From positions 496,001 to 560,000 of the forward strand of contig OX638327.1 of assembly GCA_951812745.1 (NCBI GenBank): a stretch of DNA of 64,000 nucleotides, written 5' to 3'. This DNA comes from an uncultured Nitrospirales bacterium (GTDB lineage: Bacteria; Nitrospirota; Nitrospiria; Nitrospirales; UBA8639). A program made the translations under genes and the position numbers. The notes under the pieces are model-generated. The model did not search any database. It was not told the origin of the DNA and saw only the letters and a list, made by a program, of their open reading frames with translations. The first letter of the stretch is position 1. Each line of letters opens with the position of its first letter. Shown in pieces: positions 1 through 64,000 of the stretch.

Positions 1-279
1 CGCATTCGAGAAAATCTGCGTGCCCGGCGGCGTGAGACCATCTTGAACATCATTAACGCCGGGATTAATCAAGTGCTCACCAGAACCGTCATCACGACCC
101 TGACGGTGGTCTTGGTGTTAGTCCCTTTGACGCTCTTTGGGGGTGAAGTGCTCCATGATTTTTCGCTGGCGCTGTTGTTGGGCGTACTCATTGGGACGTA
201 TTCCTCCGTGTTCGTGGCGAGTCCTCTCCTGTTGATATGGCCCGGTGGCAAGGGCCGACTCTTGAGTCGAGGTACCTAA
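1..279 (+). CDS. secF: Protein translocase subunit SecF, C-terminal fragment
   Basis: SecF works with SecD in the inner membrane to drive late steps of Sec-dependent export. The open frame enters from the left edge without a start, so only about 92 C-terminal residues are present. They include the conserved family stretch INAGINQVLTRT, a membrane segment, and the ending HDFSLALLLGVLIGTYSS followed by FVASPLLL, typical of SecF. Upstream secD presumably lies outside the window. The coding frame starts at base 1 (RIRENLR), which extends the fragment beyond the first internal ATG at 43. Confidence 0.9.
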   Translation, partial: RIRENLRARRRETILNIINAGINQVLTRTVITTLTVVLVLVPLTLFGGEVLHDFSLALLLGVLIGTYSSVFVASPLLLIWPGGKGRLLSRGT

Positions 280-389
280 AGCCACCGCTGTCTCGTGTTG
301 CAATCCTTGACATGGATTGGCCTCTCTGAAACCATTCTCTTGAAAATTCATAGGTTACGCACCGGTCCGTCATTTGGGGGATCACGGCA

Positions 390-3300
390 ATGAAACGGTG
401 GATGTGGTCACAGAGTCTCCAGCGCAAAACGATTCTCGGAATGGTGCTGGTCGGACTGCTCCCTCTTGTTCTGTCGTTGTTTCTGACCTATGTGGAAGAA
501 CGCCGAGCCTTGCGAGAAATCACGGGTTCAAACTTCAAGGGCATTGCCGTTGAAGTGGCGCGAAAAATTGAGACGCAAATCATGCGGGGCATTAATGAGG
601 CCCAACAGTTGGCCACCATCCCCTTTATTCGTGCCGCGGTGAAGGAAGCGAATCGGAGTTACGAAGGGAGAGACTCCGAAAAAATCAAGGCTTTCATCGA
701 AGAATGGAAAGAACGGTGGCGTGCGCGACAGAACCCTCATGAATTTCCCGTCTTTGTGAACCGGATTGCGACGAATTATCTGGTTGACTGGCACGCCATC
801 AGAAAGTCTGACTATTTGGGGATCTTGGTGACCGATAACCAAGGCGCGTTGGTCCTCAGCTCCCTCCCGCAGGTGCGATTTTATCATGGTGCGACGGAAT
901 GGTGGAAAGCCGCGTTTCAGCAAGGACAAGGGCAGATTTACGTGAGTGATTTAACCTTCGATCCCTCCTTTGGCACCCACGTGCTGAACGTGGCCGTTCC
1001 TATTTTTGATCAAGGTCGTGACCGGGTGTTGGGGACCGTCAGTATCCTGCTTCGCCGGGATTCGTTGTTTCGTTCGATTTCCGAGGTGACCGCGGGCGTC
1101 ACCGGCCACGCCATGCTCATCGGAGTGGATGGGACTCCGTTAATTTGTCCGGTCTTGTCGCTGGAGCAACACACCGTGACTCCGGCTATGGTGGCCGCTA
1201 TTAACGAAGATCAGGCCGGGTGGGTTCAGGTGACGCAGGACACCCATGGCGCGAGGGATTCCCTGGTTGGGTATGCCCATTTACGGATTCCGGAAACCCT
1301 GGCGTCTGAAAGTTTCCGGGGCAGACAATGGCTGACGATCGTTCGGCAGAATCCCGAGGAGACGTATGCCCCCTTGCAACAGTTACTGGTGAAGGTGGCG
1401 ATGTACGGCGTCGTGGTGTTGGGCATTTTGTGGTTGGCGGGACTGATCGTGGCTCGAAAAATCGTGAGCCCGATCCAAACCTTGCATGAAGGCGTGCAGC
1501 GAATCGGTGCGGGCAATTGGGATCATCCCCTCGTGTTGAAAACCGGCGATGAGATTGAAGCGCTTTCCCATGCCTTTAATAAAATGGCCGTCGACCTGAA
1601 ACAGTCGTTTTCGCAATTGAATACGCAAATGGAAGAAATTCGTCATCTCGAGGAACGGTATCGTGATCTGATTGAGAATTCTCCCGAAATGATTCATCAA
1701 ATCGACAAGACCGGTCGTTTCGTTCACGTCAATAAAACCGAATTGGAAAAATTGGGATTTACGTTGCAAGAAATGCTCTCGATGCACTTATGGGACATTC
1801 TCCCTCCTGAAAGGAAAGCGGAAACGCTTGAATACGTCAATCGGTTGCCCGAGCAACCACGGAGCACCATTGAAACGGTGTTTCTCACGAGACACGGGAC
1901 CCCGATCGACGTCGAGATTCACTCCACGGCTCTGATTGATTCGGAAACGGGCGACTTGGTGTACACGCGTGCGTTTGTCAGAGATATTACTGAACGGAAG
2001 GTGCTGCAACGACAGATTGACCGGTATACCACCCAGCTGGAGCAGGCGGTGGCCGACCAAACGCAACAGCTCTCCGAATCGGAAAAGCGGTATCGCGTGC
2101 TGTTTGATCGCTCCGCGGATTCGATATTCATGGTGGATCCATCTGGTGTCATCGTGGCGGTGAATGAACGTGAACAAGAGATGTTTGGCTATGCGCAAGA
2201 CGGATTGCTCTCTCAATCCTTACTGATGCTCGTGCCGGACTCGTACAAGGAGACGGTCATGCGGTTGTTGGAAACGGTCGTTTCCAACGAAGAGAAAGTC
2301 CCGGCCACCGAATTAGAAGTGTTTGACGCCCTGCAGACGTTGCGGTCGGTGGAAATGGACGTGATTCGCGTGGGAGAAGGTTCGACGTTGTCGATTATGG
2401 TGCAGCTTCGTGATATTACGGAGCGAAAGTTGTTGGAAGCGCAACTCCAGCGGCATAGCGAAGAACTGGAGGAGAAAGTTCAGGCACGGACGCGGGAGAT
2501 TCAGAAAACGCAAAAGTACCTGGAAAGTCTGCTTGAAAATGCCAATGACGTGATCTACACCCTCGATCGCGATCAACGATTTACCTACGTGAACAACAAG
2601 GTGGAGAATTGGGGCTATCGTAAAGAAGATCTGCTAGGGCGGCCGTTTTTGACTCTACTGGCGAAGCGTCACCGCGGGCGTCGTTTGAAAGACATCCTCG
2701 AGTTGGACGTCAAACAGGAATATGAAGTGGAGGTGATCAGTCAAAGCGGGGAGCTTCGGTCGGTGCTCGTGAGTGTCTCGCCCCTGGAAAATGAACGGCA
2801 CAGCGTCATCGGGGCCTTGGGTATTGCCCGGGATATTACGGACAGAAAGATCATGGAACAGCAATTTCGAAACACCGAGCGATTGGCGTCCGTCGGGAAG
2901 CTGGCTGCCGGGGTTGCGCACGAGATTAACAATCCGTTGGGCGGAATTTTAAATTGTCTCTATAATATTCGGAAAGGGAGGTTGCCGGCCGAGCGCCAGG
3001 AAGAATATTTCACGTACATGGAAGACGGGCTTCGGCGCGCACAAAAAATCGTCCGGCAATTGTTGGATTTCTCCCAACAACACGAGCCGGAATTTTCCAT
3101 GAATGACATGAACGGGCTGGTCGATCGCGTCCTGGTCCTGACGAATCATGCCATTGTCGAGAAAAGTCTCCAGTTACACAAAGTCTATGAACACGACCTG
3201 CCGCCGCTGTTTGTCGATCCGCAAATGATCGAGCAGGTGTTGACCAATTTGATTCTCAATGCCGTTCAGGCGACCGACGAGGGCGGGGCGATCATCCTGC

Positions 3301-3569
3301 AAACCCGGATCGCCCACGAGCGCTGTGAGATCGATGTAGGGGATACCGGATCGGGCATTGCCCCCGAGGTTCGTCCCCATATTTTCGATCCTTTTTTTAC
3401 CACGAAAGGCACGGGCGAAGGCACGGGCCTCGGCTTGTCGGTGAGTTTGGGAATCGTTGAACGACACGGTGGACAATTGACCGTGGAAAGTGACGTCGGC
3501 AAGGGAACCGTCTTTACCGTGAGTCTTCCCTTGGGCGCCAACAGGGCCGCGCTGGCCAAGGTCTCCTGA
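390..3569 (+). CDS. Membrane sensor histidine kinase with Cache-like sensor, HAMP and three PAS domains
   Basis: A large (1059 aa) two-component sensor kinase. An N-terminal membrane segment (about residues 13-33) and a second near 338-357 enclose a roughly 300-residue periplasmic region of the Cache type. HAMP follows, then three PAS domains (about 425-545, 565-685, 710-830) joined by coiled-coil linkers. The HisKA domain carries the phospho-acceptor His in GVAHEINNPLGG, and the HATPase domain shows the N box (NLILNAVQAT), G1 (DTGSG) and G2 (GEGTGLGLS). The stop overlaps the ATG of the downstream regulator by one base, so the two are probably translationally coupled. The signal is unknown. 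The HEINNPLGG type of H box is common in kinases paired with NtrC-like regulators. Confidence 0.93.
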   Translation: MKRWMWSQSLQRKTILGMVLVGLLPLVLSLFLTYVEERRALREITGSNFKGIAVEVARKIETQIMRGINEAQQLATIPFIRAAVKEANRSYEGRDSEKIKAFIEEWKERWRARQNPHEFPVFVNRIATNYLVDWHAIRKSDYLGILVTDNQGALVLSSLPQVRFYHGATEWWKAAFQQGQGQIYVSDLTFDPSFGTHVLNVAVPIFDQGRDRVLGTVSILLRRDSLFRSISEVTAGVTGHAMLIGVDGTPLICPVLSLEQHTVTPAMVAAINEDQAGWVQVTQDTHGARDSLVGYAHLRIPETLASESFRGRQWLTIVRQNPEETYAPLQQLLVKVAMYGVVVLGILWLAGLIVARKIVSPIQTLHEGVQRIGAGNWDHPLVLKTGDEIEALSHAFNKMAVDLKQSFSQLNTQMEEIRHLEERYRDLIENSPEMIHQIDKTGRFVHVNKTELEKLGFTLQEMLSMHLWDILPPERKAETLEYVNRLPEQPRSTIETVFLTRHGTPIDVEIHSTALIDSETGDLVYTRAFVRDITERKVLQRQIDRYTTQLEQAVADQTQQLSESEKRYRVLFDRSADSIFMVDPSGVIVAVNEREQEMFGYAQDGLLSQSLLMLVPDSYKETVMRLLETVVSNEEKVPATELEVFDALQTLRSVEMDVIRVGEGSTLSIMVQLRDITERKLLEAQLQRHSEELEEKVQARTREIQKTQKYLESLLENANDVIYTLDRDQRFTYVNNKVENWGYRKEDLLGRPFLTLLAKRHRGRRLKDILELDVKQEYEVEVISQSGELRSVLVSVSPLENERHSVIGALGIARDITDRKIMEQQFRNTERLASVGKLAAGVAHEINNPLGGILNCLYNIRKGRLPAERQEEYFTYMEDGLRRAQKIVRQLLDFSQQHEPEFSMNDMNGLVDRVLVLTNHAIVEKSLQLHKVYEHDLPPLFVDPQMIEQVLTNLILNAVQATDEGGAIILQTRIAHERCEIDVGDTGSGIAPEVRPHIFDPFFTTKGTGEGTGLGLSVSLGIVERHGGQLTVESDVGKGTVFTVSLPLGANRAALAKVS

Positions 3570-5011
3570 TGACTCGATCGGTCTTGATCATTGATGATGA
3601 GCCGCTGATGAGGTTGTCCGTGTTGGATGCGCTGAAAGCCGAGGGGTATCAGGTCCAGGAAGCCTCCAATGGTGAGGAAGGCATTCAAAAAGCCAAAACG
3701 AGTCGATACGATTTGGTGATCACCGATTTGAAAATGCCCGGGAGTGACGGTCTCCAGGTTGTACGGGTGTGTAAGGAGTGTTCTCCTGAAACCGAGGTCA
3801 TTGTGATTACCGCACACGGGTCGGTCGATACGGCGGTCCAAGCCATGAAGCTTGGGGCCCATGATTACGTCACCAAGCCTTTTTCCATGGATGAATTATT
3901 GCTGACGGTGGATCGAGCGACCAAGGTCCAGGCGTTGCGGCAGGAAAACACAGCCCTTCGACAGGAACTCGAAGGAAAATTCAATGTCGACGGCATGGTC
4001 GGCAAAAACGAGCAAATGCGTCAGCTCTTGGAAAAAGTCAAACTGGTGGCCACCACGGATGCCACGGTGTTGATTTTTGGGGAAAGCGGAACGGGGAAAG
4101 AGGTCATTGCGAATGCCATCCATCGCAACAGCCCACGCTGCGGACAGGCCCTCATTAAAGTCAGTTGTGCGGCCTTGCCGGAAACCCTGCTGGAAGCCGA
4201 ATTGTTCGGGCATGAGAAAGGCGCCTTTACCGGAGCCTTGAAGCAACGACTGGGGCGGTTTGAATTGGCCCATAAAGGTACCTTGTTTTTGGATGAAATC
4301 GGGGAAATCGCCCCGATGGTACAAGTCAAATTACTCCGCGTCTTGCAGGAAAAGCGGTTCGAACGGGTAGGGGGGACGGAGACGATTGAAAGTGACGTTC
4401 GGCTGGTCTGCGCCACGCAAAAAAACTTAAAGGAAGAAGTCAAAGCCGGACGATTTCGAGAAGACCTGTTCTATCGCCTCAACGTCGTGCAGGTGGCCCT
4501 TCCGCCCCTGAGGGAACGGAGGGAGGACATTCTGATTTTGGCGAATCATCTTCTCCAACGGAGTACGAGTCGGGTCCAACGGACCATGAAAGGATTTTCG
4601 CCCGCGGCCCGGGACGTGCTCCTCCGGTATTCCTTTCCGGGAAACGTGCGTGAACTGGAAAATACGATTGAACGCGCGGTGGCGTTAACGCAGGAGCGGG
4701 ACGAAATTCAGGTGTGGGATCTCTGTGGCCAGACCGGTTGTCCGTTCTTGGGAGGGGCGCTGCAATCGGGCTGCGGGTTTTGTCAGGAAGGGTTGTCGAA
4801 CGTCACGGACACCCAACCCCAAGGCACCCTGGCGGAGGTGCGGGAACGTTGTGAACGGGAGTATATCTTGGCCGTGTTGGCGCGGGAAGGGTGGAGTCGA
4901 ACCACGGCGTCGAAATCCTTAGGTCTTTCGCGAAAAGCCTTGTGGGAAAAATGCAAACGCTACGGCATCGTCACGCCCGACGCCGATGACGGCGACGAAT
5001 CATCCGACTAA
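3569..5011 (+). CDS. Sigma-54-dependent response regulator, NtrC family, with a cysteine-rich linker
   Basis: A 480-aa bacterial enhancer-binding protein, partner of the kinase just upstream. The receiver domain has its phospho-acceptor Asp at 53 (VITDLKMPG). The AAA+ domain has Walker A GESGTGKE, the sigma-54 contact loop GAFTGA and a Walker B region (GTLFLDEIGE). A Fis-type helix-turn-helix closes the protein (TASKSLGLSRKALWEKCKR). Between AAA+ and HTH lie four cysteines, C386-x4-C391-x10-C402-x2-C405, which could bind zinc or an iron-sulfur cluster. That is unusual for the family and suggests redox or metal input. Target genes cannot be read from the sequence. Confidence 0.93.
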   Translation: MTRSVLIIDDEPLMRLSVLDALKAEGYQVQEASNGEEGIQKAKTSRYDLVITDLKMPGSDGLQVVRVCKECSPETEVIVITAHGSVDTAVQAMKLGAHDYVTKPFSMDELLLTVDRATKVQALRQENTALRQELEGKFNVDGMVGKNEQMRQLLEKVKLVATTDATVLIFGESGTGKEVIANAIHRNSPRCGQALIKVSCAALPETLLEAELFGHEKGAFTGALKQRLGRFELAHKGTLFLDEIGEIAPMVQVKLLRVLQEKRFERVGGTETIESDVRLVCATQKNLKEEVKAGRFREDLFYRLNVVQVALPPLRERREDILILANHLLQRSTSRVQRTMKGFSPAARDVLLRYSFPGNVRELENTIERAVALTQERDEIQVWDLCGQTGCPFLGGALQSGCGFCQEGLSNVTDTQPQGTLAEVRERCEREYILAVLAREGWSRTTASKSLGLSRKALWEKCKRYGIVTPDADDGDESSD

Positions 5012-5030
5012 GCGGGGGCGCGGAACGCGT

Positions 5031-6128
5031 TCAGTCTTCTGACCCGTCTCCGCCTTTCCACAGTTTGACCGTGCGGTCCCAGGAGGCACTGGCGAGATGC
5101 CGGGCGTCTGGGGAAAACGCAATGCCCCGGACAGGGCCCTTGTGGTCCTTGATCACGCGAACCTGTCTTTTGGTCTGAATGTCCCACATCTTGATGGTGT
5201 GGTCGTCGCTGCAGCTCACCAGGAGTTTCCCATCCGGAGAAACGAGCAACCCTCGCACCCATTCAGCGTGCCCTTTCACGGTGTGGACCTCTTTCATCTC
5301 GGGCATCTCAAAATATTTGATCGCCGTGTCCCGACTTGCGGTGATCATGGTCTTGCCATCCGGCGTAAACGCAATCGCTCCGATCCAATATTCCATCGGT
5401 TTTTGGAACGCGCCAAAGTCATCGACAAAAAACCCTCGCTGTTCGGTCTCTTCATCGTCGGGCTCGTCACGCCAATGGCCGTTATGCACGAGTTTCTCTT
5501 CCCCGCTGGGTAGGACTTCGTACAACTTCAATTTCCCGATGTCGCTTCCGCCGACCAGATGAACGCCATCGGGAGAAAACGCGGTGCAGACCGTCCAATG
5601 ATGGTCATATTGATCTTTACCCAGGAGCGTCATGACTTCGGTGCCTGTGGTGATTTCCCAGATTTTGATATCTTTATTCTGTCCGGCCCTGGCCAGCATC
5701 AGGCCATCCGGGGAGAAGGAAAGGCTGGAGACTGCGTGATCATATTGAGTAAAAAGAAGCCGTATCGTCTCCCCCGTATGAAGATTCCAAAGCCGGATGG
5801 TCCTGTCGTCACTGCCGGTGGCGAGTACCTGGCCGTCCGGACTGAAGGCGACTTGCCGGATATCGTTGGTGTGCCCTTTCAGGGCTTTGAGAAGGCGACC
5901 GGTTTCAATTTCCCAGATGCGGAGAAACCGATCCGCGCCTCCGCTGACGAGCATCAAGCCGTCAGGGGAATACGCCACGTCCCAGACGCCGTGAGAATGG
6001 CCCCGAAAGGTCCGGACTTCGTGGATGCCCGCCTTCCAATACTCGAGGGCATCGATGGGAGGCAGTTCAGGTTTCGGCTCTTCCGTGAACGTCGAGGGTG
6101 CACTGTTTGGGAGCAGGGGTTGATTCAT
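5031..6128 (-). CDS. WD40 repeat protein
   Basis: A 365-aa beta-propeller of about seven WD40 blades. Repeated units have the form GH...V..VAFSPDG..LATGS.D.TI.LW, with recurring LWNL, IWEI, MWDI and LWKG ends. There is no signal peptide or membrane segment, so it is probably cytoplasmic and acts as a protein-interaction scaffold. An acidic insert (DDEETEQRG, after about residue 225) interrupts one blade. The gene is convergent with the response regulator (19-base gap) and divergent from the HExxH protein gene. The partner is unknown. Confidence 0.85.
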   Translation of the reverse strand: MNQPLLPNSAPSTFTEEPKPELPPIDALEYWKAGIHEVRTFRGHSHGVWDVAYSPDGLMLVSGGADRFLRIWEIETGRLLKALKGHTNDIRQVAFSPDGQVLATGSDDRTIRLWNLHTGETIRLLFTQYDHAVSSLSFSPDGLMLARAGQNKDIKIWEITTGTEVMTLLGKDQYDHHWTVCTAFSPDGVHLVGGSDIGKLKLYEVLPSGEEKLVHNGHWRDEPDDEETEQRGFFVDDFGAFQKPMEYWIGAIAFTPDGKTMITASRDTAIKYFEMPEMKEVHTVKGHAEWVRGLLVSPDGKLLVSCSDDHTIKMWDIQTKRQVRVIKDHKGPVRGIAFSPDARHLASASWDRTVKLWKGGDGSED

Positions 6129-6171
6129 AGAGCGAACGTCCTTTCCGTGTGATCCATGCCATCGGAGGCCT

Positions 6172-6201
6172 TGCGTATGAAAAAGAGGCCTGACTATAAT
6201 G
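6172..6201 (+). promoter_or_regulatory. Probable sigma-70 promoter for the HExxH protein gene
   Basis: TTGCGT (6172-6177), an 18-base spacer and a perfect TATAAT (6196-6201) lie in the divergent gap, about 130 bases upstream of the ATG at 6334. The -10 is strong; the -35 matches at four of six positions. Confidence 0.5.
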
Positions 6202-6333
6202 ATGGCGATGTTTCCGGAGAAGGATACTAGCGAGCCGTTACAGGCGTCGTCAAGCAGGTTCGGGATGCGACATCAGACGTGCTCGCGGTCGTAATCCTTC
6301 CATGAGGAGTCGAGACAGGTAAGGAGTGACAGG

Positions 6334-7335
6334 ATGGACATTCGATTTCAGCCGGCTTTGCTTCAAGAGGTCATTGATTCGTTCGCCGAAAAAACCGAGC
6401 GGGAGGGGGACCCTACCTATTACAACGAGTTCCATGAATTAGCCGATCCCGTTTACGAGAAATTTTCCCTGGACGACCGGGAACCTGAATTCAAGAAACT
6501 CTATCAACACCTCTTTGCCAAGTGGGGCTTTGCCGATATCTTGAGAGATGGATTTTCGGAATTTTCCGACTTGAAGGAAAAGGTGGGCATTGTCCTCGTT
6601 CGAGGCGTGCTGAAAGAAGATCAGGAAGGTGTGGACGTCCTCAGAAAATGGGGGACCGTGGAGGAGAAACTGGCTCGTCAATTTGAGGAGAAAGGTCAAA
6701 AGGGCGTAGGGATTAAACTGATTCCTCGACGGTTTTACGATCCGGCCATTAACAGGTATCTCCGCCATGAGTTCACGCATATCTCCGATATGCTCGATCC
6801 CGCTTTCGGCTATGACCCTGATACGAAAGTCGGCATGAATCCGGGTGAAGAGCATCTCCTCCTGAATCGGTATCGCGTCCTGTGGAGTTTACACGTCGAT
6901 AGTCGAATTGCCAGGTTGGGGAAGGAACCGATGTTCAGTCGGGAATACCGCCTGCGGGAATTTCGTTCCTGGTACCGTAAGATCCCTCCCACACAAGTTG
7001 AGTCGGTATTCGAAGGACTCTGGCAGACGGAATATTTCACCCATGCCGAATTAGTGGAAATGTCTCAAGACACCGTCCGGGTGATGGAACGGGCGGTTGA
7101 AGTCGAAGAAGGTGAATTGCCCTCGGAGGTTCCTGCCAAGCCCATGCTGATGCCCGGGTTTCCGTGTCCGCTCTGTCGATTCCCCACCTATTCGTGGGTC
7201 GAGGATCTTGAAGAAAAAGTCGAACCGTACGTACTGGATTATATCAGGGAAAATCATCCGGGCTGGGACGTCGAATACGGTGCGTGTGATCGCTGCGTGG
7301 AGGTGTACAGGCTTCGCGCTGCGGGCGTCGTCTAG
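6334..7335 (+). CDS. Putative HExxH metalloprotein with C-terminal zinc ribbon
   Basis: A 333-aa soluble protein of no family I can name. HEFTH at residues 145-149 matches the HExxH zinc-peptidase signature and is followed by conserved-looking acidic positions (DMLDPAFGYDP). The C-terminal 60 residues hold two CxxC pairs (CPLC and CDRC), typical of a zinc ribbon. No signal peptide is visible, so cytoplasmic action is likely. The start has a purine-rich ribosome site (AGGAGTGACAGG). It is the first plus-strand gene of the cluster that continues into ferredoxin, TorD and NxrC, so a role in assembly or processing of respiratory enzymes is a reasonable guess but unproven. Confidence 0.7.
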   Translation: MDIRFQPALLQEVIDSFAEKTEREGDPTYYNEFHELADPVYEKFSLDDREPEFKKLYQHLFAKWGFADILRDGFSEFSDLKEKVGIVLVRGVLKEDQEGVDVLRKWGTVEEKLARQFEEKGQKGVGIKLIPRRFYDPAINRYLRHEFTHISDMLDPAFGYDPDTKVGMNPGEEHLLLNRYRVLWSLHVDSRIARLGKEPMFSREYRLREFRSWYRKIPPTQVESVFEGLWQTEYFTHAELVEMSQDTVRVMERAVEVEEGELPSEVPAKPMLMPGFPCPLCRFPTYSWVEDLEEKVEPYVLDYIRENHPGWDVEYGACDRCVEVYRLRAAGVV

Positions 7336-7439
7336 GACATCGGACTATGCCGCTACGCCTCCCGCAGGTCGGTGAGGGATCAACAGAACGACGTGCTTCA
7401 GTGCTCAACCAGTTGACCAAATGAAAGAAGGGCTGGTGT

Positions 7440-8093
7440 ATGGCACAATCCCCTCCAGGGTCCTCCAAAAATCCTGAGCCGTCCTACGGGCGCAGGAATT
7501 TCCTCAAACAGAGCGTCGTGTCCCTGGGTGTCACGGTGCACGAGTACGTCAAGCATCGGGACGCGGAAGATCCCAAGGCGGAACAACCGGAAAAAAGACG
7601 AACTGACTGGTTGCGGCCCCCCGGTGCCCTTGAGGAAACCCAATTTCTTGAGAGTTGTACGGGCTGTGGTGAGTGTGTCGCTGCGTGTCCCCATGAAAGC
7701 ATTCGCATCCTCGAAGCAAGTCATGGCTCCGACGTTCTTGAGCGGAGGGAAACCCCCGTCATCTATCCGGATGAACAACCATGTTACCTCTGCGAGGATT
7801 TCCCATGTATTGCCGCCTGTGAACCAGAGGCGCTTCGGCCGGTCGGCACCCTCAAAGCCGTCAACATGGGAACCGCCGTTGTTTCTCAACGGATTTGTAC
7901 GGCCGGGCAGGGGTGTAATGCTTGCGTGGCCCAGTGCCCGACTCGGGCCCTTGGGATGGATTTTGCTTCGCTATCCATTCGGGTTGAGGGGGACTTGTGT
8001 GTCGGGTGCGGGATTTGTGAACATATTTGTAAGACGGTGAATGATCATATTGCGATAAAGGTCTCCCCGGCGAGATTAGGGACATTGTCTTAA
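7440..8093 (+). CDS. Polyferredoxin of the NapG/MauM type, four [4Fe-4S] sites
   Basis: A 217-aa electron-transfer protein. The N-terminus carries a twin-arginine-like motif (RRNFLKQSVVSLG), though the hydrophobic stretch is short, so Tat export is plausible but not certain. Four cysteine clusters follow: CTGCGECVAACP, CYLCEDFPCIAAC, CTAGQGCNACVAQCP and CVGCGICEHIC. This order is characteristic of NapG/NapF/MauM ferredoxins. A GAAGGG ribosome site precedes the ATG. Its place just before the TorD chaperone and nxrC suggests it serves maturation or electron transfer of the nitrite oxidoreductase system (inference). Confidence 0.85.
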   Translation: MAQSPPGSSKNPEPSYGRRNFLKQSVVSLGVTVHEYVKHRDAEDPKAEQPEKRRTDWLRPPGALEETQFLESCTGCGECVAACPHESIRILEASHGSDVLERRETPVIYPDEQPCYLCEDFPCIAACEPEALRPVGTLKAVNMGTAVVSQRICTAGQGCNACVAQCPTRALGMDFASLSIRVEGDLCVGCGICEHICKTVNDHIAIKVSPARLGTLS

Positions 8094-8192
8094 GTTGAGA
8101 GGCGTACGTTTCTCGACACTCCATTGGGAAACGGAAAGAAATCTCCGAATTGTTTCCGAGTTCCGCCTCATATTTTTAACTGGTTTTAGACC

Positions 8193-8221
8193 TTGACTTC
8201 GATTAGCAGTTGTCCTATTAT
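8193..8221 (+). promoter_or_regulatory. Sigma-70-type promoter upstream of the TorD/NxrC pair
   Basis: TTGACT (8193-8198), exactly 17 bases of spacer and TATTAT (8216-8221) form a near-consensus promoter. It lies about 100 bases before the torD-like start codon at 8319, in the 225-base gap after the ferredoxin gene. Confidence 0.6.
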
Positions 8222-8318
8222 CTGTCCGCACTTCTGGTGGAGAGGAGTCTCAGGAGGAGCGAGGGTTATGACAAAGCAAGGGAACAGAGACGCTTTCTGT
8301 TGACGGAAGAGGAGGTTT

Positions 8319-9275
8319 ATGGCCACGAAAGGCACGGAAAACGGGAGATCATCAACATCTTCCGTCACTCAACAAGTTGGGTCGTCCTTGAAAGATTCCC
8401 CGGCCGTTGAACGGGCTTTAGCGAGAAGTAAACTGTATCTTCTTTTGTCCTGGAGTTATCTTTATCCCGAAGATGATGAATTTTTGGATTATCTGCAAAG
8501 TGGAGAGTTGGTCGAGGATGGACGAGCCGCACTCAATAGTTTGAGGGCAGCCTTGCCGACTCCCATTGATAAAGAAACCGAAGAAGTTTTACAGGGGATT
8601 ACGGACCATTTCGACGCGGTGGAGCATTGGGTGTCGTCGGAGGGAGTCAATTGGGACATCCAGGACCTGAGGGATGAACATCGCAGGGTGTTCAGTAACG
8701 TCATTGCCTTGGACTGCCCACCGTATGAAACCCTGTTTGGTAATGATCACGTGTTTGGCCAATCCTACGTCATGGGAGACATTGCCGGATTTTATTCGGC
8801 TTTTGGCGTTCAGCTTTCTCAAGACATCCATGAACGTCTGGACCATTTGAGCGTGGAACTCGAGTTTTTACATTTCCTGGCCTACAAGGAATCTTACGCG
8901 TTGTGCCATGATGGTCCGGAAAAACTCAAAACGGTGATAGAGGCCGAGAAAAAATTCGTGAAGGAACACGTGGGGAGGTGGGTTCCTCTGTTTTCCGGCA
9001 TGTTGAAGAAAAAAGCGGAGTATGGTTTCTATAAAACCGTTGCGGATTTGACTGCCCAATGGGTGGCTTTTGAAATTGCCTATTTGAGCGTGACTCCCCA
9101 ACCCTACTCCGAAACGGACTATCGTCCGGCTAATTTTGTCTCTCCCGAAGGGACATCTTTTGAATGTGGGGCGCAGGACAAGGGTAATGAACTGAGTCTC
9201 TTGATGAACGAGGTTGGGGCTCAGGAATTTTTGGATAAAGAAAAACCGGAATCGGGTCAATCAGGCACGGCGTAG
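8319..9275 (+). CDS. TorD/DmsD-family molybdoenzyme maturation chaperone
   Basis: A 318-aa cytoplasmic chaperone. TorD-family proteins hold Mo-bisMGD apoproteins folded and cofactor-loaded before Tat export. The all-helical family pattern is visible: an N-terminal helix around LYLLLSWSYLYP, the central block DEHRRVFSNVIALDCPPYET, and HLSVELEFLHFLAYKES. A strong GAGGAGG ribosome site sits just before the ATG. The gene directly precedes nxrC, and the known client type in Nitrospira would be NxrA. It is longer than classical TorD (about 200 aa) and resembles the longer chaperones found beside nitrate reductase and Nxr genes. Confidence 0.88.
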   Translation: MATKGTENGRSSTSSVTQQVGSSLKDSPAVERALARSKLYLLLSWSYLYPEDDEFLDYLQSGELVEDGRAALNSLRAALPTPIDKETEEVLQGITDHFDAVEHWVSSEGVNWDIQDLRDEHRRVFSNVIALDCPPYETLFGNDHVFGQSYVMGDIAGFYSAFGVQLSQDIHERLDHLSVELEFLHFLAYKESYALCHDGPEKLKTVIEAEKKFVKEHVGRWVPLFSGMLKKKAEYGFYKTVADLTAQWVAFEIAYLSVTPQPYSETDYRPANFVSPEGTSFECGAQDKGNELSLLMNEVGAQEFLDKEKPESGQSGTA

Positions 9276-9394
9276 ACCCAAGACCGTGAGGATGTGCGAC
9301 AAGTTGTTGTGTGGTATCTGTGGTGCAGTTTTAGAGGAAGTAGGTAGTCCGCAGTCATTTTGTTTTAATCTTTATCAAAGGAGGATGCGTCATT

Positions 9395-10348
9395 ATGAGA
9401 GTGGTGCAGACGCGTAACAAAGGATTGGTGTTCGGCATTCTTCTCTCTGCCTTGGTCGTCGGCGTGCTGTTGACGATGGGGCAGGTTCCGTTGGCGGTCA
9501 GCCAACCGGTGACGATTCCAGTGGGCAGCATTAGCGGGCCGATCCCCATGGACGCGGCCAACCCGGTGTGGGAAACGGTCCCGGGGATTGTGGTGCCCTT
9601 GAGCGGCCAAACGATTACGACGCCCATGCATCCCAACATCTCGGTGAAGACCGTCATGGTCAAAATGGCCACCAACGGCAAGGAGATCGGGGTGTGGGCC
9701 AACTGGGGGGATCAAACCCTGAACAACACCGTCATCGGGCCGCAGGATTTCCGGGATCAGGTGGCGGTGCAATTTCCCGTCCAGACGGCCGGCGCGCCGC
9801 CGTTCCAATGTATGGGGCAATCCGGGGGCACGGTGAACATCTGGCGCTGGAATGCGGAATGGCAACGGGACATGGGCGCGGGCGTCGCGGGGATGTGGGA
9901 CGTGGATCAGCAATATCCCTCGATTGCCTGGGACTTTTACTATGAAGAGCCGGCGGGGGGCGTGACCTATCCGGACCGGATCGGCCGGAGTTTGGGGCCG
10001 TTCAATCCGGGGATTTGGTCGGGCAACATCATGTCGGATCCGGATTTACGGACCAGTTCGGTGGAAGATTTGAATGCGAACGGGTTCAGCACGTTAACGA
10101 CGCAGGCGTCGCAGGACGTGATGGGGAACGGGCTGTGGGAACCGTACGGGGCGTTGAAAGGCGGTTGCTGCAGCGGGCCGACGTGGCGCGTGGTGATGAA
10201 GCGGTCGCTGGCGACGAATGACGCGAACGACGTGCAATTCGGGGCCGGAGCGAGCATCCCGGTGGCGTTCGCGGTGTGGGATGGCCAGAACGTGGAACGG
10301 AACGGCATGAAGGGCATCTCCACTTGGTTTACCGCCAAGATGCCGTAA
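9395..10348 (+). CDS. nxrC: Nitrite oxidoreductase gamma subunit (NxrC), heme-binding
   Basis: A 317-aa putative heme b subunit of periplasmic nitrite oxidoreductase, related to the gamma subunit of ethylbenzene dehydrogenase-type molybdoenzymes. An N-terminal hydrophobic segment (about 10-30) ends in a signal-peptide-like region. The mature part is all-beta, with the family landmarks PLSGQTITTP, QCMGQ (Met140, likely axial ligand), NIWRWNAEWQ and WRVVMKRSL (Lys, likely second ligand). A perfect AAAGGAGG ribosome site precedes the ATG. An intrinsic terminator follows, so it probably ends the transcript that starts before torD. NxrA and NxrB are not adjacent, which is normal in Nitrospira where nxrC copies lie apart from nxrAB. 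Confidence 0.88.
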   Translation: MRVVQTRNKGLVFGILLSALVVGVLLTMGQVPLAVSQPVTIPVGSISGPIPMDAANPVWETVPGIVVPLSGQTITTPMHPNISVKTVMVKMATNGKEIGVWANWGDQTLNNTVIGPQDFRDQVAVQFPVQTAGAPPFQCMGQSGGTVNIWRWNAEWQRDMGAGVAGMWDVDQQYPSIAWDFYYEEPAGGVTYPDRIGRSLGPFNPGIWSGNIMSDPDLRTSSVEDLNANGFSTLTTQASQDVMGNGLWEPYGALKGGCCSGPTWRVVMKRSLATNDANDVQFGAGASIPVAFAVWDGQNVERNGMKGISTWFTAKMP

Positions 10349-10383
10349 GTTTTACTGAATCTATTTGCAATTGCGAATTGAAG

Positions 10384-10436
10384 AGACCCTGGGGTCCTCC
10401 TGATAAGGATGGAGGACGTCAGGGTCTTTTCTTTTT
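10384..10436 (+). terminator. Intrinsic terminator after nxrC
   Basis: AGACCCTG (10384-10391) pairs with CAGGGTCT (10420-10427), and inside it GTCCTCC (10394-10400) pairs with GGAGGAC (10411-10417). A T-rich run (TTTTCTTTTT) follows. It lies 36 bases after the nxrC stop codon. Confidence 0.85.
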
Positions 10437-10637
10437 ACGTCTGGAGTTCTTGAGAGTCCTCTTGTGCAGGAACTTCCAGGCTGTCGAAGCTGCATCCGTC
10501 CTTTCGGTAAAGTTGCATAAGAAACCGGAAGCCGTGTATAAGAATTATTGAACGTTCAGCGCATAATCGTACGCGCGAAACATGGTGATGAGGTCCATCT
10601 TCATGGGATACGGGAATACTTTAATTAAGGAGGCAAT

Positions 10638-12413
10638 GTGAAAATCTCTTTGCTATTTCCTCCAAGTTGGCATCCCTCACAGCCCTATTTGAGTCTCCCG
10701 TGCTTGACGGCCTTTCTTGACCAGGCCGGGATTGCGGATAAAAGTCAACGGGACCTGAACATTGAACTCCTCGATACGATTCTGTCGAGAACGTATGGCT
10801 TGGAAGTCTATGAGAAGCTTGTCGAAAAGCTGAAGAAATTGGAGCATTCACGTGAAGGAGAGACGGGACCGGGAAGTGATGAACATTACGGCCGGATTGT
10901 GGAAGCTTTGGAGCGGTTTCCCCATTTGATCGATCAAATCGAACCGGCCAAAGCTTCACTACGTGGCGAAGAATTTTATGATATTGAACGTTATCGGGAA
11001 TGCCTGTTTTTAATCGACCGTTGGTTGGAAGTGGTGTCTTCGATTTATTTCCCAACCAGGCTTACCGTAGTCGACAACCAGTTTTCCTATTCCATTTATT
11101 CTTCTCGGGACATTCTCAAAGCGATCCACGATGAAGAACAGAATCCGTATCTGGACTTGTACCGGCGATATTTCCTGTCTTCCATCGTCGATGAAAATCC
11201 GGAGTTGATAGGCGTATCAATCACCGCGACGTCTCAGATCATTCCCGGCCTGACCCTGTGTCGGCTCATCAAGGAAGCGAATCCTGACATTCACGTGACC
11301 GTTGGCGGCAGTATCTTTACCCGGCTCGTGGACAATCTGCGTCGATGTGAACGGCTGTTCCAGGTGACGGATGATTTTATCGTCTTTGAGGGAGAGACGG
11401 CGTTATTGGAGTTGGTGAATCAATTGGAAGGGAAAAAGAACTTTGCCAAGGTTCCGAACCTCATCTATCGGGACAACGGAAAGGTTATTGTCAATCAGCC
11501 GTTTTATTCCGAGAATCTGGCGCAACATCCGGCTCCCAATTACGATGGATTTCCTCTGGACCGGTATCTGGCCCCCAAAACGGTCTTGCCGGTGCAGTTT
11601 TCACGAGGTTGTTACTATAAGGACTGTGCGTTCTGTGCTTTGACGTTGGACCATCAGAATTTTCGCCAAAAAGATCCCATCAAGGTGGTGGACGAACTCC
11701 AGGCGCTTACTCAAAAATATGACACGCCGTTTTTCTTTTTTACGGATGAATGTCTGGCGCTCTCGCCCACTCGCCGGTTATGCAAGGAAATTCTGAAACG
11801 ACAACTCGACATTCAATGGACGGCCGAACTTCGTTTTGAAAAAAATCTCTCAAGAGAATTACTGACCTTAATGCGGGACGCCGGATGCCACAAAATTGTG
11901 TTCGGCTTGGAAACCTACAATAAGCGCATGATGGATTTCATGCAAAAAGGCATTACCCAGGAGAACGTCGACCGGATCTGTGCGGATTGCGTGGACCTGG
12001 GTATCGGGGTGCATTGCTATATCATCGTCGGCTTCCCGACTGAAACGGAAGAGGAAGCCCGGGAAACCATGAACTTTATATTGGAGAATTCAAAGCTGAA
12101 TTCGTCCTATGGGTTTTCCTGCCAGCCCTGTCTCTTTGATCTTGAAAAAGAAGCCCCCATTATGAGCGACCCGGGAGGCTACGGGATTCAGCGCATTATG
12201 CGACCGGCCGCGGAAGATTTGAGCTTGGGTTTTTTCTATGAAGTCAAGCAGGGCATGACGCCTGAAGAGGCCGAAAGACTGTATCAGCACGTGTATGAAA
12301 AAGTCAGTGGAGTGGTCGTGGAATTGCCGTTTAATTATTCGATGGCCGATGGATTGCTCTACATCGCTCGACACAAACAACAACATGCCCCGGAATTCAC
12401 TGCCGTTTCATAG
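10638..12413 (+). CDS. B12-binding-domain radical SAM protein
   Basis: A 591-aa member of the radical SAM superfamily with an N-terminal cobalamin-binding-like domain (GVSITATSQI, then VTVGGSIFTRL). The iron-sulfur motif is RGCYYKDCAFC, that is C-x4-C-x2-C, one residue longer in the first spacing than the classical CxxxCxxC. Other radical SAM landmarks follow: ECLALSPTR, IQWTAELRF, IVFGLET and IIVGFPTET. The start is GTG with a strong AAGGAGG site five bases upstream. It opens a new transcription unit after the nxrC terminator and is followed by a membrane protein and a TPR protein. The substrate is unknown. Confidence 0.82.
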   Translation: MKISLLFPPSWHPSQPYLSLPCLTAFLDQAGIADKSQRDLNIELLDTILSRTYGLEVYEKLVEKLKKLEHSREGETGPGSDEHYGRIVEALERFPHLIDQIEPAKASLRGEEFYDIERYRECLFLIDRWLEVVSSIYFPTRLTVVDNQFSYSIYSSRDILKAIHDEEQNPYLDLYRRYFLSSIVDENPELIGVSITATSQIIPGLTLCRLIKEANPDIHVTVGGSIFTRLVDNLRRCERLFQVTDDFIVFEGETALLELVNQLEGKKNFAKVPNLIYRDNGKVIVNQPFYSENLAQHPAPNYDGFPLDRYLAPKTVLPVQFSRGCYYKDCAFCALTLDHQNFRQKDPIKVVDELQALTQKYDTPFFFFTDECLALSPTRRLCKEILKRQLDIQWTAELRFEKNLSRELLTLMRDAGCHKIVFGLETYNKRMMDFMQKGITQENVDRICADCVDLGIGVHCYIIVGFPTETEEEARETMNFILENSKLNSSYGFSCQPCLFDLEKEAPIMSDPGGYGIQRIMRPAAEDLSLGFFYEVKQGMTPEEAERLYQHVYEKVSGVVVELPFNYSMADGLLYIARHKQQHAPEFTAVS

Positions 12414-12482
12414 TCACGAAGCGCCGTCCGTGTGTTCTCAGTGCTGATCTGACGGGAAAGAGAAGAAAAAGGCGGAACGGAT

Positions 12483-13598
12483 ATGACGGCAGCGCCGACA
12501 TCGGGTCACGAAAGCGGACCCTCCACGAATCCAGGGATCCTGTTTGAATATGCGTTGAAGGTTCTCCTGCTTTCGGCGTTTCTGGAACTCGTTCTTTATC
12601 GCTTGGCCTCCCGGTTGGGCATGCACATGGCCAAGCTCGCCGAAAAATCCGAAGCCGTCAGGCTGACGTTCAAAACGCTTTCCTCCCTGGGATTTGTTCT
12701 TCTCAACGTCACCTCTATTCTGCTGTTCCTGGTCCTATTCATTTTGCTGATTCAAAAATTACGCGAATCGGTGTGGTCGGGTCGTTTTGACGGGTTCCTG
12801 GTTCCGGCCGTCTCATTGCTCGTCATATTGACCGTGGTCTATCTCCTCTTTCCACCCGCTATGTTGGGAGCGGTCGTCTATAATCTCGTGTCGTTGGTGA
12901 TTCTTTCCATCCTGATGGCGGAATTTCTGGTGACGCATCGTCTTTGGGCGCAACGTGTCACCGTGGGGTGTTTTTTGTTGGGCATTTTCGGATGGATTTA
13001 CTACCAGACGGTGTCCACGACCTATGGGTTATTGGGCATTGTCGCCGCGCCGCCTCTCGTCCATGAAATCAGTCGGGGGGGCGAAGCCCTTATGGTCTTG
13101 GCGAGTATCCTGGTTTTGTGGTCGTACGGCAGCACGTCGCTCTTTACCAAAAATAAAACCCAACGGAAATGGGCCATGACCCTTCTTCTCAGCGGGATCG
13201 CGACCTTTTTGGTGTTGCTCTACATCGATTTTTTCCTGTCACTGTATAGCTCCACGCTTGCTGAAGATGCGAGAAAGGCAGGGCAGGGGATCGGCTGGGT
13301 GTTTCAAATGGGCATGGGGTACACCTTTTATTTACCCTTTGCTCTCTATATGGCAGGCTTTACCTGCTGGGCATATACCGTCATTAAACTGGTGTTGATC
13401 GGTCGTTTGGCGGGGTATGGGTTGGGATTGATGTTTATGGCAGGGTATGCCTTGCAATTGTCACATTTGACGTTAATGGTGGTTGTTGGATTCATGCTGA
13501 TGACGCTTGATAAGCGGGGCACGCTGGGAAAATTACGCACTAGAGCAGGAACGGTGGCCTATTCCCCGGTGACTCCTGCGTTCAGTCAAATACGTTGA
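12483..13598 (+). CDS. Polytopic membrane protein of unknown function
   Basis: I do not recognise the family. The 371-aa product is strongly hydrophobic, with about eight or nine membrane segments, for example around residues 15-35, 60-88, 98-120, 122-145, 155-175, 195-215, 225-250, 275-300 and 310-340. No heme or metal motif is evident, though a few histidines lie in or near the membrane segments. It sits between the radical SAM enzyme and a TPR protein on the same strand with short gaps. It could be the membrane partner of either, or an energy-chain component (inference). Confidence 0.6.
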   Translation: MTAAPTSGHESGPSTNPGILFEYALKVLLLSAFLELVLYRLASRLGMHMAKLAEKSEAVRLTFKTLSSLGFVLLNVTSILLFLVLFILLIQKLRESVWSGRFDGFLVPAVSLLVILTVVYLLFPPAMLGAVVYNLVSLVILSILMAEFLVTHRLWAQRVTVGCFLLGIFGWIYYQTVSTTYGLLGIVAAPPLVHEISRGGEALMVLASILVLWSYGSTSLFTKNKTQRKWAMTLLLSGIATFLVLLYIDFFLSLYSSTLAEDARKAGQGIGWVFQMGMGYTFYLPFALYMAGFTCWAYTVIKLVLIGRLAGYGLGLMFMAGYALQLSHLTLMVVVGFMLMTLDKRGTLGKLRTRAGTVAYSPVTPAFSQIR

Positions 13599-13615
13599 GA
13601 GGATATGTAACGATT

Positions 13616-14422
13616 ATGGAATCAGAACGTGTCGCAACAGAGCAAGAGGGCGGGGTGAGTGAGCCGCAGGCGCAGGAGCAGGAGCAACCGTTGACTCCGG
13701 ATGAAGAGATTGCAGAACTTGAAAAATTGCTCAGTGAAGAACCTGACGATTTTCAAGCCCGTTGCCGGTTGGGCGAATTGTATTTTGGAAAAGGGAAACT
13801 GGAAGAGGCCTTGACCGAAGTCAAAAAGGCCGTAGAAATGGCCGAGGGCTTGAGAACAGAGATGGACCGCTCCCTGGCCATGTATTATTCCAACCTCGGA
13901 ACGATATACGGTACCAAGGGCATGATGGACGATGCCCGTCCTCAATTTGAGCGGGCGTTGGAGTTGAACAAATATGACGTGTTGGCCTTGTTCAATTTGG
14001 GAAGGCTCCATCACGATAAGAAAGAATATATGCAGGCAAAGGAGTACTTCGAACGATTAATCGAAATTACCCCTGAAGATCCGATTGCCTGGTATAATTT
14101 GGCAGGAGTCTATGAACAGTTGGATAATCCGCAAGTGTCGGATTACAACACCCTTGATATGGCCGTCCAAGCCTATATGAAGGTGCTGGAATTCGACCCC
14201 AAACATTTGGAATCCAGTTTTAAACTCATGGACATTGCGTTTACGTTGAAAAAATCGGACATGGCTGTAAAAATCATGGAAGAAGCCGTTGAGCACAGCC
14301 CGGATGAGCCGCTGGCGTATTACAACCTCATCAATACCTATGAGAAGTGTAAAATGTTTGAACAGGCTGAAGAGGCTCGGCAACGGTTAAAACAAAGGTT
14401 TGCGAAACGAGCCCGTGAATAA
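13616..14422 (+). CDS. Tetratricopeptide repeat protein
   Basis: A 268-aa protein with an acidic, Gln-rich N-terminus (about 35 residues), then four to six TPR units. Examples are [47 protein letters not shown] and [16 protein letters not shown] chose the ATG at 13616. An upstream in-frame TTG at 13595 would overlap the previous gene, and GAGAGGA sits properly for the ATG. No signal peptide is present, so it is likely a cytoplasmic scaffold. TPR proteins often assist assembly of multisubunit enzymes; here it neighbours TatA and NxrC-like genes. Confidence 0.78.
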
Positions 14423-14454
14423 GGGCATTCTTGTCTCAAAAGGAGAAATCCATC

Positions 14455-14760
14455 ATGTTTGGAAGTTTAGGCTTTACCGAGTTGATTCTAATACTCTTCA
14501 TAGTTCTGATTATATTCGGCGCTGGGAAATTGCCTCAGCTTGGTGAGGGGGTCGGGAAGGCGATAAAAGGCTTCAAGAAATCCGTGAATGAAGCCGAAGC
14601 CATTGAACACGAAGCGCACAATATCGCGGAGCAGGAGACCCAGGCTCAGGTGAATCCGCAAGGTGCAGACGTGGCGCCACCGCCGGCTCCGCAAAGTGAT
14701 CAGACTGTTTCTCCAATACAAGCCTCTCAACCAGAACCGGCTCAGACGTCGAAGAGTTAA
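14455..14760 (+). CDS. tatA: Twin-arginine translocase subunit TatA/TatE
   Basis: A 101-aa membrane protein that forms the pore-like part of the Tat export system for folded, cofactor-bearing proteins. It has the standard design: a short N-terminal membrane helix ([17 protein letters not shown]), the hinge [17 protein letters not shown], an amphipathic helix and a polar, Gln/Pro-rich tail. The ATG at 14455 follows AAAGGAG with ideal spacing; an upstream alternative at 14431 has no such site. The partner TatC lies at 23469-24395. Its location among Nxr accessory genes fits export of Mo and heme enzymes. Confidence 0.92.
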
Positions 14761-14803
14761 CTTTCTGCGGTTCTGACGTGAGAATACAATTCAGGAGTGT
14801 GGT

Positions 14804-16057
14804 ATGGAAACGAGCGTAGAGTCACCGGTTGGAAGAATTGAAACGTTTGCGGGCAATGGGAAATCTCGAAGTACAGGTGACGGGAAACGTGCGAAGAAAG
14901 CCGGGATTCCCTTACCGAATCATATTTGTGTCGACAAGGAAGGCCGTTGGCTCTACATTGCCGAAAACGGGTCGGACCGGGTTCGGCGGGTCGATTTGGA
15001 GGCCGGGACCATTCATAACTATGCAGGCATTGGAGAAACGTGTTACAGCGGGGATTACGGTCCTTGTGGAGAAGCGGGTCTGTACCTGCCTTTGAGCGTG
15101 GCGATTGATTCCAAGAACGACTTGTATATTTGTGATTCCGGAAGTAACCGCGTTCGCAAAGTCGATCACGAGACCGATATTATTACGACGGTCGTGGGTT
15201 CCGGAGACTCCGGCTTTAATGGTGACGGCCCGGCGTTGGAAGTTAACTTGACCTATCCCGGGGCGATTGCCTTCGATCCGGAAGACAACCTGTATATTGC
15301 GGATACCCAAGCCCACCGTATACGAAAATACGATCCCCGAACAGACTTGGTGACTACCATTGCGGGGACGTGGTCCAGAGCCGATGAAGACTGGATCAGT
15401 CCATTGACCGCACAAAACCTGGTCGTGCTTTCCGGTGACGCGATTGGTATTGACTTCAGCGATGATCAGGGATGGCTGCGCCCGCAATGTTCGGACAACT
15501 TGGATCTGTCCCCCTACCTTGACGACGGTCGACCGGCGCTCGAAGCGAAACTTTGGGACATCGTGGCGATTGACGTGGACTCGCGCGGGAACGTGTTCCT
15601 CACGGATAAAGCCAGTAACCGCATCCGAAAGGTTGACGCACAAACGGGTATGATTTCGACCGTGGCAGGGGTGTGTCGTTTTGGGTATGATGGAGATGGA
15701 AAGCCCGCGGTCAGGTCCATGTTGAACGTGCCGGAGGCGGCCATTGTCGATCAGGAGGCGAACGTCTATATTGCCGATTCGATGAATCATCGCATCCGTA
15801 AAGTAGATCCCGCCACGGGACTGATCGAGACCATTGCGGGGAACGGAGACAGCGGCTACGACGATAAAAACATGGGAGGGTGTGGCGCCGCGCGTTTTGT
15901 GGCCAAAGAAGACGCAGGTATGTTGAAACATGGTGACGGGAACCTCGCCGTCGATGCGGTGGTGAATGCCCCGTCGGGCTTAGCCCTTGACGGTCAAGGC
16001 TATCTCTATATTTGTGAGCGCAACGAAAATAAAGTCCGGCGAATTAAACTTTGGTAA
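14804..16057 (+). CDS. NHL-repeat beta-propeller protein
   Basis: A 417-aa protein made of about six NHL-type repeats. Each contains a unit like LYIADTQAHRIRKYDP or VYIADSMNHRIRKVDP followed by TIAGNGDSGYDG-like turns. No signal peptide is visible at the N-terminus, so it may be cytoplasmic unless exported with a partner. NHL propellers mediate protein or ligand binding and do not by themselves indicate an enzyme. The gene lies between tatA and the second NxrC-like gene (9-base gap downstream), suggesting joint expression with the latter. Confidence 0.82.
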   Translation: METSVESPVGRIETFAGNGKSRSTGDGKRAKKAGIPLPNHICVDKEGRWLYIAENGSDRVRRVDLEAGTIHNYAGIGETCYSGDYGPCGEAGLYLPLSVAIDSKNDLYICDSGSNRVRKVDHETDIITTVVGSGDSGFNGDGPALEVNLTYPGAIAFDPEDNLYIADTQAHRIRKYDPRTDLVTTIAGTWSRADEDWISPLTAQNLVVLSGDAIGIDFSDDQGWLRPQCSDNLDLSPYLDDGRPALEAKLWDIVAIDVDSRGNVFLTDKASNRIRKVDAQTGMISTVAGVCRFGYDGDGKPAVRSMLNVPEAAIVDQEANVYIADSMNHRIRKVDPATGLIETIAGNGDSGYDDKNMGGCGAARFVAKEDAGMLKHGDGNLAVDAVVNAPSGLALDGQGYLYICERNENKVRRIKLW

Positions 16058-16066
16058 GAATGTCAG

Positions 16067-16960
16067 ATGAATGAAACGGTGTGTCCAAACGATGGAACCC
16101 ATCTTGTGAAATCGAAACGAACCCTTCCCCGCTCTCTGATCGTGACGGGATCAGGTATTCTGTTGCTGGCGGTGGCGCTTGGCTGGCTCGGTATTCCCGC
16201 GGTGAGCTCGCAAGGGATTGTCATTCGATCCCATTTTACGGAAGGTGCGATTCCGACGAAGCCGGATGATGCGGCATGGGAGACGATCGCGCCTATTCCC
16301 ATTCCGCTGAGCGGCCAAATCATTACTCGACCTGTTTGGCCCGAACCCAGCGCCAAAGTCATCTCGGTCCGGTCGATTCACAATGGCACAGATATCTCAT
16401 TCCTGGTGGAATGGCAGGATGCGACCAAGAACGAACGGCTGACGCCCGGTGTGTTTCGTGACGGGGCGGCCTTGGCCCTCCCGCTGGGGAATGCCCCGGC
16501 GTTTTTCTGTATGGGGCAATTGGATCACTACGTGAATATCTGGCATTGGAAAGCGGATTGGCAAAGCGACGTGGATCGCAGAAAAGCCAGGGCTAAGGAA
16601 AGGGGACGAAAAAGAAGAGGCATTCGAAAATTCGAAGTGATCCCGCGCCGGCCCTCCTCGGTCGAAGATCTCATCGGTGGCGGGTTCAGTACGTTGACGA
16701 GCAAGATCCGGCAAGGCAAGGTCAAGGGCGAAGCCGAATGGAAAAGCGGGTTTTGGCGAGTCGTCATGAAGCGTCCATTGACCAAATCTGGAGATGATAC
16801 GGAGAATGAAGCTCTCCTGGTCCCCGGCCGCATGCAAGCCGTGGCCTTTGCCGTCTGGAACGGCGAGAATAAAGAAAGGAATGGACAAAAAGCGGTGGCG
16901 TCGTGGCTCCAACTGCTGGTTGATCCCGTGGGTGGCCCAATGGCTTCGACGAAATCATGA
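16067..16960 (+). CDS. NxrC-like heme-binding subunit with a basic insert
   Basis: A 297-aa paralogue of the NxrC at 9395. Shared landmarks are PLSGQIITRP, FCMGQ (Met149), NIWHWKADWQ, SSVEDLIGGGFSTLT, WRVVMKRPL and AFAVWNGENKERNGQK. It differs by a membrane anchor or signal segment starting only after about 23 residues, and by a strongly basic stretch (RRKARAKERGRKRRGIRK) where NxrC has its aromatic-rich DVDQQYP...DFYYEEP loop. It is probably a periplasmic heme b protein of the ethylbenzene dehydrogenase gamma family. It may be an alternative gamma subunit for Nxr or a related oxidoreductase (inference). Confidence 0.82.
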   Translation: MNETVCPNDGTHLVKSKRTLPRSLIVTGSGILLLAVALGWLGIPAVSSQGIVIRSHFTEGAIPTKPDDAAWETIAPIPIPLSGQIITRPVWPEPSAKVISVRSIHNGTDISFLVEWQDATKNERLTPGVFRDGAALALPLGNAPAFFCMGQLDHYVNIWHWKADWQSDVDRRKARAKERGRKRRGIRKFEVIPRRPSSVEDLIGGGFSTLTSKIRQGKVKGEAEWKSGFWRVVMKRPLTKSGDDTENEALLVPGRMQAVAFAVWNGENKERNGQKAVASWLQLLVDPVGGPMASTKS

Positions 16961-17024
16961 GTCATCGGTAGCCCAACGTTTTTCTCACGTGTTCCTGTTA
17001 TCTCCCTACCATGAAGGTCGAAAG

Positions 17025-17456
17025 ATGATGGTCCGATGGGCTCTCAGTGTCGTTTTGATGGTGTGTGTCAGTGGCCTTGTGCGGTCGCCCGTTCTCTCTT
17101 TTGCAGAAGAAATGACGGAGGACCGTGCCTATGCCTTGGCGGAAGAATTTGGGATCGACGTTGGCGAAGTCGATGAGGAGATCAAAGAATTTCTTGGCTT
17201 GAACAAGGCGGAAGGCGTGGTGGTCTTTGGGGTGATCGGAAGCTCGCCGGCAGATCGTGCCGGTATAAAAGTCAAGGCCGTCATCAAAGAAGTGGACGGA
17301 AAAGACATCCGCAACATACTGGAGTTGGGAAAGGCGCTTGAAAAGGCGATGCCGACTCAGAATTTTTCGGTGGCGACGTTTGAACCGGCCGGTATCGATG
17401 ACCAGGGCGTCGGTGGTGGAATGAACTTCCACTTCGTCCGCGTTGAGAAAGATTAG
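17025..17456 (+). CDS. Small exported PDZ-domain protein
   Basis: A 143-aa protein with a signal peptide (hydrophobic core WALSVVLMVCVSGLV, cleavage near SFAEE). A single PDZ domain follows, with the carboxylate-binding-type loop EGVVVFGVIGSSPADRAGI and the KAVIKEVDGKDI strand. There is no protease domain, so it is likely a periplasmic adaptor that binds protein C-termini. The ATG at 17025 has GAAGG about seven bases upstream. It sits between the NxrC-like protein and the first pentaheme cytochrome, whose start is just beyond its stop. Confidence 0.78.
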   Translation: MMVRWALSVVLMVCVSGLVRSPVLSFAEEMTEDRAYALAEEFGIDVGEVDEEIKEFLGLNKAEGVVVFGVIGSSPADRAGIKVKAVIKEVDGKDIRNILELGKALEKAMPTQNFSVATFEPAGIDDQGVGGGMNFHFVRVEKD

Positions 17457-17512
17457 TGAAAACCATGGAAGCTTGTGGAAGCAATGGGAACTACACGAAG
17501 AGACGTGGAAAA

Positions 17513-18823
17513 ATGAGAGGCCGCTTGCTGATGGTGCTGATGGGAATCCTGTGGGTTTCACTTCCATGTGCAAACGCACAGGAGGCCCCGAAAGTTCCTG
17601 AAAGCCACAAATGGATCAAGGAAATTGAAGAAGTCTTTTTGCCTTCCGATCATTGCAAGCAATGTCATGATCGTCACTACGAGGAATGGAAAGGGATGCG
17701 GGAGCAAACCCCCGACCTCAAGACGTTCGGGCGCGTGGATGGGGCCCTCTTGCATGGGACCGCGCTCACGTCTCCCGTGTTCAAGACCGTCCTCGGCCTG
17801 TGGCTGCAAACGGGACCGACCGCGGAAGAAAAAACCCGATGCCTGTCGTGTCATGCCCCCGCGGTCACGATCTTTCCTCAACATACGGAAAACATCATCG
17901 CGCAGGTCTTGTCGGAAAAGCCGAAAAAACGAGGCAGACGAGCGAAGAAGACACACGGGGTGGAAGGGATCAGTTGTTCGTCCTGTCACTTGATCGATTC
18001 GGTACGTGAGGATACTACGGATTTTCCCGCGTTCAAAATCAATCCAGGAAACACCTTTTTCGGGCCTTATGCCGATGCCGAAGAAAACCTCGTGCATCCC
18101 TCGAAACAGGCTCCGGTGTATAAGGGCGCTCAATTTTGTGCTTCCTGTCACTTCAGTAAAGTCAAGGACGTGACCAAGGCCGATTTGCCCGGACAGATTC
18201 TGAAAGGGACGATTTGTCAGGATTGCCACATGGAACAGTCGACCGGGAGCTCCACCTCCAAACGTGGCTCGCTGACGCGGCCCATCGGACGACATTGGTT
18301 TCAAGGGATTGTGATCCCGGGCATCATGCTCAGCAATCGAAACCTGCAAGCCGAGTGGTTCCCACGGGTGGATCTTGAGGTCCTGCAGTCGGGGAACGGC
18401 GTTGAAGGCAGGGTGTTGGTCAGGAACGGGAGTCTCCCCCACGTGTTTCCCGGCGGAGACCCCGTGCTGAAGCAGTTTTTCGTGACGGTGACCGTCAAAG
18501 ACGCCGATGGGCACGTTCTCGGCACCCAAGAGGAGCGTTTCGGATTGCCGTTTGAGCAAATCCTTCGTGGGCCGATTCCGAACCCGCTCGTCAACGGCGG
18601 AACAACGCGGAAAGTCCCGTTCTCCATACAGGTCAAGGAAGGCGCCTCGCCGAGTTACGTGGAGGCCTCCTTGAATTATGCCTTGATCCCCAAACCGAGC
18701 CAGGCATTGTTTGACCAATATCTCGGAACCCTGGAACACAAACGGGAGAAAAAGAAAGCTGCGGAGATCATCGAGGATTATTCGTCGCCGCGACTCCTCA
18801 CGTTCCGGACGAAATCTTTATAA
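17513..18823 (+). CDS. Pentaheme cytochrome c with C-terminal beta domain
   Basis: A 436-aa exported cytochrome. After the signal peptide (LLMVLMGILWVSLPCANA) come five CxxCH heme sites: CKQCH, CLSCH, CSSCH, CASCH and CQDCH, within the first 250 residues. The opening DHCKQCHDRHYEEW resembles the start of cytochrome c554-type domains. The last 180 residues lack heme sites and look beta-rich. I chose the ATG at 17513, which gives a clean signal peptide; a GTG at 17456 overlapping the previous stop is possible. A homologue with the same layout follows at 18873. Likely role: periplasmic electron carrier. Confidence 0.85.
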   Translation: MRGRLLMVLMGILWVSLPCANAQEAPKVPESHKWIKEIEEVFLPSDHCKQCHDRHYEEWKGMREQTPDLKTFGRVDGALLHGTALTSPVFKTVLGLWLQTGPTAEEKTRCLSCHAPAVTIFPQHTENIIAQVLSEKPKKRGRRAKKTHGVEGISCSSCHLIDSVREDTTDFPAFKINPGNTFFGPYADAEENLVHPSKQAPVYKGAQFCASCHFSKVKDVTKADLPGQILKGTICQDCHMEQSTGSSTSKRGSLTRPIGRHWFQGIVIPGIMLSNRNLQAEWFPRVDLEVLQSGNGVEGRVLVRNGSLPHVFPGGDPVLKQFFVTVTVKDADGHVLGTQEERFGLPFEQILRGPIPNPLVNGGTTRKVPFSIQVKEGASPSYVEASLNYALIPKPSQALFDQYLGTLEHKREKKKAAEIIEDYSSPRLLTFRTKSL

Positions 18824-18872
18824 TTGGCCACTCATTACACGGATTCCAAGTTGATCGATCGAGGGCGACTCC

Positions 18873-20123
18873 ATGCATAAAATTTTCCAGGCAATAGGTT
18901 GGGTCATCGGCGCGTTCGTGGCGATCACGGTGCTCGTGGTTGCCGTTGATGTTCCGATGCCCCCGACCGTGGGCGCTCAGAAGAGCACAAAGAAACCGTT
19001 CGCAAAGGCGTTTCCCGATTCCCAGAAATGTAAGCGGTGTCATTTGCGGGTTTTTGATGAATGGGAAGCATCCGCCCAATCCCGGTCAATTCTGAGTTCT
19101 CCCTTTCGTGTCTCGTTGGAGCGTTACCGGGAGACGTCCGGTGATAAGGAAGGCAGAATGTGTTTCCGCTGCCACGCGCCGAGCGTGCTGGAGTATCCGG
19201 ACCATACGAGTGTCTATATCAAGGAAATCGCATCCGGTGATCCCAGGTTGGACGGAGTTGGGTGTTCTCAGTGCCATTTGATCAAAGACGTGGATCCCAA
19301 ACAGCATCCTCCGCATCCGATCTATCAACTGGAACGGACCGTTTTCGGCAGCTATAAAAAGCCGGTGGAGAATCTGGCGCATCAATCCGTTCCCACGAAA
19401 CTCTACAGCCAGTCACGGTACTGCGTGACCTGTCATGAAAATTTACCGGGCCATGAAACACTTCCGGACTTGCTGGGACCCTGGCAAGATACCAAAACCC
19501 AAAAGACAGGCAAACAGTGCCAAGCATGCCATATGCCGGAAGCCTTCGGCGAGTCGGCCAACGGGGAACGGAATCGCAAAATTGCGAACCACAGTTTCCC
19601 CGGCCGTTTCGGCAAGGTGCGTGCCGATGCCGTGAAAGTGGAAGTCAAGACCGCAGTCAAAGGTAAGGAATCCGAAGTCACGGTCGCGGTCCAGAGCCTG
19701 GTCCCGCATAATCTGCCTTTACCCCATCCCGGGTGGTCTCGCGTGGAACTCAATTTAACGATCCTGGGAAAAAATTTGCGAAAAGTCTACGTGGAAAAAC
19801 GCTACTATGAACGGGTGTTCGGAACGAAAGACGGAAAAACCACCGTCTTCGACTTTGAAGCCGGCAAGGTTTTGAAAAATAACGTCCTTAAACCTGAAGA
19901 ACAACGGATCGAAACCTTTACCTTCCCAACTCCTCAGAATGCCCCATCCATGGACGTGATCGTCACCATGACCTACGCCCCGATTTATGGGCCTGACGCG
20001 TTCGTGAAAGACGTCGAACAACGGGCGGCCTTGGGGAAAAAAGATCGTGCCTTTCAGCCCGTCCAAATCATTCGCTATGAAGAAAATATTATTCTAAAGG
20101 ACTTTGAGAAAAACGCAGGGTAA
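18873..20123 (+). CDS. Pentaheme cytochrome c, paralogue of the preceding gene
   Basis: A 416-aa protein with an N-terminal membrane or signal segment (VIGAFVAITVLVVAVDV) and five heme sites: CKRCH, CFRCH, CSQCH, CVTCH and CQACH. The order, the spacing and the motif HAPSVLEYPDHT match the upstream cytochrome (HAPAVTIFPQHT), so the pair arose by duplication. The C-terminal 180 residues form a heme-free beta-rich region. There is no clear signal-peptidase site, so it may stay anchored in the inner membrane while its partner is soluble, which would suit electron transfer between membrane and periplasm (inference). Confidence 0.85.
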   Translation: MHKIFQAIGWVIGAFVAITVLVVAVDVPMPPTVGAQKSTKKPFAKAFPDSQKCKRCHLRVFDEWEASAQSRSILSSPFRVSLERYRETSGDKEGRMCFRCHAPSVLEYPDHTSVYIKEIASGDPRLDGVGCSQCHLIKDVDPKQHPPHPIYQLERTVFGSYKKPVENLAHQSVPTKLYSQSRYCVTCHENLPGHETLPDLLGPWQDTKTQKTGKQCQACHMPEAFGESANGERNRKIANHSFPGRFGKVRADAVKVEVKTAVKGKESEVTVAVQSLVPHNLPLPHPGWSRVELNLTILGKNLRKVYVEKRYYERVFGTKDGKTTVFDFEAGKVLKNNVLKPEEQRIETFTFPTPQNAPSMDVIVTMTYAPIYGPDAFVKDVEQRAALGKKDRAFQPVQIIRYEENIILKDFEKNAG

Positions 20124-20587
20124 GCAAGGGCGTACCCGTGCAGACCCGGTGCACGTCCCTCGACCCAGAGACCGTGAGGTATCAACTGGGTGGCAGACGA
20201 GTGGGGCTCAGACCTTGAAGTCCGTGGTGGAGCAAGTGGTGGTGGATCGCTTTGCCCTCAAGCAGTTGCTGGGCAACTCGTCCTTTGTTTTGCCTTTTGC
20301 CTCAAGGACAGTGGCAGCGGCCTGAAGCAGGTGCTCCTGTGGGGAGTGGCACCTACACGAACTTGGAGAGTCGGCATGATCCAGGTCTGGAGTGGGACGG
20401 GGACTTGTTCAGTGCGCGGGTCTGGGCGGACGGCTGCAGATCGAGTGGCGCTTCCGACCAGGGGTGAGCCGGGTTGCCCCCCCTCGCGTTTGCGTAGGAG
20501 ATGGCCGGCGTGCAATCGGCTGTTCCAGGCATCGGCATCGGTGTCTCAGGCCAGTGTTGGGTGTGCGAAAGGATCTTTCGCTTCTCT
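20124..20587 (+). other. 464-base stretch without a recognisable gene
   Basis: Open frames here on both strands are short, rich in Arg/Ser/Gly and resemble no family. I see no heme, transposase or RNA-gene signature and no clear terminator after the cytochrome gene. It may be decayed sequence. Confidence 0.4.
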
Positions 20588-21583
20588 TCAACGGCGCGAC
20601 GACGTCATCTCCACGATAACCTTTAACGCGCCTTTTGTTGCTGCGTAAGCAAAGGCGTTGATGATCTGCTCAAGTGGAAAACGTTTGTGGATGAGTGATG
20701 GTACGTCAATGGCGTTTTCCCGCAGCAAGGCGATTGCCGGCGGGAATGGACCGCACCGCGAGCCTACCACGGTTATTTCATGAACCACGAGCGAGGTCAC
20801 GTCCATGACGGTGTGCCCATGGTAGGTTGATTTGAGCACGATGATTCCCCGGGGACGAACGTATTCACGGGCCAACGCGAATCCATCTGGTGTGCCGGTG
20901 GCCTCGACCACGATATCGAATCCTCGAGAAAGCGAGGCAGGCTCCTGACTCGTGTGAATGCCGCGAGCAGCAAGGATCTGCAATTTTTCCGGATGGCGTC
21001 CCAAGGCCGTTAAACGGCATCGAGTGCGATGCAGGACTTGGGCGCATAACAACCCCAGTTTTCCATCACCGATGACCAGAACCCGGTCTGTTGCGTCGAC
21101 AGAAACCTGTTCGAGAATTTGGCAGGCCGCGGCAAGGGGCTCCGCGAACACGGCCTGATCGTTGGTGATCTCGTCGGGAAGGGGATAGAGGTTTTCTGCA
21201 GGCAGGGCTAGAAAATCGGCGAAGGCTCCGTCCCGGCGGTCGATGCCCAGGGTCGTTCGATGCGGGCAATGGGTCGGTCGTCCGGCTTGACAGACCGGGC
21301 AGATCCGGCAGGCCGCGTTGATTTCACCCACGACCCGCTTTCCGACGAGGTCGGGGTGGTGTGGGGCCTCGTCAACGATGCCGACGAATTCATGGCCCGG
21401 TACTCCTTGAAAGTCCATATAGCCCTGGACCAATTGCAGGTCCGTGGTGCAAATGCCCGCCTGGATGACCCGAACGACGGCTTCGCCGTCGGCCGGCACA
21501 GGGGTGGGGTATTGATCGCAATATTCCAGGCCGGAACGTAAGGTCAGTGCGTGCATATGGTCAAAAGTAGCTGAGTTGTTCAT
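20588..21583 (-). CDS. Zinc-dependent medium-chain dehydrogenase
   Basis: A 331-aa NAD(P)-dependent dehydrogenase of the MDR superfamily. It has the catalytic zinc region (GICTTDLQ, GHEFVGIV), a structural zinc cluster (CRICPVCQAGRPTHC) and a Rossmann nucleotide site (VLVIGDGKLGLLCAQ). Substrate is not predictable; it could act on alcohols or polyols. The first ATG (21583) gives ten extra residues over the MDR consensus start MHALTL at 21556, and either is possible. It is alone on its strand between the cytochromes and the HtrA gene. Confidence 0.83.
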   Translation of the reverse strand: MNNSATFDHMHALTLRSGLEYCDQYPTPVPADGEAVVRVIQAGICTTDLQLVQGYMDFQGVPGHEFVGIVDEAPHHPDLVGKRVVGEINAACRICPVCQAGRPTHCPHRTTLGIDRRDGAFADFLALPAENLYPLPDEITNDQAVFAEPLAAACQILEQVSVDATDRVLVIGDGKLGLLCAQVLHRTRCRLTALGRHPEKLQILAARGIHTSQEPASLSRGFDIVVEATGTPDGFALAREYVRPRGIIVLKSTYHGHTVMDVTSLVVHEITVVGSRCGPFPPAIALLRENAIDVPSLIHKRFPLEQIINAFAYAATKGALKVIVEMTSSRR

Positions 21584-21600
21584 TCATTGGCTGATCATTT

Positions 21601-21675
21601 CCCCTCACCCCAGCGCTCTCCTACTAGGGGAGAGGGTGCTTCGGTTCCGCGCCGTTGTGAGGAGGGGTGAAGGGG
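21601..21675. repeat. GC-rich palindromic intergenic repeat
   Basis: CCCCTCACCCC near the left end mirrors GGGGTGAAGGGG at the right end. An inner hairpin (CTCTCC, GGAGAG) lies between them. It resembles the GC-rich repeats at 60873 and 62087 in composition (GGGAGAGGGT core). Confidence 0.5.
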
Positions 21676-21905
21676 CTTTGGCTTGCTCCGAACTTGATCT
21701 GAGGGAGAGTCTGGTCAAGCCGCCATTCAGTTTTCCCGCCCACTTTCAACGCGTTCTCGATTTGTCTTTGAACAGCCGAAAGAGATTAGTGTAAAATCGA
21801 TTAATGAGGCGTAGTGGCCTTTTCGGGAAAGGGCCAAGCGTGCGCGATCCTGTGTGGACCCGCGTTGATGCTGACCTGAGACATTAACATTAAAGGATAA
21901 ACTTT
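21676..21905 (+). promoter_or_regulatory. Upstream region of the HtrA gene with a probable sigma-70 promoter
   Basis: TTGAAC (21768-21773), an 18-base spacer and TAAAAT (21792-21797) make a plausible promoter. An AAGGA ribosome site (21892-21896) lies nine bases before the ATG. Nothing else is seen in this stretch. Confidence 0.45.
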
Positions 21906-23396
21906 ATGATTATGGAAACTTTACACGGGTGTCGCAAGGGGAAATGTTTATTCGGTCTCGCTGTATTGGCCTTTGCGGGGTTCATGGCGGTTTTTTCCCC
22001 CCAGCAGGCATCGGCAACGGTGCCCGAAGCTTTTAGCAGAGGATTTTCCGACATCGTCGCGAAAGTGCAACCTGCCGTGGTGAACGTCGCGGTTGCAGAG
22101 TCGGCCAGGTCCAGGGGACCCAGACGGTTGCCTCCGGGCCCCTTTGGTGGCCCGCCGGGTCCTCCTGGACCTCCCATGCCACCGCCCGGTCCTCCCGGCC
22201 GACCGCCGTTCGGCCCTCCCGGCATGAGCGCCGGGTCCGGTGTCGTCATCAGTCCGGAAGGGTACATCGTGACCAACAACCACGTCGTGGAAGAATCCAC
22301 GAATATAACGGTGACGACGTTTGCTGGAAAAGAATATGCGGCGAAAGTCGTGGGGACTGATCCGAAAACCGACTTGGCCGTGATCAAGATCGAAGGAGAA
22401 AGTCTCCCGTTCATTTCATGGAGTGCGCAGGAGACGATCAGGGTGGGCGATTTGGTCCTGGCCGTGGGGAGCCCCTTTGGCCTGACGTCGTCCGTCACGA
22501 TGGGCATTATCAGCGCAATGGGTCGGGGAAACGTCGGAATCACGGAATACGAGGATTTTATCCAGACCGACGCGCCGATCAACCCCGGCAATTCCGGTGG
22601 GCCTCTCGTGAACATGGCGGGTGAAATTGTCGGCATCAACACCGCCATTTTCTCGCGCACCGGCGGCTCGGAAGGAATTGGGTTCGCCATTCCCGTTGAT
22701 ATTGTCCAAGACATTACGAGCAGCCTGATCAAGAACGGACGCGTCGTGCGAGGATGGATGGGGATTGCGATTCAGGAGTTGAGTCCGGCCCTGGCGCAAT
22801 CGTTTCAGTTGCCGGAATCCCATCGAGGTGGCGTGCTGATCAGTGAGGTGAATGAAAAGGGTCCATCCGCGGGCGGCGTGTTGCAACGGGGAGACGTGCT
22901 GCTTGAATATCGCGGCAAAACAATTCGAGACGTCAATCACCTCCGGAATATCGTCGCGCGGACGCCGGTCGGCTCCGAGGTTGAAATCACCGTATTGCGC
23001 AACGGCAAAAAAAAGACGCTGACCATGACAGTGGGAGAACGGCCAACGGATGAGATGCTGGCCAGCGGAAGAGGGTCCTCTCCTCCCATGACAACGGAAA
23101 AACTCGACAATGTTCTTGCCGGATTGGACGTCGGACCGTTGACGGATGAACGAAGGAAACAACTGAACCTCCCCGAAGAGGTTGCCGGCGTCGTGGTGAA
23201 TGAAGTGAATCCCGGCAGCGCGGCGGAAGCAGCAGGTTTGCAACAGGGGGACATCATTCAGGAAGTGAATCGGGAAGTCGTGAAAAGTCTGGCCGATTAC
23301 CAACGGGTGGCTCCCATGATTGAAAAAGAGGAGTTGGTCGTTCTCTTTTTAAGCCGAAGAGGGAATAATCTCTTCGTGGCGGTCAATCCAAAATAG
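21906..23396 (+). CDS. Do/DegQ-family periplasmic serine protease with Pro/Gly-rich insert
   Basis: A 496-aa HtrA-type protease-chaperone for periplasmic protein quality control. A signal peptide (about 1-38) is followed by the trypsin-like domain with the triad His in TNNHVVEE, Asp in DLAVIKI and Ser in NPGNSGGP. Two PDZ domains come next (about 285-370 and 400-490). Just before the protease core, about residues 60-105 form a Pro/Gly-rich segment with repeated PPGPPGPP, which is unusual for DegQ and probably a flexible linker. It lies 72 bases upstream of tatC, at the head of the Mo-cofactor and cytochrome gene group. Confidence 0.9.
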   Translation: MIMETLHGCRKGKCLFGLAVLAFAGFMAVFSPQQASATVPEAFSRGFSDIVAKVQPAVVNVAVAESARSRGPRRLPPGPFGGPPGPPGPPMPPPGPPGRPPFGPPGMSAGSGVVISPEGYIVTNNHVVEESTNITVTTFAGKEYAAKVVGTDPKTDLAVIKIEGESLPFISWSAQETIRVGDLVLAVGSPFGLTSSVTMGIISAMGRGNVGITEYEDFIQTDAPINPGNSGGPLVNMAGEIVGINTAIFSRTGGSEGIGFAIPVDIVQDITSSLIKNGRVVRGWMGIAIQELSPALAQSFQLPESHRGGVLISEVNEKGPSAGGVLQRGDVLLEYRGKTIRDVNHLRNIVARTPVGSEVEITVLRNGKKKTLTMTVGERPTDEMLASGRGSSPPMTTEKLDNVLAGLDVGPLTDERRKQLNLPEEVAGVVVNEVNPGSAAEAAGLQQGDIIQEVNREVVKSLADYQRVAPMIEKEELVVLFLSRRGNNLFVAVNPK

Positions 23397-23468
23397 CGTG
23401 CTTGTCATGCCGGGTCACGGCCACTATTGATCGATCTCCGGGGCGGAAGTAAAGAGTCGTACTGAGAC

Positions 23469-24395
23469 ATGGCGGAACAATCAAAAGTTACCAAGTGGTT
23501 GCAGGACAAGGTCTTTAATCCTCTCGAGGATAAAAAGATGCCGGTCATGCAGCACTTGTTTGAATTTCAGGCAAGGCTGACGAAAGCGGTGGTGGTCGTG
23601 GCCTTGTTTTTCATCGGGACGTTTTTCTATGCCGATACCCTGGTGCAATGGTTGCGGATTCCACTGCAGAACATGTTTGTTCCCGGAAGCCTGGAATGGG
23701 TCCCGACCGATCTGCCGAAGATTCCCTTTATCTTTCTGTCGCCGGCTGAAGCGTTGTGGCAAAACCTGAAAGTAGCGGCCCTGTTTGCCCTGGTGCTCGC
23801 AACGCCCTACATTCTGTGGGAAATCTGGTCCTTCGTGGTTCCCGGCTTGCACACACAGGAACGCCGGTTCGTGGCGCCGTTCGTCCTGACGAGTGCCGTG
23901 GCTTTTTATTTGGGATTGGGATTCTGTTTCTTTTTCGTGTTGCCGTTTGCCCTGAACTTTCTGATTTCCTACGGAGTCCAGGCGGGGTTCATTCCGCAAC
24001 TGTCGATTGCCAGTTACGTGGGATTCGCGCTGTGGTTACTGGTGGTCTTCGGCCTGATTTTTGAAGTGCCGCTGGCGCTGACGCTTATGGCCAAATTGGG
24101 ATGGGTCGATGCGCCGTTTTTGAAGAAATACCGGAAATGGGCTTTTTTGGGGTCGTTTCTTTTTGCCGCACTGCTCACGCCAACCCCGGATCCCTTTAAT
24201 CAATGTATCATGGCTTTGCCGATGTACTTTTTTTATGAAGTCGGCATTATCAGTGCCGGGTTTTTTAAGAAAAAAGCAACGGAAGAGGTCAGTGAAACCG
24301 AAGAGAAGGTTGACACAGGCTCCTCGTCAAAGGATTCCGGCGTGCTGCAGCCCAAAACGGCTGGTCCCGATGACGAGTACGTGGGTGTGCCCTGA
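23469..24395 (+). CDS. tatC: Sec-independent protein translocase TatC
   Basis: A 308-aa six-helix inner-membrane protein, the receptor for twin-arginine signal peptides. The family pattern is clear: MQHLFEFQARLTKAVV at the N-terminus, FIFLSPAEALWQNLKVA, then FVVPGLHTQERRFVAPFV, FGLIFEVPLALTL and the ending LLTPTPDPFNQCIMALPMY. The polar C-terminal tail of about 45 residues is longer than in E. coli. It is followed 9 bases later by moaB, so Mo-cofactor genes are co-transcribed with the exporter of Mo enzymes. The matching TatA gene is at 14455. Confidence 0.95.
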   Translation: MAEQSKVTKWLQDKVFNPLEDKKMPVMQHLFEFQARLTKAVVVVALFFIGTFFYADTLVQWLRIPLQNMFVPGSLEWVPTDLPKIPFIFLSPAEALWQNLKVAALFALVLATPYILWEIWSFVVPGLHTQERRFVAPFVLTSAVAFYLGLGFCFFFVLPFALNFLISYGVQAGFIPQLSIASYVGFALWLLVVFGLIFEVPLALTLMAKLGWVDAPFLKKYRKWAFLGSFLFAALLTPTPDPFNQCIMALPMYFFYEVGIISAGFFKKKATEEVSETEEKVDTGSSSKDSGVLQPKTAGPDDEYVGVP

Positions 24396-24404
24396 CGTCT
24401 TTAC

Positions 24405-24911
24405 ATGATTGATGTTGCGGTAGTGGTCATCAACAGCAAGATCTGTTCCGGAGAAGCGGAAGATCGTGGGAAGGAAAATCTGTGTCGATATTTGGAAGAC
24501 CATGACCTTCGTCTCGTCGGGTATGAAGTCTTGCCGGATGACCGCGCGGTCATTCGCGAGCATTTGGTGAGCCTGTGCGAGAAACAGGATCTTCAGGTGA
24601 TTTTCACCATAGGAGGAACCGGGGTGCGGCCCACGGATTGGGTTCCGGAAGCCACGCGTGACGTCATCGAGAAGGAAATCCCCGGCATCGGAGAAGCCAT
24701 GCGGGCGGAAAGTCTAAAAAAAATGCGGACGGCCATGCTATCCCGGGGAACGGCCGGGATTCGCGGTAAGACCATGGTGGTGAATCTGCCGGGCAGTCCG
24801 AAGGGTGCGATAGACAATGTATCGACGTTTCTTCCGATTCTCGATCATCTGGTTGGAAAGATATCCGGTGCGTCTTCCGGTAAAGAGGGAAAAGGAAGGC
24901 GCGCAGAATGA
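24405..24911 (+). CDS. moaB: Molybdenum cofactor biosynthesis protein MoaB/MogA
   Basis: A 168-aa enzyme of the MoaB/Mog fold, which adenylylates molybdopterin before metal insertion. The substrate-binding signature is complete (FTIGGTGVRPTDWVPEAT), followed by IPGIGEAMR and the end block MVVNLPGSPKGA. It lies between tatC and the Mrp ATPase with short gaps and shares a cluster with moeA and mobB, so the last steps of Mo-cofactor synthesis are grouped here. MoaB versus MogA cannot be separated by eye. Confidence 0.92.
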   Translation: MIDVAVVVINSKICSGEAEDRGKENLCRYLEDHDLRLVGYEVLPDDRAVIREHLVSLCEKQDLQVIFTIGGTGVRPTDWVPEATRDVIEKEIPGIGEAMRAESLKKMRTAMLSRGTAGIRGKTMVVNLPGSPKGAIDNVSTFLPILDHLVGKISGASSGKEGKGRRAE

Positions 24912-24949
24912 CAGTGGAATTGATTGCAATATGAGACTTGGAGGCATTC

Positions 24950-25909
24950 ATGAGTCCTGAATTGAAAATGTTTCAACCTTCGACAACAGAAGGCGATGCC
25001 TGTACGTATATGTGGGCCTGCGCGATTTGTGATGAAAATGAAACGTGCCAAAAAGACAAGGAAGGTCATAGCCGGTGGTTGGTGGCCAAACGCATGGAGC
25101 GGATCGACTACAAGATCCTCGTCATGAGTAACAAGGGTGGAGTCGGCAAGAGCACCCTCTCCACGAATCTGGCCGTCAGCCTGGCATTGAAAGGCTATGA
25201 GGTGGGTATTTGCGACATGGATATTCACGGTCCCAATATCCCCAAAATGGTCGGAGCCGAAGGGGAACGTCTCAAGATCAGCACGGGTGGCGGGATCATT
25301 CCTCATCAGGCTTACAACATGAAAATCGCCTCGATGTCGTTCCTGCTCCAAAACTCCGATGATCCCATTATCTGGCGCGACGCCTATAAATTCGAATTCA
25401 TCAATCAATTACTCGGCGGCGTCGAATGGCAGGATTTGAATTTTCTCATCGTGGACTTGCCACCGGGTACGGGCAATGAGTCGGTCACGACGATCGACCT
25501 GATCGGGGAGGTGACCGGATGTGTCATCGTGTCGACCCCGCAAGAGGTGGCGTTGCTCGACGCCCGGAAGTCCGTCACCTTCGCAAGGGACAGTGAATTG
25601 CCGATTATCGGTATCGTGGAGAATATGAGCGGTCTCGATTGCCCGCATTGCCACCAGCATATCGAAGTCTTTCGACTGGGTGGGGGAGAAGCGTCCGCCC
25701 ACGACATGGGCGTTCCCTTTTTGGGAAGAATTCCGCTGGATCCCGACGTGGTGAAGCAGAGTGACTACGGCGAACCCTATGCCCTGTTCCATTCGGATTT
25801 GCCGACGGCCGACGCGTATCACGGCATAGCCAATAAAGTCGACGATTTTTGCAAGAAAAAAGGGTCGCTGGTGGAGATTGCGACCAAGAGCCCATTCAAG
25901 AAAAAGTAG
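24950..25909 (+). CDS. Mrp/NBP35-family iron-sulfur carrier ATPase
   Basis: A 319-aa P-loop ATPase of the Mrp/ApbC family, which hands [4Fe-4S] clusters to apoproteins. Walker A is SNKGGVGKSTLSTNLA, the Walker B area is FLIVDLPPGTGNE, and the C-terminal CPHC pair matches the cluster-binding CxxC of Mrp homodimers. A further Cys-rich N-terminus (CTYMWACAICDENETC) recalls the N-terminal cluster of eukaryotic Nbp35 and is not typical of bacterial Mrp. The ATG at 24950 follows GGAGG directly. Within the moaB-moeA cluster it probably supplies clusters to molybdoenzymes. Confidence 0.88.
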   Translation: MSPELKMFQPSTTEGDACTYMWACAICDENETCQKDKEGHSRWLVAKRMERIDYKILVMSNKGGVGKSTLSTNLAVSLALKGYEVGICDMDIHGPNIPKMVGAEGERLKISTGGGIIPHQAYNMKIASMSFLLQNSDDPIIWRDAYKFEFINQLLGGVEWQDLNFLIVDLPPGTGNESVTTIDLIGEVTGCVIVSTPQEVALLDARKSVTFARDSELPIIGIVENMSGLDCPHCHQHIEVFRLGGGEASAHDMGVPFLGRIPLDPDVVKQSDYGEPYALFHSDLPTADAYHGIANKVDDFCKKKGSLVEIATKSPFKKK

Positions 25910-25915
25910 AGACGC

Positions 25916-27142
25916 ATGGACGGGTTGACCTCTCTCACAGAAGCTCAAGAGATCGTATTGGACGCCGCCACCCCATTGGGGTGCGAGAAAGTCGGATTGC
26001 TGGACGCCTTGGGACGGGTGTTGGGTGAGGACATCGTCGCGCCACGGGATAATCCTCCATGGAACAATTCGGCCATGGATGGGTTTGCCGTCCGGTGGGA
26101 AGACATCAAAAAAGAACACGAAATCACCAAGCCGGCGGAATTGACCATCGTCGAAGACGTGCAGGCCGGGCAGGTTGCCACGAAATCCGTAGGCCCCGGT
26201 GAAGCCATTCGCATCATGACCGGCGCCCCGGTTCCGGACGGAGCCGATACCGTGGTGCGGGTCGAATTCACGGAACCGTCCGACGCCAGCGTCAGGATTT
26301 TTCAGCCTGAACCCCAGGGTGCCAATATTCGTCCAAAGGGTGAAGACGTCAAAGAAGGGGAATGCATCATTCCCAAGGGCACCCAATTGCGCCCTGCGGA
26401 AATCGGCATGCTTGCGATTTTGGCGAAATCGTTCGTGTTGGTGCATCAACGTCCCAGAGTGGCCATCCTTTCAACGGGTGATGAACTCGCTGATCTCGAT
26501 GAAAAATTCGATGAGAATAAAATCGTCAACTCGAACAGCTATGGCATTGCGGCCGCGGTTCAAGAGGCGGGTGGGATACCGCTCTTGTTGGGCATTGCCA
26601 GGGATACGCCCGAATCCCTCAAGGAAAAGATCTCGCAAGGATTGGGCTGTGATATTGTCGTTCTCTCGGGCGGCGTGTCGATGGGCGACTACGACTTCAC
26701 CAAAGTCGTGTTCGCGGAACTGGGAGCCGACATGCATTTCTGGAAGCTGGCGATTCGTCCGGGACAACCCCTGGCCTTCGGCAAGATCCAGGGTAAATTG
26801 GCTTTCGGGCTACCCGGGAATCCCGTGTCGTCCATGGTCACGTTTGAACAGTTGGTTCGGTTGGCGGTCATGAAGATGGGAGGCTGCCGGCATCTGGTGC
26901 GTCCGGTGGTCGAGGCCGAATTTCAGGAAAAGTTTTCCAAACATCCTGATCGCCGGCATTTCCTTCGAGGGATCCTGGAACAACAAAACGGAAAACTTAC
27001 CGTTCGCACGACCGGACCGCAGGGTTCAGGGATTTTGACGTCCATGGTCAAGGCCAACGGGTTGATTGACATTCCCGAAGACGTGGAAAAAATCAATCCA
27101 GGCGATACCGTTCGCGTACAAGTGCTCAGCAAGGATTTTTAA
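25916..27142 (+). CDS. moeA: Molybdopterin molybdenumtransferase MoeA
   Basis: A 408-aa enzyme that inserts molybdate into adenylylated molybdopterin. The landmarks of all four domains are visible: PPWNNSAMDGFAVR near residue 45, RIMTGAPVPDGADTVVR, the MoaB-like domain with ILSTGDEL and LSGGVSMGDYDFTK, and GLPGNPVSSMVTFE. Length is normal. It begins 6 bases after the Mrp gene and ends 3 bases before mobB, so the three genes are one translation block. Confidence 0.95.
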   Translation: MDGLTSLTEAQEIVLDAATPLGCEKVGLLDALGRVLGEDIVAPRDNPPWNNSAMDGFAVRWEDIKKEHEITKPAELTIVEDVQAGQVATKSVGPGEAIRIMTGAPVPDGADTVVRVEFTEPSDASVRIFQPEPQGANIRPKGEDVKEGECIIPKGTQLRPAEIGMLAILAKSFVLVHQRPRVAILSTGDELADLDEKFDENKIVNSNSYGIAAAVQEAGGIPLLLGIARDTPESLKEKISQGLGCDIVVLSGGVSMGDYDFTKVVFAELGADMHFWKLAIRPGQPLAFGKIQGKLAFGLPGNPVSSMVTFEQLVRLAVMKMGGCRHLVRPVVEAEFQEKFSKHPDRRHFLRGILEQQNGKLTVRTTGPQGSGILTSMVKANGLIDIPEDVEKINPGDTVRVQVLSKDF

Positions 27143-27145
27143 CCC

Positions 27146-27649
27146 ATGGCACCACCTATCCTATCCTTTGTCGGACGGTCGAACAGCGGAAAAACCACGT
27201 TGATTGAACGGGTCATTCCCGAACTCACCCGCGCAGGGTACCGGGTGGCAACTGTGAAGCACGCGGGACACGGGTTCGAGTTGGACACGGAGGGCAAAGA
27301 CAGTTGGCGCCACAAGCAGGCCGGGGCGCATGCGGTCATCGTGATTTCCAAGGGAAGTCTGGCCATGTTTGCCGACGTCTCAGAAGAAATGAAGGTCGAA
27401 GAGGTGCGAGACCGGTTTTTGGACAGCAGCACGGATCTAATCATTGCGGAAGGGTGGAAAAGCGAAGGCTACCCGAAAATTGCCGTGGTTCGTGAACAAC
27501 TGGAAGAAGTCAACGTGGCCGTGGACGGGTTGTTGGCCATCGTCTCGATGAAACCCATAGAATCATCCGTTCCGTGCATTGATCGCGATGATATCGCGGC
27601 GCTGGCCAAGCTGATTATTCAGCACTACCCCAAGCCCCCCTCCACTTGA
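27146..27649 (+). CDS. mobB: Molybdopterin-guanine dinucleotide biosynthesis adapter MobB
   Basis: A 167-aa GTP-binding protein that aids conversion of Mo-molybdopterin to the bis-MGD form used by nitrate reductase-type enzymes. Walker A is FVGRSNSGKTTLIERV. It is followed by VATVKHAGHGFELDTEGKDS and the family block DLIIAEGWKSEGYPKIAVVR. MobA is not in the window. One base separates its stop from the next gene, a multiheme cytochrome. Confidence 0.92.
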   Translation: MAPPILSFVGRSNSGKTTLIERVIPELTRAGYRVATVKHAGHGFELDTEGKDSWRHKQAGAHAVIVISKGSLAMFADVSEEMKVEEVRDRFLDSSTDLIIAEGWKSEGYPKIAVVREQLEEVNVAVDGLLAIVSMKPIESSVPCIDRDDIAALAKLIIQHYPKPPST

Positions 27650-27650
27650 C

Positions 27651-28352
27651 ATGAACCGCAGGACCGTCATCGTCCTCCTGGTCGCTGTCGCGTTCCTCGG
27701 TCTGGCCGGGACGGCGGCAATCCCCGTCACCAACCATCCGGAATTTTGCGCGTCCTGCCATACGATTCGTCCCTCGGTCGACAGTTGGAAAACGTCGTCC
27801 CATAAAGACGTCACCTGCGTGGCGTGCCACGTTCGACCGGGCCTGCAAGGGTTTATCGAAGATAAGGTGTATGCCGGCCTGAAAGACGTGGCGGTCACGT
27901 GGTTCGGAACGCCGACCGAGCCCCATGACTTGCAAGTTCAGGTGGATTCAAACGTCTGTTTGAGTTGCCATCGTGCGATACTCAGGGTGTCGGAAGTGTC
28001 AACGAGGGACCTGCCGAAGCCCGTGAATGATATCGGCTTAATCATGAGTCACCGGAAACACATGGAAGCCTTTCAGAAACGCGGGCAAGGGGAAGGTTGT
28101 ACGACCTGTCATGCGCGCGTGGTCCACGGCAAGCCCGTCAAGGGCTATCCCATCGTGATCCCACGGGGGCACGTCAAGTTGGACATGCAGCCGCACCATC
28201 CCGACCATCCTGAAGGTTCGGCGTTATGGAAGTCGGCATTGGCAGATTGTGTGCGGTGCCACGATAACAAGACCTCCTACGAAGGCAAGGCCCTCAGGAA
28301 AGATTGTGAAATCTGTCATCTCCCGGACAAAATCGGAGACTTCTTGTTTTAA
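27651..28352 (+). CDS. NapC/NirT-like membrane cytochrome c with six heme sites
   Basis: A 233-aa cytochrome with an N-terminal membrane anchor (VIVLLVAVAFLGLAGTAA) and six CxxCH motifs: CASCH, CVACH, CLSCH, CTTCH, CVRCH and CEICH. The opening FCASCHTIRPSVDSWKTSSH and VTCVACHVRPG match NapC/NirT quinol dehydrogenases, which normally carry four or five hemes, so this member is extended. It likely passes electrons between membrane quinones and periplasmic carriers. It follows mobB by one base and precedes an ABC exporter pair. Confidence 0.87.
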   Translation: MNRRTVIVLLVAVAFLGLAGTAAIPVTNHPEFCASCHTIRPSVDSWKTSSHKDVTCVACHVRPGLQGFIEDKVYAGLKDVAVTWFGTPTEPHDLQVQVDSNVCLSCHRAILRVSEVSTRDLPKPVNDIGLIMSHRKHMEAFQKRGQGEGCTTCHARVVHGKPVKGYPIVIPRGHVKLDMQPHHPDHPEGSALWKSALADCVRCHDNKTSYEGKALRKDCEICHLPDKIGDFLF

Positions 28353-28371
28353 CCCCACGTAGACGGTACTC

Positions 28372-29100
28372 ATGACGGGACCCATCGTTCGCGTTCAAAA
28401 CCTGACCAAGCGGTTCGGCGATTTCACCGCGGTGGATCACGTCTCGTTCGAGATTCAACCCGGAGAAACCATTGGCCTGCTCGGACCCAACGGCGCCGGG
28501 AAAACCACCACCTTTCAAATGCTCCTCGGGGTAGTGACCCCCACGCATGGGATGATTGAGATGTTGGGACTCGATCTTATGCACCATCGGGAAACGATTC
28601 TCCGGCAGGTCAATTTTTCATCCACCTACATCTCGATGCCCTATGCCCTGACCGCGGAAGAAAATCTCCGGGTGACGGGTCGGTTGTATGGTGTATCGGA
28701 TATCGAAAGGCGAATCGACGACGTGGTCAAAAAACTCGAAATGGAAGACATGCGCCATAAAGTGACCCGTAAATTGTCGTCCGGACAAATGACGCGACTG
28801 ACGTTGGCAAAGGCCGTCCTGACCGAACCGAAAATCCTGTTTCTCGACGAGCCCACGGCCAGTCTGGACCCGGATATTGCCCACAAGGTGAAAGGGTTCT
28901 TGAAAGAATATCGTGAGACGTCCGGCCTGAGCATGTTGTACACCTCGCACAACATGCGGGAAATAGAAGAAATGTCCGACCGGATCGTGTTCCTGCAACG
29001 GGGGAAAATCATCGCCGAGGGGACCGCCGAAGAAGTCATTGCCCAATACGGCGAAGACGACCTCGAACGAGTCTTCCTCAAAATCGCCCGTGAAAGTTGA
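28372..29100 (+). CDS. ABC exporter ATP-binding protein
   Basis: A 242-aa ATPase with Walker A (GPNGAGKTT), a signature motif in the form LSSGQMTRL (in place of LSGGQ), Walker B (ILFLDEPTASLDP) and a switch His in YTSHNM. It is of the ABC-2 export type (NodI/CcmA-like architecture) and partners with the permease that follows. The substrate is unknown. Its placement after Mo-cofactor and cytochrome genes hints at envelope or cofactor-related export, but that is only contextual. Confidence 0.9.
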   Translation: MTGPIVRVQNLTKRFGDFTAVDHVSFEIQPGETIGLLGPNGAGKTTTFQMLLGVVTPTHGMIEMLGLDLMHHRETILRQVNFSSTYISMPYALTAEENLRVTGRLYGVSDIERRIDDVVKKLEMEDMRHKVTRKLSSGQMTRLTLAKAVLTEPKILFLDEPTASLDPDIAHKVKGFLKEYRETSGLSMLYTSHNMREIEEMSDRIVFLQRGKIIAEGTAEEVIAQYGEDDLERVFLKIARES

Positions 29101-29123
29101 TGCTTGTCTAGGATAACCACCAC

Positions 29124-29915
29124 ATGAATATCGGTCGTATCACCGCACTGATCATCAGGCATTTGTTTCTCTATCGCCGGAGTTTCCCGCGGTTGTTGGA
29201 GATCTTTTACTGGCCCTTGTTGGATCTGGTGGTGTGGGGATTCATTACGATATATCTGGCCCAGGAAGGGAAGGGGATGCACGGGGCCGTCGTCTTTTTT
29301 CTGGGTGCGCTCATTTTCTGGGACATTTTGTTTCGGGCGCAACAGGGGATCACCATTTCCTTTCTCGAAGAAATCTGGTCGAGAAATCTCATGAATTTAT
29401 TCGCCAGCCCGCTCACCGCCGGAGAATTCCTGGTGGCGATGATGGCCATGAGTGTCTTCAAGGTCGCCGCCGTTTCCATCATCATGGCGTTGGCCGCTTT
29501 GTTCTTTTATTCCTATAACGTCTTCATCATGGGGCTGACCCTGATCCCGTTCATCTTGAACCTGATTGCCTCCGGCTGGCTCATCGGGATCCTGACCACG
29601 TCGGTGATCATGCGATTCGGCCAGCAAGCCGAAGTCCTCGCCTGGGGGCTGGTGTTTCTGTTCCAACCGATCTCCTGCGTGTTCTATCCGCTGTCCGTGC
29701 TGCCGAGTTGGCTGCAACCGTTGGCCTTGGCGAATCCGGCCGCGCACGTGTTCGAAGGTATGCGGGAGGTCTTGTTGAATCAGGTCGTGCCGTGGTCACA
29801 TCTATGGTGGGCGATGGGCCTGAACGGCCTGTATCTGCTGCTGATGATTGCGATCTATCAATACACGTTTTCCGTGTGCAAGGATCGCGGCATGCTGGTC
29901 AGGGTCGGGGAGTAG
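29124..29915 (+). CDS. ABC-2 type exporter permease
   Basis: A 263-aa integral membrane protein with six predicted helices, the permease of the pair with the ATPase upstream (23-base gap). The family pattern FLEEIWSRNLMNLFASPL in the cytoplasmic loop and FYPLSVLPSWLQPLALANPAAH near the C-terminus is typical of ABC-2/NodJ permeases. It ends 15 bases before the convergent ureD stop, and no terminator hairpin is visible in between. Confidence 0.9.
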   Translation: MNIGRITALIIRHLFLYRRSFPRLLEIFYWPLLDLVVWGFITIYLAQEGKGMHGAVVFFLGALIFWDILFRAQQGITISFLEEIWSRNLMNLFASPLTAGEFLVAMMAMSVFKVAAVSIIMALAALFFYSYNVFIMGLTLIPFILNLIASGWLIGILTTSVIMRFGQQAEVLAWGLVFLFQPISCVFYPLSVLPSWLQPLALANPAAHVFEGMREVLLNQVVPWSHLWWAMGLNGLYLLLMIAIYQYTFSVCKDRGMLVRVGE

Positions 29916-29930
29916 CGCGTCGTTGGTTCC

Positions 29931-30836
29931 TTAGTAGCGTCGCAGGGCAGGGATCTTCGTGTTCCATAAGTGCATGCGCGCGACGCGCCAAAGTTGTTCC
30001 AGCACGGCATTGAGATCAGGGGCTGAACGGGTCAACAGTTTCACCACCAGGCCCGGCCCTGAAGGTTCTGATACTCCTCCCAACACGTCGTTGGTCTTCT
30101 TCTCGAATATCGTTGTTACATCGTTCTTGATCCGTTCCCACGTTGGCGATGGAACGTTATCGCTGACCATGAAGAACGATCCCACGTAATTCCACTCCCT
30201 GGTAAACGGCAGGCATGGATTGTCCTGGCCCGGTGAGAGGCAATACCGCTCCTCGAGGGAGTTCCCGTCCGAAAGCCGGATCGTAATCCGGTTCTCAAAA
30301 GAGGAAAATTGCCATCGTTCGCCGCGGACGACTCGCCCGGCTGCCAGGGCGTCCCAGAGGATGAGGGACGCGCCCGTGTCGAGTCGTACGGTTATGGTTT
30401 GGTCAAAACGTGACCCTGCGAATGGAATGACAGGTTCGGGCACCCATTCACAAATGGCGTTGACCCCGACGCGCAGGTCGATGGACTGGCTCGCGGGCTT
30501 GTCCAGCGTTCGATAGACTCTGGTGGCCGAAGGGGTTGTGAAGAGCACGTGTGAGTCTTTCCCCAATTCTGCCTGAAGAAAGCACGTATCTCCTCCAACG
30601 AATCCTCCAGACGGATTCGTGAGGAACGTCGTTGCACACCCCGTTTGGTCAAGGTACAGGGGTTGGAAGAAATACCAGGGGTGGGAAAATCGTGAACGGG
30701 TAAAAACGGTCTTACCGTTTCGATTGGCACATTCAACGAACAATTCACCTTTTCGCGCGCGAGCAGATCCCTGAGCGAATGGTGGATGTTGCGGAATCAA
30801 CACGGGATGTTGTTCGACCTCACGTAGTCCGCGCAT
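29931..30836 (-). CDS. ureD: Urease accessory protein UreD
   Basis: A 301-aa scaffold that binds apo-urease and helps UreF and UreG deliver nickel. The family motif NPSGGFVGGDTC, the region GAGSRFDQTI-like (here FAGSRFDQTI) and the block WDALAAGR identify it. The ATG at 30836 is preferred; a TTG two codons earlier is next to the ureG stop. It is the last gene of the urea operon, the order ureA-B-C-F-G-D being complete except for ureE. Confidence 0.93.
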   Translation of the reverse strand: MRGLREVEQHPVLIPQHPPFAQGSARARKGELFVECANRNGKTVFTRSRFSHPWYFFQPLYLDQTGCATTFLTNPSGGFVGGDTCFLQAELGKDSHVLFTTPSATRVYRTLDKPASQSIDLRVGVNAICEWVPEPVIPFAGSRFDQTITVRLDTGASLILWDALAAGRVVRGERWQFSSFENRITIRLSDGNSLEERYCLSPGQDNPCLPFTREWNYVGSFFMVSDNVPSPTWERIKNDVTTIFEKKTNDVLGGVSEPSGPGLVVKLLTRSAPDLNAVLEQLWRVARMHLWNTKIPALRRY

Positions 30837-30842
30837 GGGCAA

Positions 30843-31508
30843 TCAATTGGTGGAACGCGGTCGAACCTGGCGTTCCACCCATTCCGCCACGCGGCTGAGT
30901 CCTTCTCCTGAGTGCAGGTTGGTGAAAACGAATGGTCGTTCACCACGCATGTGACGACTGTCCCGATCCATAACGTGGAGGTCGGCTCCCACGTGCGGGG
31001 CCAGGTCGATTTTATTGATGACGAGCAGCCCGGACCGGGTGATGGCCGGTCCGCCTTTTCGTGGGATCTTGTCTCCCGCCGCCACATCGATGACGTAGAT
31101 GACCTCATCCACCAGGTCGGGGCTGAAGGTAGCGGCCAAGTTATCTCCTCCGCTTTCCAAAAACACCAATTCCAGACCGGGGAGACGGTTGACCAGTTCC
31201 TCAATGGCGCTTTGATTATGGGAGGCATCTTCGCGTACGGCCGTGTGGGGGCAGCCGCCGGTTTCGACGCCGAGAATCCGTTCTTCGGGTAACACGCCGC
31301 GCCTGGTCAGAAACTCGGCGTCTTCTTTCGTGAAAATGTCATTCGTCACGACCGCGAGTTGAACGCGCGATTGCAGCGTGCGGGCCAGGGCCTCGACCAA
31401 AGCGGTTTTGCCCGAGCCGACTGGCCCTCCGATGCCGATGACCGTGACGTTCCGCGTCCTTCGTGTCGTAGGCGCGCCACCGCCGGGTAGATCTTCAATG
31501 AGATGCAT
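30843..31508 (-). CDS. ureG: Urease accessory GTPase UreG
   Basis: A 221-aa nickel-binding GTPase for urease activation. Walker A is [17 protein letters not shown], the conserved nickel site CPH lies in [16 protein letters not shown], and [13 protein letters not shown] is the guanine-specificity region. There is no N-terminal His-rich stretch, so nickel storage must come from elsewhere; no ureE is present in this operon. It starts 4 bases after the ureF stop. Confidence 0.96.
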
Positions 31509-31512
31509 GGTG

Positions 31513-32199
31513 TTACGACCTGAACATTCTGGACGTCAATTGCGCATGCCGCATGGCGTAGATTTCCTGGATGGGGGTCCAGGCCGTCAATGGCGCGCAA
31601 GCGTCAATGTTTCGGCTGAGTTCTTCGATCAGGGGGATCCACGTCTCCAACAATCGCTGGCCTTCCCGCTGGCCGATGGGCAGTAATTTGTATGAAGCCG
31701 ACACAAAGCCGACGCCGGCCTGATACAGAAACCCGGCGATAGCCTGTTGTTGAGTCCATCCGATCTGTTGAAAGACCAGGCCGAAGGTCACGGCCAGGTG
31801 TCCCGGTGAACGTCCCGACTCAACCGCCGTTGAGAAATCTTCAAGGATGCCCGGGTTGTCTTGCGGATGGATCGCATGACGTAACAGGCTCTGTCCCATC
31901 TGACGACTGGCTGCCCGTGTTTCCCGGCATAGTTTCATCGACTCAAGGGCCTCATCGACCTGCAGCACGCCTTTGAGATCGCTTTTGAAGGAAGCCTGGT
32001 AGGCTTGGGCCAGGGCCACGGCTTCGCAGGTGCCCAATCCCCATCGAAAATAATCGACCACGTATCGCTGCAGGTCTTCCGCAGTTTGGACGTGACCTTC
32101 CTGAACGGCGGTTTCCAAACCCGAGGAAAAGGCGAATCCGCCCGATGGGAAAAAGGTGTCGAGATAGCGGAACCCTTGAAGGAGCAGGCGAGTGTCCAT
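31513..32199 (-). CDS. ureF: Urease accessory protein UreF
   Basis: A 228-aa helical protein that, with UreD, couples UreG GTP hydrolysis to nickel insertion. Landmarks are [16 protein letters not shown], the block [15 protein letters not shown] and [13 protein letters not shown]. The ATG at 32199 is preferred to the TTG at 32214. It lies downstream of ureC by about 36 bases on the same transcript. Confidence 0.94.
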
Positions 32200-32235
32200 G
32201 ATGGCTTGCGTCAACGAATGATCACGAATGAAGCG

Positions 32236-33963
32236 CTAAAATAGAAAATACCGCTGCGCCATGGGCAGAACTTCCATGGGTTCACAGGTCAATCGTTGAC
32301 CATCGGCTTTCACGACGTAGGTCTCGGGATCCACTTCGATGTGGGGCGTGGCGTCATTCAGTTTGAGATCGCGTTTGTCGATGCGTCGACAATCCCGAAC
32401 GGCCACGACCCGTTTTTGCAGACCCAGGCGTTCGGGGATTCGGCCATCAATCCCGGCCTGTGAAAGAAACGTCACACTCGTGTTGAACGGGGCTCTCCCC
32501 CAAGCCCCGAACATGGGACGACTCAGCACCGGTTGCGGCGTGGGAATGGAAGCATTGGGATCGCCCATGGCCGCTTCGACCAGAAAGCCGCCCTTGACGA
32601 CGAGATCCGGTTTGACTCCAAAGAAGGCCGGGTTCCAGATCACCAGGTCGGCTAATTTTCCGACTTCCACCGATCCGACTTCAGAGGCCATGCCGTGCGT
32701 GATGGCCGGATTGATGGTGTATTTGGCCACATAGCGTTTTGCCCTGAAGTTGTCATGCCGTTCCGTTGTCGGTTCGACGCCTGACGGCTTCAGGTGCCCG
32801 CGCTGGACTTTCATCTTGTGGGCGGTCTGCCACGTTCGCGTAATCACTTCGCCGATCCGGCCCATGGCTTGCGAGTCCGACGACATGATGCTGATCGCGC
32901 CCATATCATGCAGGATGTCTTCCGCGGCAATGGTTTCTCCGCGAATGCGCGATTCGGCAAAGGCAATGTCTTCGGGAACGCGAGGACTCAAATGATGACA
33001 CACCATCAACATATCCAGGTGTTCGTCAATGGTATTCACCGTAAACGGCATACTCGGGTTGGTGGAGGACGGCAGGACGTTCGGTTCCCCGCAGACGCGG
33101 ATGATGTCGGGGGCATGGCCGCCTCCCGCGCCCTCGGTATGAAAGGTGTGAATCGTGCGTCCCCCAAATGCACGAATACTGTCGTCCACGAAACCCGCCT
33201 CATTCAACGTGTCGGTGTGAATGGCGACTTGCACGTCATATTTGTCGGCGACGTCCAGACAGGTTGAGATGGCCGCGGGCGTGGTGCCCCAATCTTCGTG
33301 CAACTTCAGGCCGATGGCGCCGGCTTGGACTTGCTCAACCAACGCGTCGGGAAGGGAAGCGTTTCCCTTACCCAGAAAGCCCAGGTTGACGGGAAATCCG
33401 TCAGCACTCTCCAACATGCGACCGATGTTCCATGAACCGGGCGTACAGGTCGTGGCATTCGTGCCTGTGGCCGGACCCGTTCCGCCGCCCAGCAAGGTCG
33501 TCATTCCCGAGGACAAGGCTTCGCGAATCAGTTGCGGGCAGATGAAATGGACGTGGCTTTCGACGCCGCCGGCCGTCACGATTTTTCCTTCCCCCGCGAT
33601 GACTTCGGTTCCGGGGCCGATGGTCATGCCCGGCGAAACGCCTGACATGAGGTCCGGGTTGCCGGCTTTGCCAATGGCGACGATACGTCCGTCGCGAATG
33701 CCGATATCCGCTTTGACGATCCCCCAATAATCAAGAATGATCGCGTTCGTCACGACGAGGTCCAGGGAACCGTTGGCGCGCGTGGCGGTCGGGGATTGTC
33801 CCATCCCATCCCGAATGACTTTCCCCCCTCCAAACTTGGCTTCCTCACCGGGCGTCGTCAGGTCCTGCTCCACCTCCACGAGAAGCTCGGTATCGGCCAG
33901 GCGGATTCGATCCCCCACGGTAGGGCCGAACAGATCCGCATATTGACGGCGCGGTATGTTCAT
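32236..33963 (-). CDS. ureC: Urease alpha subunit UreC
   Basis: A 575-aa catalytic subunit that hydrolyses urea to ammonia and carbamate using two nickel ions. Active-site elements are all present: nickel ligands in HVHFICPQ, the carbamylated Lys in GLKLHEDWG, further ligands in AIHTDTLNE and [12 protein letters not shown], the catalytic His in [13 protein letters not shown] and Asp in [10 protein letters not shown]. The start overlaps the ureB stop by four bases (ATGA). Length is normal. For Nitrospira, urease yields ammonium for assimilation or for feeding ammonia-oxidizing neighbours. Confidence 0.98.
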
Positions 33964-34481
33964 GAGGCGTCCTCCTCGTCCATAAATCCCAGTTCGGCTG
34001 CACGCTTCAGCGCGTGGGTCTTGACCCTGGCATCATCGAGCGCGCCGTTGGTCAAGCCGTTGATGCCATAGGCAATGCGATTTCCTCCAAAGGCAACGAG
34101 CGAGACGTGTTTTTCTTCCCCCGGTTCGAAGCGCACGGCGGTGCCCGCCGGGATTTTCAGTCGAAAACCAAAGGCCCGTTCCCGGGAAAACCTCAAGGCA
34201 CGATTCACTTCAAAAAAGTGGCAATGCGAGCCCACCTGAATGGGCCGGTCACCATGGTTCATCACCGTCAGCGACAGAGTCGGGCGACCGGCAAAGGCGA
34301 CGATGTCGTCCGTACCCAAGAGGATTTCACCGGGAATGACAGGCGCCTGTTCGGCCGCAAGAACCCCTTGTTGTTTGGGCTTGCGTGGTTTTGCGACTCT
34401 TGTGCTTTTTGCCGTGGCGCGCGTGCGGGATTGTTTCGGTTTTTGAGGGGACGGTTTCGGTGGAGGCTGTTTTTTTGCCAT
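33960..34481 (-). CDS. ureB: Urease beta subunit UreB with a basic N-terminal extension
   Basis: The urease small subunit, here 173 aa against the usual 100-120. The conserved part begins at residue 49 with [11 protein letters not shown] and includes [29 protein letters not shown] and VALVAFGG-like (here [10 protein letters not shown]). The first 48 residues are almost only Lys, Arg, Pro, Gln and Ala and have no counterpart in ordinary UreB. The only ATG with a usable upstream context is at 34481; an internal start would have to be non-ATG. The extension may aid subunit contacts or simply be a disordered tail. Confidence 0.92.
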
Positions 34482-34599
34482 GATCGAAGCTCCATCAGTG
34501 AAACATTTGCCTGGGACTTATGAGAAGCGCATACGCGAAAACAAAAACACACGAATTACAAGTTCCGGCATGAGGCGTGACGATGCCCCTGCCCCTGCC
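34482..34599 (-). other. 118-base gap between ureA and ureB
   Basis: This is the widest intercistronic gap inside the urt-ure operon. I see no terminator hairpin and no convincing promoter, so transcription probably reads through. Confidence 0.4.
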
Positions 34600-34902
34600 T
34601 CATCGGATGGGATTATGGACGGTCACGAGTTTTGTTCCATCGGGAAAGGTGCCTTCCACCTGAATTTCCGGCAGCATTTCCGGCACGCCTGACATGACGT
34701 CATCCCTGGTCAATAACGTTGCCCCATCACTCATCAGGTCGGAGACGGAGCGTCCCTCCCGAATGCCTTCCAGTATCGCGGCGGTAATGTATGCCACTGC
34801 CTCGGGATGATTTAACTTCAATCCACGGGCTTTTCGATCTTTCGCCAGTTGTCCCGCGACGTAAATGAGGAGTTTCTCTTGTTCTCTTGGGCTGAGATGC
34901 AT
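34600..34902 (-). CDS. ureA: Urease gamma subunit UreA
   Basis: A 100-aa urease structural subunit of normal size. The N-terminus [16 protein letters not shown] and the block [21 protein letters not shown] are characteristic. The ATG is 4 bases after the urtE stop, so the transport and enzyme genes are one operon. Confidence 0.97.
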
Positions 34903-34906
34903 GAGT

Positions 34907-35617
34907 TCATACCACCAGGTGTTGTTTAACGGCTTCCTCCGATAATTCCGAGACGGGGCCCGATGCCACTACCGCGCCTTTGGCCATGAGCACGAACGTA
35001 TCCGCCAGGCGGGACGCAAATTCAAAATATTGTTCCACCAATAAAATAGCGAAACGGCGTTGAGTTTTAAAGCCTTCGATGACTCGCTCGATTTCGATGA
35101 CGATTGACGGCTGGATGCCTTCTGTCGGTTCATCCAATAACAACAGTTTGGGTTGCGTCAACAGCGCCCGGGCAATGGCGACCTGTTGCTGTTGCCCGCC
35201 GCTGAGAACGCCACCGGGCCGGGCAAGCAGTGCGGGCAGAGCCGGGAAAAGCGTGTAGACGTCGTCATAGGCCGATTCGGCGGTTTGCTGGTTTTTAGCT
35301 CCTTGACGGGCTTCAAACCCCAATCGGAGATTTTCTTCGACCGTCAGATGAGGAAACAATTCCCGGCCTTGAGGGACGTACGCCACGCCCCGCGCCACCC
35401 GTCGATCGGGAGATTCTCCTGTTACGTCATCGTGATGCAGGTACACGTGACCGGTCCGTGGTTTGAGTAAGCCCATGATGGTTTTCAACAGGGTCGTTTT
35501 GCCGACGCCGTTGCGTCCCATGAGGCAGACGACCTGTCCCTCCGGGACATCCAGGGAAATATCCCGCAGGATATGACTTTCCCCATAAAACACATTGAGT
35601 GTTTCACACCGAAGCAT
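34907..35617 (-). CDS. urtE: Urea ABC transporter ATPase UrtE
   Basis: A 236-aa LivF-type ATPase. Walker A is [17 protein letters not shown], the signature [15 protein letters not shown], and Walker [15 protein letters not shown]. With UrtD it powers high-affinity urea import through UrtB and UrtC. Its start lies inside the end of urtD (14-base overlap), suggesting coupled translation. Confidence 0.95.
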
Positions 35618-36434
35618 CGGCTTCCTTTTGTCGTCCGAGATAAATTTCGATCACGCGAGGATCGTTTTGAATATCCTCCACGAATCCCTCGCACAGGACG
35701 GTGCCTTCGTGCAGGACCGTGACCGTTTTGGCGATTTGTCTGACGAATTCCATGTCATGTTCAATCACGATCAGGGAATGCTTCTTCGTCAGCGATTGAA
35801 GCAGTTCGCCGGTTTTTTCCGTTTCCTGCTCCGTCATGCCCGCCACGGGTTCATCAATGAGAAGCAGTTCGGGGTCCTGAAGGAGGACCATGCCGATTTC
35901 CAGCCATTGCTTTTCGCCGTGCGACAGTTGGCCGGCAAGCACGTCAGCCTTATTCGTCAATCCGATGATCTCCAAAGTCTGAGCAATTTTATCAGACTCA
36001 TCGGAATTTAGCCTGGACAATAAGGTGGCAAAGACCCCTTTGTTCTTTCGACGGAGCGAAAGGTCGAGGTTGTCCCACACGGGGAGGGTGGTATAGACCG
36101 AAGGGGTTTGGAATTTGCGGCCGATGCCCAACGCCGCGATCTCATTTTCCCTGCGGCCGATCAGGTCCGTGGCCTGACTAAAGACGACCCGCCCGGAGAT
36201 TGGTTGTACTTTACCCGAGATCACGTCCAAGAGCGTGCTCTTGCCGGCTCCGTTGGGCCCGATCACCACTCGAAGCTCCCGGTAGTCTACGATCAGGTTG
36301 AGCCTGTTCAAGGCCTTAAACCCGTCAAAATCAACCGTCACGTGGTCGAGATAGATAATCGACCGTTGGTGCCGGGACCCGATGACCTTTCGTCCGTCCG
36401 GCTGTTCTGTGGGAGCTGAAACGTGTTCGTCCAT
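35604..36434 (-). CDS. urtD: Urea ABC transporter ATPase UrtD
   Basis: A 276-aa LivG-type ATPase with Walker A (GPNGAGKSTLLDVISG), signature LSHGEKQWLEIGMVL and Walker B (LLLIDEPVAGMTEQE), the last two being hallmark variants of UrtD. The ATG at 36434 is preferred to an upstream TTG at 36443. It is preceded by urtC with only about 9 bases between them. Confidence 0.95.
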   Translation of the reverse strand: MDEHVSAPTEQPDGRKVIGSRHQRSIIYLDHVTVDFDGFKALNRLNLIVDYRELRVVIGPNGAGKSTLLDVISGKVQPISGRVVFSQATDLIGRRENEIAALGIGRKFQTPSVYTTLPVWDNLDLSLRRKNKGVFATLLSRLNSDESDKIAQTLEIIGLTNKADVLAGQLSHGEKQWLEIGMVLLQDPELLLIDEPVAGMTEQETEKTGELLQSLTKKHSLIVIEHDMEFVRQIAKTVTVLHEGTVLCEGFVEDIQNDPRVIEIYLGRQKEADASV

Positions 36435-36443
36435 GGCAAACAA

Positions 36444-37601
36444 TTAGTCGGTCCCTGCGGCGTTTTCGACTTTCGATTTCCCGAAAGGAAGCATCGCATA
36501 CGCCTTCCGGAGTAGTCCCACAATTCCCTTGGGGAATAACATGACGACGGCGATAAAAAGCCCGCCCAGGAAAAAGGGCCAGAGTTCGGGAAAATGGTTG
36601 GTCAACGTGCTGCGCATGTAGTTGACGCCCGCCGCTCCGATGATGGCGCCCGAGAGTGTCCCCCGTCCTCCCACGGCCACCCAGATCACCATCTCGATCG
36701 AGGGGAGGACGCCTATCTGGTTGGGCGTGATAATCCCGACCTGCGGGACGTAGAGCGCGCCTGCGAGACCAGCTAACCCGGCGGAGATCACGAACACAAA
36801 CAACTTGTAACTCGCGGGTGAGTACCCGGAAAAAAATACGCGCTGTTCGCAATCACGAATGGCGATCAACACGCGTCCCGCCCGGGATTGGGTGATCCAC
36901 CGGCAGAGAAGATAGGCCAAGCCCAGGAACAGGATGGTCACCATGTACATGACGAGCTGGGTTTCAGGGTCATTCAACGAAAACCCCTGAATGTGTTTGA
37001 AGTCGGTCAACCCATTCGTTCCGCCCAGGTTGGTTTCATTGCGATTGAAGACCAACCATGCGACGAGTGCGAGCGCTTGCGTAATAATGGAAAAATAGAC
37101 GCCGCGAATCCTGCTGCGGAAGACGAAGAACCCGAAAATTGCCGCGGCGGCCATCGGCACCAGGACTATGGCCGCCAATGAAAAGGTCAGACTGTAAAAC
37201 GGTTTCCAAAACCAGGGAAGCTCTTCGACCTGGTTCCACACCATGAAGTCGGGAAGGGCATTGCCATAGACGCCCTCCGTTCCGATCCCCAACATCAGGT
37301 GCATGCCCATGGCATAAGCGCCCAGCCCGAAAAACACGCCGTGGCCCAAACTCAAGACGCCGGTATATCCCCAAATCAGATCAATCCCCAGTGCTAAAAT
37401 GGCAAACGCAAAAAATTTACCCAATAGGTTCAGGGTAAAGTCGGACACGTGAAAAAGCGAATCCTCGGGCAATACATTGAGGAGAGGCACACCCGCGAAG
37501 AGGAACACTCCCACGATCCAGAATGCCGGACCTGCACCCACGTGAGCAGCCACGCTTGAGAGGCACGTCGTGAAGCGGCCTCGTGGATGGTCAGGAGTCA
37601 A
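36444..37601 (-). CDS. urtC: Urea ABC transporter permease UrtC
   Basis: A 385-aa LivM-type inner-membrane permease with about ten helices. Family landmarks are LGIDLIWGYTGVLSLGHGVFFGLG, FGFFVFRSRIRGVYFSI and NETNLGGTNGLTDFKHIQG. Its start overlaps the end of urtB by 11 bases. The C-terminal tail is normal for UrtC. Confidence 0.95.
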   Translation of the reverse strand: MTPDHPRGRFTTCLSSVAAHVGAGPAFWIVGVFLFAGVPLLNVLPEDSLFHVSDFTLNLLGKFFAFAILALGIDLIWGYTGVLSLGHGVFFGLGAYAMGMHLMLGIGTEGVYGNALPDFMVWNQVEELPWFWKPFYSLTFSLAAIVLVPMAAAAIFGFFVFRSRIRGVYFSIITQALALVAWLVFNRNETNLGGTNGLTDFKHIQGFSLNDPETQLVMYMVTILFLGLAYLLCRWITQSRAGRVLIAIRDCEQRVFFSGYSPASYKLFVFVISAGLAGLAGALYVPQVGIITPNQIGVLPSIEMVIWVAVGGRGTLSGAIIGAAGVNYMRSTLTNHFPELWPFFLGGLFIAVVMLFPKGIVGLLRKAYAMLPFGKSKVENAAGTD

Positions 37602-39147
37602 GGTGTCGTCCTTTCAGTGCAAAGAGTCCGGAAGGCCGGATCTGGAGGAAGAGGATGATGAGCACGAGAATGATCACCTTCCCGTACACGGCGCCGAAAC
37701 CGGGTTCCAATAATTTATTGAGTGTGCCGATGCCGAAAGCGGCGGTAATCGTTCCGGCGAGTTTTCCGACTCCACCGGCGACGACGACCATGAACGAGTC
37801 CACAATGTAATTCCGCCCGAGTTCGGGATCCACGTTTCCTACCAAGGTGAGGGCGCTGCCGGCCAAGCCTGCCAAGCCTGAGCCGAAGGCAAAGGTGTAG
37901 GCGTCCAACTTCCTGGTGGGAATGCCCAAGCAGGCGCTCATGTCGCGATTTTGTAAGACGGCGCGTACCCGAAGACCGATGCCCGTTCGAAACAACAGCA
38001 AATAGATGCCGGCGACGCAGAAAAGAGCCAGGAAGATGATGAAAAGCCGGTTGTAAGGAAGTTGTACGCCGACCACGACCTGTGCGCCGCCCCTGAGCCA
38101 GCTTGGGGCCTGGACTGCCGTGAGATCTCCGAAGATGAGGCGGGCGGTTTGGATCAGGACGAGCCCGACGCCCCACGTGGCGAGTAATGTCTCGAGGGGC
38201 CTTCCATAGAGGAATCGAATGAGCGTGCCCTCCAGGATCCATCCGATGAACGCTGCAACGAAAAATGCACAGGGGAGGGCAAAGAAGAAATAATAATCGA
38301 AGAGGTGTTCGCCGAGGTACGCTCTGAACCCTTCCTGCACGACAAACGTGGCATAGGCTCCGATCATCATCATTTCACCATGCGCCATATTGATGACACC
38401 CATGAGCCCGAAGACAATGGCCAGTCCCAGGGCCATGAGAAGCAGAATGGACCCAAGACTCAGGCCTTGCAAGAGCATTTCGATGCCTCGTGTGACGTCC
38501 TGCCATTTCTGTATCCGGCGACTCGCTTTTTCCGATTCGTCTTTCAATGTTTGCTGTTCGAGATTGTCGGCTGCCTGGTTTGCCAAGTCCTGTAAAAGCG
38601 GAAGGGCCGCGGCGCTGCGCATGTCGCTCAATTTCTGAATGGCCGTGAACTTCTTTTGCGGGTCGGCGCTTTCCAGGTTGAGTAAATGAATGGCCTCTTC
38701 CAGGTCGTAGCGAACCCAATGCTCCTTTTCACCTGACAACGCTTGCTTGAGGATGGGCAACGCTTCCGGCGTGCCTCGTGCACCAAGATCTCTGGCAGCG
38801 GCGCGCCGGGTTTCCTTGTCCGGACTGGCGAGCCCCGCTCTATTTTTGAGCAGGTTGATGACGGGTTTGATCAGACGTCGGACGCGCCGGTTCGTATTTG
38901 AGCGAAATTCTTCAAGTTGAGGAAGCAGGGCGGGATCGCCGTTTTTTAGGAGATAATCAGCCGCCATCTTTTTTTCAGGCCATGGGCCTTCAATGAGCGC
39001 GGTCATGGCCTCTTGCACGGTCATGACGCCGGACGATCCCGGAGGTAATTCCTGAGCCATGGCAAGGCTCAACACGGACCAGGAAAAAAACACCAGCCAC
39101 GTGAACAAAACAGATATGAACGATCGTTTCATGATGTTGGGTCTCAT
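37591..39147 (-). CDS. urtB: Urea ABC transporter permease UrtB
   Basis: A 518-aa LivH-type permease. After a signal peptide (FISVLFTWLVFFSWSVLSLAMA) comes an extra N-terminal domain of about 190 residues with HEAT-like repeats (DPALLPQLEEFRSNTNRRVR, ARGTPEALPILKQALSG), which is a known trait of UrtB as opposed to LivH. The membrane part has LGLAIVFGLMGVINMAHGE and AGGVGKLAGTITAAFGIG. Starts at 39183, 39147 and 39132 are all in frame with no strong ribosome site; I chose 39147 for a compact signal peptide. Confidence 0.93.
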   Translation of the reverse strand: MRPNIMKRSFISVLFTWLVFFSWSVLSLAMAQELPPGSSGVMTVQEAMTALIEGPWPEKKMAADYLLKNGDPALLPQLEEFRSNTNRRVRRLIKPVINLLKNRAGLASPDKETRRAAARDLGARGTPEALPILKQALSGEKEHWVRYDLEEAIHLLNLESADPQKKFTAIQKLSDMRSAAALPLLQDLANQAADNLEQQTLKDESEKASRRIQKWQDVTRGIEMLLQGLSLGSILLLMALGLAIVFGLMGVINMAHGEMMMIGAYATFVVQEGFRAYLGEHLFDYYFFFALPCAFFVAAFIGWILEGTLIRFLYGRPLETLLATWGVGLVLIQTARLIFGDLTAVQAPSWLRGGAQVVVGVQLPYNRLFIIFLALFCVAGIYLLLFRTGIGLRVRAVLQNRDMSACLGIPTRKLDAYTFAFGSGLAGLAGSALTLVGNVDPELGRNYIVDSFMVVVAGGVGKLAGTITAAFGIGTLNKLLEPGFGAVYGKVIILVLIILFLQIRPSGLFALKGRHLDS

Positions 39148-39242
39148 CAATCGGCTATCCGAACCATTGTGCCCGACTCTCATGGCTCAGTCAGCACAAG
39201 CGCGGGTTCAGGGTCACGAGCCGACCCTGAACCCGCACCGTT

Positions 39243-40610
39243 TTACGCCTTCTTGTACGTGCCTTTGTGATTGACCCAGTCACATCCCTTATCAGGGCTG
39301 GTAAATTCACTCCAGGGTTCGGGTCGCACCAGGTCCGTTTGGGAAATGATCGTAAATTGTCCGTCTTTGCGAATCTCGCCGATCAGCACGGGCTTGTGGG
39401 TATGATGGTTCACCGCATCCATCTTCTTCTTGCCGCCGGGGGCCTCGAACTCCAGGCCGTACACGGCTTGGCGCACGGCGTCCACGTCCGTGCGACCGGC
39501 CTTTTCCACGGCCTGTTTCCAGACGTGGACGCCGAAATAGGCGGCTTCAATCGGATCGTCGGTGACTCGTCCGTTTCCACCCGGCAGTCCGTTCTTCTGA
39601 CAATAGGATTTAAAGTCTGACACGAATTTCTTGTTTTCCGGCGTGTCAACGCTCTGATAATAATTCCAGGCAGCCAGATGTCCGACTAACGCGGTCGTGT
39701 CCATGCTGCGAAGTTCATCTTCGGCCACACTGAAGGCCATGATGGGCACGTCTTCGGACCGGAGACCCTGATTGGCGAATTCCTTGTAAAACGGCACGTT
39801 GCTGTCTCCGTTGATCGTGCTGATCACGGCGGCGTCGCCGCGTCGGGAAAATTGCCGTACGTTGCTGACGATGGTCTGGTAATCCTGGTGGTGGAACGGG
39901 GTGTATTCCTCGCCGATATGGGAAGCGGGCACGCCTTTGGCGAGCAGCATCGCCCGTAAAATTTTGTTCGTCGTCCTGGGATACACGTAATCCGTCCCCA
40001 ACAGGTAGAATTTTTTGTAGTCTCCGCCTTCCTCGCTCATCAGATAGTCCACGGCGGGAACGGCCTGCTGGTTGACGGCGGCTCCGGTATAAAACACGTT
40101 CCGCGAACATTCTTCCCCTTCATATTGCACGGGATAGAACAGCAACCCGTTGTTGCTTTCAAACACGGGCAGCACGGATTTGCGACTCACGGACGTCCAA
40201 CAACCAAACACGGCGGCGACTTTATCGACCAGGAGGAGTTGTTTGGCCTTTTCCGCAAACAAATCCCAATTCGAGGCGGGATCGACGATCACGGGCTCGA
40301 TCATCCTCCCGAGAACACCTCCCGCGGCGTTGATTTCATCAACCGCCATCAGCACCACGTCTCTCAGTGAAACCTCGCTGATGGCCATTGTGCCACTCAA
40401 GGAATGCAATACGCCTATTTTAATGGGTTCTTTGTCGGCTGCATATGACAACGCGTAGTTTCCCAGGTTGCCTAGAAGCGCGGCGATGCCGAATCCCGCT
40501 GCCGTTTTTCCGGCGTCCGTGAAAAATTGGCGCCGGCTTTTCGCAGGTATTTGGTCGAGCGGGTTCTCCGTTTTGCTGGCCTCCGGAATGAGTGCTTTTG
40601 GTATATTCAT
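39243..40610 (-). CDS. urtA: Urea ABC transporter substrate-binding protein UrtA
   Basis: A 455-aa periplasmic binding protein of the Leu/Ile/Val-type family. It carries a twin-arginine signal ([20 protein letters not shown]), implying export in folded form. The mature part has [15 protein letters not shown] and [20 protein letters not shown], both specific to UrtA rather than generic amino-acid receptors. The ATG at 40610 follows GAGAGG at good spacing; a longer upstream frame exists without such a site. It lies between the porin gene and urtB. Confidence 0.95.
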
Positions 40611-40678
40611 GTTTTTCCTCTCTTTCAATGTCACGTTGTAATGTTGATTCGCTCTCTTCTCAGACAGTCGATCGATCG

Positions 40679-41893
40679 TTAGATCTGCCACTGAAGGGCC
40701 AGCTTGATGGCACCGACGTCGTCACCGGTGACACCTGGCGTCCAATTGCGTCCCTTCGTGGCAATATCGCCATATTGATAAAAGAGTGAAATCTTGGCGT
40801 TATGCCCGTCGATGATATAATTCGTTCCGAATTCAATTTCACTTCGACTGGTGCTGAAGTCCGGATTGTTCGCCGTATACCGAACATAAGGTTGCAATTG
40901 TCCGATCCCTAATTTTTGGGGAAAAAGGTACAACCCCGTCGCCGTCCAGGAATCTCCGTCGAACAGGCAAAAGCAGCCGGGGCCACCTTCGGCCAAAGCT
41001 TCATCGAAGGTAGCCTGAGACATTCCGGTATCAAACGCTTTATATTCTCCTTCAAAGGTCAGGACGCTCTTGTTCGGCAGGACTTTTTCCATCAGGAGAT
41101 CGGTACTGTAGCCTGTGAAATCCGATTGATTGGCGGCTGTGCCGGCCCCGTCTTCGTGATGTTGTATGGCGAAAGCCAGGGTCAGGATGTCTCCGCCTTT
41201 GCCGTAATAGGTGCTGCTGGTGTAATAGCCCGGGTTTTTTTCCACGTCCCAGAAGTTGTAGCTGAAACGACCCGCCCAAAGCAGGTTGTCACCCGTATTC
41301 GGACGTCCAGCCATACCCGAATGATCGACTCCGTCAAACACGCCCACGACGTAGGTCAGCCGTTTGTCTTCGAACAAGGCTCCCCAGAGGTTCACGCCGT
41401 CGTCACGGCCAAACCGACCGGCCACGAAGTTGCCGAAATCCGACGGGTAAAACGGCGTCTTGTTGAAATCAAAAGTGTTTTGAAAATAGGGACCGTCGAG
41501 TTCGGCGCGATCCGACGGGACCAATTGCCGGCCGGCCCAGATATTGATGTACTGATTGAACTCGAATTTGCCGATGGCGTCGAGGACGATCATGGAGCCC
41601 TTGCTGTTGTCACCGAGGCAATTCGTACAGTCCGTGTTGAACTCGATTTTCAGGTACTTGTGAATTTGCCCGTTGACGTAGAGCCGCATATTCTCCAACC
41701 CAAAATGCTTACTCCAATTCTCTCCATCTGCTGCATTATTTTCCTGTGCGAAGAAATGGACTCGTGCCCCGGCGCCGATACTCAGCCACTTGTTATCACC
41801 GAATTCGAGTTTCGGACCGGCAAATGCAGGCAGTGCGATCAACAACATCGCGAAGAAAACGATATTGAACGTGGTGTATTTGAATATAGTCAT
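40679..41893 (-). CDS. Outer-membrane porin of the urea operon (FmdC-like)
   Basis: A 404-aa beta-barrel porin. After the signal peptide ([16 protein letters not shown]) the sequence shows alternating polar/aromatic strands, for example [34 protein letters not shown] and the closing [12 protein letters not shown], which ends in an aromatic-rich outer-membrane strand. As first gene of the urea operon it presumably admits urea or short amides through the outer membrane, the role proposed for FmdC-type porins in Nitrospira. AAGGA lies nine bases upstream of the ATG at 41893; ATG 41899 is the alternative. Confidence 0.85.
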
Positions 41894-42079
41894 GGACATC
41901 TTTCCTTTTTCTTTCAGAATCAATGTTGCAAAGTCGTCTTTCACGAACACCCAAGAAGCACAAAATCTTTCGGCATAAGGCTTCGGCAATGCGGGAAACA
42001 CCTTTGTTTCCTTCGAATAGACGGAACGCACTGTTCATCCGTTTGTCGCTCTCTTTTTGCCGTTATGAATGAGATGGAC

Positions 42080-42123
42080 AAAAAAAAACGCCCTTCTGGT
42101 TTAAACCACAAACCAAAAGGACG
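42080..42123 (-). terminator. Intrinsic terminator in the urea operon leader
   Basis: Read on the minus strand, a 14-base arm (42123 to 42110, starting CGTCCTTTTGG) pairs along its full length, with two G-U pairs, with 42102 to 42089 around a 7-base loop. Nine T follow (42088-42080). It lies 187 bases before the porin ATG and shares its left arm with the hexaloop hairpin at 42117-42134, so it is likely conditional. Confidence 0.85.
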
Positions 42124-42134
42124 TCGATGTCCTT
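42117..42134 (-). promoter_or_regulatory. Hexaloop hairpin matching the ANTAR antiterminator target
   Basis: On the minus strand AAGGAC-ATCGAC-GTCCTT forms a perfect 6-bp stem with a six-base loop that has A at position 1 and G at position 4. These are the conserved loop bases of RNA targets of ANTAR proteins such as NasR, NasT and AmiR. Its 3' arm is part of the terminator, so the two folds exclude each other. Confidence 0.65.
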
Positions 42135-42151
42135 GCTCATTATTTGAGGCC

Positions 42152-42180
42152 GGTAAGGAAAACCCCTTCGTCTCCCTACC
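42152..42180 (-). promoter_or_regulatory. Upstream leader hairpin, candidate first ANTAR stem
   Basis: GGTAGGGA pairs with TCCTTACC (one G-U). The stem extends by weaker pairs to a small loop around GAAGGGG. If a G-U pair closes it, the six-base loop AAGGGG also has A1 and G4, but this needs a bulged C, so the match is imperfect. Confidence 0.4.
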
Positions 42181-42201
42181 GTGCCGTCTTATGGTTGAAG
42201 G

Positions 42202-42230
42202 CTTATATCGGAATGGTTTTTAAATGTCAA
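42202..42230 (-). promoter_or_regulatory. Near-consensus sigma-70 promoter of the urea operon
   Basis: On the minus strand TTGACA (42230-42225), exactly 17 bases, then TATAAG (42207-42202). Transcription would start near 42195, giving a leader of about 300 bases that includes both hairpins and the terminator. This is one of the best promoters in the window. Confidence 0.75.
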
Positions 42231-42274
42231 GATAAATGGGAAAAATGAATGTTCTTGCCTGGATGCGGACGGTC

Positions 42275-42889
42275 TTAAGGATGTTCTTCTTTGCTGAACC
42301 GGCCGGCTATGATGATTTCATCCAAGGGGCGTCTGTCGTTCGGACGTTCCATCTCTTGAAGCTGAGGGGGTAAGGATTCCTTGGGCGCGCGCTTTCCAAT
42401 GGCGATCATAGCCAATACTTCGTAGTTTTCGGGCACGTGCAGTTCTCTCCTGGCCTTCTCATAATCAAATCCCTGCATGCCGTGTACGACCAAACCCCGT
42501 CGTGTTCCTTCCAACGCCAGATTTTCCCATGCCGCACCTGCATCGAAGGCATACGTGGCGGCGGGTTTGTCATTACGTTCGAAGAGCTTTCTGGACGTGA
42601 CGACGACCAAGGCAGCGGCCTGCTGCGCCCATGCTTTATTCCCTTCTGCCAGTAGGTCCACAAACGTGTCCCAGAACGCAGTTTGTCGCTTCGCATAGAC
42701 AAAGCGCCACAGTTGCCCATTATACGACGACGGAGCCCAGCGAGCCGCTTCAAACAGCGGCATGAGTTCATCGTCGGACAGTTCCTCGCCGGTCATCGAG
42801 CGGGGAGACCATCGATTGACGATAAGGGGATGAATGTCATAGTTCGTCTTTCGCTGCTCTCGTACTTCTTCCGTCAGTGAATCGTTCAT
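42275..42889 (-). CDS. Nitroreductase-family flavoprotein
   Basis: A 204-aa FMN-dependent oxidoreductase. The family signature is clear: RWSPRSMTGEELSDDEL, FEAARWAPSSYNGQLWRFV and a C-terminal block VLAMIAIGKRAPKESLPP. The natural substrate is not predictable and could be a nitro compound, quinone or flavin. A good AAGGAG site precedes the ATG. Its stop lies about 45 bases upstream of the urea operon promoter, so it is a separate unit. Confidence 0.88.
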   Translation of the reverse strand: MNDSLTEEVREQRKTNYDIHPLIVNRWSPRSMTGEELSDDELMPLFEAARWAPSSYNGQLWRFVYAKRQTAFWDTFVDLLAEGNKAWAQQAAALVVVTSRKLFERNDKPAATYAFDAGAAWENLALEGTRRGLVVHGMQGFDYEKARRELHVPENYEVLAMIAIGKRAPKESLPPQLQEMERPNDRRPLDEIIIAGRFSKEEHP

Positions 42890-42916
42890 GTCATGCTCCT
42901 TTCATAGGTATCCGTT

Positions 42917-44389
42917 TTACTCCGCTGTCTGCCCCAGGGGATGAGGACCGGATTCTTTCAGCCGATCCAATCGTGCCTGGTCCACGAAAACCCACAAGCT
43001 CTTTTCCTGGGTCACCGTGACAGACCCGGGTTTCGCGCCTTTCGGTTTCCTGACGTTTTTCTTCAAGGTATAGATGACTTCTCCTTTTCCGCTTTTTCGC
43101 AAATCGCTGTAAAACAGGGCCAGAGTCGCGGCGTCCTTCAAGGTTTCAGGCGGAACCTGCTGTTTCTTTTCCAATTTGATGACCACGTGTGACCCCGGCG
43201 TACCCCTGGCGTGCAGCCAAAGATCGTCGGGTTTGGATACCTTGAAGGTGACGGCGTCATTGTCTTTGGCGGTTTTCCCGACCAGGATGGCTTGTCCATC
43301 CTGGGAGTAAAACTGACGGTAGGGTATGGCCGTTTGTCTTTTGAGCCCGGAGCGTTGGGGATCTTGTGGCGGCGGCACCGACTGTGCTGCCCGCTGATCA
43401 TCCTCCTGCCTTGATGAGCCCGTCATTTTTCCACTTTCCAAATCCTGCAGTTCTTTCTGAAGTTTCACCAATTCGGTTTTCGTCTCCTCAAGCCGGGGCA
43501 CCAGGTTCTTTTGCGCTCCGGTAAATTTACCATGTTTTGTGAAATAGTCCTTCAGGTTCCCGGGCCCGTCTTTTTCAGGGTTTAACGGAAGCGTGAGTTC
43601 GGGCAGTTTTTCATCAAAATAATCAACCACGGTCATTTGATCCTGCCCTTTTCGCAGGGTAGAGACGTGGCTTTTCAAGAGTTCGCCGTATCGGCCATAC
43701 TCACGATAGGCACTGACTTTTTCAAAATCCTGTGTCAATTTCGTTATCCGTCGCTGCAATTTTTTGACGTGTTTGCGTAAGTGAGCAATTTGTTGATGAC
43801 GTTGATCCTCGATCCAGGCGCTCTGTTCGGACAGGGAGTGAGCCGCTTCGATGCGTTCGGAAACGGGGAAATGTATCCCCTCGGCATCATGAACGGGCAG
43901 AAACGATTCCTGGGGCATTTCGTCGCCCCACGGGCAAGCGACGAGGGTAAACGGCTGCCCCACGATCTGGCGACTGGGCTTCAGGGAACGAAGCACCACG
44001 GTTTGTGCATTCAGGACGAAGATGTTGGCCGAGCGTCCAACGAGTGCGACAACCAGAAAGAACGCGTGCTCCCCTTTTTTGAGCTCGAACCAGACGATGC
44101 GATCATGAGGTGTCTGAGAGAGACGATGAATCTTGGCTCCAAGAATATGGGCGCGCAGATATTGACAGAACGATGGAGGAGTTGAAGCGTATGGGATTTT
44201 TTGAGTCAGGATATGCAACCGTCCGTATTGGGAATGGGCTGAGAGGAGAATCGAAAGAGAACGTCCAGGCCGGCGGAGAAAAAGAATGACCGTATCGGGT
44301 GTCGGCTGCTGTATTTTCTGGATGAATCCGCCGACGCAAACCGGTGCCATTTCAGTCAGGACGGCGTTCACGTCATCGAGGTTTAACAC
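42917..44389 (-). CDS. NFACT/RqcH-family ribosome quality control protein
   Basis: A 490-aa protein of the NFACT family (older name fibronectin-binding protein A). In bacteria RqcH binds stalled 50S subunits and adds Ala tails. It has an N-terminal NFACT domain (MLNLDDVNAVLTEMAP, RPGRSLSILLSAHSQYGRLH), a coiled-coil middle (about 195-345) and a C-terminal NFACT-R domain (DDLWLHARGTPGSHVVIK, ALFYSDLRKSGKGEV). The start is GTG at 44389. The protein is somewhat shorter than typical RqcH (about 550-570). It is the gene after trpA. Confidence 0.85.
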   Translation of the reverse strand: MLNLDDVNAVLTEMAPVCVGGFIQKIQQPTPDTVILFLRRPGRSLSILLSAHSQYGRLHILTQKIPYASTPPSFCQYLRAHILGAKIHRLSQTPHDRIVWFELKKGEHAFFLVVALVGRSANIFVLNAQTVVLRSLKPSRQIVGQPFTLVACPWGDEMPQESFLPVHDAEGIHFPVSERIEAAHSLSEQSAWIEDQRHQQIAHLRKHVKKLQRRITKLTQDFEKVSAYREYGRYGELLKSHVSTLRKGQDQMTVVDYFDEKLPELTLPLNPEKDGPGNLKDYFTKHGKFTGAQKNLVPRLEETKTELVKLQKELQDLESGKMTGSSRQEDDQRAAQSVPPPQDPQRSGLKRQTAIPYRQFYSQDGQAILVGKTAKDNDAVTFKVSKPDDLWLHARGTPGSHVVIKLEKKQQVPPETLKDAATLALFYSDLRKSGKGEVIYTLKKNVRKPKGAKPGSVTVTQEKSLWVFVDQARLDRLKESGPHPLGQTAE

Positions 44390-44495
44390 GATTCTTGCTC
44401 TTCAGATTTCATCAGGACAACGTGGGGCGTTCACGTCACTCTACCCCACCAGATTTTCTCTTACAAAAAAAGGTGAAAATTGTGGAAGGGAATCG

Positions 44496-45317
44496 CTAGT
44501 CAACGCCGTTACCGGAGAGGGCGGCTTTCATGCTGGCCGTGAATCGGCTGATTCCGTGAATCAAATCGGGTGAGTGTTGGAGTTCTTCGATCTTGCGGAC
44601 GAGGGCGCTGCCCACAATGACGCCGTCGGAAAAGGCCGCGATTTGGCGGGCGTCGTCGGGTGTGGCAATGCCGAATCCCACGGCCACGGGTTTCCCGGCT
44701 TTCTTTTGGAGCGCGCGTACGTTGTGTCTAATGGAATCTTTATCTTGTAGCTTCGCCCCGGTGATTCCGGTGATGGACACATAATAGATGAATCCGTTGG
44801 TGCGTTTGATGACTTCGGCTTTTCTCGCCGCAGTACTGGTTGGCGCAAGAAGAAAGATCAGGCACGGGCCTTTGTCGGCGGAGGCTTGTTGCAGCGGATC
44901 AGCTTCTTCAGGAGGCATGTCGGGAATAATGACTCCATCAACTCCGGCTTGAATTGCTTCGTGAGAGAATTCCCGTTCCCCCATTGCCATAATGGTATTG
45001 TAATAGGCCATCAGAATGAGCGGGACCTGGGTTTTGGTCCGCAAGGATTTGACGGTCCGCAAAATACCGCGAAGCGAAGTGCCTTGTCGCAGGGCCCGTT
45101 CGGCCGCTTTTTGGATTACGGGTCCATCGGCGATGGGATCGGAGAACGGCACACCGATTTCAATCAGGTCGGCTCCGGCTTTTTCCAATGCCACGACCAG
45201 GGCTTCCGTATCGGCCAATGAAGGATCCCCGGCCATGAGATAGGGGATCAGCGCCTTTTTTCTCTGGCGGCGAAGGCGATCAAAGGTGGCGGTTATGCGA
45301 TTTGAATGGGTAGCCAT
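44496..45317 (-). CDS. trpA: Tryptophan synthase alpha subunit TrpA
   Basis: A 273-aa TIM-barrel subunit that cleaves indole-3-glycerol phosphate to indole. The catalytic Glu is in LIEIGVPFSDPIADGPVIQ, the second acid in GVIIPDMPPEEADPL, and the phosphate loop is VGFGIATPDDARQI. It is the last gene of the trp operon and follows trpB by about 10 bases. Confidence 0.97.
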   Translation of the reverse strand: MATHSNRITATFDRLRRQRKKALIPYLMAGDPSLADTEALVVALEKAGADLIEIGVPFSDPIADGPVIQKAAERALRQGTSLRGILRTVKSLRTKTQVPLILMAYYNTIMAMGEREFSHEAIQAGVDGVIIPDMPPEEADPLQQASADKGPCLIFLLAPTSTAARKAEVIKRTNGFIYYVSITGITGAKLQDKDSIRHNVRALQKKAGKPVAVGFGIATPDDARQIAAFSDGVIVGSALVRKIEELQHSPDLIHGISRFTASMKAALSGNGVD

Positions 45318-45327
45318 GTGATGAAGC

Positions 45328-46521
45328 TTACAATTGAATGCCCCGCATCTGGGCTATTTGGTTCACGTCTTTATCCCCGCGTCCCGACAGGTTCATGATC
45401 AGGATTTGGTTTTTCTTCATCTTTGGTGCCCGTTTCATGACTTCGGCAACAGCATGGGCGCTTTCCAGGGCGGGAATAATCCCTTCTTCGCGGGACAGCA
45501 GATCGAAGGCTTCCAGGGCTTCCTGATCGGTCGCCGAGGTGTATTGAATGCGACCGGAGTCATGGTGCATGGCATGTTCAGGGCCGACCGCGGGATAATC
45601 CAGTCCGGCGGATACCGAATGCGTGCTGTTGACTTGGCCGTGCCGGTCCTGCAACAGATAGGTCATGGTTCCATGAAGCACGCCCGGTACGCCACCGGCA
45701 AATCGAGCGGCATGTTTACCACTGGCCAAGCCCATGCCACCGGCTTCCACCCCGACCATCTTGATCCGGGTATCCTTGATAAACGGATAGAATAGGCCGA
45801 TGCTGTTGCTGCCGCCTCCCACGCAGGCCACCAGGGAATGAGGGAGTGTTCCCTCCGCGGACAGGATCTGGCGTCGCGTTTCCCGGCCGATCACCGATTG
45901 GAAATCTCGGATCATCATCGGATAAGGATGCGCCCCCAGTACGGAACCCAGCAGGTAATGCGTGGTGCGCACGTTCGTGGTCCAGTCGCGCATGGCCTCG
46001 CTGATGGCGTCCTTGAGCGTCCGGCTGCCCGCGTCCACGCCGATGACTTTGGCTCCGAGTAAGCGCATGCGAAAGACGTTGAGCGCCTGGCGCGCCATGT
46101 CTTCCGTGCCCATGTACACTTCCGCTTCCAGTCCGAACATGGCGGCGATGGTTGCGACCGCGACACCGTGTTGCCCGGCACCGGTTTCCGCGATGATGCG
46201 CCGTTTTTTCATGCGTTTCGTGAGTAACGCCTGGCCCACGGTGTTGTTGATTTTGTGCGCGCCGGTATGACAGAGGTCCTCTCGCTTGAGATAGATCTTG
46301 GCTCCGCCCAGCGTCCTGGTGAGTTGTTTGGCGAAGTACAGGGGAGTCGGACGCCCCACGTATTGTCGCAAACAATCCTGGAATTCTCTTTGAAAACTGC
46401 GGTCCCGGCGAACTCTCGCATAGACCTTTTCCAGTTCCAGGATGGCCGGCATGAGCGTCTCGGGAACGTATTGCCCTCCATATTTGCCGAATCGGCTTTG
46501 TTTAACGGGGACTCGTGCCAT
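45328..46521 (-). CDS. trpB: Tryptophan synthase beta subunit TrpB
   Basis: A 397-aa PLP enzyme that joins indole and serine. The PLP lysine lies in [16 protein letters not shown], the phosphate loop in [15 protein letters not shown], and the alpha-binding region around [14 protein letters not shown]. Standard TrpB1 length. It lies 119 bases after trpF, the largest gap within the operon. Confidence 0.98.
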
Positions 46522-46566
46522 GGCGTCTTATTGCCGTTTCAGAGAAAGAGGTTTTCCGGGTTGTAG

Positions 46567-46588
46567 GGACAGGACTCCGTGCCTGTCC
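46567..46588. repeat. Short hairpin between trpF and trpB
   Basis: GGACAGG pairs with CCTGTCC around an 8-base loop in the 119-base trpF-trpB gap. No T-run follows in either direction, so it is more likely an mRNA processing or stability element, or a dispersed repeat, than a terminator. Confidence 0.35.
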
Positions 46589-46640
46589 ATGGGGACGTTG
46601 CCTGAGCGACAGGTTTTGGATGGAAATATACCGGCTCGAT

Positions 46641-47276
46641 TTATGACGACACAAGTTTCACGGCTTGAATGAAGGCCGTCACTTTGGCCGGATCTTTTTT
46701 GCCCGGACTGGCTTCGACGCCGCTGCTGACGTCCACGCCGTAAGGTCGCACTTTCCGGATCGCCTCCTGGACGTTTTCGGAAGTGAGCCCTCCCGCCAGC
46801 AAAAAGGAAAAAGACTCGGCGGCTTCCGCGGCAAGGGCCCAGTCCGCGGTTTTACCGGTTCCTCCATAGGCTGTCGTTGAAAAGGCATCCAGGATGAATC
46901 CCCGGACTCGGGACCGGCCCTTGTACTCGGCCATGGCGAAGAGGGTGTGACGGTCACGAAGTCTGATCCCTCGGATAACCGGACGGCCCAGGGCTTCACA
47001 ATACTCCGCGGATTCGTCTCCATGAATTTGCGCAAGCGCCAACCCGCAGTCATCCATGGTCTTGCGGACGGTCTCGGGTTTCGCATTGACGAATACGCCG
47101 ACGGGCAACACGAACGGCGGCAAATTGACCACAATGGATTTGACCACGTTCACACTGACGTTGCGCGGGCTTTTCCTGTAGAAGACGAAACCGAGCGCAT
47201 CGGCGCCGGCATCGATGGCTTGCAAGGCGTCGATGGGGTTCGTGATCCCACAGATTTTGATTTTCGGCAGATACAT
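46641..47276 (-). CDS. trpF: Phosphoribosylanthranilate isomerase TrpF
   Basis: A 211-aa TIM-barrel enzyme of tryptophan synthesis. The catalytic Cys is in KICGITNPIDA and the catalytic Asp in FILDAFSTTAYGGTGKTADW; the phosphate site is FLLAGGLTSENV. A normal stand-alone TrpF, not fused to TrpC. Confidence 0.96.
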   Translation of the reverse strand: MYLPKIKICGITNPIDALQAIDAGADALGFVFYRKSPRNVSVNVVKSIVVNLPPFVLPVGVFVNAKPETVRKTMDDCGLALAQIHGDESAEYCEALGRPVIRGIRLRDRHTLFAMAEYKGRSRVRGFILDAFSTTAYGGTGKTADWALAAEAAESFSFLLAGGLTSENVQEAIRKVRPYGVDVSSGVEASPGKKDPAKVTAFIQAVKLVSS

Positions 47277-47306
47277 GACTGATGAGCCGGCTACGGAGAA
47301 GGGTTG

Positions 47307-48161
47307 TTAAATCCAGCGGGTTCCTTGCGCAGGCTGTTGGGCTTCATTCTCCTTCCCGACCGTTCCTCGCAGGTCTTGAATCCTGGCGCCGATGTCATCC
47401 GCTCGAACCAGAGATTCGCCCACCAGCATGGCCTTGGCTCCGGCTTCCAAAATTTGCAAGACGTCTTCGCGTTTGTGGATTCCACTTTCACTCACGATGA
47501 TTTTCTCGGAAGGAATCCGTGGGGCCAGTCGCCGGGTCACCGAAAGATCGGTCGAGAAAGTTGTCAGGTCCCGATTATTGATGCCGATCAGGACCGCGTC
47601 GGGAATTCGTTCCAGGACCGTATCGATTTCCGATTCGTCGTGCGTTTCAACCAGCACGTCGAGTGCCAGACCCTTGGCTATCGTATAGAAGTCTTCGAGC
47701 TGAATTCGATCCAAGGCCGCTACGATGAGCAGGACGGCATCGGCTCCATAGGCGCGTGCTTCATAGAATTGGACGTCTTCGATCATGAATTCCTTGTTCA
47801 ATGCCGGCAGCCCCACGTGGTCCTTAACGCGGGCCAGGTGGTCCAAATGCCCTTGAAAGAATTCCTGATCCGTCAAGACCGACACGGCTGCCGCTCCGTG
47901 TTTTTTATACGTGCCGGCAATCTCGACCGGGTCGAATCGGTCCTTAAACTCCGGACGCATCAAGCCCTGGCTAGGTGAGGCCTTCTTGATTTCCGTAATC
48001 AGGGCCGGACAGTCAGGCGTACAGGCCTCCTTCAAGGCTTTGATAAAGCCAGACGGTTCGGGCCGATCGGCGATTTTCCCTTTCAGGCCGGTCAGATATC
48101 CGCGGCTTTTTTTTCGGCGGAGTTCCGACTTCTTATGTTCCAGGATTCGATCCAGGATCAT
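47307..48161 (-). CDS. trpC: Indole-3-glycerol-phosphate synthase TrpC
   Basis: A 284-aa TIM-barrel synthase. Landmarks are ALITEIKKASPSQGLMRPEF, VLTDQEFFQGHLDHL, LNKEFMIEDVQFYEARAYGADAVLL (shown here in part as KEFMIEDVQFYEARAYGAD) and IGINNRDLTTFSTDL. It overlaps the trpD stop by four bases (ATGA), indicating translational coupling. Confidence 0.96.
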   Translation of the reverse strand: MILDRILEHKKSELRRKKSRGYLTGLKGKIADRPEPSGFIKALKEACTPDCPALITEIKKASPSQGLMRPEFKDRFDPVEIAGTYKKHGAAAVSVLTDQEFFQGHLDHLARVKDHVGLPALNKEFMIEDVQFYEARAYGADAVLLIVAALDRIQLEDFYTIAKGLALDVLVETHDESEIDTVLERIPDAVLIGINNRDLTTFSTDLSVTRRLAPRIPSEKIIVSESGIHKREDVLQILEAGAKAMLVGESLVRADDIGARIQDLRGTVGKENEAQQPAQGTRWI

Positions 48162-49177
48162 ACGGCGGCCCCATTCGAAAACCGGACAAGTTTCTGAAAC
48201 TTCTCGTACGCGGCACCGCTATCCAATGCATTCGAGGCTTGGCCATACCCCTCCTTCAGGTTTTTGGCTTTTCCGCAGGCGACGAACGCCGGCGCGGCAT
48301 TCATAAGCACCACGTCCCGTTTGGCGTTGCGATGCCCCTTGAGAATCTCCTGGATGATGACCGCATTGTCTTCGGGAGTCCCGCCTTGCAGGTCTTTCGG
48401 ACTGACCCGGGTTAATCCGAAATCTTCAGGCGCAAGGTGATAACTGGAAATCCGTCCGGCCTTGCCTTCGGACACGTAGGTGAAATCGGTCAACGTGATT
48501 TCGTCCAATCCGTCCTTGCCGTGCAGGACGAAACAATGTTGGGTGCCCAAGCGAATGAGGACCTGGGCCAGTTTTTCCGTCAAGGCCTGATCATAGACGC
48601 CTAATACCTGGATGCCGGCGCCCGCGGGGTTGGATAACGGCCCCATGATGTTCATCAACGTTCGGACGCCCATTTCAGAACGAGGCTTGGCGCAATGCTT
48701 CATCGCCCCGTGGTAGAGCGGCGCGAACAAAAAGCCGATCCCGATTTCATCGACGCAGGCTTCCACCCGTTCCGGAGGCAGGTCGATCTTGACGCCCATG
48801 GCGGCTAACACGTCCGCACTCCCGGACCGCGAAGAGACCGACCGGTTCCCATGTTTGGCAACGGTGATGCCGCCTCCGGCCACGACGAAGGCCGCTGCGG
48901 TGGAGATATTGAAGGTATTGGATCGATCACCGCCGGTTCCGCAGGTATCTACGACCTGGGGATCTCCCACGTGGATCCGCACGGCCATTTCACGCATGGC
49001 TTTGACCGATCCCGTGATTTCCTCGACGGTCTCGCCTTTCATCCGAAGGCCCATGAGGTATGCGGCAATTTGGGATTCAGCCGTCGCGCCTTGCATGATC
49101 TCAAGCATGACGTCGTAGGCTTCTTTTTCCGTGAGGTTGTTGCCGTCAACCAATTTTGTGAGGGCGTCTTTGATCAT
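48158..49177 (-). CDS. trpD: Anthranilate phosphoribosyltransferase TrpD
   Basis: A 339-aa enzyme that attaches phosphoribose to anthranilate. The PRPP loop [17 protein letters not shown] and the following [21 protein letters not shown] are complete, as is PLSNPAGAG. It overlaps trpG and trpC by four bases each. Confidence 0.97.
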
Positions 49178-49767
49178 GCCGTCTTCCCTTCACCATGACC
49201 GGAGTCCGGTTCAAGGAAGTTTCGCAATAGATCCATGCCGGCTTTCGTGAGGATCGATTCCGGATGAAACTGCACGCCTTCCGCACCAGACGGAAGATGC
49301 CGGAGGCCCATAATTTCGCCTTCCTCCGTGACCGCTGAAATTTCAAAATCATCGGGCAAGGTTTCCTTATTGACGATCAGCGAATGATACCGCGTGGCTT
49401 CAAACGGGTTGGGCAGGCCTTCAAAAATCGTCTGATTGTCGTGCTTGACCAACGACGTTTTGCCGTGCATCAAACGATCGGCACGGATAATTTCACCACC
49501 GAAGGCAAAGGCCAGGGACTGATGCCCAAGACAGACGCCCAACAGCGGAACGCGTCCGGCAAAACGTCGAATCACCTCCACGGAAATTCCCGCCTCGTTG
49601 GGCGTGCAAGGACCGGGAGAGATCACAATGCGTTTCGGATCCAGTTTCGTAATCTCATCAACCGTGACTTTGTCGTTTCGATACACGTCAATCTCCGCAC
49701 CCAGTTCCCCGAGGTACTGAACCAGGTTGTACGTAAAGGAATCATAATTGTCGATCATGAGTAACAT
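49174..49767 (-). CDS. trpG: Anthranilate synthase glutamine amidotransferase TrpG
   Basis: A 197-aa class I amidotransferase that supplies ammonia to TrpE. The nucleophile Cys is in [17 protein letters not shown] and the His/Glu pair in [26 protein letters not shown] opens the protein. It could also serve PabB in folate synthesis, as in many bacteria with one such subunit. It begins 4 bases after the trpE stop. Confidence 0.96.
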
Positions 49768-49771
49768 GCGA

Positions 49772-51268
49772 TTATTCCAACCCCTGTTCGGCCATTTCGA
49801 TGCTTCGCATCATGGCGCGAGCCTTGTTGCACGTTTCTTCGTATTCCTTGGTCGGGTCCGAATCGGCGACGATTCCCGCGCCGGCCTGAACAAAGGCATC
49901 CCGGCCCTTAATGACAATGGTTCGAATATTGATACAGGTATCCATATTGCCCGAGAAACTGAAATAGCCCACGGCGCCGGCATAGGGTCCTCGTTGCGTG
50001 GGTTCGAGTTCTTCGATGATCTGCATGGCTCGAATCTTCGGGGCACCCGAGACCGTGCCGGCCGGGAAGCATGCTTTCATGACGTCATACGCGTCCTGTC
50101 CAGGATTCAACGTGCCCGTCACCTGCGAGACAATGTGCATGACGTGAGAGTATCGTTCGATTTTCATGAACGGATCAAGCGCGACGGTGCCCGTTCGAGC
50201 CACGCGTCCGACGTCGTTCCGGCCCAGATCGACCAGCATGACGTGTTCGGCGCGTTCCTTCGTATCGGCTAACAATTCGTCGGCCAACGCCTGGTCCTCG
50301 GCGACCGTGGCCCCGCGCTTTCGCGTGCCCGCGATCGGCCGGACGACGACCTGGTCGTCTTCGCACCGGACCAGGATTTCCGGTGAGGATCCGACCAATT
50401 CGACTCCCGCCACCCGGAGATAGAACATGTACGGTGAAGGATTGATGACCCGTAACGCGCGATAGATTTCCAGGGGAGGCGCGTGGATCCTGGTCTGCCA
50501 TCGTTGGGAGACCACGGCCTGCACGATATCGCCGGCCTGGATATATTCTTTGGTCCGCATCACCATTTTTTCAAAGGTGGCCTGAGCCATATTGGAAGTG
50601 AAGCGTGGAACGTGCCGGCGCCCGGAGGCTGACTTGTACCGCAAGGGGATCTTGAGCTTCGCAATCATTTTTTCGATCCGGGTCGTGGCATCCACGTAGG
50701 CGGATCTGACGTCAGATTGCCTGGAAGATGCAATATGCGCATTGGCCACGACTTTGATCGTATGCCGCACGTTATCGAAGATCAAAAGCGTGTCCGTGAC
50801 GAAAAAGGCAAGCAGGGGCAAGCGGGCGGACTCCTTGGGATACTCGGGTATCGGTTCGAAAAATCGCACCACGTCATACCCCAGATAGCCGACGGCTCCT
50901 CCGACAAAGCGCGGAAGATCGGGCACATGTACCGGCTGAAATTCGTCCAGCATGGCCTGGATATGAGCCAAAGGATTGTGCCCCAACGGACGGGTTTCCG
51001 TTTTGCGACCCCTTTTGATGCGGAGGGTGCCGCCGTCTTCCCACAACACTTGTGTGGCCCCGCTGCCCAAAAAGGAATACCGCGCCCAATGCTCGCCGCC
51101 TTCGATACTTTCAAACAGGAAAGCCGTGTTGCCGGCATTGATTTTCGAAAACGCGCTGACCGGCGTTTCCCGATCCGCCAGGATTTCGCGATAGACCGGC
51201 ACCAGATTCCCCATCGTGGCCAATTGGCTGAATTGAGCCAAACTTATTGAATAACAAGGCTTTTTCAT
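49772..51268 (-). CDS. trpE: Anthranilate synthase component I TrpE
   Basis: A 498-aa chorismate-using enzyme that starts tryptophan synthesis. It has the feedback-site-like segment FLFESIEGG, and the catalytic region with [37 protein letters not shown] and [15 protein letters not shown] chose the ATG at 51268 (MKKPCYSI); an upstream TTG at 51295 is in frame but weak. It is the first gene of the trpEGDCFBA operon. No leader peptide with tandem Trp codons is evident upstream. Confidence 0.95.
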
Positions 51269-51592
51269 GGTCGGCACGGTATCATGCGGCTTCAAAACAA
51301 GTCAATGAAGTACACAGGTGAGACTGGTTTTCCCTCTGAATGATCATCAAAGGCCGGCGCCCTACAATTGACCACACCAAATCTGTCGTTCTAAACGAAG
51401 TGAAGAATCTCTCGCTGAATAATCGAACGCCTCAACGACCCGTTCGCTTTGCTCAGGCCAGGCTCCTTGATCCTTCGCGTTGCTCAGGATAACAAGCTGG
51501 TCGCGTTACCTGCATGCGAGAATTGTCAGTGAATGAGCCAACCTTTACTATTCTGAATAATCCGGTTTTGAAAGAATGATGTCTCGCGCAGT
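51269..51592. other. Divergent gap between trpE and def, with a dispersed-repeat-like segment
   Basis: Bases 51383-51493 contain the stretch GTCGTTCTAAACGAAGTGAAG and two similar TTCGC(T/G)TTGCTCAGG units, resembling dispersed TGAGCGAAGCGAAGAATC repeats seen in many genomes. I found no clear trp attenuator or strong promoter on either strand. Confidence 0.35.
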
Positions 51593-52147
51593 ATGACAGA
51601 AGGGAAACTGATTGTGGCATTATTAATAATTATCAGGCTGGGGCATCCGAAAATTCAAGAGGGAGCGGAACCGGTTTCTTCTGAAGAAGTGCGCTCGCGG
51701 GAAATCCAGCGACTCATTGACGATATGGTCGAGACCATGCGGGATGCCCATGGCGTGGGCATTGCCGCGCCGCAGGTCCACGTGTCCAAACAGATCATCG
51801 TGATCGAAGTCTCACCGGAGAACCCGCGCTATCCGAACCACCCGGCCGTTCCGCTCCTGGTGTTGCTCAACCCCACCATCACGGACCACGCGGAGACCAC
51901 GGAAGCGGGCTGGGAAGGGTGTTTGAGCGTGCCGGATTTACGCGGTCTCGTGCCGCGTTGGACGAGGCTGAGCGTCAGTGGCCTTGATCGTCGAGGCCAA
52001 GCCGTCCGATTGGACGCCGAAGGGTTTTTTGCCCGCGTGCTCCAGCATGAAGTGGATCATTTGCATGGCCGGGTCTTTTTGGATCGATTGCCAGACCTGA
52101 AGACACTCACGCACTTGCGCGAATATGAGCTATTCTGGAAGAGCTAA
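51593..52147 (+). CDS. def: Peptide deformylase
   Basis: A 184-aa metalloenzyme that removes the formyl group from new proteins. The three motifs are intact: GVGIAAPQ, EGCLSVPD (metal Cys) and QHEVDHLHG (two metal His, catalytic Glu). The N-terminus is a little longer than in E. coli Def. It stands alone, not with fmt. Confidence 0.95.
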   Translation: MTEGKLIVALLIIIRLGHPKIQEGAEPVSSEEVRSREIQRLIDDMVETMRDAHGVGIAAPQVHVSKQIIVIEVSPENPRYPNHPAVPLLVLLNPTITDHAETTEAGWEGCLSVPDLRGLVPRWTRLSVSGLDRRGQAVRLDAEGFFARVLQHEVDHLHGRVFLDRLPDLKTLTHLREYELFWKS

Positions 52148-52200
52148 GAGAATTGTTGAATGACGCCACGCTAATCCAACCTGCCTTGGCGAACCAGGCC

Positions 52201-52231
52201 GGCGAGGGCTTGGAGGAGAGCCACCCTCGCC
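52201..52231. other. GC-rich hairpin downstream of def
   Basis: GGCGAGGG (52201-52208) pairs with CCCTCGCC (52224-52231). It sits 54 bases after the def stop and 138 bases from the convergent nirK stop. No T-run follows, so terminator function is uncertain. Confidence 0.3.
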
Positions 52232-52368
52232 TCAATCATTAGGGGGTTGCGTTTGGCCGGGTGAGGCAGGGGTCATGCATGGCCCCCAAACAAACCTCTC
52301 ATTGCTTAGAAGTCAATTCCGACGTACTCATTGATCGTTCCGACGTTATCAACGGTGACAGCACCGGC

Positions 52369-53391
52369 TTATTGAAGTCCTTTGTAGATCTCAGGTTTCT
52401 CTTCCCCTTCCACCTTCAGAAGACCCAGCGCGCCTTTCTCGATGCGAAAGATCGAGTGGTCCACCGAGATATAGGTGCCGGGCACTTCGACGACAAATTC
52501 CGCGATGGTAGACCCCGCAGCCGGCACCAGCGTGGTTTGCACGTTTTCCAGGGGTGGGGTGGTGAGCGAACCTTCCGTCCAGACTTTGTCGAAGATCTCG
52601 CCGATGATGTGCCACGACGAGACCAGGTTGGGGCCGGCATTGCCGAAGAAAATCCGGATACGGTCCCCGGCTTTTGCCGTGAGGGGATTTTTGACCAGAG
52701 AGCCGGCCATGCCGTTGTAGACGACGTAGGTGGGGTGCTCGGCAGACCCTTTTTTATGATCAAACTCCAGGACGCTGCCACCCCCGCCGAAAAAGCCGCC
52801 GGCCTCCTTGGTGTAAAAATCGCTCTGCAGGAGATAGAATTCCTTATCCACGGGAGGCAGGCCGCCTTCCGGTTCCACCAGGATCATGCCATACATGCCG
52901 TTTGCAATATGCGCCGGGATCGACGGCGATGCGGTGGCGCAATGGTACACGTAGAGACCGGGATTGATTGCTTTAAAGCTCAGTCCGGTTTTCTTCCCGG
53001 GTTCGGTATTCAGCATCGCGGCGCCGCCACCCGGTCCGTTGACCGCATGGAAGTCGATATTGTGACTTTCGCTGCTGTCCTTCCTGTTCGTTAAATGGAT
53101 TTCTACTGTATCGCCCACCCGCACGCGGATCATGGGACCGGGCACTGTGCCGTTGAAACTCCAGAATTTATATTGCTTTCCTTCGGCGATGGTGCCGACG
53201 TATTCCTTCGCTTCCATGTTGACCACGACGGTTGCCGGCTTGGTGCGGGTGATGGGCGGAGGAACGTTCGGTGCCGTCGAGAGTTGGGCTTTGATGGTTT
53301 CTGCGGACGCCAGGACCGGACTGCCGGCCAGGCACAGGGCGACAACCCACGCGCTGCGAACCCCTGCTTTGCGAGAAAATTCCTGCTGCAT
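52369..53391 (-). CDS. nirK: Copper-containing nitrite reductase NirK
   Basis: A 340-aa periplasmic enzyme that reduces nitrite to nitric oxide, made of two cupredoxin domains. A signal peptide (AWVVALCLAGSPVLASA) precedes the mature part. Type 1 copper ligands: His in NIDFHAV region, Cys in YHCATAS, His in IPAHIANGM and the following Met. Type 2 ligands: His in DFHAVNGPGG, YHC and SSWHIIG. AAGGAGG precedes the start; ATG 53391 has better spacing than ATG 53394. The Crp/Fnr gene lies just upstream on the same strand, with an FNR-type box between. NirK is common in Nitrospira, but its physiological role there is unsettled. Confidence 0.93.
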   Translation of the reverse strand: MQQEFSRKAGVRSAWVVALCLAGSPVLASAETIKAQLSTAPNVPPPITRTKPATVVVNMEAKEYVGTIAEGKQYKFWSFNGTVPGPMIRVRVGDTVEIHLTNRKDSSESHNIDFHAVNGPGGGAAMLNTEPGKKTGLSFKAINPGLYVYHCATASPSIPAHIANGMYGMILVEPEGGLPPVDKEFYLLQSDFYTKEAGGFFGGGGSVLEFDHKKGSAEHPTYVVYNGMAGSLVKNPLTAKAGDRIRIFFGNAGPNLVSSWHIIGEIFDKVWTEGSLTTPPLENVQTTLVPAAGSTIAEFVVEVPGTYISVDHSIFRIEKGALGLLKVEGEEKPEIYKGLQ

Positions 53392-53556
53392 CATTCAACC
53401 TCCTTCACGTGATGAGTAAAAAGTTACAGATAATTTTTCCGGATTTCGGGATGAAGGCCTCTCCTCGCAGTGCTGCAACAACGGCAGAGGGCCATTTGTG
53501 CCGGTGCATCCTTCAGCACCGGTGGGTCACTATGGCAGCTTTACGGGCGAAATACA

Positions 53557-53570
53557 TTGATGTGGATCAA
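53557..53570. promoter_or_regulatory. Perfect FNR/DNR-type operator upstream of nirK
   Basis: TTGAT-GTGG-ATCAA is an exact palindromic FNR-type site. It is 166 bases before the nirK ATG at 53391 and about 50 bases after the stop codon of the adjacent Crp/Fnr gene. Only one such site was noticed in any intergenic region of the window. Confidence 0.7.
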
Positions 53571-53619
53571 CTCCTGCCATTTTTTCCGGATGGAATCAGA
53601 GAATGGAGAAGCGCAGGAT

Positions 53620-54336
53620 TCAAGACACGAGTTGTTTCAAGGCGTCCATATCAGTAATGATCAACTTTTTGCCGGATTGGGCGAGGAGAATGCCCTGTTC
53701 TTTCAATCGGGTCAAAATACGAACCGCAGTCTCCTCCGTGATGGCAATCATATGCGCAATTTCCTGCCGGGTGAGTTGGATCCCGATATAGACGCCTTCG
53801 GGTTCCTTCTCGCCGAGTTTTTCGGCAAGTCGCAATAATAGCGCGGCCAAGCGAGTTTCGGCAGGATCGAGGGCAAGGCTCTTGGCGAGGTCTTGCGATT
53901 CCTTGAGGCGGTTCCCGAGATAGCTGATGACTTGCATTGTCACAGGCGGGTGCTGGTGTAGGCACTCGAAATAGATTGCCCTGTTGAGTTTCAGAACGGT
54001 GGTTGGGCCCAAAGACTGTGCATTGCCGGGATGAACCGTATCTCCCTCAAAGGTAACCGACTCGCAGCAAAACATCTCTCCGGGTAGCAGAATCTTGAGA
54101 ATCAGTTCATCCCCTTGAGGAGCGTATTTTAAACATTTGATCGCTCCCTGTTTCAGGAAATAAAACCACTCGGCCTTTTCGCCTTCCCGAAAAATGAACT
54201 CGTCTTTCTCATAGCGCTGTTCGACCAGCTTGGTCCTGATGTCTTCGAGTGTCTCGTCGGGAAGAAAGGAAAGAAGAGGAACGGTTTTCAGAAGAGCGAG
54301 GTCAGTCACGTCGGTGGTGCTTTCAAGGGATCGCAT
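53620..54336 (-). CDS. Crp/Fnr-family transcriptional regulator
   Basis: A 238-aa regulator with an N-terminal cyclic-nucleotide-binding-like domain (FIFREGEKAEWFYFLKQG) and a C-terminal winged helix (LTRQEIAHMIAITEETAVRIL). The recognition helix has E..VR where FNR has E..SR, which favours TTGAT-type half-sites over the CRP TGTGA. There is no N-terminal cysteine cluster, so it is not a classic oxygen-sensing FNR; a DNR/NNR-like nitric-oxide sensor is possible. The FNR-type box directly downstream and the following nirK suggest it controls nirK (inference). Confidence 0.92.
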   Translation of the reverse strand: MRSLESTTDVTDLALLKTVPLLSFLPDETLEDIRTKLVEQRYEKDEFIFREGEKAEWFYFLKQGAIKCLKYAPQGDELILKILLPGEMFCCESVTFEGDTVHPGNAQSLGPTTVLKLNRAIYFECLHQHPPVTMQVISYLGNRLKESQDLAKSLALDPAETRLAALLLRLAEKLGEKEPEGVYIGIQLTRQEIAHMIAITEETAVRILTRLKEQGILLAQSGKKLIITDMDALKQLVS

Positions 54337-54697
54337 TGAATGTACGCTTCACGGGTACGCAACGTACTTACGTACCATGTCAGGCTTCCCGAAGACTGTC
54401 ACCGGGGAGCATGGTATACTACTTTATTTGAGTAAGGCAATTGGGCGGGGAGAGGAAACGCGGGTGGAGTAGAATCGCATATATTTGTCGCCGCGCCATT
54501 TCGGGTCGAGCCCGGGAATGCCTCATGGCGCTTCTTTCCAGCGGCCTCTCTAGGCGGCATAAGATGCCGCCGCTACAACTGCGTAGAGGCCGCTGGGCAC
54601 AGATGATCATGCTGCTCGAAATGCGCACTACCTCCCGACTTTTCTCTCTTCGGAAAAAGTCCCCGTCCTTACAAAGGAGGGGAATCAGGCGGGCTTG
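54337..54697. other. Intergenic region between crp and the FAH-family gene
   Basis: It holds alternating GTAC units near 54354-54380 (GTACGCAACGTACTTACGTAC), which could be an operator for the regulator gene, and the nested palindrome at 54538-54596. An AAAGGAGGGG run (54673-54682) lies rather far (about 15 bases) before the next ATG. Confidence 0.35.
54538..54596. repeat. Nested palindromic repeat
   Basis: A perfect 12-bp outer stem, CCAGCGGCCTCT with AGAGGCCGCTGG, encloses a perfect 8-bp inner stem, GGCGGCAT with ATGCCGCC, around a 3-base loop. It is of the REP/BIME type and lies between genes. Confidence 0.6.
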
Positions 54698-55498
54698 ATG
54701 AAAATCGTCCGGTTTCAGAACAGTGCGGGTACGGTCCACTATGGCGAGCGGGTGGACGAGGGGTCGGCTCGACTTATTGAAGGAACGATTTTCGGAACGT
54801 ATTGTGTTACGGACAGGGTCGTTGCGATGAGAAAGCTTCTCGCTCCCGTTGAACCACGAAATATTCTTTGTGTGGGACTGAATTACCGGCGGCACGCGGA
54901 AGAAACGGGCGCAAGGATTCCCGAATACCCCGTGTTGTTTATCAAGGCGGTGAATGCGCTGTCCCATCCCGGTGATCCCATTGTCATTCCCAGAGTCGCT
55001 CCGGGGCAAGTCGATTGCGAAGGGGAATTGGCGGTGGTCATCGGAAAGCCGGGGAAGAACATTGAACCGCGCCAGGCTCTCGACCACGTGCTGGGGTACA
55101 CGTGCGCCAACGACGTCAGCGCCCGTCGCTGGCAAAAAGAGGGCGGAGGCAAGCAGTGGTGCCGGGGAAAATCTTTCGACACGTTCTGTCCTCTTGGACC
55201 CTGTCTGGTCACCACCGACGAAATTCCGGATCCCAATGCTCTGAAGATCAAAACCACACTGAATGAAAAAATCATGCAGGATTCGACCACCGCGGACATG
55301 ATTTTCGACGTTCCTTCCCTGATCAGCTTTTTGAGCGAAGGGACGACGTTGTTGCCGGGGACGGTCATCCTGACTGGTACTCCGCAAGGCGTCGGGTTTG
55401 CGCGAAACCCGCAGGTCTTTCTCAAAAAAGGAGACCGGGTCGCCATTGAAATCGAACGAATCGGAACGCTTGTCAATCCCGTTTCCGAGGAAGCGTAA
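54698..55498 (+). CDS. Fumarylacetoacetate hydrolase-family protein
   Basis: A 266-aa FAH-fold enzyme. Metal ligands are seen as E-x-E in DCEGELAVVIG and Asp in GYTCANDVSAR; the substrate loop GKSFDTFCPLGP and the end block LTGTPQGVGFARNP are conserved. Members hydrolyse or decarboxylate acylpyruvates, oxaloacetate or aromatic degradation products, and the exact substrate cannot be read here. ATG 54698 is preferred to TTG 54695. No degradation pathway genes are adjacent. Confidence 0.88.
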   Translation: MKIVRFQNSAGTVHYGERVDEGSARLIEGTIFGTYCVTDRVVAMRKLLAPVEPRNILCVGLNYRRHAEETGARIPEYPVLFIKAVNALSHPGDPIVIPRVAPGQVDCEGELAVVIGKPGKNIEPRQALDHVLGYTCANDVSARRWQKEGGGKQWCRGKSFDTFCPLGPCLVTTDEIPDPNALKIKTTLNEKIMQDSTTADMIFDVPSLISFLSEGTTLLPGTVILTGTPQGVGFARNPQVFLKKGDRVAIEIERIGTLVNPVSEEA

Positions 55499-55524
55499 AA
55501 AGGATGGCGCATGCCCTTGAACCC

Positions 55525-57087
55525 TTACAAACGGTTCGCTCCGGCGGGCGGGTCCAAATAGTTACGCGCTTGCCAAACGAGTATGAGCACGGGCAATCCC
55601 AGCAGGGCGGTTAGCATGAAAAAATGTGAATAACCCATGCTGTCCACGATGGTGCCTGAGTAGCCCCCCAGGATTTTGGGGAATAGGGTCATGAGCGAGC
55701 TGAAGATGGCATATTGCATGGCGGTAAATTGGACGTTGGTGAGGCTGGAGAGAAAGGCGACGAAGGCCGCACTGGCCAATCCCGCGGACAGGTTATCGAC
55801 GGAAATCACCAGATAGAGCATGCTCAGATCGTGTCCAACGGCGGCCAACACGATAAACAGGAGATTGGTGACGGCGGACAAAAGAGCCCCGAGCAAGAGA
55901 ATACGGATCATGCCGTATCGGACGGACAGGAGGCCGCCCAGAAACCCGCCGGCAATGGTCATGAAGAGCCCGAAGGTTTTCACGACACCGGCAATTTCCG
56001 GCTTGGTGAATCCCACGTCCTGGTAGAACACGTTGGCGATGACGCCCAATACAATGTCGGAAATGCGGTAAACCCCGATCAGCAGCAAAAGCAGTAAAGC
56101 GGAGTTCAGCCCGTATCGTCTGAAGAAGTCTTTCAGCGGGGCGACGTAGGTATCCTGCATCATGGCCCTGCTCACGACTCCGGTGCGAATCATGAGTGTG
56201 GCGACCAGCCACGCCGCCACCACGCCCGTGCCCAGTCGTGCCGTCTCGACCAGGAACCTCGCGCCGGCGTCGGCGCCGAGCACGCCGGCCAGCATGTGGC
56301 TCAGCTTAGCCGCCGGTTCGGAGGAATAATAAAAGACCAGGATGAATCCGGTGACGGCCGCGAGGCACATGAACAGGATCCCCGCGTAATCGCCTGTCGA
56401 CCGGGAAGGCATACTCGTGTCGCGAGTGGTTGGTTCGGCAATGACCAGCGTCGTCAGGACGCCTACCGACATGGCTGCGGCCATGAGCAGATAGGCGCCC
56501 TGCCAAGCCTGATAGTCATAGGCTCCCTTGGTCGATCCGAAGGCACTGGCCAGGAATAGAGCCCCGGCTCCCGACACCAGCATCCCGATGCGATACCCCG
56601 CGATATAGGTAGACGACAGCAGGGCTTGGAGCGAAACGTCTGCGGATTCGATTCGGTAGGCGTCAATCACGATGTCTTGGGTGGCGGATGAAAAGCCCAG
56701 CAGCACGGCGGCCAAGGCCATCATGGTGAGGCTGATCTGTCCTTGGGCCGGGTCGACCATGGCCATGCCGGTAATCGCCGCAATGACGGCCCCTTGTGCC
56801 AGCAGCATCCATCCGCGTCGCCGTCCCAACCTTCGAGTCAGAAGAGGGATGGGTAACGTGTCCACGAGCGGCGCCCAGACGAACTTGAAGGAGTAGCCCA
56901 ATGCGGCCCAACTGAAGAAGGTGACGGCCGAACGCTCGACGCCGGCCTCACGCAACCACAACGACAACGACGAAAAAATCAACAGGAGGGGAATCCCGGC
57001 CGAGAAGCCGAGAAACAACATGGTGATGACCCGTGGGTGCCCGAACGACTGCAAAGAATGTCGCCAGGGGTGCGAGATCGCGCTCAT
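55525..57087 (-). CDS. AmpG-like major facilitator transporter
   Basis: A 520-aa MFS permease with about twelve to fourteen helices. The opening GHPRVITMLFLGFSAGIPLLL and the loop KFVWAPLVDTLPIPLLTRRLGRR match AmpG, which imports anhydro-muropeptides for cell-wall recycling. It is convergent with the FAH-family gene. No amidase or lactamase gene is nearby, so the muropeptide role rests on homology only. Confidence 0.85.
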   Translation of the reverse strand: MSAISHPWRHSLQSFGHPRVITMLFLGFSAGIPLLLIFSSLSLWLREAGVERSAVTFFSWAALGYSFKFVWAPLVDTLPIPLLTRRLGRRRGWMLLAQGAVIAAITGMAMVDPAQGQISLTMMALAAVLLGFSSATQDIVIDAYRIESADVSLQALLSSTYIAGYRIGMLVSGAGALFLASAFGSTKGAYDYQAWQGAYLLMAAAMSVGVLTTLVIAEPTTRDTSMPSRSTGDYAGILFMCLAAVTGFILVFYYSSEPAAKLSHMLAGVLGADAGARFLVETARLGTGVVAAWLVATLMIRTGVVSRAMMQDTYVAPLKDFFRRYGLNSALLLLLLIGVYRISDIVLGVIANVFYQDVGFTKPEIAGVVKTFGLFMTIAGGFLGGLLSVRYGMIRILLLGALLSAVTNLLFIVLAAVGHDLSMLYLVISVDNLSAGLASAAFVAFLSSLTNVQFTAMQYAIFSSLMTLFPKILGGYSGTIVDSMGYSHFFMLTALLGLPVLILVWQARNYLDPPAGANRL

Positions 57088-57217
57088 CGTTCTTCAATAC
57101 AATCCGTATGCGGTGAAGTCCGGTGTGAACCGGGGAGTCTTGCCCGGTAGTCTGCCATGCTCTACTATTGGGCGTCTATAGAATAGGGAAGCAGGACGTG
57201 AATGGAGAAAGGGAGTG

Positions 57218-58171
57218 ATGACGAAATACACCGACTTCATCAATTATCACTTGTCGATGTTGGTCGATGAGACGCGGACGGGTGCCTACAGTCAAGCCAT
57301 TTCCAAGGTCGTGAAACCGGGTGACGTCGTGGTGGACGTAGGTTGCGGGTCAGGTATTCTCTCCTTCTTCGCGTGCCGTGCCGGTGCCCGTCACGTGTAC
57401 GCCGTGGAGAGCGAAGCCGTGATCAACATTGCCGAACTCGTGGCGGCGAAAAACGGGTTTCAAGATCGCATCACGTTTTACAACGACCTGTCTTTCAACG
57501 TGGAGTTGCCTGAACCCGCGGACGTGGTCGTCACGGAGACGATGGGCACGTTCGGGTTTGAGGAAGGGATTCTCGGATCGCTGACCGATGCCAGGGATCG
57601 TTATCTCAAAAAAGGCGGTACGCTCATCCCCCACGGCGTGGACCTGTATCTCGTTCCCGTCGAACTGCCGCAATTTTATGAACACGTGGTCGATTTTTGG
57701 GTGAACCGGTGTCAGGGGTTCGACTTCTCACCCGTTCGTCACTTGACGGTGAACAACTTTCATCCGCTGAAACTGCATGAAGGAACGTTCCTCGGTGATC
57801 CCATGCGCGTGCAAGAAGTTGAATTCGGGAAAACGACGCAGGCGGAAGTCAAAGCCAATTTCTCCGTCTATGCCAAACGCCGGGGCTGGTTTCATGGGCT
57901 GGCGGGTTGGTTCAGCGCCGAATTGATCCCGGAACTGTCCATCTCCAATGGCCCACGGGATAAAGCCTCTCACTGGGGGCTGGCCTTTTTCCCCATCGAC
58001 CGTCCCGTTTCCGTGGAACGCGGCAACCGCATCGAAGTGGAAATGTCTTCAACGCGAAACGGGGAGTACTGGCATTGGAACGTCGCGGTGAACGGGCTGC
58101 GGTTTGAACACTCCACTTCCAAAGGCTCTCTGCCTTCCGCTGCAAAACACCCGACCCCATTATCCGGTTAA
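57218..58171 (+). CDS. PRMT-like SAM-dependent methyltransferase
   Basis: A 317-aa class I methyltransferase that looks like protein arginine methyltransferases. It has YHLSMLVDETRTGAYSQAI, motif I VVDVGCGSGILSFFACRAGA, the acidic end of motif II (AVESE) and a double-Glu-like loop TETMGTFGFEEGILG. The C-terminal half is a beta-barrel-like region. Such proteins are uncommon in bacteria. The substrate could be a protein or a small molecule. ATG 57218 follows GTG 57215 directly; the ATG is preferred. Confidence 0.8.
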   Translation: MTKYTDFINYHLSMLVDETRTGAYSQAISKVVKPGDVVVDVGCGSGILSFFACRAGARHVYAVESEAVINIAELVAAKNGFQDRITFYNDLSFNVELPEPADVVVTETMGTFGFEEGILGSLTDARDRYLKKGGTLIPHGVDLYLVPVELPQFYEHVVDFWVNRCQGFDFSPVRHLTVNNFHPLKLHEGTFLGDPMRVQEVEFGKTTQAEVKANFSVYAKRRGWFHGLAGWFSAELIPELSISNGPRDKASHWGLAFFPIDRPVSVERGNRIEVEMSSTRNGEYWHWNVAVNGLRFEHSTSKGSLPSAAKHPTPLSG

Positions 58172-58548
58172 CGACGACTCCTTTCCTTCTGTCATTCCTG
58201 TATGTGTTCAGTCATTCGTTGACAATTTTCCTGCTTCCTTTTGTGCCCCTGTGCCCCGCCTTTGGAAGGCAACCCCCTCAATCCCCCTTCTCAGGGGGAC
58301 GGCAGACCCGCTCTCCCCGGAGCAGCGAGCCGGCAGCAAGCCTCTCCCCCCTGATAAGGGGGGCAGGGGGGTTCAGTAGGGGCGGCCCTGCGGGTCCGCC
58401 CTCCCTGCTTGTGGGCAGATCCTCATGCTGTCAACGAATGACTGAACATTTACAATCCCCGACGTTTATCTGCTCCAGTTTCTAGCAAGAATCTAATCGG
58501 GAATTCACAATCTTTGTCCTGACATCTGGCCTTTGTCATTGAGCGCCG
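58172..58548. other. 377-base intergenic region holding a MITE-like element
   Basis: It contains the inverted-repeat element at 58205-58448, with about 30 bases of spacer before and 100 after. No gene was recognised. Confidence 0.5.
58205..58448. mobile_element. MITE-like element with perfect 20-bp terminal inverted repeats
   Basis: TGTTCAGTCATTCGTTGACA at 58205-58224 is exactly reverse-complementary to 58429-58448. The 204-base interior has no gene and is full of GC-rich palindromes, for example the CCCCCTTCTCAGGGGG-type hairpin and AGGGGCGGCCCTGCGGGTCCGCCCT in 58378-58402. No clear target-site duplication is visible. The size and structure fit a non-autonomous transposable element; a large paired regulatory RNA stem is the alternative. 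Confidence 0.55.
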
Positions 58549-59124
58549 TTACTGAATGGGAAACGAAATCACGATTCCACCCATCACGTCCCCCAGTTTG
58601 TAATCTTTTTTGTACGAGAGGACGTGTCCATTGTGGCAATTGATGCACGAAACCGATACGGCATGGTCGGCGTAAACGGCTTTGAAGAATTTTTGCGCCC
58701 CCCGCTGGATGACGCCGGTATAGGGGCGGCTCGGATCTTCCAGTACGGCAGCCAATCCGGCTTTTTCAAAATCCGTGGTCGGCCCGTTTTTCTCATAAAT
58801 GGGGTGCAGGCTGGCCAACCGGAATTGGAGCCCCAGTCCCTGCTGTTCTACCTGCAATCCCGACAGCAACAACATTTGAGCGGGCAGGGGCAGCGATTTC
58901 GTTTGCTTCCAGTATTCCTGGGAAGTCACGACCTTGTGCGTTTCCATTCGTTCGACCACGTGGGTCGTATACAGCGTGCGATCCGCTTGAATGATGGCGT
59001 GAATATAATCGGCCACCACGGGTGGGGGAACGCCACCGGCCGTGGGTTGTTCACTGGATCCTGCATGGAGGGGAAAAGCGAGAAGCGCAAAGAAGGCAAT
59101 TCCGAGGACGGGTGATTGGTTCAT
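58549..59124 (-). CDS. Exported DUF3365 (Tll0287-like) monoheme protein
   Basis: A 191-aa protein with a signal peptide (GIAFFALLAFPLHA) and a single c-type heme motif in SCINCHNGHV. The DUF3365 pattern is seen: PTTDFEKAG, then GAQKFFKAVYADHAVSVSC and the end DVMGGIVISFPI. The fold is PAS-like and often serves as a heme sensor or redox module. GGAGG lies seven bases before ATG 59124. It is alone on its strand, upstream of lipoprotein genes. Confidence 0.82.
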   Translation of the reverse strand: MNQSPVLGIAFFALLAFPLHAGSSEQPTAGGVPPPVVADYIHAIIQADRTLYTTHVVERMETHKVVTSQEYWKQTKSLPLPAQMLLLSGLQVEQQGLGLQFRLASLHPIYEKNGPTTDFEKAGLAAVLEDPSRPYTGVIQRGAQKFFKAVYADHAVSVSCINCHNGHVLSYKKDYKLGDVMGGIVISFPIQ

Positions 59125-59308
59125 GGCCACACCTCCTTTGATGAGAACATGATCGTGCTTATCATCCTCCTTTTGCCTGAATGAACTCAATCAAAAAAAG
59201 AACCGGGGTTGGCTCCCGAGCGATAAGATGGGGGAGTCGACTCAGGGCAAAATATAAACGTCGAGAAAAGAGGATTGCCCGAAAGGGGAACGGCTGTGCA
59301 GGAAACGG

Positions 59309-59965
59309 TTACGGCTGGCTGACGATTAACCGTTGGCCGATAGAAATAATATTATCGGTCAGGTTATTCCATTGCTTCAATTGCTCAACGGTCACATCAT
59401 ACGTGCGAGAAATCCGGTAGAGGGTGTCTCCCTTGACAACCGTGTAATAGGTTGGGGTTCCAAAGCCGCTGACATCGGTTTTCCCCATGTCCATGCTGGG
59501 GGCATCGGGGTTCCCCATGCCCAAGTCGTTGAATTCCGACTCATCGAACGAAAAATCACTCAGCTCGAACTCCGAGAGCGAAGGGTCGGAAAAAGACATG
59601 TCGGGTGAGATGTCCATATCTTCTGAATCGCCGGGAACGTTGCCGGCTCGCGATTCTGTTTGCTGGCGAAGGGCATCTCGCTCAGCAGTCAGTTCACGGT
59701 TTTGGGTCCCTAACGATGCGATTTCCTGTTGCGCCTGTTGCAAGCGGACGTCGAGTTCGCCCGTTCGCTGTTCCTCTTGTGCCAACAAACGTTGATAGTT
59801 CAGGGCCTTCGCCTTTTCCGCCTCATACTCACCCGAACTCACACAGCCCGACACCAAGGCTGCACTCATCACGCAGAGCATTCCAACCTGAAGCGTCAAT
59901 CTGGTTGAGGCTGAGCCGAGGTTTTGCTGGTACCGTGCTCCGGATTGAGGTTTCCAGGTCATCAT
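59309..59965 (-). CDS. Lipoprotein with coiled coil and C-terminal LysM domain
   Basis: A 218-aa protein with a lipobox (ALVSGC) around residue 40. A short coiled coil (LLAQEEQRTGELDVRLQQA) and an acidic, Ser/Asp-rich linker follow, then a LysM peptidoglycan-binding domain (YYTVVKGDTLYRISRTYDV through SIGQRLIVSQP). It probably tethers outer membrane to cell wall. The N-terminal half is paralogous to the product at 60216-60743. Confidence 0.82.
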   Translation of the reverse strand: MMTWKPQSGARYQQNLGSASTRLTLQVGMLCVMSAALVSGCVSSGEYEAEKAKALNYQRLLAQEEQRTGELDVRLQQAQQEIASLGTQNRELTAERDALRQQTESRAGNVPGDSEDMDISPDMSFSDPSLSEFELSDFSFDESEFNDLGMGNPDAPSMDMGKTDVSGFGTPTYYTVVKGDTLYRISRTYDVTVEQLKQWNNLTDNIISIGQRLIVSQP

Positions 59966-60134
59966 CAGGCTCCTTTTCTGGTTTTATCCGTTGTGAGGAA
60001 AACGTGGCTGTAGATGGTTAGGCTGGAATGGAGATGTCAACCATCATACTAAGAATAAAAGGAGCGCCCGGAAATGTCAAATGTGGCTGAACGCAATCAA
60101 CGTCACTTCGACTCTACTCTCAAGCAACGAATAG

Positions 60135-60160
60135 GTCGGATTCGCATAGCGTCATCCGAC
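60135..60160. repeat. Palindromic repeat (first of a pair)
   Basis: GTCGGAT (60135-60141) mirrors ATCCGAC (60154-60160) around a 12-base loop. It lies between the two lipoprotein genes, 30 bases from a second palindrome. Confidence 0.45.
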
Positions 60161-60189
60161 ACGATCTGTCTTCGTCAAACGGCGGAATA

Positions 60190-60215
60190 GTCAGGTTACG
60201 CTTCGCTAACCTGAC
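60190..60215 (-). repeat. Palindromic repeat directly after the lipoprotein stop codon
   Basis: GTCAGGTTA and TAACCTGAC form a perfect 9-bp stem around CGCTTCGC. It abuts the stop codon of the minus-strand gene at 60216. No T-run follows, so it may stabilise the mRNA end or be a dispersed REP-type repeat. Confidence 0.5.
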
Positions 60216-60743
60216 CTACGGGGCTTGAGAGACACCGGCCTTGCTGCCCGACTCGAGCAGATTCCTCAGTTCTTCTTCGCTCATAAAAGGATCGGAAAGC
60301 GATGGTTCGGAAAGCGACGTATCCTTGGAAACGGTGGGGGCTGTTGAGGGGACAGGGGAGTCCGAAACAGGTTCCTGCTCCACCTGGTGACGGCTTTGCT
60401 CTTTCAGGGCATTGAGTTCAACGGTGAGATCACGGTTTTGCGATTCCAATGAGGCTACTTTATCCGTCGTTTCTTTCAATTGGGAATTGAGTTCTTCGAG
60501 TTCCTTGTCCTTTTGTGCCAATTGGGCATTCAACGTGTCTGCGCGTTTTTCCTCTTGTGCCAACAAGCGTTGAAAGTTCAAGCCCCGAACCTTTTCCGCC
60601 TCATATTGTTCTTTACTGACGCATCCCGCGGACAGGACGACGCTCAGCAAGAAGAGCAGGCCCACCTGATACGTCAAGCTTGCCGAAAATGAGCGAGGGG
60701 TCACTTGGCACTGCACGCCGGACTGAGGGTTTGAAATCATCAT
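60216..60743 (-). CDS. Coiled-coil lipoprotein, paralogue of the LysM lipoprotein
   Basis: A 175-aa protein with a lipobox (VLSAGC) and a long coiled coil (QRLLAQEEKRADTLNAQ through VELNALKEQSR). A Ser/Pro/Glu-rich tail follows. It matches the protein at 59309 in the first 100 residues (EQYEAEKVRGLNFQRLLAQEE against EYEAEKAKALNYQRLLAQEE) but lacks the LysM domain. The frame stays open far upstream through a repeat, but ATG 60743 gives a proper lipoprotein signal. Confidence 0.75.
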   Translation of the reverse strand: MMISNPQSGVQCQVTPRSFSASLTYQVGLLFLLSVVLSAGCVSKEQYEAEKVRGLNFQRLLAQEEKRADTLNAQLAQKDKELEELNSQLKETTDKVASLESQNRDLTVELNALKEQSRHQVEQEPVSDSPVPSTAPTVSKDTSLSEPSLSDPFMSEEELRNLLESGSKAGVSQAP

Positions 60744-60872
60744 CAGGTGCTCTTTCGAATGTGGGGGTCGCTTCAGGAACGAAAATCGACAGATTTTCAT
60801 GAACAACTTGGGTGATAAGAATAGAGAGAGACGTTCAGAAATGTCAAATACCGGCACCGTCGGGCGATGTTT

Positions 60873-60959
60873 TATGGCGCTCACCTCCCTCGCCCCTGGC
60901 GGGAGAGGGTCGGGGTGAGGGGGGCATAAATATCGGCTAAGCGCAGTAAAGGCTTTCGT
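60873..60959. repeat. 87-bp direct repeat, copy 1
   Basis: Nearly identical to 62087-62174: two base differences and one extra G in the second copy. The core contains the palindrome CGCCCCTGGCGGGAGAGGGTCGGGGTGAGGGG, here split for length as CCCTGGCGGG and GGGTCGGGGTGAGG. It lies between two minus-strand genes. Confidence 0.75.
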
Positions 60960-61018
60960 CGTTGCTTGAAAAAGAGCCGGTCTTGTTACCCGCAATCAGT
61001 CTCCAAGGAACCAAGGAA

Positions 61019-61936
61019 CTAGCGCTTCGCTCCGAATGCTCCAACAATCTCATTGTGTTCAAAGATCCCGCCGACTTCTTCGTGGTTTGGGCCGTAGAAC
61101 CGGCCCTCGATGGAGCTTTCATCACTCCCAGTTGCAAATGACCCCGATGTCACCGGAATATTTTCCCAAACGATATTCTCATGTGAGAGTCTCGCCCTAT
61201 CATCATTGTCATTACTAAAAGCGACATCAATGTCACGAATATTCGTAAAAGCGACATCAATGTCCAGTTGAGACAGATCAAAATAGAGTGTTGCGTCACC
61301 CTGTATCCGATTGCCTCGATTCGCAGTCAAACTGGTATCACCGCCGACCATCGTTCCAGTCCACGTCGCATTGCCGAATGTTGGCGTTGTTCCAGTGGCA
61401 TCGCCAAGCGAGTATGCCCCACCAAAAACAGTTCCTCTCAAATCCACTCCACTAGAAACACCACTGACAATGGAATACACTTCTATAGCAAAAGCACTAT
61501 AATCAAGCCACCCACCGAGATTCTTGAAGTCCGTTGTTACCCCAGCCTCTTCGTCTCTTCCCCGAATATCAGCCATTTGTACACCACCAGAACCAGTAAA
61601 AAATCGATGGTCGTTCGTAGGATCCGAAAACGCAAAATCTGACAAAGAAATATCAACCAGTTTGTAATCAGAAAAATATGCTTCGCATTGTCCAAGTCCG
61701 CACGCCGTCTGAATACGAACCTCTTGGGGAATGCTGGGATGTGCCAGAAAAACGTCGGTCATAGATAGCGAATCAGAAGACTGTAAAATCTCTGAGACCT
61801 CAGAAACCATTGTGTCGTAAGTAATCGGGGAGGGACTCGGTTGAGCCAGCATCCCTGACCCACCCCCTCCACCACCACAGGCACTTAGCACGGTTGTCAA
61901 ACTGAATAGTACAATTCCAAGACGTAATGGGCTCAT
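61019..61936 (-). CDS. TbpB-like beta-barrel surface lipoprotein
   Basis: A 305-aa lipoprotein. The lipobox (VLSAC) is followed by a poly-Gly stretch (GGGGGG), as in neisserial-type surface lipoproteins. The C-terminal region is an eight-strand-barrel type, with GDATLYFDLSQLDIDVAF and the ending IEGRFYGPNHEEVGGIFEHN...FGAKR, close to the transferrin-binding-protein B barrel consensus. GGAGG precedes ATG 61936. Base composition is visibly lower in G+C than its neighbours (23 of 60 bases at 61441-61500), and it is bracketed by direct repeats, so horizontal acquisition is likely. The ligand is unknown. Confidence 0.75.
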   Translation of the reverse strand: MSPLRLGIVLFSLTTVLSACGGGGGGSGMLAQPSPSPITYDTMVSEVSEILQSSDSLSMTDVFLAHPSIPQEVRIQTACGLGQCEAYFSDYKLVDISLSDFAFSDPTNDHRFFTGSGGVQMADIRGRDEEAGVTTDFKNLGGWLDYSAFAIEVYSIVSGVSSGVDLRGTVFGGAYSLGDATGTTPTFGNATWTGTMVGGDTSLTANRGNRIQGDATLYFDLSQLDIDVAFTNIRDIDVAFSNDNDDRARLSHENIVWENIPVTSGSFATGSDESSIEGRFYGPNHEEVGGIFEHNEIVGAFGAKR

Positions 61937-62269
61937 GAAACACCTCCTATTGAACAAGTGCGGGAATCGTTGCAGTCGCCCGCCAATCGTCAGATTTGGC
62001 TAATAGCATAGAGCAAAAGAGTTGGCTGTCAAGCTCTCAAGAAGCGTAGAAGACTAATGAGGCTAATACGTCGAAGGGACATGCCTTATGGCCCTCACCT
62101 CCCTCGCCCCTGGCGGGAGAGGGTCGGGGTGAGGGGGGGCATAAATGTCGGCTAAGCGCAGTAAAGGCTTTCGTGTTCGTTGAGCGGGAGCCGCTTCATT
62201 GACCCTCGAAAATGCCTGTGCTAGCTTGTATTTGATTGCGAACCCGGGTTTTCCGAAAGGCAGCGTGCC
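61937..62269. other. Divergent intergenic region with repeat copy 2
   Basis: Apart from the 88-bp repeat at 62087-62174 nothing distinctive is seen. A GAAAGG ribosome site lies before the plus-strand ATG at 62270. Confidence 0.4.
62087..62174. repeat. 88-bp direct repeat, copy 2
   Basis: Second copy of the element at 60873-60959, same orientation, 1.2 kb away on the other side of the TbpB-like lipoprotein gene. Confidence 0.75.
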
Positions 62270-63229
62270 ATGTCTCATAGCTCCGAACGACACCCTGAAC
62301 AGCAGAGAATGATGCAGATCGAGGGGATTTCCCTGCGTCTGGCCCAGCCTGATCCGTCACAGCAGGAGTGGATCGGCGATCGGGAGGTCCTTCAGCAACT
62401 CCTGGCGTGCTGGCTCGTGGTGGATGAGAAAGATCTTCCGCTGTGTCCGCGAATCATGGGCCAACCCGGCATCGGAAAGACGACGTTGGCCACGTCCGCC
62501 GCGCGGGAGCGGAAACAGGACTTCTACATTTATCAATGTACGGCCGATACGAGGCCCGAGGATTTATTGATTACCCCGGTCATTGCGGAAGGGAACACGA
62601 TTCAGTACCAGGCCTCTCCGTTAGTCACCGCGATGTTGACCGGCGGAGTCTGTTTGTTGGACGAAGGCAATCGGATGAACGAGAAGAGTTGGGCGTCCCT
62701 GGCGCCCTTGCTCGATCACCGGCGTTCGGTGGAATCCGTGGTGGCCGGCATCCAGGTCAACGCCCATGCGGATTTCCGGTGTTGTGTGACCATGAACGAG
62801 GATGCCTCTACGTATGAAGTGCCGGATTATATTCTTTCGCGCCTCCAACCCAGTTTGAAACTGGAGTTTCCAGCCCGTGACCACGAGCTGGCCATCCTCC
62901 ACTATCATTTGCCGTTTTCTCCACAGGAGATTCTGACGATCACCGTGGAGTTCTTGCAAAAGGCGCATCGACTCGATCTCGGATTTTCGGTGAGAGACGG
63001 TATTCACCTGGTCCAGTATGCGCTCAAACGGTTGGCGCAGGATCCGTCACATCCCCTGTCCCGCGACGAGGTTTGGCGGGAGGCGCTCATCAAAGTGCTT
63101 GGTGAGGAGGCGCTGGATCTGGAGGCGCTCGCGCAACAGCGAAAACGGGCCGTTGGCGAACAGGCGTTTCCCAGGGGATTGGGTGATTTCTTTTTTGAAC
63201 CCGATGATCCGTTGCATCCCGACAAATAA
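62270..63229 (+). CDS. MoxR-type AAA+ ATPase
   Basis: A 319-aa AAA+ ATPase with Walker A ([17 protein letters not shown]), Walker B ([17 protein letters not shown]) and sensor 1 ([11 protein letters not shown]) in the MoxR arrangement. An arginine-finger region follows ([17 protein letters not shown]). MoxR proteins act as chaperones for metalloenzyme or complex assembly, usually with a VWA-domain partner. The downstream gene starts 6 bases later and may be its partner. The client is unknown. Confidence 0.85.
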
Positions 63230-63235
63230 GCGTCC

Positions 63236-64000
63236 ATGAGTGCCGTGTCGCCACAGGACAACGCGGTGTTTCGCCTGTCTCCTCGTGTGCACGTCGTCCC
63301 GATCCGTCATGGCAGTGCCGACGTGGCTCGAGCTATTCGAGAGCTCTGGCTGACGCAGCGGTTCGATTGCGTCAGCCTGCCGTTACCGGCGTCCGTCGAG
63401 ACCTCGGTTGAGGAAGGGATCAGGCGGTTGCCCGTCATCAGCGTCGTGGTGATGCCGGAACCGGACTGCGATGAACGTCCGGCATGCAGTTACATTCCAC
63501 TCGACCCCTGCCAACCCGTCATTTCGACGATTCGGATGGCCATGGAGGAGGGGGTCGATCGGGCCTATCTTGATCGGGACGTGACCGCGTATGAACCAAC
63601 GGAATATCCCGCTCCCGATCCCTATGCGTTGAAAAGCGTTTCCCTGGCCGCCTTCTCCGGGGCCGCGCTGCCTTTTCTGCCGTATCCCAAACCGCAAAGC
63701 CAACGCTGGTCGCGTCTGAAATGGATGGCCTTCAAGTTGCACGAGCTCGAACTGGATTATCGTTCGATCCTGTGCGTGTGTTCCGTGGAAGACTGGCCTT
63801 GGCTGCGCGATGCGTACCAAAACCGGTGGCCGTATGAGCTTCCTGATGCCCTGGCAGGCCGTCCGGCGCTCTATCCTGTCGAACCCCGGACGTTGTATTT
63901 TCTGCTCTGTGAATTCCCCTTTCTCACGGAGCTCTTCGAGCGGAGACGAGTCGAAGCCCGTTCCGACGTCCATTTAGCCGTCGACGGGATCAAGGAACTC
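63236..64000 (+). CDS. MoxR-associated protein, 5' part (runs off the window)
   Basis: The frame stays open from ATG 63236 to the right edge (255 codons, no stop). The N-terminus HVVPIRHGSADVARAIRELW, followed by LPLPASVETSVEEGIRRLP and IRMAMEEGVDRAYLDRDV, has the layout of DUF5682-type proteins found with MoxR and VWA genes. The fit is by pattern only. No signal peptide. It probably works with the ATPase just upstream. Confidence 0.6.
   Translation, partial: MSAVSPQDNAVFRLSPRVHVVPIRHGSADVARAIRELWLTQRFDCVSLPLPASVETSVEEGIRRLPVISVVVMPEPDCDERPACSYIPLDPCQPVISTIRMAMEEGVDRAYLDRDVTAYEPTEYPAPDPYALKSVSLAAFSGAALPFLPYPKPQSQRWSRLKWMAFKLHELELDYRSILCVCSVEDWPWLRDAYQNRWPYELPDALAGRPALYPVEPRTLYFLLCEFPFLTELFERRRVEARSDVHLAVDGIKEL

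Follow-up and report, generated by a model that had tools for sequence, protein, structure and literature searches.

What decides whether a Nitrospira-type bacterium transcribes its genes for urea uptake and hydrolysis? Nitrospira are key nitrite oxidisers and complete ammonia oxidisers, and we found no report in the literature on what turns on their use of urea or of other nitrogen sources. The locus analysed here lies in a 64,000-nucleotide stretch of a Nitrospirales genome (the window), where a short leader on the minus strand precedes a long run of urea genes. A preliminary description had read this leader as an ANTAR-type antitermination element.

A dual-hexaloop leader precedes a continuous urea operon

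The first operon gene encodes an outer-membrane-type porin (40679..41899, minus strand, ATG at 41899), recognised by sequence reading and without a Pfam match. It is followed on the same strand by urtA, for the binding protein of a urea ABC transporter (39243..40691; Peripla_BP_5 by Pfam), urtB, urtC, urtD and urtE, for the rest of the transporter (34907..39183; urtB by Pfam, the others by sequence reading), and the urease and accessory genes ureA, ureB, ureC, ureF, ureG and ureD (29931..34902; the first three by Pfam, the others by sequence reading). Gene order and, in part, Pfam thus confirm that the leader stands before porin-urtABCDE-ureABCFGD, as had been proposed. The gaps between these genes are mostly below 120 nt, and no second convincing terminator was found inside the operon. 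Since the operon is continuous, read-through at the leader would govern the porin, UrtABCDE and urease jointly. The sole Rfam match in the 64-kb window is to 5_ureB_sRNA (33518-33816, plus strand, 106.6 bits), antisense to the coding start of ureC; it probably reflects coding-sequence similarity and not a conserved antisense RNA.

The leader begins with a promoter read from the sequence, TTGACA at 42225..42230 and TATAAG at 42202..42207, separated by a 17-nt spacer. This promoter had been noted previously without its strand; it runs from 42230 to 42202 on the minus strand, as do all the elements that follow. Next comes a hairpin found by folding, P1 (42151..42181), whose hexaloop GAAGGG at 42169-42164 has G at positions 1 and 4. 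The hairpin P2 (42117..42134), our putative antiterminator, has the sequence AAGGAC-ATCGAC-GTCCTT; it is the 6-bp hairpin of the preliminary description, at 42134-42117, and its loop at 42128-42123 indeed carries A1 (42128) and G4 (42125). A C-G pair closes both loops. The linker between P1 and P2 is 22 nt, or 16 nt if the complete P1 stem is left out of the count. An intrinsic terminator hairpin (42087..42125; about -21 kcal/mol by folding) follows, with a tract of nine T at 42080..42088. Its 5' arm includes the 3' arm of P2, as had been claimed together with the T tail, and the stem given previously as 14 bp has 17 pairs counting G-U. P2 and the terminator overlap and are therefore mutually exclusive.

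Paired hexaloops had been invoked earlier from known ANTAR targets, with P1 itself overlooked, as was a third hairpin. P1 and P2 are both small hairpins with 6-nt loops and stems of at least 3 bp, and so form the dual hexaloop that ANTAR RNAs are expected to have, with G4 in both loops, A1 in P2 and G in place of A at position 1 of P1. The third hairpin, P3 (42011-41994; feature 41994..42011, GGAAAC-AAAGGT-GTTTCC), also has an A1/G4 hexaloop, lies 3' of the terminator and begins about 68 nt past the T tract.

The 126-nt leader folds more stably than its shuffled counterparts (z = -5.4). We also composed a descriptor consisting of a P1 hexaloop, a C-G-closed P2 hexaloop with a purine at position 1 and G4, an overlapping terminator and a T tract. 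Across both strands of the window (128 kb) the full descriptor matched once, and it did not match at all in 7.68 Mb of dinucleotide-shuffled window, where its P2 and terminator part alone matched seven times; as the descriptor was composed with the leader already known, these figures are a match rate and no blind test.

The urea leader is conserved in related genomes

A DNA search recovered the leader in 8 of 49 genomes of the family, all of the same genus, and adding a more diverged leader (G002) brings the count to 9 of the 14 genus members. All nine same-genus genomes with a close porin have the leader, and the five that lack the porin also lack the leader. Among named records, the motif occurs in Nitrospira sp. 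and Nitrospirales metagenome bins. The -35 element is kept in eight leaders (as TTGACT in one of them), and TATAAG is unchanged in the related leaders. Among relatives the P2 loop varies at position 3 (ATCGAC or ATTGAC) while A1 and G4 stay constant. These two bases are also retained in G002 (AGTGAC), and in G017, from another genus, the loop AATGAA has only A1, G4 and A5 in common with ATCGAC. Eight genomes have GARGNN as the P1 loop, whereas G002 has AACGAC; P1 was not evident in the urea leader of G017. The leader, hexaloop and terminator are thus conserved in related genomes, which was one of the checks suggested at the outset.

P1 pairs persist despite base changes, both in the eight urea leaders and across four operons. 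In the eight close leaders taken alone, the covariation score was equalled in 20 of 500 shuffles, there being too few pair changes for those pair counts to decide the matter on their own. The P3 stem is exact in seven of the nine same-genus urea leaders, shortened in G001 and absent in G010; its loop appears as AAAGGT, AACGGT, GACGGT or AAGGGT over a mostly unchanged stem, and G002 has an extra GAC-GAAGAA-GTC hairpin after P3. No leader of this kind accompanies the more distant porin relatives found in G035, G037 and G047 (63-65% identity), and ANTAR control of the urea genes would therefore not be universal in the family.

The genome encodes a single GAF-GAF-ANTAR protein

An ANTAR-type leader calls for an ANTAR protein. 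The search of the full genome that had been suggested found exactly one (E 4.7e-20, profile search); likewise each of the 49 family genomes has exactly one above the Pfam cut-off, and none is present in 14 well-known control genomes. The protein comprises two GAF domains and a C-terminal ANTAR domain (PF03861, 67.9-72.9 bits against a cut-off of 27.3), and we found no NIT or receiver domain in it. The expectation of a NasT/AmiR-like regulator is therefore met in the ANTAR domain and not in the rest of the molecule, which is a one-component GAF-GAF-ANTAR protein lacking a receiver domain.

We compared the protein with EutV at the 11 RNA-contact residues listed in PMC8934654 (structures 6WSH/6WW6). 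Seven are identical (R142, K143, K149, E160, M172, N173 and R175) and two are changed conservatively (K147R and Y164F); the remaining changes are R168Q and R177S. Rv1626 also has Q at position 168, and T at position 177. The states of these residues are invariant in the 25 orthologues that we read.

The gene sits in the order aroB-ANTAR-nadE, with nadE adjoining in 30 of 30 family loci and aroB in 27 of 30; in the source genome, glnD follows nadE. Among solved structures, those closest in sequence to the first GAF domain include PtsP-type (3ci6, 3trc) and NtrC-like (4g3k) GAF domains, which makes a nitrogen-related ligand for the GAF domains plausible.

Leaders of the same design precede other nitrogen operons

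We built a covariance model (R1) from the urea leaders only, and its weak matches include full P1/P2/terminator leaders of other operons in other genomes. These stand before a BBP2-type porin gene in G036 (with G034 added by a matching leader), before a sigma-54 activator gene in G011 and G005, and before nirC-nirA in G016. In G036 the porin is followed by amtB-glnB-amtB-glnA, as it is behind the related leader of G006. We discarded as chance those weak R1 matches (L073, L074, L075, L079, L093 and others) that had no terminator, most of them lying in coding frames. Target genes throughout were identified by Pfam or by sequence reading.

With a second model (R2), the leader of the sigma-54 activator turns up in the majority of genus members, among them the source genome (C1:1244270-1244333, equal to L114 6271-6334, plus strand), where the activator gene is followed by nirC; relatives have nirA as well. 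P2 loops of this nirC class have 7 nt (AATGAAC) instead of six, and the leader in G013 has compensated P1 changes. A regulatory cascade from ANTAR to sigma-54 is thus possible. The porin-amtB-glnB-amtB-glnA leader of the source genome (C1:656482-656537, equal to L150 2483-2538, plus strand) has the same design. Its P1 contains GGGAC-ATCGGT-GTCTC and its P2 is AGGAC-GACGAA-GTCCT; the bases at loop position 1, A in P1 and G in P2, are swapped relative to the urea leader. Given this arrangement in the amt leaders of the genus, a purine at position 1 may suffice. Finally, a P2-like hexaloop with terminator (GGGAC-AAAGGC-GTCCT; C1:1541794, equal to L010 9795-9780, minus strand) lies between the GAF-ANTAR gene and nadE-glnD. 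P1 was not evident in this leader of the source genome; it occurs in most family genomes, and A1 and G4 of P2 are conserved family-wide. The ANTAR protein may therefore control the neighbouring PII uridylyltransferase gene. The source genome has about four predicted targets, of which the urea operon is one.

To describe the common motif we aligned 24 leaders from the four operon classes, selected by motif and not homologous from end to end. All of them have G4 in both loops and a C-G pair closing each loop; loop position 1 is taken by A or G, and the third position is unconstrained. The P1-P2 linker measures 17-24 nt in most leaders, and the terminator overlaps the 3' arm of P2 in all four classes. 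Four of the six P1 pairs are changed on both sides. Covariation across the alignment (0.323 against 0.159 in shuffles, reached in 0 of 500) drops when the pairing partner is slid and is stronger than in the eight close urea leaders alone; as the leaders are non-homologous and were chosen by motif, this score leans towards structure and supports a shared recognition element without being a measure of inherited covariation.

R3, the covariance model built from these 24 leaders, has matches in 41 of the 41 family genomes searched. Twenty further places that we read lie before an amt operon (11), nirC-nirA (4), a sigma-54 activator with nirC-nirA (3) and an nrt-type transporter (1), with one partly masked. 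Within the same order, we sampled a sister family (f2), in which R3 matches occur in five of five genomes that have an ANTAR protein and in none of five that do not. Best E values for the sister-family matches are 4e-9 to 2e-7, and among the targets are a porin gene, nadE, nirC and an nrtA-like gene. This co-occurrence, together with the recurrence before other nitrogen operons, supports the ANTAR reading first advanced for the urea leader.

In one sister-family genome (G103), a dual-hexaloop leader (L223) is followed by nirC and then the cyanase gene cynS, which suggests that cyanate use is under ANTAR control there. Tandem R3 matches about 50 nt apart occur at G057:C5:1046404-1046571 and G124:C11:85942-86109, the upper G057 match preceding nirC and the lower G124 match an nrtA-like gene; these are possibly double antiterminators. 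Marginal phylum-level matches in G052, G070 and G073 have no terminators and the match in L220 lies within a coding frame, and we regard all of these as chance.

A model for control of the urea operon

We consider it very likely that the urea leader is an ANTAR-type antitermination element and one target of a predicted nitrogen-assimilation regulon. Binding by the ANTAR protein, the direction of control and nitrogen status as the signal we infer, the mechanism following that of EutV and NasR (PMC3369931, PMC8934654, PMC7496416). Under this model, RNA polymerase would start at the 42230/42202 promoter and, by default, the nascent RNA would fold the 42125-42087 hairpin, so that transcription stops before porin-urtABCDE-ureABCFGD. 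When nitrogen is scarce, the predicted signal, the single GAF-GAF-ANTAR protein would bind the P1 and P2 hexaloops as they emerge. P2 would thereby be held folded, its 3' arm denied to the terminator, and the polymerase would read through. We predict that the leaders of porin-amtB-glnB-amtB-glnA, sigma-54 activator-nirC (nirA in relatives) and nadE-glnD are bound by this protein too, which would make it a general regulator of nitrogen assimilation.

Some features fit this model less well: G1 in P1, the long linkers, the lack of an evident P1 in two leaders, the 7-nt nirC loops, R168Q and R177S, and the leaderless porins of G035, G037 and G047. A wider proposal can also be framed, in which the GAF-GAF-ANTAR protein beside nadE-glnD is the master nitrogen regulator of the Nitrospiraceae and of the ANTAR-bearing part of the sister family, its GAF domains sensing nitrogen status, and in which assimilation of urea, ammonium and nitrite/nitrate (in the sister family possibly also cyanate), GlnD and the sigma-54 activator are all switched at elongation. 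We would give this proposal even chances.

Could the leader be something simpler? The terminator is strong on its own and a codirectional nitroreductase ORF ends just upstream, at 42275, so the hairpin might be an ordinary intrinsic terminator, either that of the nitroreductase gene or a constitutive attenuator, with an accidental hexaloop and a porin gene served by its own later promoter. Between the nitroreductase gene and the terminator, however, lies a conserved promoter, and in G009 promoter and leader are intact although the DNA upstream is different; we therefore reject the hairpin as the terminator of the upstream gene. The 5' arm of P2, AAGGAC, is superfluous for the terminator and is nevertheless retained and paired (with a G-U pair in G009), and the same design recurs before other nitrogen operons and tracks the presence of the ANTAR gene. 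An ordinary terminator is thus most improbable.

Mutually exclusive hairpins are also typical of attenuators that work through a leader peptide or a riboswitch, and the leader might be a nitrogen-responsive attenuator of one of these kinds or of another RNA-binding protein, a reading to which we give very little credence. A candidate peptide of 25 codons (ATG AGC AAG GAC ATC GAC ...) does run through P2 and the terminator, and an in-frame ATG or TTG precedes P2 in seven of the nine same-genus leaders. In G012 and G002, however, that frame lacks a start codon, peptide lengths vary widely, no ribosome-binding site is evident and, by inspection, the leaders of the other operons have no such frame; with neither start codon in those two genomes nor ribosome-binding site, we reject the leader peptide. 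As to a riboswitch, no Rfam family reaches its gathering score in the urea leader, where sub-threshold matches are at chance level, and across operons the loops agree only in a purine at position 1 and G4, a pattern suited to recognition by an ANTAR protein and not to a ligand pocket common to all of them.

That the leader is an ANTAR RNA whose protein represses or sequesters, by promoting termination or through the downstream P3, deserves as little credence: hexaloop RNAs can sequester ANTAR proteins (EutX), single hexaloops are bindable (PMC8934654) and P3 is a conserved hexaloop 3' of the terminator, but the overlap of the P2 3' arm with the terminator in four operon classes is the antiterminator geometry of EutV, NasR and AmiR, and G010, which lacks P3, keeps P1, P2 and the terminator.

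Comparison with known ANTAR systems

Antitermination by the ANTAR protein thus stands as our preferred reading, and the hypothesis that it provides is concrete: each genome would have a single protein, a readable RNA motif and about four targets, and one protein may govern nitrogen uptake in these nitrifiers. GAF-ANTAR proteins, an architecture called uncharacterised in 2012 (PMC3369931), thereby gain candidate targets. We found no report defining the targets of a GAF-ANTAR protein, and should the wider proposal above hold, this regulator would be the first of the GAF-ANTAR type whose RNA regulon is defined. The preliminary description knew of no earlier report for Nitrospira, and we found none either; the main text of PMC3369931 does not mention Nitrospira, and its Table S2 could hold an overlapping entry.

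A close structural parallel is EutV of Enterococcus faecalis, as portrayed in PMC3369931 and PMC8934654, with two hexaloops, G4 (and A1) and C-G closing pairs. As in the eut operons, the 3' arm of P2 is shared with the terminator, one ANTAR protein would serve several leaders, and most RNA-contact residues are kept. EutV is a REC-ANTAR response regulator, whereas the Nitrospira-type regulator is GAF-GAF-ANTAR. The leaders differ in their longer linkers (17-24 nt in most), in having G1 in one hairpin of the pair, in P2 loops that reach 7 nt in the nirC class, and in target genes. The published accounts have EutV and NasR favouring A at loop position 1, with mutation of A1 lowering EutV function (PMC3369931, PMC7496416), and NasR SELEX showed a preference for A1/G4 and a terminal C:G pair (PMC7496416); the leaders described here suggest that ANTAR recognition can tolerate G at that position. 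As for spacing, the linkers of eut leaders are 5-12 nt, and 14 nt impaired EutV; the published ANTAR covariance model permits a variable linker, so 5-12 nt is no defining limit, though the urea leader exceeds it.

Also close are NasR (NIT-ANTAR) and NasT (a receiver-type ANTAR protein), which control nitrate assimilation (PMC7496416, PMC3795266). They too act on nitrogen-assimilation operons by antitermination, as is predicted here, and NasR is likewise a one-component ANTAR protein. Unlike NasR and NasT, the Nitrospira-type protein has no NIT or receiver domain, and the genes predicted to be under its control extend to those for urea, ammonium, PII and glutamine synthetase as well as nadE-glnD. 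Some of these have precedents: according to the main text of PMC3369931, ANTAR RNAs were predicted in 2012 before urea and ammonium transporters, PII, nitrite reductase and glutamine synthetase, with predicted ANTAR control of six nitrogen-metabolism transcriptional units in Desulfotomaculum acetoxidans. The Nitrospira system differs from that of D. acetoxidans in belonging to another phylum and in comprising a family-wide regulon, one GAF-ANTAR orthologue group and a link to nadE-glnD. The kind of RNA is thus already known from EutV, NasR and the nitrogen regulons predicted by Ramesh 2012, and the family-wide regulon proposed here would be a new instance of it.
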